This document shows, in pieces, positions 1-34,641 of a stretch of DNA of 34,641 nt. Every line of letters begins with the position of its first letter. The stretch's first letter is position 1. A model generated the notes under the pieces. It saw only the letters and a program-made list of their open reading frames with translations. It made no database searches and was not told where the DNA came from. The stretch comes from Burkholderiaceae bacterium (GTDB taxonomy: Bacteria > Pseudomonadota > Gammaproteobacteria > Burkholderiales > Burkholderiaceae). Position numbers and translations under genes: made by a program. The stretch spans positions 1 through 34,641 of the forward strand of contig JAGWNU010000018.1 of NCBI GenBank assembly GCA_028871175.1, given 5' to 3'.

Positions 1-6
1 TCTTTT

Positions 7-42
7 GCTTACTTTTCTTTGGCAAGACAAAGAAAAGTGAGT
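7..42. repeat. AT-rich perfect hairpin upstream of glgX
   Basis: Arms at 11-21 (ACTTTTCTTTG) and 28-38 (CAAAGAAAAGT) are exact inverse complements around a 6-base loop. The pairing can extend to 7-42 with two G-U pairs. It is AT-rich in a GC-rich context. No T-run follows on either strand, so it is not a classical terminator. It may be a dispersed intergenic repeat or the end structure of a gene left of the window. Confidence 0.55.
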
Positions 43-108
43 CGTGCCCGGCAGGGTACGAAACAGGGATGAACCACCAAGGCAAAAAGACGCAAAACGC
101 CTCAACCA

Positions 109-2376
109 ATGCTCCGCTTCCCCAAAACCCTCGCCCCCGGCAAACCCTTCCCCCTAGGCGCCCAATGGGACGGCCTGGGCATCAACTTCGCTGTCTTCTC
201 CGCCAACGCCAGCAAGATCGAACTCTGCATCTTCGACCCAACCGGCCGCAAGGAGCTGGTCCGCTTCGCCCTGCCCGAATGCACAGACGAGGTCTGGCAC
301 GGCTACCTGCCCGACGTCGAAGCCGGGCTGGTCTACGGCTATCGCGCCTACGGTCCATGGGAGCCGCAGCATGGTCACCGCTTCAACCCGCACAAGCTGT
401 TGCTCGATCCATACGCCCGCCGGCTCGCAGGCGCCCTGCGCTGGTCGGATGCGCTCTTCGGGTATCGGCTCAACTCCAATCGGGGGGATCTCTCGTTCGA
501 TCGCCGCGACAGCGCGCCTGCCATGCCCAAGGGCGTGGTCACCGACGAATCGTTCAACTGGGGCAACGACGTGCGTCCGAACATCCCGTGGTCGCGCACT
601 GTCATCTACGAAGCCCACGTGCGCGGCCTGTCGATGCTGCGCGACGACCTGCTACCGCCCGAGCGCGGCACCTTCAGCGCGCTGGGTGACGCCGCGTTGA
701 TCGACCATCTGCACACGCTGGGCGTCACGGCGGTCGAACTGCTGCCGATCCATGCATTCGTGCAGGATCAGTTCCTGCTGGAGCGCGGGCTGCGTAACTA
801 CTGGGGCTACAACACGCTCAGCTTCTTTGCGCCGGAACCGGGTTACCTGTCGACGCCTTCGCTGCATGAGTTGAAGGTGGCGATCCGGCGGCTGCATGCG
901 GCAGGCATCGAAGTCATCCTGGATGTCGTCTACAACCACACCTGCGAAGGCAGCGAACTGGGGCCCACGCTGTCCTTCCGCGGACTGGACAACGCGAGCT
1001 ACTACCGCCTGGTGCCCGGGCAGGAGCGCTATTTCATCAACGATACGGGCTGCGGCAACACGCTCAACCTGTCGCACCCGCGCGTGCTGCAGATGGTGAT
1101 GGATTCGCTGCGCTACTGGGTCAACGCGTTCCATGTGGATGGCTTCCGCTTCGACCTCGGCGTCACGCTCGGGCGCGAGGGCAACGGCTTCGATCCGGGC
1201 TCGGGCTTTTTCGACGCCGTGCGGCAGGACCCAGTGCTCTCCACGGTCAAGCTCATCGCCGAGCCTTGGGACGTGGGCCCCGACGGCTACCAGGTCGGCA
1301 ACCACCCGCCGGGCTTTGCGGAATGGAACGATCGGTTTCGCGATGGCGTGCGCCGCTTCTGGCGCGGTGATGCCGGTCTGCGCCCCGATCTGGCGGCACG
1401 CCTGACCGGCAGCGGAGACCTGTTCGACCGCCGGCATCGCCGGCCTTGGGCATCGGTCAACTACGTGGCCTCGCACGACGGCTTCACGCTGCGCGACCTC
1501 GTCACCTATGCCGACAAGCACAACGAGGCCAACGGAGAAGACAACCGCGATGGCCACAACGACAACTGCAGCGCCAACTGGGGGATCGAAGGCCCGACAG
1601 ATGATCCCGCCATCCGGGCCGTGCGCGAACGCGTGATCCGTTCGCTGCTGGCCACGGTGTTGTTCTCCAACGGCACGCCGATGCTGCTGGCGGGGGATGA
1701 GTTCGGCCGCACGCAGGATGGCAATAACAATGCGTATTGTCAGGACAACGCCATGTCCTGGCTCGACTGGGCATTGCTTGAGAAAGGCCCGGGGCAAGCG
1801 CTTTCGCGCTATACGGCACGACTGATTGCACTGCGCAAGGCCAGTCCGGCCCTGCGCTGTCCGCACTACGTGCACGGCAACGTCGAGATCCTGCCCGGGG
1901 TGCAGGACATTGCGTGGTTCGACGAGCGCGCACAGGTGCTCTCGCCCGACGCATGGAACGACAGCGAGGCCCGCGCGCTCGCGCTGCGCCGCGCCTGCGT
2001 CGAGACCATCGACGGCGAGGCGCGGCCGCACGTGGCACTGCTGCTGATCAACGGTGCGGCCGCCGACCTGACCTTCGTGCTGCCCGAACCTGCCATGGAT
2101 TGGCTCCTGGCCGTCGACAGCGCAGCGCCCGAGCAGGACGCACACCCACACGCCGGCGGCACGCTGAAGGTGGCGGGCCGCAGCGTGGTACTGATGCTCG
2201 CCACGCAACTGGCCAGCATCGCGCAGATTGCAGACCACCCCGATGCAGACGTTGCCGCCGAGACCGTCGGGGACGCGTCGCAAACCGAGCACCATCCCCA
2301 TCAGGACGCGCGCGTCGAACCCGCCATGCAGGATCAGGCCGAGCCCGCCGCAGGCAATGGAGACGCCACGCCATGA
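109..2376 (+). CDS. glgX: Glycogen debranching enzyme GlgX
   Basis: A GH13 alpha-1,6-glucosidase that removes short branches from glycogen or limit dextrins and supplies linear maltodextrins to the enzymes encoded next to it. An N-terminal CBM48-like domain (about residues 10-110) precedes the (beta/alpha)8 barrel. Conserved regions are visible: DVVYNH at 272-277, the nucleophile D349 in GFRFDLG, the acid/base E385 in IAEPWD, and D457 in SHDG. The family-typical NGEDNRDGHNDN block follows. At 755 residues it is longer than E. coli GlgX (about 657). The last 45-50 residues form a low-complexity tail rich in Asp, Glu, His and Ala. An in-frame stop at 70-72 and no other start codon fix the start at 109, although the ribosome binding site is poor. 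The stop overlaps the treZ start (ATGA, 2373-2376), so this is the first gene visible of a coupled operon. Confidence 0.95.
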   Translation: MLRFPKTLAPGKPFPLGAQWDGLGINFAVFSANASKIELCIFDPTGRKELVRFALPECTDEVWHGYLPDVEAGLVYGYRAYGPWEPQHGHRFNPHKLLLDPYARRLAGALRWSDALFGYRLNSNRGDLSFDRRDSAPAMPKGVVTDESFNWGNDVRPNIPWSRTVIYEAHVRGLSMLRDDLLPPERGTFSALGDAALIDHLHTLGVTAVELLPIHAFVQDQFLLERGLRNYWGYNTLSFFAPEPGYLSTPSLHELKVAIRRLHAAGIEVILDVVYNHTCEGSELGPTLSFRGLDNASYYRLVPGQERYFINDTGCGNTLNLSHPRVLQMVMDSLRYWVNAFHVDGFRFDLGVTLGREGNGFDPGSGFFDAVRQDPVLSTVKLIAEPWDVGPDGYQVGNHPPGFAEWNDRFRDGVRRFWRGDAGLRPDLAARLTGSGDLFDRRHRRPWASVNYVASHDGFTLRDLVTYADKHNEANGEDNRDGHNDNCSANWGIEGPTDDPAIRAVRERVIRSLLATVLFSNGTPMLLAGDEFGRTQDGNNNAYCQDNAMSWLDWALLEKGPGQALSRYTARLIALRKASPALRCPHYVHGNVEILPGVQDIAWFDERAQVLSPDAWNDSEARALALRRACVETIDGEARPHVALLLINGAAADLTFVLPEPAMDWLLAVDSAAPEQDAHPHAGGTLKVAGRSVVLMLATQLASIAQIADHPDADVAAETVGDASQTEHHPHQDARVEPAMQDQAEPAAGNGDATP

Positions 2377-4214
2377 CCGAACCCGCCGCCCGCTTCGTCC
2401 ACGACATGCCGTTCGGCACCACCGTTCTGCCCGATGGCACCACCCGCTTCCGCCTGTGGGCGCCCGATGCCGCTGAAGTCTGGGTCGATTCCGACAACCG
2501 CAACACCCTCCGCATGGCTGCGGAGCCGGACGGCTGGTTCGCCGTCGTGGCGCCGGTCGGGGAGGGTACGAGCTACCGGTACCGCGTCACCAGCCGGCAG
2601 GGGATCACCCTGTCGGTGCCCGACCCCGCCGCGCGCGCACAGTGGCAGGACCTGGCCGGCCCCAGCCTGGTCATCGACCCGCGACGCTACCGCTGGCAGC
2701 ATGCCGGCTGGCGCGGCCGGCCCTGGCACGAGACCGTGCTGTACGAGCTGCACGTCGGTGCGCTGGGTGGGTTTCGCGGCGTACGGGCGCGCCTGCACGA
2801 GCTGGCACGGCTCGGCGTCACCGCTGTCGAGCTGATGCCCGTGGCCGAGTTTCCGGGCGCGCGCAACTGGGGCTACGACGGCGTGCTGCCCTTCGCGCCC
2901 GACGCAAGCTATGGCACGCCCGACGATCTCAAGGCGCTCATCGACACCGCGCACGGTCTCGGCATCATGGTGTTCCTCGATGTGGTCTACAACCACTTCG
3001 GGCCGGACGGCAATGCCCTGCATCACTACGCACAGGGCTTCTTTCGGGATGACGTGCATACACCCTGGGGCGCGGCCATCGACTTTCGCGTGCCCGAAGT
3101 GCGTGAGTTCTTCATCCAGAACGCGCTGATGTGGCTCATGGAATATCGCTTCGATGGCCTGCGGCTCGACGCCGTCCACGCCATCACCGAACGCGACTGG
3201 CTCGGTGAACTGGCCGCGCGCGTGCGCCTGGCGGCAGAGCCCGGGCGGCACGTCCACCTCGTGCTCGAGAACGAAGACAATGCGGCATCGCTGTTGCGCG
3301 ACGCGGGCGCCCACGGCGATTTCGACGCCCAATGGAACGACGACGGGCACAACGCCCTCCACGTGCTGCTGACCGGCGAGCACGAGGCCTACTACGCCGC
3401 CTATGCCGATGCGCCCGCCCAGCGGCTCGCACGCGTGCTGCAGGAAGGCTTCAGCTACCAGGGCGAGCCCTCGCCCATCCACAACAACGCACCGCGTGGC
3501 GAGCCAAGCGCCCACTTGCCGCCGACCGCGTTCGTGCTGTTCCTGCAGAACCACGACCAGATCGGCAACCGTGCCTTCGGCGAACGCCTGACCCAACTCG
3601 TGCACCCAGACGCGTTGCACGCTGCGCAGACGCTCCTGCTGCTGAGCCCCCAGATACCGATGCTGTTCATGGGCGAGGAATGGGGCAGCACGTGCCCGTT
3701 CCTGTACTTCACCAGCCATCACGGCGCACTGGCCGATGCCGTGCGTGAGGGACGCCGGCGGGAGTTCGCCAGGTTCGCGGCGTTTGCCGACCCGCATCAG
3801 CGCGCGCGCATTCCCGACCCGAACGACGAGCGCACCTACCTCGCGTCTTGCCCGGGCGAGGCCGACGCACGCAACCCCGAACACGTCGGATGGCTCAGCC
3901 GCGTGCACCGGCTGCTGGCCTTGCGCCACGCCGAGATCATGCCCCGACTGCCCGGCGCCCGCGCGCTCGACGCCGTGCCGCTTGGCGCCACCGGCGCGCT
4001 GGCCCGCTGGCGCCTGGGCGATGGCAGCCTGCTGACGCTGGCGCTCAACGTCGGGGCCCAGCCCGTTGCCGTGCCCACCGCGCTCGCCGGCAGCCCGGCC
4101 GATCTGCTGCACGAGTCGCGTGAGGGCGCGGCGACGGCACTCATCGCGCATCGACTGCCCGGTCGCGCCTGCGTGGCCCTGCTGCACAGGCCCATGCCCG
4201 CCTCATTCGCCTGA
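2373..4214 (+). CDS. treZ: Malto-oligosyltrehalose trehalohydrolase TreZ
   Basis: This GH13 enzyme (EC 3.2.1.141) releases free trehalose from maltooligosyl trehalose, the second step of the TreY-TreZ pathway. The protein is 613 residues. An N-terminal E-set domain (about 10-95) is followed by a catalytic barrel with VVYNHFGPDGN, the nucleophile D266 in GLRLDAVHAI, the acid/base E299 in LVLENED and D395 in QNHDQIGNR. These are TreZ-type variants of the GH13 motifs. The frame stays open upstream into glgX, but the start at 2373 is preferred: it gives the 4-base ATGA overlap with glgX, a GGAG ten bases upstream, and a normal family N-terminus. malQ follows after 5 bases. Sits in the cytoplasm. 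Confidence 0.95.
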   Translation: MTEPAARFVHDMPFGTTVLPDGTTRFRLWAPDAAEVWVDSDNRNTLRMAAEPDGWFAVVAPVGEGTSYRYRVTSRQGITLSVPDPAARAQWQDLAGPSLVIDPRRYRWQHAGWRGRPWHETVLYELHVGALGGFRGVRARLHELARLGVTAVELMPVAEFPGARNWGYDGVLPFAPDASYGTPDDLKALIDTAHGLGIMVFLDVVYNHFGPDGNALHHYAQGFFRDDVHTPWGAAIDFRVPEVREFFIQNALMWLMEYRFDGLRLDAVHAITERDWLGELAARVRLAAEPGRHVHLVLENEDNAASLLRDAGAHGDFDAQWNDDGHNALHVLLTGEHEAYYAAYADAPAQRLARVLQEGFSYQGEPSPIHNNAPRGEPSAHLPPTAFVLFLQNHDQIGNRAFGERLTQLVHPDALHAAQTLLLLSPQIPMLFMGEEWGSTCPFLYFTSHHGALADAVREGRRREFARFAAFADPHQRARIPDPNDERTYLASCPGEADARNPEHVGWLSRVHRLLALRHAEIMPRLPGARALDAVPLGATGALARWRLGDGSLLTLALNVGAQPVAVPTALAGSPADLLHESREGAATALIAHRLPGRACVALLHRPMPASFA

Positions 4215-4219
4215 GCATC

Positions 4220-6502
4220 ATGGACTCCACCCGCAACGCGCCCGGCACGCCCTTCACGCCACTCCAGCAGCTGGCCACCGAGGCCGGCCTCCTCGTCGAC
4301 TGGGAGGATGCCGCCAGCCGTCCCATGCGCGTGGCCGACGACGTCCTGCGCGCCGTGCTGGGCTCGCTCGGCCTGCCGGCCGCCACCTCGGCCGACGTGG
4401 CGGACAGCCAGGGGCGCCTGCGCGCGGAAGCCGAAGCAACGGCCATCCCGCCGCTGGTGACCGGCGTGGCGGGGCAGCCCATCGCGCTTCACACGACGGC
4501 GCCGCAAGCGGCCTTGCTTGCCGGCCGGCGTTACCGCATCGACTTCGAACGCGAAGGCGGCACCGACGCCACGCTCAGCATGAGCGCTGACGCGCGCCAG
4601 GCTACCCTGCAGCTGGCACCCGTGCAGGTGGCGGGGTACCACCGCCTGCGCATCGAGGCCGGGCCGGATGCCGTCATCGACAGCACCCTCGCCATCGCGC
4701 CCGCGCGGTGTTACGGCGTGGCCGATGCACTGCGCGAGCGGGGTCGCCCTGCCAACGCGCGCCTATGGGGCAGTTCGGCCCAACTCTACGGCCTGCGATG
4801 CGGTGGAGACCACGCTGCAGTCAGCGCAGGCCTGGGCGATTACACCGCGGCCGGCGCGCTCGCCCGCCACCTGGCGCGACACGGCGCCGATGCGCTCGCC
4901 CTGAGCCCGGTCCATGCGATGTTCACTTCGGATGCCCACCGCTACTCGCCCTACTCGCCGTCCAGCCGCTTGTTCTTGAACGCGTGGATGATCGACCCGG
5001 CCGCCCTATTTGGCGACGACGCCGTCCGGCAGGTGGTGATCGATTCCAGCCTCGTCGATGACTTTGCCCGCCTCGAGGCGGCCCCGCTGATCGACTGGGC
5101 CGCCAGTGGCAGGGCGCGCATGACGGTACTGCGCGCGTTGCATCGGCAGATGCTGCAATCGGCGGCGGGCAATGGCGCGGGTCGGCCGCTGGTTGAGGAC
5201 TACCGTGCGTTCTGCGCCGCGGCCGGGCGCAGCCTGCTCGATCACGCTCACTTCGAGACACTGGACGCGCACCTGGGCCCGGCGCACTGGAAGCAGTGGC
5301 CGGCGCAGCATCAGGACCCGACGTACCTCGCCGTCCAGGCGTTCGCACGCGAGCACGCGGACGACGTGGACTTCCATCTCTTCCTGCAGTGGGCGGCTTC
5401 CCGACAGTTGGCAGCGGCCCAGCGGGCGGCGCAGGACGCCGGCATGGCCATCGGTCTGATCGCCGATCTTGCCGTCGGCACCGACAGCGCGGGCAGCCAC
5501 GCGTGGTCGCAGCAGCAGGCGCTGCTGATCGGCGTGACGGTGGGTGCGCCGCCCGACATGTTCAACGCGCACGGCCAGGGCTGGGGCCTGACCACGTTCA
5601 GCCCCCGAGCCATGCGCACGCAGGGCTTTGCGGCGTTCATCGACATGCTGCGCGCCGTGATGGCGGTGCCCGGCGGCGTGCGCATCGACCACGTGCTCGG
5701 CCTCATGCGGCTGTGGGTGATTCCCGACGGCGCGCGACCGCTGGATGGCGTGTACCTGCGCTACCCGCTGCAAGACCTGCTGCGGCTGGTGGCACTGGAA
5801 TCGTGGCGCAATCGCTGCGTCGTCATCGGGGAAGACCTGGGCACGGTGCCCGCCGGCCTGCGCGACCGGCTTGCCGACGATGGACTGCTCGGCATGCGCA
5901 TCCTGTGGTTCGAGCGCGACGACACGCAGATCGACGCGCCGTACCGGGCGCCGCACACCTGGGCGCCCGCCTCGGTGGCGATGACCAGTACACACGACAC
6001 CCCCACGCTGGTTGGCTGGTGGGTGGGCAACGACCTGCGCTGGCAAGGCAAGCTCGGCCTGCTGCCGGTCGGCATGAGCGAGCGCGACGCACACGTGCAG
6101 CGCATGCATGATCGCGTCGCGCTGGTGGAAGCATTTGCCGACCACAACCGCCAGGTGCTGGCCGAGGGCGGTGTGCCGCGCCTCTGCGTGGCGCCTTTGC
6201 AGGCCGCACTGGAGCACGCGCGCAACAGCAGCGCCCCGCTGGCCGACGCCATCCTGCAAGCGAGCGCGCAGGACTTTGCCACGGCGGCCACTGCATTCAC
6301 GGGGGCGGCACCCACACCGCTGGCCCTCGTCCCGCTCGAAGACCTGCTGGGCCTGGCAGAACAGCCCAACCTGCCCAGCACGATCGACACGCATCCGAAC
6401 TGGCGCCGCCGCCTGCCCGCACCGCTCGACACGCTGCTGGACGCGCCCGCCATCCGGGCCCGCCTGGCAGCCCTGGCAAATGCACGCGGGAGCCTTCCAT
6501 GA
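4220..6502 (+). CDS. malQ: 4-alpha-glucanotransferase (amylomaltase) MalQ
   Basis: A GH77 disproportionating enzyme (EC 2.4.1.25) that moves glucan segments between maltodextrins. It recycles short chains left by GlgX into chains long enough for TreY. It has 760 residues, with the long N-terminal region usual in proteobacterial MalQ. Visible GH77 features: GAPPDMFNAHGQGWG, the nucleophile D490 in RIDHVLGLMRLW, the acid/base E538 in GEDLGTVP, and D593 in STHDTPT. It starts 5 bases after the treZ stop with no clear ribosome binding site, so translational coupling is likely. Its stop overlaps the treY start (ATGA, 6499-6502). The clustering suggests that glucan remodelling is dedicated to trehalose production here. 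Confidence 0.95.
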   Translation: MDSTRNAPGTPFTPLQQLATEAGLLVDWEDAASRPMRVADDVLRAVLGSLGLPAATSADVADSQGRLRAEAEATAIPPLVTGVAGQPIALHTTAPQAALLAGRRYRIDFEREGGTDATLSMSADARQATLQLAPVQVAGYHRLRIEAGPDAVIDSTLAIAPARCYGVADALRERGRPANARLWGSSAQLYGLRCGGDHAAVSAGLGDYTAAGALARHLARHGADALALSPVHAMFTSDAHRYSPYSPSSRLFLNAWMIDPAALFGDDAVRQVVIDSSLVDDFARLEAAPLIDWAASGRARMTVLRALHRQMLQSAAGNGAGRPLVEDYRAFCAAAGRSLLDHAHFETLDAHLGPAHWKQWPAQHQDPTYLAVQAFAREHADDVDFHLFLQWAASRQLAAAQRAAQDAGMAIGLIADLAVGTDSAGSHAWSQQQALLIGVTVGAPPDMFNAHGQGWGLTTFSPRAMRTQGFAAFIDMLRAVMAVPGGVRIDHVLGLMRLWVIPDGARPLDGVYLRYPLQDLLRLVALESWRNRCVVIGEDLGTVPAGLRDRLADDGLLGMRILWFERDDTQIDAPYRAPHTWAPASVAMTSTHDTPTLVGWWVGNDLRWQGKLGLLPVGMSERDAHVQRMHDRVALVEAFADHNRQVLAEGGVPRLCVAPLQAALEHARNSSAPLADAILQASAQDFATAATAFTGAAPTPLALVPLEDLLGLAEQPNLPSTIDTHPNWRRRLPAPLDTLLDAPAIRARLAALANARGSLP

Positions 6503-9312
6503 GCACGCCTGTCATGCCCCTCCTGCCCCGGCCGGTGCCGCGCGCCACCGTACGCCTGCAGTTGCACCGCGGCTTCACGTTCGACGATGCAAGGGCGCTG
6601 CTGGACGACTTTGCGACGCTCGGCATCTCGCACGTGTACACGTCCCCCATCACCACGGCGCAGCCCGGTTCGACGCATGGCTATGACGTGGTCGACCCCA
6701 CCCGCGTGAACCCCGAACTGGGCGGTCAATCGTCTCTCGGGCAGCTCGTGGATGCGCTGCATGCACGGGGCATGGGCCTCATCGTCGATATCGTGCCCAA
6801 TCACATGGGCGTGGGCGGCGCGCACAACGCCTGGTGGCTCGACGTGCTCGAATGCGGGCCCGACAGCGCCTATGCGGGCTTCTTCGACATCGACTGGCAG
6901 CCCGCCAACCCGGCGCTGCGCAACCGGGTGCTTGCGCCGTTCCTTGGCGAACCCTACGCCGATGCGCTGGCGGGTGCGCGCCTGCAGCTGGCATACGAAC
7001 CAGCCGCCGCGCGGCTCGACATCACGTACTACGACCATCGCTTTCCGGTCGCCCTGTGCGATTACGCAACGCTGCTGGGCACCGGCGACGCAGACGCAAC
7101 CGCGCGGGCGGTGGCTGATCTGTTTGCCGCGCTGGGCACGATCCGCTCCGTGCACGCGCGCCGTGAATGCACCGATGCCGCGCGCGATGCGCTACGCAAC
7201 TTTGCGGCCACCGACGCGGGCGCCGCGCACATCGCCCAGGTGCTGCAGGCGCTGAACGCGCAGCCGGACCAGCTGGATGCCCTGATGACGCGCCAGCACT
7301 GGCGCCTCGCCCACTGGCGCACGGCCAACGACGAGGTCAACTGGCGCCGCTTTTTCGACATCAGTTCGCTGGCCGGGCTGCGCATCGAACGCGCGGACGT
7401 CTTCGAAGCCACGCATGCGCTGCTGTTCAGGCTCTATCGACAGGGCTGGATCGACGGGGTGCGCATCGACCACGTCGACGGCCTGGCCGATCCCGCCGCC
7501 TATTGCCGCCAGCTGCGCCGTAGGCTACAGGCCGAGCACACCGCGCGCCCGGCGGATCGGCGTGGCAGCCGCTCCTGGATCGTGGTGGAGAAGATCCTCG
7601 CTCACGATGAGGCCATGCGCACCGACTGGGACATCGACGGCACGAGCGGCTACGACTTCATGAACGAGGTCGGCGCCCTGCTGCATGACGCGCAGGGCGA
7701 AGACGCGCTGACGCAAGGCTGGCTGGAATGGACCGGCGCCCCGGCTTGCGAGGCTGCATTCAGGGCGACGGCGCTGCCGGCGCGCGGGCAGATTCTGCGT
7801 GAACACTTCGCGGCGGAACTCGACGCGGCCACGACGGCGCTGCATGCCGTGGCCCAGCAGCAGCGCGAAACGCACGATGTCACGTGGCACGGCATCCGTC
7901 GCGCCTTGACCGAGGTGGTGGTGCATTTTCCGGTGTACCGCACCTATGCCAACGCGCATGGCCGGGATGCGCAGGACACCGCCATCGTGCGGACCGCGAT
8001 CGAGCACGCAAGGACGTGCCTGCGACGGGTGGATCAGCCGGTGCTGCGCTGGCTGGATGCATGGCTGGGCGGTCAACCCGCCGGACAGAACAAGCTGCGG
8101 CAGCACGCTTTGCGCCGATGCCAGCAGTTGTCCTCGCCAGTCGCGGCCAAGGCGGTGGAGGACACGGCGTGCTACCGCTACGGGCGGCTGCTGTCGCGCA
8201 ACGAGGTCGGTGCGGACCCGGGGCAGTTCGCCATCAGCGCGGCCGCCTTTCACCGGGCCATGCAGGCGCGTGCCGGCACCTGGCCGCACGCGCTGCTTGC
8301 TACCGCCACGCACGATCACAAGCGCGGGGAAGACGTGCGCGCGCGGCTGGCCGTACTCTCGGAACAGGCCGCGCACTGGCTGGCCACCGCACACCAATGG
8401 CGCGCCGATCACGCGGCATGGGTGCGCCATCTGCCGGGAGGGCCGGCCCCTTCACCGGCGGCGCAATGGATGCTGTATCAAACCCTGGTGGGCGTCTGGC
8501 CCGCCGGACTCGACTGGCGCAACACCGACGCCGTGCGTGCGCTGGCAGAACGTGTCGCCCGCTGGCAGGAAAAGGCGCAGCGCGAAGCGAAGCTGCGCAC
8601 CGACTGGTTTGCGCCCGATGCGGGCTACGAGGCCGCGTGCCGCGAGTTCGTCTTCACGCTGCTCACGGGTGAGGCTGCGCCCGCCTTTCTGCCCTCGCTG
8701 TCGGCCTTCGTGCAAGGCATCGCGCCGGCTGCGGCGGTCAATGGCCTGACCCAGGCCCTGCTGCGCGTGACGGCCCCCGGGGTGCCCGACCTCTACCAGG
8801 GCACCGACTTCTGGGACACCAGCCTGGTCGACCCCGACAACCGCCAGCCGGTCGACTACGCTGCGCGGCACCGCGCCTTGCATGCGCTGAACGTGCATGC
8901 CGGCCACAGCCTCGCCGCGTTGCTGACGCATTGGGCCGATGGCCGCATCAAGCAGGCCATGCTGGCACGGGCGTTGACCTTGCGTGCTGCGCGGCCAGCC
9001 GTGTTCGAGACAGGCGGTTACCAGCCGCTCGCGGTAAGCGGCAGCGGCGCCGCGCATGTGCTGGCATTCGCGCGCGAGCATGAAGACCAGGCAGTGGTCG
9101 TCATCGTGCCGCTGCACGTCTCTGCGCTGCTGGGGCACGCCACGACACCCGCCTTTCCCACCGGGGCATGGCGGGATACCACCGTCTGCCTGCCGGCCGC
9201 CCTCTGCCAGACGGCGCTGCACAGCGCGTTCGATGGGCAGACGCTGCACAGCCCGCGCCTCGCGCTCGGGCAGGTGTTGGCGCACCTGCCGGTCGCCTTG
9301 CTGCACACCTGA
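6499..9312 (+). CDS. treY: Malto-oligosyltrehalose synthase TreY
   Basis: This GH13 intramolecular transglycosylase (EC 5.4.99.15) converts the reducing-end alpha-1,4 bond of a maltodextrin to an alpha-1,1 bond, forming the substrate of TreZ. At 937 residues it is a full-length family member, though longer than many. The N-terminus (ATVRLQLHRGFTFDDA, then YTSPITTAQPGSTHGYD) is typical of TreY. Catalytic candidates are D324 in GVRIDHVDGL, E364 in WIVVEKIL and D606 in ATHDHKRGED. The C-terminal part contains the conserved VPDLYQGTDFW segment. A GGGAG lies just upstream of the start inside malQ. It is the last gene of the operon. No intrinsic terminator is evident in the 160 bases that follow. 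Confidence 0.95.
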   Translation: MSTPVMPLLPRPVPRATVRLQLHRGFTFDDARALLDDFATLGISHVYTSPITTAQPGSTHGYDVVDPTRVNPELGGQSSLGQLVDALHARGMGLIVDIVPNHMGVGGAHNAWWLDVLECGPDSAYAGFFDIDWQPANPALRNRVLAPFLGEPYADALAGARLQLAYEPAAARLDITYYDHRFPVALCDYATLLGTGDADATARAVADLFAALGTIRSVHARRECTDAARDALRNFAATDAGAAHIAQVLQALNAQPDQLDALMTRQHWRLAHWRTANDEVNWRRFFDISSLAGLRIERADVFEATHALLFRLYRQGWIDGVRIDHVDGLADPAAYCRQLRRRLQAEHTARPADRRGSRSWIVVEKILAHDEAMRTDWDIDGTSGYDFMNEVGALLHDAQGEDALTQGWLEWTGAPACEAAFRATALPARGQILREHFAAELDAATTALHAVAQQQRETHDVTWHGIRRALTEVVVHFPVYRTYANAHGRDAQDTAIVRTAIEHARTCLRRVDQPVLRWLDAWLGGQPAGQNKLRQHALRRCQQLSSPVAAKAVEDTACYRYGRLLSRNEVGADPGQFAISAAAFHRAMQARAGTWPHALLATATHDHKRGEDVRARLAVLSEQAAHWLATAHQWRADHAAWVRHLPGGPAPSPAAQWMLYQTLVGVWPAGLDWRNTDAVRALAERVARWQEKAQREAKLRTDWFAPDAGYEAACREFVFTLLTGEAAPAFLPSLSAFVQGIAPAAAVNGLTQALLRVTAPGVPDLYQGTDFWDTSLVDPDNRQPVDYAARHRALHALNVHAGHSLAALLTHWADGRIKQAMLARALTLRAARPAVFETGGYQPLAVSGSGAAHVLAFAREHEDQAVVVIVPLHVSALLGHATTPAFPTGAWRDTTVCLPAALCQTALHSAFDGQTLHSPRLALGQVLAHLPVALLHT

Positions 9313-9404
9313 TAGCCACCTGCCGCCAAGGTCCACGGTCTCGCCTCACTCCGGTTCACGGGTTAACACCGACTGCGGGCCACCCCGGACCGATCTAAAA
9401 TTCC

Positions 9405-9467
9405 TCTATTCATATAGATGACTAGAGCAATGCGTCACTGACGCATCGCCCGCGTCACCCGGAGGAG
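9405..9467 (+). promoter_or_regulatory. Operator-like palindromes and RBS before the MFS gene
   Basis: Three elements are packed together. A small inverted repeat TCTAT/ATAGA spans 9405-9418. A perfect 8-base inverted repeat ATGCGTCA-C-TGACGCAT spans 9430-9446. Its GCGTCAC core recurs as a direct repeat at 9452-9458, 20 bases downstream. A strong ribosome binding site GGAGGAG lies at 9461-9467. A TAAAAT at 9396-9401 could be a -10 element but lacks a good -35. The palindrome looks like a binding site for a dimeric regulator. No candidate regulator gene adjoins it. Confidence 0.45.
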
Positions 9468-9472
9468 ACCGC

Positions 9473-10720
9473 ATGTTCGGCTGGTTCAAAGAGATTTCAC
9501 AACGGGAAAAGCGCACGTTCTGGGCCTGCTTTGGCGGCTGGGCGCTGGATGCGCTGGACGTGCAGATGTTCAGCCTCGTCATTCCCACCATCATTGCCGC
9601 ATGGCACATCGGCAAGGCAGAGGCCGGGCTGGTGTCGGGCGTGACGCTGGTCGCTTCGGCGCTGGGCGGCTGGATTGCCGGCGCGCTGACCGACCGCTTT
9701 GGCCGGGTGCGCACACTGCAGATCACGGTGCTGTGGTTCTCGGTGGCGACGTTCGCTTCGGCGTTCGCACAGAACTTCGAGCAGTTTCTCGTGCTCAAGG
9801 CCATCCAGGGCTTCGGCTTTGGCGGTGAATGGGCAGCCGGCGCCGTGCTGATGGCTGAGAGCATCCGGGCCAGCCATCGCGGCAAGGCCATGGGCACCGT
9901 GCAGAGCGCCTGGGCCGTGGGCTGGGGCGCGGCGGTGCTGCTGTATGCGCTCACCTATTCCTTCATCGAGCCGGAACTCGCCTGGCGCGTGATGTTTGCC
10001 GCCGGGTTGCTGCCGGCGCTGCTCATCATCTACATCCGCCGTGGCGTGCAGGAACCCGCGCCGGCCGCCCGGCCCGACGCGAACGCCGATGCGATGCCGA
10101 TCTCGCGCTTTCCGCTGCTCGACATCTTCCGCCCGCAGGTGCTGCGCATGACGCTGATCGGCGGGCTGCTCGGGGTGGGTGCGCATGGCGGCTACTACGC
10201 GCTCATGACGTGGCTGCCGACCTTCCTGAAGACGGAGCGCCACCTGTCGGTGCTGGGCACGGGGGGTTATCTCGCGGTGATCATCTTCGCTTTCTGGTGC
10301 GGTTGCGTGGCGAGCGCCTGGCTGCTGGACGTGCTCGGCCGGCGCGGCAACATCCTGCTGTTCTCGTGCTGCTGCGTGGTGACGGTGCTGGTGTATCTGC
10401 TGCTGCCGCTGTCCGACACCGCCATGCTCGTGCTGGGCTTTCCGCTGGGCTTCTTCGCGGCGGGCATCCCGGCCAGCATGGGCGCGCTCTTCAACGAGCT
10501 GTATCCGCAGGGCGTGCGCGGCACGGGGGTGGGCTTCTGCTACAACTTCGGCCGCGTCGTGTCGGCGGCGTTCCCGGTGCTGGTGGGCAAGATGAGCGCG
10601 TCGATGTCGCTCGGCACGGCCATCGGTATCGACGCGGCCATCGCCTATGCGATCGTCGCGGTGGCGGTGCTGATGCTGCCTGAAACGCGCGGCCGCGATC
10701 TGGCTGCCGTGACCGCCTGA
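9473..10720 (+). CDS. MFS transporter, aromatic acid/sialate:H+ symporter-like
   Basis: A 415-residue inner-membrane permease with about 12 hydrophobic segments. The first helix carries GGWALDALDVQMF, whose paired Asp residues (D26, D29) resemble the first helix of the aromatic acid:H+ and sialate:H+ symporter groups. The MFS signature loop GALTDRFGRVR (70-80) lies between helices 2 and 3, and a repeat copy (LLDVLGRRGN) lies in the second half. FGFGGEWAAGAVL in helix 4-5 is also typical. It has a strong ribosome binding site and palindromic DNA upstream. A periplasmic amidohydrolase follows after 50 bases, so the pair may take up or process a small carboxylate. The substrate cannot be read from sequence. 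Confidence 0.88.
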   Translation: MFGWFKEISQREKRTFWACFGGWALDALDVQMFSLVIPTIIAAWHIGKAEAGLVSGVTLVASALGGWIAGALTDRFGRVRTLQITVLWFSVATFASAFAQNFEQFLVLKAIQGFGFGGEWAAGAVLMAESIRASHRGKAMGTVQSAWAVGWGAAVLLYALTYSFIEPELAWRVMFAAGLLPALLIIYIRRGVQEPAPAARPDANADAMPISRFPLLDIFRPQVLRMTLIGGLLGVGAHGGYYALMTWLPTFLKTERHLSVLGTGGYLAVIIFAFWCGCVASAWLLDVLGRRGNILLFSCCCVVTVLVYLLLPLSDTAMLVLGFPLGFFAAGIPASMGALFNELYPQGVRGTGVGFCYNFGRVVSAAFPVLVGKMSASMSLGTAIGIDAAIAYAIVAVAVLMLPETRGRDLAAVTA

Positions 10721-10770
10721 TGCGTTCGCTTGTCCGTCATGACCCACACCACACCACATCAGGAGACTCC

Positions 10771-11679
10771 ATGCCGTCGCGCCGCGCCTTCAACACCGGG
10801 TTGCTTGCCATGCTAGGTTCCACCGCCCTCGCCGGCTGCGCCACGGACGGCGCGCGCGAACCGGCCACGCGCATCACGGCCATCGACACGCACGCGCACG
10901 TCTTCGAGCGTGGCCTGCCGCTGGCCAACGCGCGCCGCTATGCCCCGAGCTACGACGCAACGCTGCCGGCTTACCTGGCGCAGCTCGACGCGCATGGCGT
11001 ATCGCATGGCGTGCTGATCCAGCCCAGCTTCCTGGGCGTCGACAACAGCTACCTGCTGGCCGCGCTCAAGCAAGCGCCGCAGCGGCTGCGCGGCGTGGCC
11101 GTGATCGACCCTGCAGCACCCGAGGCGTTGCTCGCGCAGATGCACACGGAGGGCATCGTCGGCATCCGCCTGAACCTGATCGGCACGCCCAACCCGCCGT
11201 TGACATCGCCTGTGTGGCGGGCTGCGCTGGCGCGCCTGCACGCGCTCGGCTGGCATGTCGAACTGCACGCGGAAGCACGCCGCCTGCCCGCGCTCATGCA
11301 GCCGCTGCTCGACGCGCAGGTCAATGTGGTGGTAGACCACTTCGGCCGGCCGGACCCGACCCTTGGCGTTAACGACCCAGGCTTTGTCGCGCTGCTCGCC
11401 GCCGGCCGCACACGCCGCGTGTGGGTCAAGATTTCCGGCGCTTACCGCAATGGCAGCCACGGACGCGGCGAAGCCATCGCCCAGGCCGCCATGCCGCGCC
11501 TGAAAGATGCGCTGGGCCTGGAGCGCCTCGTCTGGGGCAGCGACTGGCCGCATACCCAGTTCGAATCGCAGATCAGCTACGACAAGATGTGGGCGTTCGC
11601 CGGCATGCTGTTGCCCGACGCCGCAGAGCGCCGACAGGTGCTGGTCGACACGCCCGCGCAGTTGTTCCGCTTTGTCTGA
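10771..11679 (+). CDS. Tat-type lipoprotein amidohydrolase (amidohydrolase-2, lactonase-like)
   Basis: A 302-residue metal-dependent hydrolase of the amidohydrolase-2 family, which includes 2-pyrone-4,6-dicarboxylate lactonase. The N-terminus combines a twin-arginine motif (SRRAF, residues 3-7) with a hydrophobic stretch and a lipobox LAGC ending at C23, suggesting Tat export and lipid anchoring. The mature part has the strand-1 metal motif DTHAHVF (H41, H43), VVVDHFGRPD in the middle, and GSDWPH (D258) at the strand-8 metal position. The start at 10771 is chosen over one 51 bases upstream because AGGAGA lies at 10761-10766 and the signal peptide begins here. It lies 50 bases after the MFS gene and is probably co-transcribed. 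Substrate unknown; lactone hydrolysis is an inference. Confidence 0.85.
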   Translation: MPSRRAFNTGLLAMLGSTALAGCATDGAREPATRITAIDTHAHVFERGLPLANARRYAPSYDATLPAYLAQLDAHGVSHGVLIQPSFLGVDNSYLLAALKQAPQRLRGVAVIDPAAPEALLAQMHTEGIVGIRLNLIGTPNPPLTSPVWRAALARLHALGWHVELHAEARRLPALMQPLLDAQVNVVVDHFGRPDPTLGVNDPGFVALLAAGRTRRVWVKISGAYRNGSHGRGEAIAQAAMPRLKDALGLERLVWGSDWPHTQFESQISYDKMWAFAGMLLPDAAERRQVLVDTPAQLFRFV

Positions 11680-11802
11680 AGGCCTGCACGCCTCCTCGGG
11701 GCTTCCCACGCGATACCCGGTTTCGCCAATCACGAATGTCGCCGTGAGAGCCGCGCTCCTACACTGGCCGCTCCTCGTTCAGACCCGCGCAAAGGAGCAG
11801 CC

Positions 11803-12555
11803 ATGCAGCAGCATCGACTCGTCGACCAGCAATTCGGCCAGGTGGCCCAGGCGTACCTGACCAGCGTCGTGCACGCACAGGGCGCCGATCTCGACGCGCT
11901 GGCCGCGCTGGCGCAGTCCGTGCCGCACGCCAAGGTACTCGACCTCGGCTGCGGCGGCGGGCACGTGAGCTTTGCCATGGCGCCGCACGCGGCCACCGTG
12001 GTCGCCTATGACCTCTCGGAAGACATGCTGGCGGTCGTGGCCGCCGAAGCCTCGCGCCGCGGCCTGACGGACCTGCACACGCGGGCAGGCCGCGCCGAAG
12101 CGCTGCCGTTTGACGATGCGACCTTCGATATCGTTGCCTCGCGGTTCTCCGTGCATCACTGGTATGACGCGCGCAAGGGTCTGGCCGAAGCGCGCCGCGT
12201 GCTCAAACCCGGCGGCAGGCTCGTCATCGTGGACGTCTTTGCACCGGAGGTGCCCTTGCTCGACACGTTCCTGCAAGCGGCCGAGGTTTTGCGCGACGCG
12301 TCGCACGTGCGCAACTACCGTCTCTCGGAATGGCAGGCCATGCTGGCCGAAGCGGGTTTCCAGCCCGCGTCGCCGCGCACGTGGAAACTGCCCATGGCCT
12401 TTGAGGGCTGGATCGCGCGGATCCGCACGCCGCAAGTCCGCGCCGATGCGATCCGCCACCTGTTCGATCACGCCGCGGAGGAAGCACGCGGGTACTTTGC
12501 CGTGACACCCGACCATTCGTTCGCCATCGACGCCATGATGATCGAAGCGATCTAA
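11803..12555 (+). CDS. Class I SAM-dependent methyltransferase
   Basis: A 250-residue cytoplasmic methyltransferase of the UbiE/type-11 group. Motif I (VLDLGCGGGHVSF, residues 45-57) binds S-adenosylmethionine. The acidic post-I residue lies in VVAYDLSEDML, followed by ALPFDDATFDIVASRFSVHHW and RVLKPGGRLVIVDVF, the usual motif order. The C-terminal part (LPMAFEGWIARIRTP onward) resembles YcgJ-like methyltransferases. An AAAGGAGC ribosome binding site precedes the start. The gene stands alone between the amidohydrolase and the histidine kinase. The substrate cannot be told from sequence. Confidence 0.9.
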   Translation: MQQHRLVDQQFGQVAQAYLTSVVHAQGADLDALAALAQSVPHAKVLDLGCGGGHVSFAMAPHAATVVAYDLSEDMLAVVAAEASRRGLTDLHTRAGRAEALPFDDATFDIVASRFSVHHWYDARKGLAEARRVLKPGGRLVIVDVFAPEVPLLDTFLQAAEVLRDASHVRNYRLSEWQAMLAEAGFQPASPRTWKLPMAFEGWIARIRTPQVRADAIRHLFDHAAEEARGYFAVTPDHSFAIDAMMIEAI

Positions 12556-12732
12556 TCCGTTCGACTTCCCTACGTTCGGATGAGATGCCCCACCCATCCG
12601 GCACGGAACCGGGACATGACGCAAAACCTGAGATCGGGCACCGTTCCGCTGGCACCCAAAAGCCATTACGCTTGAGGGCTGCCGGCGGCCCGCGGCTGCG
12701 ATGGCACTGACTTCCGCGCCGGCACCCGATCC

Positions 12733-14118
12733 ATGTACGCACTGCTTCCCGCCTTCGTTTCCTCGCTGTTCCTGTTCTATGGCGTCTACGTGCTCGGCAC
12801 GCGTGGCCGCTCCCGCGCCAGCCTGGCCTTCTTCGCGCTCACGGTACTGACCTTCCTGTGGCAAGGCCTGTGGGCGTTCCTGTTCCGCGCGCCGGACGCC
12901 GCCACGGCACAGGTGCTGGCCAAGCTGGGCTGGCTGGCCATCCTGCCGTTGCCCACCACGATCTATCACTTCTCCGCCGAGATGGCCGAACGCCCCGGCG
13001 AGCGGCGCTGGCTGCTGGCCTCATATGCCCTCGCGGCGGTGCTGATGGCGCTGCTGCCCGGCACCGACTGGGTCATCTCCGGGGTCCGGCCGTTCGATTT
13101 CGGTTTCTATCCGAAGGCCGGCCCGCTGGAGGCCGTGCACATCGTCCAGACAACGGCGCTGATCCTGCGCAGCCTCTGGCTGCTGTACGCCGGCCAGCGG
13201 CACGCCACGCCCGAAAAACGCAAACGACTGCGCCTGTGCATGCTGGGCGTGGGGGTGTACTCGCTGGCGGCTTCGGACTACGCCGTGAACTACGGCCTGG
13301 CGCCGTATCCGCCCGGCGTGCTGTTCATCGCCTGCAGCCCGCTGCTGATCACGTGGGCACTGGTCCGGCTCGACCTCATGCGCCCGTACGCGGTGGCTGC
13401 CGGCATCGCGCATGAGCTGCGCGCACCGCTGGCCACCATCCGCATGCAGGCCACGGAAATGGCACGCGCCTGGCCGATCCTGTTCAAGGGCTATCAGTTG
13501 GCGGTCAGCAAGGGGCTATGTGCTGACACGCTGGCACCGGATTCACTCAGGCGGATGTCGCAACTCGCGACCGCCATCGATGCCGAAGCGGCCACCGCCC
13601 ACACGGTCATCGACATGGCGCTGGCCTCGGTCACGCTCGATCGCTTCGACACACGTCACTTTGCCGCGCACAGCCTGTATGAATGTGTCGCAGAGGCGAT
13701 CGATCGCTACCCGTTCCAGGTTGGGGAACGGGCCCGGCTGACGCTGGTACCGTTTGATCCCGCCTGGCGCTTTTTCGGCTCCGACACGCTGCTCGTGTAC
13801 GTTGTCTTCAATCTGATCAAGAACGCGCTCTACGCGATCCACACCGCCGCCAGCGGCAGCATCGAGATCAGCGCCACCTGGAGTGGCGAGCACTATGTGG
13901 TCGAATTCCGCGATACGGGCTGCGGCATTGCACCGGAGCACGTCGGACGCGTCTTCGATCCGTTCTTCTCGACCATGCACCATGGCAGCGGACACGGCAT
14001 GGGACTGGCGTTCTGCCGGCGGGTGATGGAGTCGCTCAACGGCCGCATCGAATGCCAGTCGACACTGGGCAAGGGCACGTGCTTTTCACTGTCGTTCCGG
14101 CGCCTGCCGGGGGGCTGA
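12733..14118 (+). CDS. Orphan membrane sensor histidine kinase (PhcS/LqsS/CqsS-like)
   Basis: A 461-residue sensor kinase. The first 215 residues hold six or seven hydrophobic segments resembling the 7TM histidine kinase N-terminal domain. The H-box follows at once: IAHELRAPL with phospho-acceptor H227. The later part carries the N-box (NLIKNAL, N364), G1 (DTGCGI), F-box (DPFFST) and G2 (GHGMGLAF). The segment after the H-box, including FKGYQLAVSKGL, recalls quorum-sensing kinases PhcS, LqsS and CqsS, but this is a memory-based comparison. There is no receiver domain and no adjacent response regulator, so the partner is elsewhere. It converges on the diguanylate cyclase gene, with 13 bases between the two stops. 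Confidence 0.88.
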   Translation: MYALLPAFVSSLFLFYGVYVLGTRGRSRASLAFFALTVLTFLWQGLWAFLFRAPDAATAQVLAKLGWLAILPLPTTIYHFSAEMAERPGERRWLLASYALAAVLMALLPGTDWVISGVRPFDFGFYPKAGPLEAVHIVQTTALILRSLWLLYAGQRHATPEKRKRLRLCMLGVGVYSLAASDYAVNYGLAPYPPGVLFIACSPLLITWALVRLDLMRPYAVAAGIAHELRAPLATIRMQATEMARAWPILFKGYQLAVSKGLCADTLAPDSLRRMSQLATAIDAEAATAHTVIDMALASVTLDRFDTRHFAAHSLYECVAEAIDRYPFQVGERARLTLVPFDPAWRFFGSDTLLVYVVFNLIKNALYAIHTAASGSIEISATWSGEHYVVEFRDTGCGIAPEHVGRVFDPFFSTMHHGSGHGMGLAFCRRVMESLNGRIECQSTLGKGTCFSLSFRRLPGG

Positions 14119-14131
14119 GCCCCGAGCGGCC

Positions 14132-15850
14132 TCAGTCTGTGCCGCCCACGCTTCGCAAACCCGGCGCACCCAGATGGAAGCGGAACGTATTGCGCCCGTT
14201 GCGCTTGGCTTCGTAAAGCGCCACGTCCGCATGCTCGAACAGGGCATCGAGCCGTTCATCGCCGGGGGTGAGCGTCACCGCGCCGGCAGACAGCGTCACG
14301 TAGGGCGCCACCGTGGAAGCCGCGTGCGGCTGCGCCCGCTCCGCCACCGCGGAGACCATGCGCGCAATCACATGGCGCGCATCGTCCAGCCCGAGGTCGA
14401 ACAGCATGGCGGCGAACTCCTCTCCACCCACGCGGGCGATGAAATCATCCGGGTGGCGGCAGGCGGCGGTCAACGTTTCGGCCACCGTGCGCAGGCACTC
14501 GTCGCCCTGCAGATGGCCGTAGGTGTCGTTGTATTGCTTGAAGCAGTCGATGTCGAACAGCGCCAGCGTGATGGTGCGGCCGTCGCGGCGCGCGTGGTCG
14601 AGCAGGCGCGGCGCCTGTGTCTCGAAGAAGCGGCGGTTGAACAGATGCGTGAGCGAGTCCCGGTTGACGTCGTTCTCGAGCAGGCTCAGCTTGGCCTGCG
14701 TGCGTTGCAGTTCGCCGCGCAGGGCATTCTGGGCGCTGGCCATGCCCGCGCGCCGCAACTGCTCGACGGTCACATCGCGCAGCAGGAGAAAGGCACCGGC
14801 ATGGCGGCCGCGCGCATCGGTCAGGCCTTCCAGCGTCATCTCCAGCGTCCGTCCGCTCTCGCGCAGCCAGACCTGGTGGCGGTTGGGCACCCGCGTGCGC
14901 TCGAACTCGCGCAGGAGGGCCGGTACCTCCAGCTCGGCCGGCAATGGTGTGTAGAGCCGAGCCGCCGGCAGCAGATGACGCGCGGCGGCATTGATGCTGG
15001 CGACGCGGCCGTCGGATGCCAGCACGATGCAACCGTCCCGCATGGCTTCGACGATCTTGCCGCGCGCGTAGACGGCTGTGTCGCGCAGTCGCGGCAACAG
15101 GACACACCAGCCCAACAGCGCGGTGCTGATCGCAAATGTGGCCGGCGTGAGGTCACCGCCCAGCGCGGTGGTCCAGCGTTGCAGATAGGCCAGATGTGCC
15201 ACCAGCGGCAGCAATTGCCCGACCACCAGCGCCAGCCGGACCCGCGTGCGCGACGGACCGTAGAGCGCGGTGACAGCCTCGCTGGGTGGCAGGGTCAGCA
15301 GCACAAGGCTCATGGCCAGCAGCAGGTAACTGTAGGCGGTCGCGACCCAGAACATGCGTCCGTGGTCGAACACCGCGCGCTGCACGCCCTCGATGACAAT
15401 GAAGCGCGCATCCAGCCAGACCAGGTGATGCAGTTCGTTGGTGGCGACCAGGCCGAGGAAGCCCGCAGCCACCAGCAGCGCCGCGACCCATCCCATGCGC
15501 ACCACGGGCAGCGCATTGCACTCCGGCCGGGTCAGCCCCACCACCATGCGCAGCCAGGCGGCCGGCACGACCATGATCCCGACATAGGCGACCTTTGCCC
15601 AACCCACGCGCGCGGGCATGTCAAGGGTGACGACCTCCATGAGCCGCGCGCCGCTCCAGAGTGCGGAGCCCAGGGCGAGCAGCATGAAGGCGCCGACCTC
15701 GGGGTCGTCGCGGCGTGCCCATGACAGGCCGATCAGCGCGATGGAAATGAGCGCAGCGCACGCCAGTGCCGCGATCAGCATGATCGGCACATCCCACGCG
15801 CACAGCGACGCCGGCAGATACTGTTGCCAGCCGGTCTCTCCACGTTGCAC
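14132..15850 (-). CDS. Membrane diguanylate cyclase (7TM sensor-PAS-GGDEF)
   Basis: Predicted to make c-di-GMP from two GTP at the inner membrane. About 250 N-terminal residues contain seven hydrophobic segments with the 7TM sensor signature (LALGSALWSGARLMEVV). A PAS-like segment (about 265-365) and a short coiled linker follow, then a GGDEF domain with DIDCFKQYNDTYGHLQGD and the active loop GGEEF (475-479 from this start). The inhibitory site five residues before GGEEF reads HPDD instead of RxxD, so product feedback is probably lost. The frame is open to a TTG at 15931, but that TTG is the first triplet of a TTGACA promoter element and is unlikely to be a start. GTG at 15850 is a tentative start; GTG 15790 or ATG 15781 are alternatives. 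Confidence 0.85.
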   Translation of the reverse strand: MQRGETGWQQYLPASLCAWDVPIMLIAALACAALISIALIGLSWARRDDPEVGAFMLLALGSALWSGARLMEVVTLDMPARVGWAKVAYVGIMVVPAAWLRMVVGLTRPECNALPVVRMGWVAALLVAAGFLGLVATNELHHLVWLDARFIVIEGVQRAVFDHGRMFWVATAYSYLLLAMSLVLLTLPPSEAVTALYGPSRTRVRLALVVGQLLPLVAHLAYLQRWTTALGGDLTPATFAISTALLGWCVLLPRLRDTAVYARGKIVEAMRDGCIVLASDGRVASINAAARHLLPAARLYTPLPAELEVPALLREFERTRVPNRHQVWLRESGRTLEMTLEGLTDARGRHAGAFLLLRDVTVEQLRRAGMASAQNALRGELQRTQAKLSLLENDVNRDSLTHLFNRRFFETQAPRLLDHARRDGRTITLALFDIDCFKQYNDTYGHLQGDECLRTVAETLTAACRHPDDFIARVGGEEFAAMLFDLGLDDARHVIARMVSAVAERAQPHAASTVAPYVTLSAGAVTLTPGDERLDALFEHADVALYEAKRNGRNTFRFHLGAPGLRSVGGTD

Positions 15851-15902
15851 TCCCCGTCGGTCATTGTTCTCAGAGGTTCGAGCCTCACTGCCTGCGACAG
15901 TG

Positions 15903-15931
15903 CGCTTACGCTGCGCTCGATTGCCTGTCAA
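15903..15931 (-). promoter_or_regulatory. Candidate promoter of the diguanylate cyclase gene
   Basis: On the minus strand a perfect TTGACA (15931-15926) is followed, after 17 bases, by TAAGCG (15908-15903), a weak -10. The -35 is exact and the spacing optimal. This argues that translation starts further downstream than the longest open frame would allow. Confidence 0.4.
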
Positions 15932-16064
15932 GCCTTATCGGCACAAACTGTAAAAACTGAAGCGCCATCTTGGTTTACAGCAGTTGACATGGTGCACGTC
16001 TGCGGGTGCGCTGCCAATGCATTCGTTTGCGTGCTGCTTTATTCACATCTCGCCCGCTGGCTAT

Positions 16065-16097
16065 CTGACGCTCACAAAACGTCGGTATGATCGAACC
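16065..16097 (+). promoter_or_regulatory. Candidate amn promoter, possibly giving a leaderless mRNA
   Basis: TATGAT at 16086-16091 matches the -10 consensus in five of six positions. CTGACG at 16065-16070 is a 4/6 match to -35, with a short 15-base spacer. Transcription from this -10 would start at or within a base or two of the ATG at 16098. No Shine-Dalgarno sequence lies before that ATG. Confidence 0.45.
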
Positions 16098-17579
16098 ATG
16101 ACCGATACCCGCGCCACCGCTCATCTCTACCCCGCGCACGACCTGGCGGTCTGCACGGACGCCGACACCGCCGTCGAGCGTATCACCGCCATCTACGAGC
16201 GCTCTGCACAAACGATCCGCGAGCGCTTCCAAGCCTTCGCACACGGCGAAGATTGCGCGGACGACGCGCCTGCCTGCTATCCCTACCTCGGCATCACCGT
16301 CGACCCGAAAACGCTCGTGAGCGATGCGCGCCCGGCCTGGGGCACAGTGGCGTATCCGGGCGTTTACGGCACGACGCTCACACGCCCCGATCTGTTCCGG
16401 GAGTACTACCGCGGGCAGATCGAACGCCTGCTGCACTATCACAACAGCCCGGTGGTGGTGGGCGTGAGCAACCGGCCGATTCCGCTGCCGTTCGTGGTGG
16501 AAGCCTCCACCGTGGACATCACGCCGGAACAGGCCCGTGCCCTGGGCGGCGCGTTCACGCTGCCCGATCTCGCGCAGATCGACGACTCGATCGCCAACGG
16601 CACCTTTCGCCCGGTTGGAGACGAGCCCCAGCCGCTGTCGATGTTCACCGCCGAGCGTGTAGACCTGGCCCTGCAGCGCCTGTACCACTACACGGCCACC
16701 CACCCCAAGCATTTCCAGCGCTTCGTGCTGTTCACGAACTACCAGCGCTATGTCGATGAGTTTGCCGCCCTGGGCCGCAAGCTGATGGAAGAAGGCAACG
16801 ACGAGGGCTACATCCGCTTCATCGAGCCCGGCGACACGGTGCACGAACTGGGCACACCGGCGCCCGACGACGCGCATCGCATCAAGGGCCTGCCGCAGAT
16901 GCCCGCCTACCATCTGGTGCGCGAAGACCGCCTTGGGGTGACGCTGGTCAACATTGGCGTGGGCCCATCGAACGCCAAGACCATCACCGACCACCTCGCC
17001 GTGCTCCGTCCGCACTGCTGGATGATGATCGGCCACTGCGGCGGCCTGCGCCGGTCGCAGCAACTGGGCGACTACGTGCTCGCCCACGCCTACGTGCGCG
17101 ACGACCATGTGCTCGACCAGGACCTGCCGCCGTGGGTGCCCGTGCCGCCCATCGCGGAAATCCAGGTGGCGCTGCAGGAGGCGGTGGCACGCATCACCGG
17201 GCTCTCGGGCGTCGACATGAAGTCGCGCATGCGCACCGGTACGGTGGTCTCCACCGATGACCGCAATTGGGAGCTCAAATACCAGGCGCTCTACACGCGC
17301 TTCAACCAGTCGCGCGCCATCGCCATCGACATGGAAAGCGCAACGATCGCCGCCAACGGCTTCCGCCTGCGTGTGCCATACGGCACCCTGCTGTGCGTGT
17401 CGGACAAGCCGCTGCATGGCGAGCTGAAGCTGCGCGGCATGGCCAACCTGTTCTATCGCCAGCGCGTGAGCCAGCACTTGGCCATTGGCATGGAAACCGT
17501 GCGCCTGCTGCGTGAGAACGGTGTCGAGACGCTGCACTCACGCAAGCTGCGCAGCTTCGACGAGCCGGCGTTCCGGTAA
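16098..17579 (+). CDS. amn: AMP nucleosidase Amn
   Basis: Hydrolyses AMP to adenine and ribose 5-phosphate (EC 3.2.2.4) in the cytoplasm, adjusting the adenylate pool. The protein is 493 residues, close to the 484 of E. coli Amn. It has the family's N-terminal domain (PYLGITVDP, GVYGTTLTRPDLFREYY) and the phosphorylase/nucleosidase domain with GVGPSNAKTITDHLAV, MIGHCGGLR (312-317), AIDMESATIAANG (E413) and the catalytic-type Asp in SDKPLHGE (D436). The frame is open upstream to a TTG at 15984, but the ATG at 16098 gives the usual N-terminus and sits directly behind a good -10 element. It is divergent from the diguanylate cyclase gene and monocistronic. Confidence 0.95.
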   Translation: MTDTRATAHLYPAHDLAVCTDADTAVERITAIYERSAQTIRERFQAFAHGEDCADDAPACYPYLGITVDPKTLVSDARPAWGTVAYPGVYGTTLTRPDLFREYYRGQIERLLHYHNSPVVVGVSNRPIPLPFVVEASTVDITPEQARALGGAFTLPDLAQIDDSIANGTFRPVGDEPQPLSMFTAERVDLALQRLYHYTATHPKHFQRFVLFTNYQRYVDEFAALGRKLMEEGNDEGYIRFIEPGDTVHELGTPAPDDAHRIKGLPQMPAYHLVREDRLGVTLVNIGVGPSNAKTITDHLAVLRPHCWMMIGHCGGLRRSQQLGDYVLAHAYVRDDHVLDQDLPPWVPVPPIAEIQVALQEAVARITGLSGVDMKSRMRTGTVVSTDDRNWELKYQALYTRFNQSRAIAIDMESATIAANGFRLRVPYGTLLCVSDKPLHGELKLRGMANLFYRQRVSQHLAIGMETVRLLRENGVETLHSRKLRSFDEPAFR

Positions 17580-17684
17580 GCACGGAAGGGGCTACGGCGC
17601 ACCGGGCGCGGCGGCTGACCAGCGACGGAAAGCCGCCAGTGAAGCGCAAGACCCAAAAAAGGGCCATCGGAAATGCATGAAGGA

Positions 17685-17706
17685 ACGCCCGCAACGTGGC
17701 GGGCGT
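17685..17706 (-). terminator. GC-rich hairpin after the small minus-strand gene
   Basis: Arms ACGCCCGC (17685-17692) and GCGGGCGT (17699-17706) form a perfect 8-base stem with a 6-base loop, 18 bases beyond the stop of the minus-strand gene at 17725. On the minus strand the sequence further on contains a TTTTTT run, but about 25 bases away, so this is only terminator-like. It also lies between the convergent amn and minus-strand genes. Confidence 0.4.
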
Positions 17707-17724
17707 GGCGGTGCGTGTTCCGCG

Positions 17725-17946
17725 CTAATGCGGCAATGCTGACAGTCGATGTTCGGCGAGCAAGACGCTGGCGCTAAGGGCCAGTTGGGCGGAGACAAAG
17801 CCCTCGGGTATCTCGATCGCCTCCCAGTCGCACACGATGCGGCCCGCGCGGGTGACCTGAAAGCGTGCCGTCCAGCGGTGGTCGGCGCGCTGGAGCGGGT
17901 CGATGAAGATCACGTGCCCGCCATGTGTCACTTCCTGAATCGGCAT
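17725..17946 (-). CDS. Small conserved-looking protein of unknown function
   Basis: A 73-residue acidic-to-neutral protein with no signal peptide or membrane segment. Its order of short strands (GHVIFIDPLQ, WTARFQVTRAG, VCDWEAIEI) followed by a helix-like SAQLALSASVLLAEHRL suggests a compact beta-sheet plus helix domain. It is not recognised as a named family. Amino-acid composition is normal for the genome, unlike the Arg-rich or Ala-rich frames that overlap real genes. A hairpin follows its stop. The phytanoyl-CoA dioxygenase-like gene lies upstream on the same strand, with 119 bases between them. Confidence 0.6.
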   Translation of the reverse strand: MPIQEVTHGGHVIFIDPLQRADHRWTARFQVTRAGRIVCDWEAIEIPEGFVSAQLALSASVLLAEHRLSALPH

Positions 17947-18065
17947 GGTGTTGCCCCGCTGGTCATCGTTGGACCTTCACCTTAGCAGACGCGGAGGACA
18001 CCATCTGTCCGCCGCACACCTACAAACGGGTGACAGCGGACGCACTAGGGATCTCCCACGTCACC

Positions 18066-18869
18066 TCAGCCGACCAGCGGATCGGGCCGCGCCGAAGAAC
18101 GGGTATTCGGCAAGGGGTCATTGTCCGGACCGTAATACGTGAATACCGCCGAGAACTTGACGGCACCCGTCTGGTTGGCGCGCGCCGCGTGGAAGGTGTC
18201 GCAGTGGAAGAGCAGCACATCGCCCGGCAGCAGGGGGACCGGGCGCGCAGTGTCGATCAGCTCGCGGTTCTCGGCGATGTCCTGGCGCAGGAAGAGCTTT
18301 TCGTCGAAGCGCTCGGCGGGCAGCGTGAGCTTGTGGCTGCCCGGGATCACCCACAGGCAGCCGTTGTCCACCGTCTCTTCCACCAGTGCCAGCCATGACG
18401 ACACCAGCGCATTGCGCGCGAACGACCAATAGCGGCTGTCGCGATGCCAGTGCGTGGCGGTGCCGAATGCAGGATGCTTGGTCATCACGCAGTTGTGATG
18501 CGCGCGCGAGAGGTGGACCGGGCTGCCGATCAGCTGGGCAATGGCACCGGCGACACGCGCATCGCGTGCCCATTCGGTGTACGGCGTGCCTCGCGAGTCC
18601 GCATCCAGCAGGCGGCGCACCGTGTGGCCGCCTTCGGCCTCGCGCGAAGCGGGCGCGCCGGCATATCCGACGTCGGTTTCCAGCTCCACCGGCGGCACCG
18701 CATGCGCCAGCGCCTCCTGCGCGGCCGCGAGCAACGCCGCGCACTCCTGCTGCGTGGCAAGGCCCCGTAGCACGACATAGCCGTGCTCGTGGAAGAACGC
18801 CTGTTGGTCGGCAGAAAGCGGCTTCGGGAGCGCGGGGGCGGGGATGGGCGTGCTGGCAGACGCGGTCAT
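18066..18869 (-). CDS. Phytanoyl-CoA dioxygenase (PhyH) family oxygenase
   Basis: A 267-residue non-haem Fe(II)/2-oxoglutarate-dependent dioxygenase-like protein, cytoplasmic. The N-terminal FFHEHGYVVLRGL is typical of PhyH proteins. The metal triad is visible as HWHRD (H142, D144) and the distal H227 in CDTFHAARAN. NGCLWVIPGSHK and LPGDVLLFH around it are conserved PhyH segments. Substrate specificity is unknown; the family includes enzymes for phytanoyl-CoA, ectoine and halogenation chemistry. No clear ribosome binding site precedes the ATG. A TACACT at 18911-18906 may be its -10. It is separated from the copper operon upstream by two GC-rich hairpins, so it is probably transcribed independently. 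Confidence 0.85.
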   Translation of the reverse strand: MTASASTPIPAPALPKPLSADQQAFFHEHGYVVLRGLATQQECAALLAAAQEALAHAVPPVELETDVGYAGAPASREAEGGHTVRRLLDADSRGTPYTEWARDARVAGAIAQLIGSPVHLSRAHHNCVMTKHPAFGTATHWHRDSRYWSFARNALVSSWLALVEETVDNGCLWVIPGSHKLTLPAERFDEKLFLRQDIAENRELIDTARPVPLLPGDVLLFHCDTFHAARANQTGAVKFSAVFTYYGPDNDPLPNTRSSARPDPLVG

Positions 18870-18912
18870 GGCGGGAAGATCGTACGAAGACGGCGAAAGT
18901 CGATGAGTGTAG

Positions 18913-18957
18913 CGCGCCGTCCCGGCGCGTGCAGGCCTGGCGCGTGCTCAGGCCTGC
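18913..18957 (-). terminator. Tandem GC-rich hairpins at the end of the copper operon
   Basis: Two perfect hairpins stand side by side. One has arms GCAGGCCTG/CAGGCCTGC at 18931-18939 and 18949-18957 (9-base stem). The other has arms CGCGCCG/CGGCGCG at 18913-18919 and 18923-18929 (7-base stem, 3-base loop). They begin 17 bases past the stop of the CusF-like gene. Neither has a following T-run, so they may act as a rho-independent-like end structure or as mRNA 3'-end protection. Confidence 0.45.
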
Positions 18958-18974
18958 CCCGGATCAAACGGCGC

Positions 18975-19304
18975 TCACTCCAGTTCCAGCACGGTGACGG
19001 TCAGCACGCCGTTGATCTGTTCCGCGGTGAAGCGGACCTTGCTGCCAACGTGCACTTTCGACAGCATGGCCGGGTCTTGCACGCGGAAGACCATCGTCAT
19101 GGCATCCATGTCGAGATTGACGAGCGGACCATGCTTGATGGTGAGCTTGCCGGCGGCGGTGTCGACCTTCTTGATCTCGCCTTCGGATATCGGGGCGGCG
19201 GCAGGCGCCGAGGCCGTGGGTGCGGGGGCCGCGCCTCCGGCGGCATGGGCAACCGGGGCGCCGGCCAGCAGCACGGCGAGCATCAGGGCATGACGGAGGG
19301 ACAT
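18975..19304 (-). CDS. Periplasmic CusF-like copper-binding protein
   Basis: A 109-residue exported protein. The signal peptide ends near AHA-A (about residue 21), followed by an Ala/Pro-rich linker and a small beta-barrel domain (about 40-109). The barrel matches E. coli CusF: GEIKKVDTAAGKLTIKHGP, then the metal site MDAMTMVF. Aligned with CusF (H36, W44, M47, M49), the His and both Met residues are present, but the Trp that caps the copper is replaced by Met. It likely binds Cu(I) or Ag(I) in the periplasm. The start is set by AAGGAG eight bases upstream and by the signal peptide; the open frame extends further but is unlikely to be used. It is the last gene of the copper operon. Confidence 0.87.
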   Translation of the reverse strand: MSLRHALMLAVLLAGAPVAHAAGGAAPAPTASAPAAAPISEGEIKKVDTAAGKLTIKHGPLVNLDMDAMTMVFRVQDPAMLSKVHVGSKVRFTAEQINGVLTVTVLELE

Positions 19305-19341
19305 GGTGGGCTCCTTGTTCAAAAAGAGGAAAGCGAAGGGG

Positions 19342-19839
19342 TCAGGACTTGATCGAGGGCGCCGGCAGCACGTGTACCGCGCCGCGCATGCCAGCCTCGA
19401 AGTGGCCGGGCTGCAGGCAGCCGAATTCCACCGTGCCGGCTTGCGTGAAATGCCAGACGAGCTCACCCGCGTCGCCGGGGGCGACGGTGACGGCGTTGGC
19501 GTCGGCATGTTCCATTCCGGGGTGCTGGCGCATCTGGGCAGCGTGGGCGGCCAGATCGGCGGGGGTGCCGAGCGTCATCTCGTGCCGCAGGCGGCCGTTG
19601 TTGACGACCTGGAAGCGAATCGTCTCGCCGTCCTGCACATGGATCTGCGCGGGGCTGAAGCGCATGGCGTCGTCCATGTCGACGCGCACGGCGCGGGTGA
19701 CGTGTGTCGCGTCGCCGGGCGCGCCGATGGCGGTATCGGCGTGGTCATGGCTACCGGCAGGATTGCCGGACGCATGGGCGGCGGCGGCCATCGCCAGCAG
19801 CGTGGCCAAAAGGGTCTTGTGGATCCGGTTGCGTTGCAT
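19342..19839 (-). CDS. Exported cupredoxin (blue copper protein, CopI-like)
   Basis: A 165-residue periplasmic protein. A signal peptide (MQRNRIHKTLLATLLAMAAAAHASG) precedes a His/Asp-containing linker and a cupredoxin domain. The type 1 copper ligands are readable: H86 in GRLRHEMTL, and C141, H146, M151 in FGCLQPGHFEAGM, giving the C-x4-H-x4-M pattern. Such proteins appear in copper-tolerance operons as periplasmic copper carriers or electron donors to the multicopper oxidase. The start at 19839 is chosen for the signal peptide. ATGs at 19851 and 19854 are possible, and none has a good ribosome binding site. The multicopper oxidase gene ends 31 bases upstream, consistent with coupling. Confidence 0.85.
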   Translation of the reverse strand: MQRNRIHKTLLATLLAMAAAAHASGNPAGSHDHADTAIGAPGDATHVTRAVRVDMDDAMRFSPAQIHVQDGETIRFQVVNNGRLRHEMTLGTPADLAAHAAQMRQHPGMEHADANAVTVAPGDAGELVWHFTQAGTVEFGCLQPGHFEAGMRGAVHVLPAPSIKS

Positions 19840-19870
19840 GGTGGGTCGCATCATTGCAGTCGGGGTCAGT

Positions 19871-21169
19871 TCAGGTGTCGGCATCGTTGGCGGTGTATTC
19901 ATAGGCGACCGTGCCCTTGGGGTGCCTGTACCAGCCGGGGTCAGCGTAGCTGCCGCGCGGCAGGTCGCGGCGCACCTTCATCACGGTGAACATGCCGCCC
20001 ATCTCGATGGCGCCGAACGGGCCCTGCCCGGTCATCATCGGGAGCGTGTTGTCGGGCAGCGGCATTTCCATCTCGCCCATGTCGGCCATGCCCGCCTGGC
20101 CCATGCCCATGTAGTCGGGCACCAGCGCGTTCATCTTCTTGGCAAGATCTTTCTGCTGCACACCGATCATGGTGGGAACGTTGTGCCCCATGGCGTTCAT
20201 CGTGTGGTGCGACTTGTGGCAGTGGAACGCCCAGTCGCCGGGGTTGTCGGCGACGAACTCGATGGCGCGCATCTGCCCGACCGCCACATCCACCGTGACC
20301 TCGGGCCACCGCGCGCCGGGCGGTACCCAGCCGCCATCCGTGCCGGCAACCTCGAACGTATGGCCGTGCACGTGCATCGGGTGGTTGGTCATGGTGAGGT
20401 TGCCCATGCGGATGCGCACGCGATCGCCCAGGCGCACGGGCAGCGGGTCGATGCCCGGGAAGACGCGGCTGTTCCACGTCCACATGTTGAACTCGGTCAT
20501 CTGCGCCACGCGCGGCGTGTACGAGCCCGGGTCGATGTCATAGGCGGCGAGCAGAAAGATGAAGTCGCGGTCGACACGATGCTGCGCGGGGTCCTTCGGG
20601 TGCACGACGATCGAGCCCATCATCCCCATCGCCACCTGGACCATCTCGTCGGAATGGGGGTGGTACATGAACGTCCCGGACTTCTTCATCTCGAACTCGT
20701 AGACGAACGTCTTGCCTGGCGGAATGTGCGGTTGCGAGAGGCCGCCGACGCCATCCATGCCGGCCGGCAGGATCATGCCGTGCCAATGCACCGTGGTGTG
20801 CTCCGGCAGCTTGTTGGTCACGAAGATGCGCACGCGATCGCCCTCCACGCATTCGATCGTCGGGCCGGGGCTCTGGCCGTTGTAGCCCCACAGGTAGCCT
20901 TTCATGCCAGGTGCGAATTCGCGCTCGACGGGTTCGGCGACCAGATGAAACTCCTTCCAGCCGCCCCGCATGCGCCAAGGCAGCGTCCACCCATTCAGGG
21001 TCACGACCGGGTTGTAGGGGCGGCCATTGGGCGGCGCGAGCGGTGGCTGGGTAGCGGGTTGCGATTGCAGCGGCGCTTCGGGCAGTGCAGCGGCGCCGGC
21101 GCGCGAGACCATCGCCGCGCCCAGCATGGCCGCGCCCGTGCCCCCGAGGAATTGACGTCGGGAAACCAT
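19871..21169 (-). CDS. Tat-exported multicopper oxidase, short form with Met-rich tail
   Basis: A 432-residue periplasmic copper oxidase, probably acting on Cu(I). It has a Tat signal (SRRQFLGG, residues 3-10). All four copper-binding motifs are present: HWHG (H128, H130), HPH (H170, H172), HPMHVHGH (H263, H266, H268) and HCHKSHHTMNAM (H316, C317, H318, H322, M327). Only about 75 residues separate the first and second halves, so two full cupredoxin domains fit rather than the three of CopA or CueO (500-600 residues). After the last motif a tail of about 105 residues contains 12 Met between 346 and 397. Start: ATG 21169, with AAGGAC upstream inside the preceding gene; the gap is 2 bases. Confidence 0.9.
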   Translation of the reverse strand: MVSRRQFLGGTGAAMLGAAMVSRAGAAALPEAPLQSQPATQPPLAPPNGRPYNPVVTLNGWTLPWRMRGGWKEFHLVAEPVEREFAPGMKGYLWGYNGQSPGPTIECVEGDRVRIFVTNKLPEHTTVHWHGMILPAGMDGVGGLSQPHIPPGKTFVYEFEMKKSGTFMYHPHSDEMVQVAMGMMGSIVVHPKDPAQHRVDRDFIFLLAAYDIDPGSYTPRVAQMTEFNMWTWNSRVFPGIDPLPVRLGDRVRIRMGNLTMTNHPMHVHGHTFEVAGTDGGWVPPGARWPEVTVDVAVGQMRAIEFVADNPGDWAFHCHKSHHTMNAMGHNVPTMIGVQQKDLAKKMNALVPDYMGMGQAGMADMGEMEMPLPDNTLPMMTGQGPFGAIEMGGMFTVMKVRRDLPRGSYADPGWYRHPKGTVAYEYTANDADT

Positions 21170-21171
21170 GT

Positions 21172-22581
21172 TCAGTGTCCTTGTGGAGAGTTGGGTCCAG
21201 ATGCGGGCGCATTGGCCTCGGCGGGTGGCAGCTTGCCGCCCAGCGCCATCTGCAGGTCCGTCTGGGCAAGCCAGTAGCCGCGCAGCGCATCGATGTAGCC
21301 GTTGACGGCATTCACCTGTTCACGCGCATCGGTCAGCAGTTCGAACACGCTGACGAGCATGCCGTTGTAGCGCAGCAGCATCTCGTCGGAGATGGTCTTG
21401 CGCAGCGGCACGACCTCGTCACGGTAATGACGCGTCAGGTCATACGCGGTCTGGTAGCGCACATACGATTCCCGTACTTCGGAGCGCGCGCGCACGGCCG
21501 TGTCCGCCAACTGGTCGGCAGCTTGCATGTAGATCGCTTGCGCACGCGCCACGCGCGCGCCGCCCCAGTCGAACAGGGGAATCTCGATGCCGATCTCGTA
21601 GCCCGTTTCGCGGGGCGCGCCGGTCTTGCTGTTGCGCACGTAGCCCAGGTCCAGCACGTTGATGAAGCGTGTGGCCCGTGTCAGCCCAAGCGAAGACGCC
21701 AGCCCATCGACCTGCAGCTTGCCGGCCTGAATGTCCAGCCGGTTGCGCAGCGCGTAGGCTTCGATCTGCTGCAGCTCCGGGCGATCCTTCGGCAGGTCCG
21801 GCAGGCGCTCGGGCAACGTGAATGCGATATCCGCGCCCCACACGCCGAGCATGCGGATCAGCGCCTCGCGCTCGGCCTGCGCCTGCTGGCGCGCGCGCGC
21901 CAGACTGGCGGTGGCCTCCGCATAAAAGGCCTGTTCGCGGGCGCGGTCCAGTTTGCTGAACGTGCCGGCAGCCGCCAGACGCCGCGCATACTCGGCCCCG
22001 GCCTCCGCCGCCTGCTGCACTTGCGCCGCATACGCTGCCGATTGCTCTGCCGCCACGGCATTGACGTACGCCCGCCGCGTGTCTGCCGCCACCTGCAGCA
22101 TCTGGTTGGCGACCAGCAGCTTCGTCTGCTCGAAGTAGCGGCTTTCGATGCGCGAGGCCATCGGCAACGTCAGCAGGTTGAGAAACGACAGTGAAAACGT
22201 GCGCTCGATCGACAGGTCATCGCCGCTGCGCGTGCGCTTGAAGGTAAAACCCGGGTTGGGCAGACGGCTGGCCTGCACCAGCGCCGCCTCGGACAGGCCA
22301 AGCTCCGCATACGAAGCCTGCAGGCCCCGGTTGTTGAGCAGTGCGATCTGCACGGCGCTGTCCATCGTGAGCGGCTGGGCCAGCAATTCGCGCGTGCGTT
22401 GCGCTGCGCTGTCGCGTGCCTCGGGCGAGCGTTGCCACGTGGCGTCCTTGCCAAGCCGGTCGCGCGCCACATCGGCAACCGTCTTGAAGCCGCTGTCCTG
22501 CGTGATGCTGGCGCACCCGCCAAGCAGCAGCGTGGCGGCCAGCGCCCCGACGGCGAGACGGCGCATGGAAGTGTTCAGCAT
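21172..22581 (-). CDS. TolC-family outer-membrane factor lipoprotein (CusC/CzcC-like)
   Basis: A 469-residue outer-membrane channel component of heavy-metal efflux type. The signal peptide has a lipobox LGGC (C23), as in CusC and CzcC. The rest has the TolC repeat layout: two long helical, Ala/Gln/Arg-rich halves (about 140-250 and 360-450) separated by beta segments such as NPGFTFKRTRSG and YEIGIEIPLFDWGGARV. The start at 22581 is set by GGGAGG and the lipoprotein signal. It is followed 2 bases later by the oxidase gene. An outer-membrane factor normally works with an RND pump and a membrane-fusion protein, and neither is in this operon; the partner must be encoded elsewhere or the protein has another role. 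Confidence 0.88.
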   Translation of the reverse strand: MLNTSMRRLAVGALAATLLLGGCASITQDSGFKTVADVARDRLGKDATWQRSPEARDSAAQRTRELLAQPLTMDSAVQIALLNNRGLQASYAELGLSEAALVQASRLPNPGFTFKRTRSGDDLSIERTFSLSFLNLLTLPMASRIESRYFEQTKLLVANQMLQVAADTRRAYVNAVAAEQSAAYAAQVQQAAEAGAEYARRLAAAGTFSKLDRAREQAFYAEATASLARARQQAQAEREALIRMLGVWGADIAFTLPERLPDLPKDRPELQQIEAYALRNRLDIQAGKLQVDGLASSLGLTRATRFINVLDLGYVRNSKTGAPRETGYEIGIEIPLFDWGGARVARAQAIYMQAADQLADTAVRARSEVRESYVRYQTAYDLTRHYRDEVVPLRKTISDEMLLRYNGMLVSVFELLTDAREQVNAVNGYIDALRGYWLAQTDLQMALGGKLPPAEANAPASGPNSPQGH

Positions 22582-22591
22582 GGCGCCTCCC

Positions 22592-22936
22592 TCAGTGATG
22601 GTGCATGCCGGGCATCGGCATGCCAGCGGGCATGTCTGGAGCCGCGGCGGGCGCGCTCGCCGGCATGGCATGCCCAGCGTGGTCGCTCTGCCCTGATGCG
22701 CTGCTACGGGGCTTGGGTGCGACAGCAGCGTTGGTCTCGCGCCAGGGCGCCGGGCCAGCGTCGCGATAGGCGTGGAAGCGATCGAACGTGCGCGGCGCAG
22801 AGACTGCGGGCACGGATGCTTCGGCATTCAAGGGATCAGGCGGGGCGACTGGCGCGGACGCTGCACCTTGCGCCACTGCCCATGGCGACACCAGTGCCAG
22901 CAGCGCGGCGGCCGCGAGCCATCGTGTGTAAGACAT
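22592..22936 (-). CDS. Secreted Met/His-rich small protein of the copper operon
   Basis: A 114-residue protein with a signal peptide (cleavage near AVA-Q, about residue 23), an Ala/Pro-rich middle with RTFDRFHAYRDAGPAPWRE, and a C-terminal tail rich in His and Met (SDHAGHAMPASAP, then PAGMPMPGMHHH). The tail suggests Cu(I)/Cu(II) binding in the periplasm. No named family is recognised. It ends 10 bases before the TolC-type gene and has a short GAGG upstream of its ATG. Position and composition suggest a copper scavenger or donor to the outer-membrane factor; this is inferred. Confidence 0.78.
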   Translation of the reverse strand: MSYTRWLAAAALLALVSPWAVAQGAASAPVAPPDPLNAEASVPAVSAPRTFDRFHAYRDAGPAPWRETNAAVAPKPRSSASGQSDHAGHAMPASAPAAAPDMPAGMPMPGMHHH

Positions 22937-23033
22937 GGAAAACCTCGATCAAACGTATAGACGCACGGCCGCTGTGCCGGACACGGTGCCGTGAAACCAA
23001 AGGCCAGCCCGCCCTATGGACGGACTGGTGGCG

Positions 23034-23435
23034 TCAGACGCGAATCGAAGGTGGACGTTGCAACGCTTCGGGAACGAAGCTGCGGAAGGAGACGGACAGC
23101 TCGTGCGGCGCGGCGGCCGGCAGCTCGAGCAGCGGCATGCCAAGGGAGGCGGCCAGCGGAAGCGCCGACCCGAGCGAGCAGGCAGCGCAGATTGGACAGG
23201 TCTTGCAGTGCGCCGGCGAGGGTGCCTTCGAACTCGCATCGCCGGTCATCGTCTCGCCGTGATCGTGGCAGGCGTCGGCAACCGTCGCTTCGTCAGCGTT
23301 CATGGCCATTGCCATGACAACGGCCGGCTCGTCCGCCGTGCCGGCGCGGGCCGTCATGGCCGTCGCGGCAACCCCTTGCAACGGGATCGCCAGGACAACC
23401 AGCCAGAGCAGGAGGCGGGTCAGCAAGCGGTACAT
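23034..23435 (-). CDS. Exported cysteine-rich protein (DUF2946/CopL-like)
   Basis: A 133-residue protein beginning with a signal peptide or membrane anchor (LLTRLLLWLVVLAIPLQG). The mature part has a Met-rich stretch (VVMAMAMN), CHDHGE (C56), and a cluster CKTCPICAAC (C77, C80, C83, C86) forming three overlapping CxxC units. A hydrophobic segment and a FRSFVPEALQRPP tail follow. This organisation resembles small DUF2946/CopL-type proteins found at the head of copper operons, but the family call is tentative. The ATG at 23435 is preferred over an upstream GTG at 23468 because it begins the signal peptide. It is the first gene of the copper operon, 97 bases before the next. TACACT at 23484-23479 is a possible -10. 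Confidence 0.72.
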   Translation of the reverse strand: MYRLLTRLLLWLVVLAIPLQGVAATAMTARAGTADEPAVVMAMAMNADEATVADACHDHGETMTGDASSKAPSPAHCKTCPICAACSLGSALPLAASLGMPLLELPAAAPHELSVSFRSFVPEALQRPPSIRV

Positions 23436-23618
23436 GAACGGGAAACTGTCGGCCGGAAAGGTCGCCACGAAAGCCGCTAGTGTAGCGCGATGCCATCAAT
23501 TTTCGCTGCAAGCCGCACAAGATGGGCTGGGCACGGCACAATGGCTGCCGCCGCGTACCCATTTCTGCGCGCCCGCCTGACCCCTTCTGTTCAGCTTTAC
23601 CTTCCCCATCAACGCCCC

Positions 23619-24122
23619 ATGAATACCCAATCCCACCAGCTCAGCATGACCGTGCTGATGACGCCCGACATGGCCAATTTTTCCGGCAACGTGCACGGCG
23701 GCAACATCCTCAAGCTGCTCGACCAGGTCGCCTACGCCTGTGCGAGCCGCTATGCTGGCCGTTACGTCGTCACCCTGTCGGTCGACCAGGTGGTGTTCCG
23801 CCAGCCGATCCACGTCGGCGAACTGGTGACGTTCCTCGCCTCGGTCAACTACACGGGGCGCACGTCGATGGAGATCGGTATCAAGGTGGTCACGGAAAAC
23901 ATCCGCAATCAGGTCGTGCGCCACACCAACAGCTGCTACTTCACCATGGTGGCCGTGGACGACGACGGCAAGCCCGCCGATGTGCCGCCGCTCACGCCCG
24001 CTAACGCGGAAGAAAAGGAACGCTTCGAAGCCGCCCAGCAGCGCCGCGCGCTGCGGCAGGAAATGGAAGCCCGGCACAAGGCCATCAAGGCCGCATACAG
24101 CACGTCTGAAGCCATCAACTGA
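23619..24122 (+). CDS. Acyl-CoA thioesterase, hotdog fold (YciA-like)
   Basis: A 167-residue cytoplasmic thioesterase hydrolysing acyl-CoA esters. The N-terminal half contains LMTPDMANFSGNVHGGNILKLLDQ, in which the GNVHGG turn and catalytic Asp are characteristic of the YciA/BACH group. SVDQVVFRQPIHVGELVTF and NYTGRTSMEIGIKV are the conserved strands. A charged helical C-terminus (EEKERFEAAQQRRALRQEMEA) follows. The ATG at 23619 gives the normal family N-terminus; frames extending to 23490 would add an unrelated Arg-rich segment. It is divergent from the copper operon, with 183 bases between starts, and has no strong ribosome binding site. Confidence 0.92.
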   Translation: MNTQSHQLSMTVLMTPDMANFSGNVHGGNILKLLDQVAYACASRYAGRYVVTLSVDQVVFRQPIHVGELVTFLASVNYTGRTSMEIGIKVVTENIRNQVVRHTNSCYFTMVAVDDDGKPADVPPLTPANAEEKERFEAAQQRRALRQEMEARHKAIKAAYSTSEAIN

Positions 24123-24195
24123 ACACCCTGCAGCCCAGCCTGCCTACGCCGTCAGCAGCGAACGGTGAATGGCATGGCGCCACGGTCGGGCCGCG

Positions 24196-24230
24196 TTATC
24201 CACAGGCTTACCCACCGTTTCTGTGGATAA
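24196..24230. repeat. Inverted pair of consensus DnaA boxes
   Basis: TTATCCACAG (24196-24205) and CTGTGGATAA (24221-24230) are perfect 10-base inverse complements with 15 bases between. Each includes the exact DnaA-box consensus TTATCCACA. Between them, TTACCCACC (24208-24216) matches the consensus at seven of nine positions. No AT-rich unwinding region or replication gene is adjacent, so an origin is unlikely. A DnaA-titrating or regulatory site, or a simple hairpin, remains possible. Confidence 0.6.
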
Positions 24231-24255
24231 ACCCGGCTCGCTTGCGCAAATGCGC

Positions 24256-24511
24256 TCAGCCTCGCGCAAACCCCGCCGAAAGGATCACATCGACAGGCTG
24301 CGCCACGATCGGCACGCCAAAGCTCGAGATCGCGGCCAGCGTCGCGTTGTGATGCTCGCGGGGGGCCTCGCCGCCGGCCTGCGGTTTGTCATGCGTCGGA
24401 TGGGCGTCCGCCGCCAGCGTGACGGCATATCGACCGCGATGAGGGCTGCGGCAAAGGTGCGGCGCCGCACGTGGCGAAGCGCGTCAGCTCATCATCGAAG
24501 GCATTCACGGC
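24256..24511 (-). pseudogene. Relic of an isochorismatase-like cysteine hydrolase
   Basis: On the minus strand, the frame ending at the stop 24258-24256 encodes a segment (24432 down to 24259) reading RYAVTLAADAHPTHDKP, then APREHHNATLAAISSFGV. This is the C-terminal pattern of isochorismatase/nicotinamidase-fold hydrolases. Further upstream in a different frame, near 24508, VNAFDDELTRFA resembles the preceding part of the same family. The two pieces are out of frame, the catalytic Cys region is not recognisable, and stops interrupt each frame. The simplest reading is a 5'-truncated, frameshifted remnant. Confidence 0.55.
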
Positions 24512-24545
24512 AGCCCCATGAAACGTTACGTTGCACCTGGGAGAA

Positions 24546-24941
24546 CTAGCGCCCTTCCTCGATCGTCACGCCCAGTTCGGTGAGCACCTCGCGCGCCGAG
24601 CGGAACGCCTCGATGGCTGCCGGGGCGCCCGCGTAGATCGCGCTGTGCAGCAAGACTTCGCGGATCTCGACCGCGGTTGCGCCGTTGTTGATGGCGCCGC
24701 GTACGTGACCCTTCAACTCGGTGCTGCGCCCAAGCGCCGCCAGCATGGCGCACGTGCAGAGGCTGCGCGTCTTGAGGTCGATGCCCTCGCGCTGCCACGT
24801 GCTGCCCCACGCATGCTCGTTGAGCCAGTCCTGCAGCGGTGCGGAAAACGCATCCAGCCCGCTCATCGCGCGTTCTACAAACGCGTCGCCCATCACCTGC
24901 GCACGGCGTGCGCGCCCAGCTTGCCTGTCTTGTTCAGCCAC
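24546..24941 (-). CDS. Carboxymuconolactone decarboxylase (CMD) family protein
   Basis: A 131-residue all-helical cytoplasmic protein. The sequence KTRSLCTCAMLAALGRSTELKGHVRGAINNGAT, then EIREVLLHSAIYAGAPAAIEAF, is the conserved PcaC/CMD core. PcaC decarboxylates 4-carboxymuconolactone in protocatechuate breakdown, but many stand-alone relatives have other or unknown roles. No pca genes are nearby, so function is open. The two Cys in LCTC do not form the AhpD CxxC pair. The start is GTG 24941, supported by AGGAGG five bases upstream. It follows the TSUP permease gene by 36 bases on the same strand, so co-transcription is likely. Confidence 0.85.
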   Translation of the reverse strand: MAEQDRQAGRARRAQVMGDAFVERAMSGLDAFSAPLQDWLNEHAWGSTWQREGIDLKTRSLCTCAMLAALGRSTELKGHVRGAINNGATAVEIREVLLHSAIYAGAPAAIEAFRSAREVLTELGVTIEEGR

Positions 24942-24977
24942 GATGCCTCCTCGATTGCAGTGTTTGTAAAGCCCCGT

Positions 24978-25772
24978 TCAACCCGGTTTGACCAGCAACA
25001 TGGTCAGCGCCGTGCCCATCAGCACCGCGCAGAATACGAGCCGCAAGCGCACGGGCGAAAACCGGTACGCCAGCGCGACGCCCCAGGACACGCTCAAGAT
25101 GCCGCCGATGGCCAGCGGCATACCCGTGCTCCAGTCGACATGCCCCGCGTGGGCGTAGGTCGCCAGCGCGATCAGCGAACCCGGCACCACGAGGGCAAGC
25201 GCCATGCCCTGTGCACGCGTCTGGGGCATGCCAAAGACCGTCACCAGCGCCGGCACAACCACCAGTCCACCGCCCACTGTGAAGATGCCTGACATGACCC
25301 CGCTTGCAATGCCCATCAGCGGCATGGCGGCGGCTGGCATGGCCTGTGATGCACCATGGCCGGCGCAACCGGCGCTACGCACTCCACCCGCCGTATCCTT
25401 GAGCTGCAAGACAAAATACACCGCCAGCGCGATCAGGAATAGCGCAAACGCCGTACGTAGAAGGTGCGCATCCAGGCCGGCCGCAAAGCGCGCCGCCACA
25501 TAGGTCGCCATCATCGAGAACGCACAGATGAGCGCGACCGAGCGCAGGTGCACCGGGTGGCGCTGGTGATAGCGCAGAAAACCGACCAGCACATTCGGCG
25601 CGATCATCACCAGCGCCGTTCCCTGGGCCAGGTGTTGGTCCATGCCGTACAGGTAGCCGAGGACCGGGATGGCGATCAGGCCGCCGCCAATACCCAACAG
25701 CCCGCCGGCCACGCCCAGGCCCATGCCGAGCAGCAGATTGATCAGGCCTGTCAGGACCACGTGAGACGTCAT
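24978..25772 (-). CDS. TSUP (TauE/SafE) family permease
   Basis: A 264-residue inner-membrane protein with about eight hydrophobic segments arranged as two repeats. Each repeat begins with a Gly-rich motif: GGLLGIGGGLIAIPVL near the N-terminus and IFTVGGGLVVVPAL after the middle. This is the signature of the TauE/SafE family, which exports sulfite, sulfoacetate or other organic anions. A short hydrophilic loop containing AGCAGHGASQA separates the halves. The ATG at 25772 starts the first helix; the frame is open upstream but would add a basic, non-membrane leader. TACAAT at 25857-25852 is a possible -10 without a recognisable -35. Confidence 0.88.
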   Translation of the reverse strand: MTSHVVLTGLINLLLGMGLGVAGGLLGIGGGLIAIPVLGYLYGMDQHLAQGTALVMIAPNVLVGFLRYHQRHPVHLRSVALICAFSMMATYVAARFAAGLDAHLLRTAFALFLIALAVYFVLQLKDTAGGVRSAGCAGHGASQAMPAAAMPLMGIASGVMSGIFTVGGGLVVVPALVTVFGMPQTRAQGMALALVVPGSLIALATYAHAGHVDWSTGMPLAIGGILSVSWGVALAYRFSPVRLRLVFCAVLMGTALTMLLVKPG

Positions 25773-26164
25773 GCCAGCGAAAGCGGAAGAAGAATGAACA
25801 CGGCGGCGCACCACGCTGATCGCGATGCGCCGCCGCAAGGCCAAGCGGCAAATTGTAGCGCCGGGCGGTTCGTCCATGTGGGCCGCAACGCCCGATCTGC
25901 CAGGGGCGATTGTCCTTGCCTTGCACACCACCGGCGGTGCGCCAACGGACCTGCGACGCCATGCTGCCAGGGCGCCTGGTGCGCGGGTCTGAGGTGTCGA
26001 TGCCGTGACACGAGCGCGTCCATCGGCGCCTGCGCATCAATGGCCGCGCAACGCGATCGTGACGCCGATATGACGCGGGCCCCGCGCTGAGATCGCGGCA
26101 CATCCCTCTGCGTCGGTTTCCGACAACGCTCGAAGCTGGTTCGGTGCGTTTGCACACGCTGTAT
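25773..26164. other. Non-coding stretch between TSUP and riboswitch promoter
   Basis: These 392 bases contain no convincing gene. Open frames on both strands are Arg- and Ala-rich with no recognisable motif, signal peptide or ribosome binding site. Besides the possible TACAAT (-10, minus strand, 25857-25852) for the TSUP gene, nothing was identified. Confidence 0.6.
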
Positions 26165-26193
26165 TTGCCGGGAAGGCACCGCCCCGGTAGAGT
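26165..26193 (+). promoter_or_regulatory. Candidate promoter of the riboswitch-spherulin transcript
   Basis: TTGCCG at 26165-26170 (4/6 to TTGACA) is followed after exactly 17 bases by TAGAGT at 26188-26193 (4/6 to TATAAT). Transcription would start near 26200, leaving about 20 bases before the aptamer. Spacing and placement fit the riboswitch better than any other pair seen. Confidence 0.4.
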
Positions 26194-26220
26194 CTCCGTC
26201 CAATGGGCTCCAGCCCAGAG

Positions 26221-26292
26221 CGGAGGCAAAACCGGGGTAATCCGGTGACGCAAAGCTATAGGGACTTCTGACGAAGTCAGCCAGTTACCCGA
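26221..26292 (+). promoter_or_regulatory. c-di-GMP-I riboswitch (GEMM aptamer)
   Basis: The sequence reproduces the GEMM-I architecture. GGCAAA at 26225-26230 opens the three-way junction. P2 is a 6-pair stem (26231-26236 with 26241-26246, the last pair G-U) closed by a GUAA tetraloop of the GNRA type. The invariant GACGCAAAGC follows at 26247-26256. P3 is GACTTC/GAAGTC (26263-26268, 26273-26278) with a 4-base loop. AGCCAGTTACCCGA (26279-26292) closes the junction. A short P1 can pair CGG (26221-26223) with CCG (26289-26291). The G before CAAA favours c-di-GMP over the cGAMP-sensing variant, as recalled from work on this class. It lies 63 bases before the ATG of the spherulin-like gene. Confidence 0.9.
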
Positions 26293-26350
26293 AGGCCTGC
26301 CATGGCCTCGGGCCAATGGATGCACGCAAACTCCAGCGTGCTCGGGAGGC
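26288..26350 (+). promoter_or_regulatory. Putative expression platform of the riboswitch
   Basis: A hairpin of nine pairs with one bulged A can form between 26288-26297 (CCCGAAGGCC) and 26304-26312 (GGCCTCGGG). Its left arm overlaps the 3' edge of the aptamer, so it should exclude P1. Its right arm contains GCCTC (26305-26309), complementary to GAGGC (26346-26350) in the ribosome binding site GGGAGG (26344-26349). No T-run is present, so control of translation rather than termination is suggested. The pairing choice is inference. Confidence 0.45.
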
Positions 26351-26355
26351 ACACA

Positions 26356-27210
26356 ATGAAAACAACGCACACGGGGGGGCGCACGCCCGCATTCGCCGCA
26401 ACGCTCGCGGCATCATTGGCAGGCAGCGCAACGCGCAGGTTTGTGCGCGTCGCCTGCTCGGCCGTGGCACTGGTGGCGGGCGCACTGACCGGCGCGCCGC
26501 ACGCCAACGCCGAAGGGCTGCTGGTGCCAGCCTACATCTACCCATCGGGCAGTGGCGCGACGCAGTGGAGCACCCTTGCCACCACGGCCCAGACCGTACC
26601 GACCACCGTCATCCTCAACCCGAACAGCGGCCCCGGCACCACCCAGGATCCGAACTACGTGGCAGCCGTGGCCCAGGTTCACGCCGCAGGCGGCAAAGTG
26701 ATCGGCTACGTATCGACGTCGTACGCACAGCGCTCGCTCTCCGCGGTGGTGCAGGACATCAACACGTATCAGGCGCTGTACCAGGTGGACGGATTCTTCA
26801 TCGACGAGATGACCGCGGACAGCGTGACCGCGCATATCCAGTTCTATCAGTCGGTCTACAACTACATCAAGGGGCTGTCTTCGGCGTACACGGTCACGGG
26901 CAACCCAGGCACCAACGTGCCGGAGATCTATGCGAGCCTGCCGGTGGCCGACCAGATCGTCGTGTTCGAAGACAGCGCCAAGCACTACAAGACGTACGCT
27001 CCCCTGGCCTGGCAGGCGAACTACCCGATCAGCCGTTTCGCACATATCGTCTACGCGGCGTCAGCCACGCAGATGCTGACGTTTGTGGCTAACGCATCAA
27101 GCCTTGGCGCTGGCAGCGTGTATATCACCTCCAAGACGCTACCCAATCCATATGGAGCGCTGCCGAGCTACTGGAGCCAGGAAGTCACCGCGGTGTCGGT
27201 TGCAAAATGA
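26356..27210 (+). CDS. Secreted spherulin-4 family (GH135-like) glycosidase
   Basis: A 284-residue exported protein: a long basic N-terminus, a hydrophobic stretch and a cleavage site near ANA-E (about residue 52). The mature domain matches the spherulin-4 family: LVPAYIYPSG, TTVILNPNSGPG, GKVIGYVSTSYAQR, VDGFFIDEM, GNPGTNVPEIY, VVFEDSAKHY. Fungal Sph3 of this family is the founding GH135 enzyme and hydrolyses galactosaminogalactan with an Asp-Glu pair and a later Glu. The equivalents here appear to be D150, E151 and E205. A TIM-barrel hydrolase cutting a GalNAc-containing or related exopolysaccharide is inferred. The ATG at 26356 is chosen for GGGAGG 7 bases upstream and for the signal peptide. 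The c-di-GMP riboswitch in its leader ties it to biofilm control. Confidence 0.85.
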   Translation: MKTTHTGGRTPAFAATLAASLAGSATRRFVRVACSAVALVAGALTGAPHANAEGLLVPAYIYPSGSGATQWSTLATTAQTVPTTVILNPNSGPGTTQDPNYVAAVAQVHAAGGKVIGYVSTSYAQRSLSAVVQDINTYQALYQVDGFFIDEMTADSVTAHIQFYQSVYNYIKGLSSAYTVTGNPGTNVPEIYASLPVADQIVVFEDSAKHYKTYAPLAWQANYPISRFAHIVYAASATQMLTFVANASSLGAGSVYITSKTLPNPYGALPSYWSQEVTAVSVAK

Positions 27211-27331
27211 CGTGAGGTGCCCAGGTCGGGATGCGGGCATCCCGGCGCATGCCTTATAGTCGGGACCACGTTCGCATTCCGCCCCGCCCGCCACAGCATG
27301 CGGGTCTTGGAGCAACAACAAGGAGAACCCC

Positions 27332-28414
27332 GTGGCCCTGGCTCCCAACAAGCTGCCCCAATGGACCGTTGCCGCCCCCGTGCTCGCGTGGGTGGTACTG
27401 GTCGCTGGCACACTCATGCCACCTCCCGGCTGGCTGATCGCGCTGATGGCGCTGGCGCTTGCCGGCGCGGTCTTTTCTGCCGTGCATCATGCCGAAGTGG
27501 TCGCGCACAAGGTCGGCGAGCCCTTCGGCACACTCGTGCTCGCCATTGCCGTCACCGTGATCGAGGTCGCGCTGATCGTTTCGGTCATGCTGTCGTCCGG
27601 CCCCGAGAAGGCGGGACTGGCGCGCGATACGGTCTTTGCCGCCGTCATGATCATCTGTAACGGCATCGTGGGCCTGTGCCTGTTCGTGGGCGGCCTGCGC
27701 CACCGTGAGCAGGCATTCCAGGCGCCCGGTGCCAACGCCGCGCTGGCCGTGCTCGCGGCGCTGGTGACCTTGACGATGGTGCTGCCCAACTACACCAGTT
27801 CCACGCCCGGGCCGGTTCTCACCTCGTCGCAGCTCGCCTTTGCCGGCGTGACCTCCCTACTGCTGTATGGCTGCTTCGTGATCGTGCAGACGATCCGCCA
27901 CCGTGATTACTTCCTGGCCGACAGCCCGAATGAAGACGTGCACGCCCCGCCGCCGCCGACGCGCGTCGCCCTGACCAGCATGGTGCTGCTCATGGTGAGC
28001 CTGGTGGCGGTGGTGGGCCTGGCCAAGATCCTGTCGCCATCGGTGGAGGCGGCGCTTCTGAACGCGGGGGCGCCGGCAGCGGCGGTCGGGATCGTCATTG
28101 CCGCGCTGGTGCTGCTGCCCGAAGGGCTGGCGGCCCTGCGCGCGGCCAATGCCGATCGCATTCAGACCAGCCTGAACCTGGCACTGGGCTCGGCGCTGGC
28201 CAGCATCGGACTGACGATCCCCACGGTGGCTGCCGTGTTCATCTGGATCGGCCGGCCGCTCGAACTCGGGCTCGGGCCCAAGGAAACCGTCCTGCTCGTC
28301 CTCACGCTGATCGTGTCGACGCTCACGCTGGGCAACGGCCGCACGACGATCCTGCAAGGCGTGGTGCACCTGGCCATCTTTGCGGCGTATCTCTTCCTGT
28401 CGATCGTGCCGTAA
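27332..28414 (+). CDS. chaA: Ca2+/H+ (Na+/H+) antiporter ChaA-like
   Basis: A 360-residue inner-membrane antiporter of the CaCA superfamily, near the 366 residues of E. coli ChaA. Eleven or so hydrophobic segments form two homologous halves. The first ion-binding repeat is HKVGEPFGTLVLAIAVTVIEV (E63, E78). The second is LPEGLAALRAANADRIQ followed by LNLALGSALASIGLT. A charged, His/Asp-containing loop (DSPNEDVHAPPPP) separates the halves, as in ChaA. The C-terminus (HLAIFAAYLFLSIVP) also matches. It exports Ca2+ or Na+/K+ against protons. The start is GTG 27332 with AGGAGA upstream. TATAGT at 27255-27260 may be a -10. A strong terminator follows. Confidence 0.92.
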   Translation: MALAPNKLPQWTVAAPVLAWVVLVAGTLMPPPGWLIALMALALAGAVFSAVHHAEVVAHKVGEPFGTLVLAIAVTVIEVALIVSVMLSSGPEKAGLARDTVFAAVMIICNGIVGLCLFVGGLRHREQAFQAPGANAALAVLAALVTLTMVLPNYTSSTPGPVLTSSQLAFAGVTSLLLYGCFVIVQTIRHRDYFLADSPNEDVHAPPPPTRVALTSMVLLMVSLVAVVGLAKILSPSVEAALLNAGAPAAAVGIVIAALVLLPEGLAALRAANADRIQTSLNLALGSALASIGLTIPTVAAVFIWIGRPLELGLGPKETVLLVLTLIVSTLTLGNGRTTILQGVVHLAIFAAYLFLSIVP

Positions 28415-28436
28415 CCCGAAAACGCCGTAGGTCATG

Positions 28437-28459
28437 GGCGCCTGACAGGCGCCTTTTTT
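28437..28459 (+). terminator. Intrinsic terminator of chaA
   Basis: GGCGCCT (28437-28443) and AGGCGCC (28447-28453) form a perfect 7-base GC-rich stem with a 3-base loop, followed directly by six T (28454-28459). It lies 23 bases after the chaA stop. The last two T belong to the stop codon (TAA on the minus strand, 28460-28458) of the convergent flavoprotein gene. Confidence 0.92.
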
Positions 28460-29846
28460 ATTTGAGCGATGGCACAGGCTGCATGTCCTGCAGCAGCGTG
28501 GGCACCAGTTCCGACACCGTCGGATGAATGTGCATGGCTCGGCTGATGGTGGTGTACGGCGCCTTTGCATACATGACATCGAGCAGCGAATGCACCACCT
28601 CATCGCCGCCCACGCCCAGGATGGCGGCGCCGAGAATCTCCTGCGTCTGCGCGTCGACCACCACGCGCATGAAACCCTGGCTCTCGCCCTTCTCCACCGC
28701 GCGGCCGACGCGCGTCATGGGCCGATGCCCCACCAGCAGCTTGCGTCCCGACTGCTTGGCTTCGGCAAGCGACATGCCAATGCGCGCGAGGGGCGGATCG
28801 ATATACATCGCATACGCCTGGATGCGGTCAGACACCTTGCGCGGATCGTTGTCGAGCAGATTGGCCGCGACGATCTCGTAATCGTTGTACGACGTGTGGG
28901 TAAACGCGCCGCGCCCGTTGCAATCGCCAAGGGCCCAGACGCCGGGCACGTTGGTGCGCAATTGTTCATCCACGCGGATGTAGCCGCGCGCATCGGTTTC
29001 GATGCCGGCCTTGTCGAGGGCCAGATCGTCCGTATTGGGCACGCGCCCCACGGCCATCAGCAGATGCGAGCCCGATACCTCGCGCCCGCCGCCAGCGCTG
29101 TCCAGCCCCACGATCACTTCGGCGGCATCGCGCCGGACGCTCAGGCAGTTGGCATTGAGCTGCACATCGATGCCCTCCGCCTCCAGAATCTCGCGGACAG
29201 CCTGCGACACGTCTTCGTCTTCCCGGCCGATCAGGCGTGGACCTTTTTCGACAATCGTGACGCGCGAGCCGAAGCGCCGGTACATCTGCCCAAACTCCAG
29301 CCCCACATAGCTGCCGCCGATCACGATCAGGTGTTCGGGCAGGAAATCCACATCCATCATGGTCGCGTTGGTCAGGTACGGCACCTGGTCGAGACCCGGC
29401 ATGGGCGGGACCAGCGCCCGGCCCCCCACGTTGATGAAGATGCGCCCAGCCTCGAGCCGCTCGTCGCCAACGCGCACGACATGTGCGTCCTCGAAGCGCG
29501 CGTGCCCCTGGAAGACGGTGCCGTGCTCCAGGCCGCGCACCCATTGCTCCACGCCCCTGCTGGAGCGTCCGGACACCTCGTCCTTGCGCGCCTTCACGCG
29601 CCGCATATCCACCGAGATTTGTCCGTCGATGACCACGCCATACTCCGCCGCCCGCTGGGCCATGCGCGCGGCATAGGCGCTCGCCACCAGTGTCTTGGTC
29701 GGAATGCACCCGGTGTTGACGCACGTGCCGCCAAAGCGGCCGCGCTCGATGATGGCCACCTTCATGCCCGCAGCGGACAACCGCGCCGCGAGCGGCGATC
29801 CCGCCTGGCCGGTGCCAATGATGATGGCGTCGAAGCGTTGCGTCAT
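28458..29846 (-). CDS. FAD-dependent disulfide oxidoreductase (RclA/MerA-like)
   Basis: A 462-residue class I pyridine nucleotide-disulfide oxidoreductase. The FAD-binding GTGQAGSPLAARLSAAG lies at the N-terminus. The redox disulfide is GGTCVNTGCIPTKT (C42, C47). The NAD(P)H-binding site is IVIGGSYVGLEFGQMYRRFG, the second FAD motif is GVWALGDCNGRGAFTHTSYND, and the C-terminal interface has HPTVSE (H441, E446). The vicinal C-terminal cysteines and N-terminal metal-binding domain of mercuric reductase are missing, so mercury reduction is unlikely. RclA-like copper or hypochlorous-acid-linked reductase is closer, but the exact substrate is unknown. Start: ATG 29846, preceded by AGGAGA. Upstream frame extension is unlikely to be translated. 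Confidence 0.9.
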   Translation of the reverse strand: MTQRFDAIIIGTGQAGSPLAARLSAAGMKVAIIERGRFGGTCVNTGCIPTKTLVASAYAARMAQRAAEYGVVIDGQISVDMRRVKARKDEVSGRSSRGVEQWVRGLEHGTVFQGHARFEDAHVVRVGDERLEAGRIFINVGGRALVPPMPGLDQVPYLTNATMMDVDFLPEHLIVIGGSYVGLEFGQMYRRFGSRVTIVEKGPRLIGREDEDVSQAVREILEAEGIDVQLNANCLSVRRDAAEVIVGLDSAGGGREVSGSHLLMAVGRVPNTDDLALDKAGIETDARGYIRVDEQLRTNVPGVWALGDCNGRGAFTHTSYNDYEIVAANLLDNDPRKVSDRIQAYAMYIDPPLARIGMSLAEAKQSGRKLLVGHRPMTRVGRAVEKGESQGFMRVVVDAQTQEILGAAILGVGGDEVVHSLLDVMYAKAPYTTISRAMHIHPTVSELVPTLLQDMQPVPSLK

Positions 29847-29937
29847 GGGGCTCTCCTGGATGGCTGCGGCGGTGTGCGTACGCCGTGTCTGCTCGGCCAT
29901 GGTAGGTCGCGCGCGTGTCAACGGCGACCAGTTTCTG

Positions 29938-29954
29938 GAAGGCGTTGCGCCTTC
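29938..29954. repeat. Short perfect hairpin upstream of the flavoprotein gene
   Basis: GAAGGCG (29938-29944) and CGCCTTC (29948-29954) form a 7-base stem with a 3-base loop in the 200-base gap between the glycine-zipper and flavoprotein genes, both on the minus strand. It has no T-run. A role in mRNA processing or as a regulator site is possible but unsupported. Confidence 0.35.
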
Positions 29955-30012
29955 GCCCGTCAGGAGGAGCGTCGAAAGCCACACGGCCACACCGAGGCAC
30001 GGCCGTTGCATG

Positions 30013-30036
30013 CGGGTGCTCAGCAGCGAGCACCCG
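30013..30036 (-). terminator. Hairpin after the glycine-zipper gene
   Basis: CGGGTGCTC (30013-30021) and GAGCACCCG (30028-30036) are perfect 9-base arms with a 6-base loop, starting 15 bases past the minus-strand stop at 30051. No T-run follows, so it is an atypical terminator or an end-protecting structure. Confidence 0.45.
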
Positions 30037-30050
30037 GTGAAGGCGTCACA

Positions 30051-30485
30051 TCAATGGTGATGATGGTGTTTGCCGCGATGGCCACGGCCCCGGCCGTAAC
30101 CATCGTAGTCGGAGTACGAATTACGCTGCACGTTGCCGCCGAGCGCCGCGCCCGCGCCACCGCCCAGGCCCGCGCCGACGATACCGCCCGTGCGGCCGCC
30201 CATGGCGTTGCCCGCTGCCGCACCCACGCCGCCGCCCAGTGCACCGCCGACGATCGCGCCCTTGCGCTCGCGGCCATTGGCCGTCAGTGCACCGCCTGCG
30301 CCACCGCCGATCGCTCCACCGATGACGGAGCCGGTCTGCCCGCCCAGCGCGCCGCCCACGGCAGCACCGCCAGCCCCGCCCAGCGCGCCGCCGAGCGCGT
30401 TGGACAAGTCATCCGCTGCCGCCGGCAGCGCCGTCAAACCGGCCAGGGCCGCAACGATCAGGGTAGGGGCCAATTTCTTCAACAT
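30051..30485 (-). CDS. Exported glycine-zipper protein with His-rich tail
   Basis: A 144-residue protein with a signal peptide (LIVAALAGLTALPAAA-DD). The middle (about 30-118) consists of repeated GxxxG-type units such as GGALGGAGGAAVGGALGG, typical of glycine-zipper proteins that insert in or associate with the outer membrane. The tail changes to YSDYDGYGRGRGHRGK followed by five His, a possible metal-binding or surface-interaction end. AGGAGA lies upstream of the ATG. It is monocistronic, with a hairpin downstream. Function is unknown; relatives are often envelope-stress or scaffold proteins. Confidence 0.85.
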   Translation of the reverse strand: MLKKLAPTLIVAALAGLTALPAAADDLSNALGGALGGAGGAAVGGALGGQTGSVIGGAIGGGAGGALTANGRERKGAIVGGALGGGVGAAAGNAMGGRTGGIVGAGLGGGAGAALGGNVQRNSYSDYDGYGRGRGHRGKHHHHH

Positions 30486-30705
30486 GCTAGGTTCTCCTCG
30501 TTCATTTGGACATCACGCGGGCGGCACGCACCGCTGGCTCGCCGGTTCTGGCTGAACCGATTTGCGCCGCAGAATACAAGGCTCACGGCCGATGGGGTTA
30601 AACACCCGCGTCAAACTGGTAACAGAATGTTGCCAATATGCCGATTGCACCACCCCTGCGGGTGCCCAGTCAGCGTTTGATAAGACCGCCCTAACAGGAG
30701 CCCTC

Positions 30706-31215
30706 ATGCCAACCTATGTTGCGTTCCTGCGCGCCGTCAATGTTGGCGGCACCGGGAAGCTGCCCATGGCCGAACTGCGCGCCCTGTGCGAATCCATCGG
30801 CTTGACCAAGGTACGCACCTACATTGCGAGCGGCAATGTCGTGTTTCACAGCCCGCTGAGCGAGTCCGCGGTCAAGACCCGGCTGGAGCGCTGCCTGGAG
30901 GCGTACGCCGGCAAGCCCGTTGGTGTGCTGGTGCGCACTGGCGACGAGCTGGCTGCCGTGCTGCAGGACAATCCGTTCAAGTCGGCGGCGCCCAATCGGA
31001 CCGTCGCCATCTTCCTTGATACGCCGCCGCCCGCCGACGCACTCGCCAGCGCCACCGGCCGGCAATCCGAAGCGATCGCACTCGGCACGCGCGAAATCTA
31101 CGTGCACTACGGCGATGGCATGGCCCGTTCCAAGCTGAAGATTCCCGCCACACAGGCCGGAACCGCACGCAACATCAACACCATCACGACCCTGGTCGCG
31201 TGGGCGGCGGAGTAG
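30706..31215 (+). CDS. DUF1697 family protein
   Basis: A 169-residue cytoplasmic protein. The opening TYVAFLRAVNVGGTGKLPMAELRALCESIGL and TYIASGNVVFHS are diagnostic of DUF1697. GVLVRTGDELAAVLQDNPF and IYVHYGDGMARSKL follow in the expected order. The family's biochemical role is not established. The ATG at 30706 has AGGAG six bases upstream and gives the usual N-terminus; the frame opens further upstream without a start signal. It is flanked by minus-strand genes on both sides and is probably transcribed alone. Confidence 0.9.
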   Translation: MPTYVAFLRAVNVGGTGKLPMAELRALCESIGLTKVRTYIASGNVVFHSPLSESAVKTRLERCLEAYAGKPVGVLVRTGDELAAVLQDNPFKSAAPNRTVAIFLDTPPPADALASATGRQSEAIALGTREIYVHYGDGMARSKLKIPATQAGTARNINTITTLVAWAAE

Positions 31216-31238
31216 CGCCGGACCGCGCCCGGCCCCCA

Positions 31239-32081
31239 TCAAGGCGCGGAGACCTTGCGCTGCGCCATGTGATGGAGGTAAGCCAGCAGATCATTGAGCT
31301 GCGCGTCGGACAAGGTCTTCTCGTCGATGGCCGACATGCGCGCGTTGGGCCACCACCGCAGCGATTGCGGGTTGCGGATGAGGTGGCGCAGCTTGTCGTC
31401 GCCCAGGTACTCCACGGGGCTGTACGGCACGTTCAGATCGGGCCCCAGGGTGGCATCGCCTGCGCGATTGAGCGTATGGCACGAGAAACAGACGCGCTGG
31501 AAGACGGCAAAACCCCGCATGACGGCGCCATCGGCTGGCAGCCCTGCCGCTGGCCGGATGGCAGCAAAGCGCGCTCCCGGCAAGGCCGCGACGTCGATGC
31601 GCACGATGTTGTAGGTCCACAGGCTCTCGTTCACGGCGGCCGCCTTGTCCGCAGGGGCGGTCCAGATCAGCCGGAACGGGCCGATATCCTGCCCCTTGAG
31701 CATGGGCCAGGGGGCAGCCGGATCTTCCACGGCCAGCCAGGCGCGGGGGCCGTCTGCCCGGTCGGCCAGCAGCAGGCGCATGGGCAAGTGCGACACGTAG
31801 CCGTCGCTGGCCGCCGTGGTGGCGCTGGCATCGGGGCTGGCCGGCTGACCCTTGAAGAACTCGCTGACGGGAATGGCCTTGAAGGTCAGGCGACGCTTCA
31901 GGTTTTCATCGTCGACGGTGACATCGGCCATCCGTGGGTCGTGCAACAGCGCATCGCGCGCCCACGTGCGATGCTGCGCGCCAACATTGATGATCAGTGC
32001 CGCGGCATCCGCCGCGTGCGCCGTGCCACCGAGCATCGCGCAAGTGAGCCACCCTGCCAGGGTGATGAGCCAGTGCTTCAT
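31239..32081 (-). CDS. Periplasmic cytochrome c fused to an MPT-oxidoreductase-like domain
   Basis: A 280-residue exported protein with a signal peptide (cleavage near AHA-AD, residue 24). Residues about 65-165 (TFKAIPVSEFFKG, DGYVSHLP, GPFRLIW, ESLWTYNIVRID) resemble the substrate domain of molybdopterin-dependent sulfite-oxidase-type proteins but have no recognisable cofactor-binding Cys. The C-terminal part is a class I cytochrome c with CFSCH (C198, C201, H202) and a likely axial Met at M249 in NARMSAI. It probably transfers electrons in the periplasm. Start: ATG 32081 with GGAGAA five bases upstream; an ATG 15 bases earlier is less likely. ATGCCA-17-TACACT upstream is a plausible promoter. 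Confidence 0.85.
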   Translation of the reverse strand: MKHWLITLAGWLTCAMLGGTAHAADAAALIINVGAQHRTWARDALLHDPRMADVTVDDENLKRRLTFKAIPVSEFFKGQPASPDASATTAASDGYVSHLPMRLLLADRADGPRAWLAVEDPAAPWPMLKGQDIGPFRLIWTAPADKAAAVNESLWTYNIVRIDVAALPGARFAAIRPAAGLPADGAVMRGFAVFQRVCFSCHTLNRAGDATLGPDLNVPYSPVEYLGDDKLRHLIRNPQSLRWWPNARMSAIDEKTLSDAQLNDLLAYLHHMAQRKVSAP

Positions 32082-32114
32082 GAGTTCTCCGTTCATTCAA
32101 GCCGTCCGCTCGAG

Positions 32115-32143
32115 AGTGTATGCAAGGCGACGCCATCTGGCAT
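32115..32143 (-). promoter_or_regulatory. Candidate promoter of the cytochrome c gene
   Basis: On the minus strand ATGCCA (32143-32138, 4/6) and TACACT (32120-32115, 4/6) are separated by 17 bases. The start point would be about 25 bases before the ATG at 32081. Confidence 0.4.
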
Positions 32144-32273
32144 GGGTGTCATGACTAACCGGCCGGGGCCTTGATGCGCAGCCTCACGATGGCACCGCGC
32201 GGCGCCCGTCGGGGCAAGGCAGCATCGGGGGCGAGCGCAGGCAAGCGCATCACCCCTGACTGGCCGGGCGGGT

Positions 32274-33059
32274 TCAAAGTGCATCCGGCCTCGACAGCCA
32301 CTGGCGCAGAATCGCCACGCTGTAACGCGAATCCACCTGCGCGATGAACTGCATGAAGTCCACGCTGGCCGCGTCGTCGGCCCGGTCCGAAATGGTACGG
32401 ATGGCTGCAAATGGCACCCCCCACTCGTGACAGACCTGGGCGACGGCCGCGCCTTCCATTTCAACGGCCAGCGCGTCGGGTAGCGCCTCCCGCAGCGCTG
32501 CGCTCTCGGCCGATGTGCAGACAAAGCGGTCGCCGCTGATGATCAGGCCGCTGTGCACGCGCGGCGTGCGGATCCCGAACGCGGCCATGACTTCAGCCCC
32601 CAGCAGCACGTGCGGGTCAGCCAGCACGGCGTCGGCGCTCTCGCGCAGCGTCTGCGCGAGCCTGGCATCGGCCGGAAAGCGCGCCACACCGGTGAGGGGA
32701 ATCTCCCAGCGGGGGAACAGCGGAGACGCATCCACGTCGTGCTGCAGCAGCTCCGCCGATACCACGACATCCCCTACTGACACCTCGGATGCAAGCCCGC
32801 CCGCCACTCCCGCAAACACCGCCGCGCGCACGCCGAAATGGGTGATGAGGGCGACCGCAGTCGAAGCGGCCGCCACCTTGCCAACGCGCGACAGCACGAC
32901 GACCACGGGCCGGCCATCCAGCTCCCCCGTCCAGAAATCGCGGCTGCCGATGTGCACGCAACGCGCATCCGACAGCAACGGCAGCAGGTCACTGATTTCT
33001 TGACGCAATGCGGCCACGATGCCGACCGGACCGTTGGATGGAGAGCGCTGGAGGTTCAT
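32274..33059 (-). CDS. mtnN: 5'-methylthioadenosine/S-adenosylhomocysteine nucleosidase
   Basis: Cleaves adenine from methylthioadenosine and S-adenosylhomocysteine (EC 3.2.2.9), recycling by-products of polyamine and methyl-transfer reactions. It has 261 residues, somewhat longer than E. coli MTAN (232). Key positions are visible: E21 in ALRQEISDLL, VGKVAAASTAVALI, the Gly-rich GVAGGL, GDRFVC, the purine/ribose-binding EMEGAAVAQV (E200, E202) and the catalytic Asp in RTISDRAD (D225). The insert DASPLFPRWEIPLTG is less usual. ATG 33059 is taken as the start; ATG 33092 is possible, and neither has a good ribosome binding site. It lies 68 bases after the DJ-1/PfpI gene on the same strand. Confidence 0.9.
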   Translation of the reverse strand: MNLQRSPSNGPVGIVAALRQEISDLLPLLSDARCVHIGSRDFWTGELDGRPVVVVLSRVGKVAAASTAVALITHFGVRAAVFAGVAGGLASEVSVGDVVVSAELLQHDVDASPLFPRWEIPLTGVARFPADARLAQTLRESADAVLADPHVLLGAEVMAAFGIRTPRVHSGLIISGDRFVCTSAESAALREALPDALAVEMEGAAVAQVCHEWGVPFAAIRTISDRADDAASVDFMQFIAQVDSRYSVAILRQWLSRPDAL

Positions 33060-33127
33060 GCGGGCACAGGGGCGATCGAAGGAAACCGCCATTGTCGCCG
33101 CAATCCTGCCCGCGCCGGGCTCCGCTG

Positions 33128-33814
33128 TCAGATCCGCTGCGCAGCCGCTTGTACCGCGACGTAGCGGTCGGCTCGCAAGCGATCCAGCCGTTCGGTCACG
33201 GCCTGCAGGATGTGCGGCGCCGCCCGCTCTGGTCGCCCGCAAGCAAACGGGGGCGCGGGCGCGTACTCGATGCCGAGCTGCACGGCTTGCGCATGCTCCG
33301 CGCCGGCAATGTCGGCCATGACCGAGAGCGCCATGTCGATGCCGGCCGTCACGCCGCCGCCCGTGATGAGGTTGCCATCCCGCACCACGCGACTCTCGTC
33401 CACCGTGGCACCGAACGCGGGCAGCAGATCGCGCCAGGCCCAATGGCACGCCGCGCGCTTGCCTTGCAGCAGCCCGGCGGCCCCCAGGACGAGCGACCCC
33501 GTGCACACGGAAGTCACGTAGCGGGCGCCCACCGCCAACCGCCGGACCTCCCCCACGAAATCGGCATCGCCCATCGCCTCGATCACACCAAACCCGCCCG
33601 GCACACAGATGAGATCGGCGTGTGCGACGTCGGCCAGCCGCTGCACGTTGGCGATGGTGAGGCCACCATCGGCGTGGATCGAGCCACCGCGTGCCGACGC
33701 CATCACGCATTGCGCGCCGGGCAGTCGCCAGAAGACTTCGTCCGGGCCGGTGAAATCGAGTTGGGTGACACGGTCGTACAGCGCAAAGACCACGACGAAT
33801 GGGGAAGCCGACAT
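33128..33814 (-). CDS. DJ-1/PfpI family enzyme (isonitrile hydratase-like)
   Basis: A 228-residue cytoplasmic protein. The N-terminal FALYDRVTQLDFTGPDEVF and the nucleophile elbow SVCTGSLVLGAAGLL (C104 from this start) with CHWAW downstream match the isonitrile hydratase/InhA branch of DJ-1/PfpI proteins. That enzyme hydrates isonitriles to N-substituted formamides; the real substrate here is unknown. The ATG at 33814 has AGGAG nine bases upstream. The ATG at 33823 touches the same AGGAG and is less likely. It is divergent from a GlxA-type regulator gene 89 bases away, a common layout in which the regulator controls the enzyme gene. Confidence 0.87.
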   Translation of the reverse strand: MSASPFVVVFALYDRVTQLDFTGPDEVFWRLPGAQCVMASARGGSIHADGGLTIANVQRLADVAHADLICVPGGFGVIEAMGDADFVGEVRRLAVGARYVTSVCTGSLVLGAAGLLQGKRAACHWAWRDLLPAFGATVDESRVVRDGNLITGGGVTAGIDMALSVMADIAGAEHAQAVQLGIEYAPAPPFACGRPERAAPHILQAVTERLDRLRADRYVAVQAAAQRI

Positions 33815-33903
33815 GAAGTCCATCTCCTGTTGGGTAATTGACGCTGCGTAGCATCGCGCTCTATTGTGTTGGCAGCGATGTCATGTAACCCACGTTTTCT
33901 GCC

Positions 33904-34641
33904 ATGCCTCACCGGATTGCCGTGCTGATCTTTCCCGACTTCCAGGTGCTCGACGCCGCTGGGCCCGTAGCCGCGTTCGAGGTGGCAAGCCGCTACCGGG
34001 ACGGGCATTACGCCGTGCGCACGGTGGCCGTGCACCCTGGCCTGGTTCGCAGCTCGTCTGGCGCAAGCTGGGTGGCGGAGGCACTGCCGACGGCCAGCCG
34101 GGTGGATACCCTGCTCGTGGCCGGCGGCGACGGCGTGGATGCCGCCATGGCCGACCCGCGCACGCGCCGCTTCGTGCAGCGCTGCGCCGCGCGCGGTGCC
34201 CGCGTGGCCAGCGTGTGCTCGGGCAGCCTGCTGCTGGCCTCAACAGGGGTGCTGGATGGCCGGCGCGCCACCACACATTGGTGCCGAACCGACCAATTTG
34301 CGCGCCAGTTCCCACAGGTGCAGCTCGAAGCCGACCACATCTACGTGAATGATGGCCGCTTCTGGACCAGTGCCGGCATCAGCGCCGGTATCGACCTGGC
34401 GCTCGCCCTGATCGCGGAAGACCTGGGCGAGCGCGTGGCACGCGCGGTGGCGCGGCAGCTTGTCGTCTATTACCGGCGGCCCGGCGGGCAGTCTCAGTTT
34501 TCTGCGCTCAACGAGATGGACTCTGCCCGTGGCCGCTTCAAGCCATTGCTGGACCACGTCCGCCGCAACCTCGGCGACGCCCATCGTGTCGACGATCTGG
34601 CTGAACACGCCTGCATGAGCCCCCGCCATTTCGCGCGCGCC
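33904..34641 (+). CDS. GlxA-family transcriptional regulator (DJ-1/PfpI plus AraC), 3' end missing
   Basis: The reading frame is open from ATG 33904 to the window edge (246 codons, no stop). The first 190 residues form a DJ-1/PfpI-like domain: IAVLIFPDFQVLDAAGPV, LLVAGGDGVD, VASVCSGSLLLASTG (C105) and ATTHW. From about residue 195 a linker (YYRRPGGQSQFSAL) leads to the start of an AraC-type helix-turn-helix: LLDHVRRNLGDAHRVDDLAEHACMSPRHFAR. Family members are about 320 residues, so some 75 residues are missing. The Cys of the DJ-1 elbow is kept, as in many GlxA proteins, where the domain senses ligands rather than catalyses. Likely regulates the divergent DJ-1/PfpI gene. Confidence 0.9.
   Translation, partial: MPHRIAVLIFPDFQVLDAAGPVAAFEVASRYRDGHYAVRTVAVHPGLVRSSSGASWVAEALPTASRVDTLLVAGGDGVDAAMADPRTRRFVQRCAARGARVASVCSGSLLLASTGVLDGRRATTHWCRTDQFARQFPQVQLEADHIYVNDGRFWTSAGISAGIDLALALIAEDLGERVARAVARQLVVYYRRPGGQSQFSALNEMDSARGRFKPLLDHVRRNLGDAHRVDDLAEHACMSPRHFARA

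What the first reader, a model, noticed from the sequence alone, without database searches (positions are those of the whole stretch)
26165..27210. c-di-GMP appears to control a secreted spherulin-4/GH135-like matrix hydrolase
The gene behind the riboswitch encodes an exported spherulin-4 domain protein with the Asp-Glu pair (D150, E151) and distal Glu (E205) expected for GH135-type catalysis. Fungal Sph3 cleaves galactosaminogalactan, and related GalNAc-type polymers such as Pel occur in bacterial biofilms. A second messenger for biofilm formation acting by RNA on a putative biofilm-polymer hydrolase, without an adjacent pel-type cluster, would be a compact and possibly undescribed dispersal or remodelling switch.
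Basis: partly seen in the sequence, partly recalled or inferred. Interest (0 to 1): 0.85.

Follow-up and report, generated by a model that had tools for sequence, protein, structure and literature searches.

The report
Riboswitch-controlled putative Pel-matrix hydrolase gene
A Ralstonia-group bacterium carries a gene for an exported enzyme that probably cuts the sticky biofilm sugar Pel, with an RNA sensor for the biofilm signal c-di-GMP directly in front of it; many relatives keep the same pair, which suggests that cells spare their own matrix while the signal is high.

Summary

The pair is conserved: of 220 family genomes, 27 have the riboswitch, 30 the gene, 26 both, adjacent in all 26. All 26 carry PelG, against 93 of 220 overall. 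In 7 of 47 related loci the gene is divergent from pelA-pelB. FliA/sigma-28-like promoters precede 21 of 21 non-Ralstonia Burkholderiaceae leaders.

Leader folding predicts a translational OFF switch: with the aptamer formed, a GCC pairs with the Shine-Dalgarno-flanking GGC.

Best reading: a Pel-directed matrix hydrolase made at low c-di-GMP and shut off at high c-di-GMP. Ligand binding, direction, export and substrate are inferred. One caution: fungal Sph3 does not cut native Pseudomonas Pel. The named paper searches found no description of the pairing.

The parts
26165..26193 (+). sigma-70-like promoter TTGCCG-N17-TAGAGT
   Evidence: Seen in 13 of 13 distinct Ralstonia leaders, 32-33 nt before the aptamer core; one match to this pattern in the window on both strands. 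The start of transcription is inferred, not mapped.
26215..26292 (+). c-di-GMP-I riboswitch aptamer
   Evidence: RF01051, 54.5 bits. The ligand-contacting positions recalled as G20, A47 and C92 are present; over 37 distinct leaders G20 is kept in 36 and A47 in 37.
26288..26312 (+). hairpin H1 (CCCGAAGGCC / GGCCTCGGG), which overlaps the aptamer's 3' end and excludes it
   Evidence: Free-state fold. In 37 leaders 245 of 259 cells pair, with 14 both-side changes against 0-5 in slid registers.
26312..26314 (+). GCC, proposed anti-Shine-Dalgarno strand; its first two bases are shared with H1
   Evidence: P(pairing with the GGC) in the window rises from 0.41 to 0.96 when the aptamer is forced.
26322..26341 (+). 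hairpin H2 (GCACGC / GCGTGC) between H1 and the Shine-Dalgarno
   Evidence: Free and forced folds; leader sequences.
26344..26350 (+). Shine-Dalgarno GGGAGG plus C; its GGC is the partner of the GCC
   Evidence: GGC is kept next to the Shine-Dalgarno in every intact leader checked, including the two dropped earlier.
26356..27210 (+). spherulin-4/GH135-type protein, 284 aa, catalytic candidates D150, E151, E205; signal peptide about residues 1-52 by eye

Best explanation
The gene encodes an exported GH135-type hydrolase that most likely cuts the cell's own Pel-type polymer (alpha-1,4 GalNAc/GalN), and its leader is a c-di-GMP-I riboswitch that most likely works as a translational OFF switch. 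At low c-di-GMP the aptamer's 3' end, including the C that touches the ligand, zips into hairpin H1. H1 also ties up a GCC, so the Shine-Dalgarno stays open and enzyme is made. At high c-di-GMP the aptamer holds that strand, H1 loses its lower pairs, and the freed GCC pairs with the GGC at the Shine-Dalgarno and closes it. In Paraburkholderia and Caballeronia the promoter is FliA-like, which places the enzyme in the motile, low-c-di-GMP state. PelD, encoded in the neighbouring pel operon there, is known as a c-di-GMP receptor needed for Pel synthesis, so one signal would raise synthesis and lower cutting. Computed here: aptamer, fold, catalytic residues, conservation of the pair, Pel co-occurrence and adjacency, pairing changes in H1. 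Inferred: ligand binding, OFF direction, export, substrate, dispersal.
Against: No expression or binding data. The forced fold is a stand-in for ligand, without a ligand energy term. In the window the result depends on the 5' end assumed: -0.29 with 20 nt before the core, +3.20 with the inferred start. Five of 37 leaders show no rise (L003 -0.93, L005 -2.61, L015 -0.16, L020 -0.89, L071 -0.52), and the shuffle control was run only for the first version. In one search the anchor patterns force pairs 92 and 93 and the GCC/GGC, so only pairs 94, 96, 97 and part of 91 and 95 are free tests. Fungal Sph3 cuts re-N-acetylated Pel but not native P. aeruginosa Pel (PMC9135694 passages). Ralstonia, the window's own group, shows a sigma-70-like promoter instead of FliA. 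In most loci seen pel is not within 6 kb.
Confidence: 0.55

Rival explanations
1. Same parts, opposite sign: c-di-GMP turns the hydrolase ON, so it trims or releases Pel while the biofilm is built, as PelA's own hydrolase domain does during synthesis.
For: PelA itself hydrolyses and deacetylates Pel before export (PMC12022489, abstract start in a listing). c-di-GMP-I ON switches exist (recalled). A FliA-driven transcript could also be stored and translated after surface contact.
Against: Folding points to OFF in 31 of 37 and 32 of 37 leaders. FliA-like promoters suit the low-c-di-GMP motile state.
Confidence: 0.22
2. The enzyme is aimed outward, at fungal galactosaminogalactan or at other bacteria's polymers, and c-di-GMP times its release.
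For: The characterised member, Sph3, acts on fungal galactosaminogalactan (PMC8546845 passages), and Sph3 does not cut native P. aeruginosa Pel. The hosts are largely soil and plant genera by record title.
Against: Presence tracks the genome's own Pel genes (26 of 26), and the gene sits beside pel in two lineages with different layouts.
Confidence: 0.13
3. The platform controls transcription (for instance Rho access) rather than the Shine-Dalgarno; H1 is an anti-aptamer only.
For: H1 overlaps the aptamer's 3' end in the leaders folded.
Against: No run of T follows H1 in the window (sequence), so it is not an intrinsic terminator. The GGC beside the Shine-Dalgarno is kept and lost together with the aptamer in the one broken lineage seen.
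Confidence: 0.1

Closest known systems
Sph3, Aspergillus GH135 (PDB 5c5g, 5d6t)
   Different: Bacterial, predicted to be exported by a signal peptide, under an RNA sensor and linked to Pel instead of fungal galactosaminogalactan. Activity untested.
c-di-GMP-I (GEMM) riboswitches, RF01051
   Same: Aptamer over the family cut-off, with the recalled contact positions in place.
   Different: Target gene. A survey of such regulons counted 21 polysaccharide-degradation genes and covered Ralstonia and Burkholderia, with no 'spherulin' in its main text (PMC3766115 passages); its supplements could not be opened here.
PelA hydrolase domain, GH166 (PDB 5tcb)
   Different: PelA is fused to a deacetylase and belongs to the synthesis operon; this is a separate exported protein with its own control.
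merRNA of Bdellovibrio
   Same: A c-di-GMP riboswitch RNA expressed in the FliA-governed swimming phase (PMC3627812 passages).
   Different: merRNA has no conserved open frame behind it and is proposed as a store for c-di-GMP.

Membership tests
c-di-GMP-I riboswitch (RF01051) | covariance score over the curated cut-off | tested here: met
   54.5 against 35 bits
c-di-GMP-I riboswitch (RF01051) | ligand-contacting G20, A47 and C92 (positions recalled) | tested here: met
   Present in the window; G20 in 36 and A47 in 37 of 37 distinct leaders. C92 is fixed by the search pattern used, so it is not an independent count.
c-di-GMP-I riboswitch (RF01051) | binds c-di-GMP | not testable with these tools
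   needs probing or calorimetry
c-di-GMP-I riboswitch (RF01051) | changes expression of the gene behind it | tested here: inconclusive
   Folding predicts OFF in 31 of 37 and 32 of 37 leaders; no expression data.
GH135 / spherulin-4 | family profile | tested here: met
   PF12138 173.4 bits against a cut-off of 30.2
GH135 / spherulin-4 | Sph3-type barrel fold | tested here: met
GH135 / spherulin-4 | catalytic Asp-Glu and distal Glu | tested here: met
   aligned residues; D150 and E151 invariant, E205 in 90% or more of 38 proteins
GH135 / spherulin-4 | endo-alpha-1,4-N-acetylgalactosaminidase activity | not testable with these tools
   needs purified enzyme
FliA (sigma-28) regulon | promoter TAAA-N15-GCCGATAA (consensus recalled) | tested here: not met
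   Window best 7 of 12, a score that 53% of 90-nt windows reach. Relatives outside Ralstonia: 21 of 21 score 9 or more.

The most novel reading that the evidence does not exclude
One second messenger sets matrix synthesis and matrix cutting in opposite directions by two kinds of receptor: the protein PelD switches Pel synthesis on, and an RNA aptamer switches a dedicated secreted Pel hydrolase off. In many species a flagellar-type promoter adds the motile state as a second condition. It would be a matrix-release enzyme gated by RNA and coupled to swimming.
Probability: 0.45. Interest if true: 0.87.

Novelty: new variant of a known kind. Interest (0 to 1): 0.74.

Why it matters
How cells release a matrix they make themselves is an open question in biofilm biology, and c-di-GMP is usually studied through protein receptors. 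Here a short RNA would link the signal straight to a matrix-cutting enzyme, with a prediction that can be tested by one reporter and one deletion. It also gives bacterial GH135 proteins a likely natural substrate system (Pel). In the passages read, only the fungal Sph3 is named as a characterised GH135 member (PMC12054363).

Tried and rejected
Intrinsic terminator after the aptamer: rejected for the window, since no run of T follows H1. Promoter and terminator scanning by the tool was not run.

cGAMP variant of the aptamer: not favoured, because G20 is kept in 36 of 37 leaders (the exception is L033; the G20A rule is recalled).

GH135 as a replacement of PelA's own GH166 domain: considered and dropped. 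In several Paraburkholderia/Caballeronia PelA proteins the GH166 region is shortened and its motif residues altered, but a separate gene with intact GH166 motifs follows pelG in L082 and L083, and PelA of the own genome (L099) keeps its first motif with the full-length region; the second motif was not found by the script's pattern there.

A general GEMM-spherulin link across the order: not found. In 399 order genomes 149 have RF01051 and 12 PF12138. Besides the own genome, five have both (G164, G165, G240, G270, G359), with no listed match adjacent; the match list was capped and one match of G359 was not shown.

Ten of 44 genomes show no RF01051, and five positive ones (L040, L041, L042, L043, L045) have it away from the gene; L043 has one 547 nt before the matched stretch, not counted.

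Rows dropped: the leader set was cut from 54 hits to 37 distinct ones. L058 and L061 were dropped because the Shine-Dalgarno pattern missed them and checked by eye later. L013 was not held for but has the aptamer core. A session note says 22 FliA-type leaders; the recount is 21. The Fisher and Mann-Whitney values treat genomes and leaders as independent, which they are not.

Full report
What is there. The + strand of the window carries a sigma-70-like promoter (26165-26193), a c-di-GMP-I aptamer (26215-26292, 54.5 bits), two hairpins, a Shine-Dalgarno sequence (26344-26349) and a 284-residue gene (26356-27210). The neighbours look unrelated: a TauE-type permease on the other strand before it and a Na/Ca-exchanger family protein after it. 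The search found no other RF01051 match in the own genome.

The pair is conserved. A scan of genome contigs gave 47 related loci. Of 44 genomes searched, 34 have RF01051, and in 29 it lies 32-223 nt before the matched stretch on the same strand. In the own family, 220 genomes: 27 with RF01051, 30 with PF12138, 26 with both, adjacent in all 26 (Fisher 1.7e-28, kinship not corrected). The one genome with the riboswitch only is G454. The four with the gene only are G461 and G560 (weaker matches, E 1.5e-27 and 8.7e-26) and G538 and G590, whose leaders hold recognisable broken aptamers (L085; L084). One same-genus genome, G517, lacks both.

The link to Pel. PelG (PF16933) was found in the own genome on contig C335, next to pelE and pelF; pelA lies on C154, the assembly being in 372 pieces. 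In the 220 family genomes PelG is present in 93, and in 26 of 26 with riboswitch and gene (Fisher 1.8e-11; outside the own genus 11 of 11, p 1.6e-5). G517 lacks PelG too; G461 and G560 lack it as well. In 7 of the 47 loci, six Paraburkholderia and one Caballeronia by record title, the riboswitch gene is divergent from pelA-pelB; in two Zoogloea loci the gene stands just before pelA on the same strand without an adjacent counted riboswitch. Longer views of three of the seven (L081, L082, L083, the same places as L029, L023, L027) show pelA to pelG. In L081 Pfam supports PelB, PelD, PelF and PelG, and PelA matches solved PelA 9cgy at E 1.7e-137; PelC and PelE rest on order and weak or general hits.

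Promoters. A FliA-type promoter (TAAA-N15-GCCGATAA, consensus recalled) scores 9 or more of 12 in 21 of 21 leaders of Burkholderiaceae outside Ralstonia, 8-11 nt before the aptamer core in 20 and 22 nt in L012. The other 16 leaders (13 Ralstonia including the window, 3 Oxalobacteraceae-type) score at most 7. In background windows of 90 nt from the same loci, scores as high as those of the 21 occur in 0.4 to 5.7%. With the usual distance to the start, transcripts would begin almost at the aptamer. The window itself has no FliA-type promoter.

The platform. H1 uses the last bases of the aptamer, including the ligand-contacting C92 (recalled numbering), and its 3' arm shares two bases with a GCC that can pair with the GGC formed by the end of the Shine-Dalgarno and the next C. 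In 37 distinct leaders 245 of 259 H1 cells pair with 14 both-side changes; slid by 1 or 2 the figures are 72-139 and 0-5. Pairs 92 and 93 and the GCC/GGC are fixed by the anchor patterns, so the weight lies on pairs 94, 96 and 97. A later check without the Shine-Dalgarno pattern found the GGC in all leaders examined except L068, whose start is not ATG and whose sequence has it. In L018 and L085, which have lost part of the aptamer, the base after the Shine-Dalgarno is A, while H1 is kept; in L084, with a degenerate aptamer, the GGC is kept. Folding with the aptamer forced as a stand-in for ligand raises the cost of opening the Shine-Dalgarno by 1.61 kcal/mol on average (31 of 37 over 0.3) against -0.21 for 555 shuffles (159 over 0.3), and P(GCC/GGC) from 0.19 to 0.79. 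For the window this first version gave -0.29. With 5' ends set by the promoters it gave +3.20 for the window and a rise in 32 of 37; five leaders showed none. The shuffle control was not repeated for that version.

Mechanism. The most likely reading is OFF at high c-di-GMP. It agrees with FliA-type control in relatives and with PelD, a c-di-GMP receptor required for exopolysaccharide production (PMC2170427, title and abstract start in a listing). The substrate is the weakest step. Sph3 cuts re-N-acetylated Pel but not native P. aeruginosa Pel (PMC9135694 passages) and disperses GalNAc-rich Pel aggregates of Streptococcus intermedius (PMC12345266 passages). The bacterial enzyme may differ, or Pel in these hosts may be more acetylated.

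What is known. Ten searches of the paper library were made. 'spherulin' with 'riboswitch' gave none; 'spherulin-4' with 'c-di-GMP' two fungal papers; 'spherulin' with 'Ralstonia' one cupin paper; with 'Burkholderia' one fungal paper; 'c-di-GMP riboswitch' with 'glycoside hydrolase' and 'exopolysaccharide' none. PMC3766115 (passages) surveyed GEMM regulons in lineages that include Ralstonia and Burkholderia and counted 21 polysaccharide-degradation genes, so this gene may sit in its supplements, which I could not open. The nearest precedent for a FliA-phase c-di-GMP riboswitch is Bdellovibrio merRNA (PMC3627812 passages). The library misses most subscription journals.

Verdict. I rate it a new variant of a known kind: known aptamer class, known enzyme family, a pairing and a circuit not found in print by these searches.

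Noticed in passing
L022, L023, L024, L027, L029, L035, L086-L088, L090, L092 (PelA proteins): In these Paraburkholderia/Caballeronia-type PelA proteins the GH166 region is about 45 residues shorter and motif residues are often changed (LDT to LET, ESL to DSL or GSL), while PelA of Ralstonia (L099, L101, L102) keeps the full region.
   Followed up: partly
L083 17177-18121 (+); L082 2885-3814 (-): A separate gene with intact GH166 motifs follows pelG; many genomes have a similar second match. It looks as if PelA's hydrolase function moved to its own gene.
   Followed up: partly
L081 2946-4091 (-): Downstream of pelG stands a gene that looks by eye like a GH114-type galactosaminidase with a lipoprotein-like start; no family search was run on it.
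   Followed up: no
L018, L085 (near-identical leaders) and L084: Leaders with broken c-di-GMP-I aptamers but kept FliA-type promoter and H1: natural loss of the sensor in Caballeronia.
   Followed up: partly
21 non-Ralstonia leaders, for example L025: The FliA-type -10 lies so close that the transcript would start 2-5 nt before the aptamer core, leaving almost no 5' strand for helix P1.
   Followed up: no
G454 C36:248186-248274 and C9:578581-578669: The one family genome with RF01051 matches (two) but no spherulin gene; it has PelG. Their target genes were not looked at.
   Followed up: no
window 19871-22827 (-): A multicopper oxidase gene next to an outer-membrane efflux protein gene, which may be a copper-handling pair.
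   Followed up: no
L041 (Zoogloea ramigera), whole genome G037: Five c-di-GMP-I riboswitches in one genome, two of them facing each other within about 400 nt on one contig.
   Followed up: no
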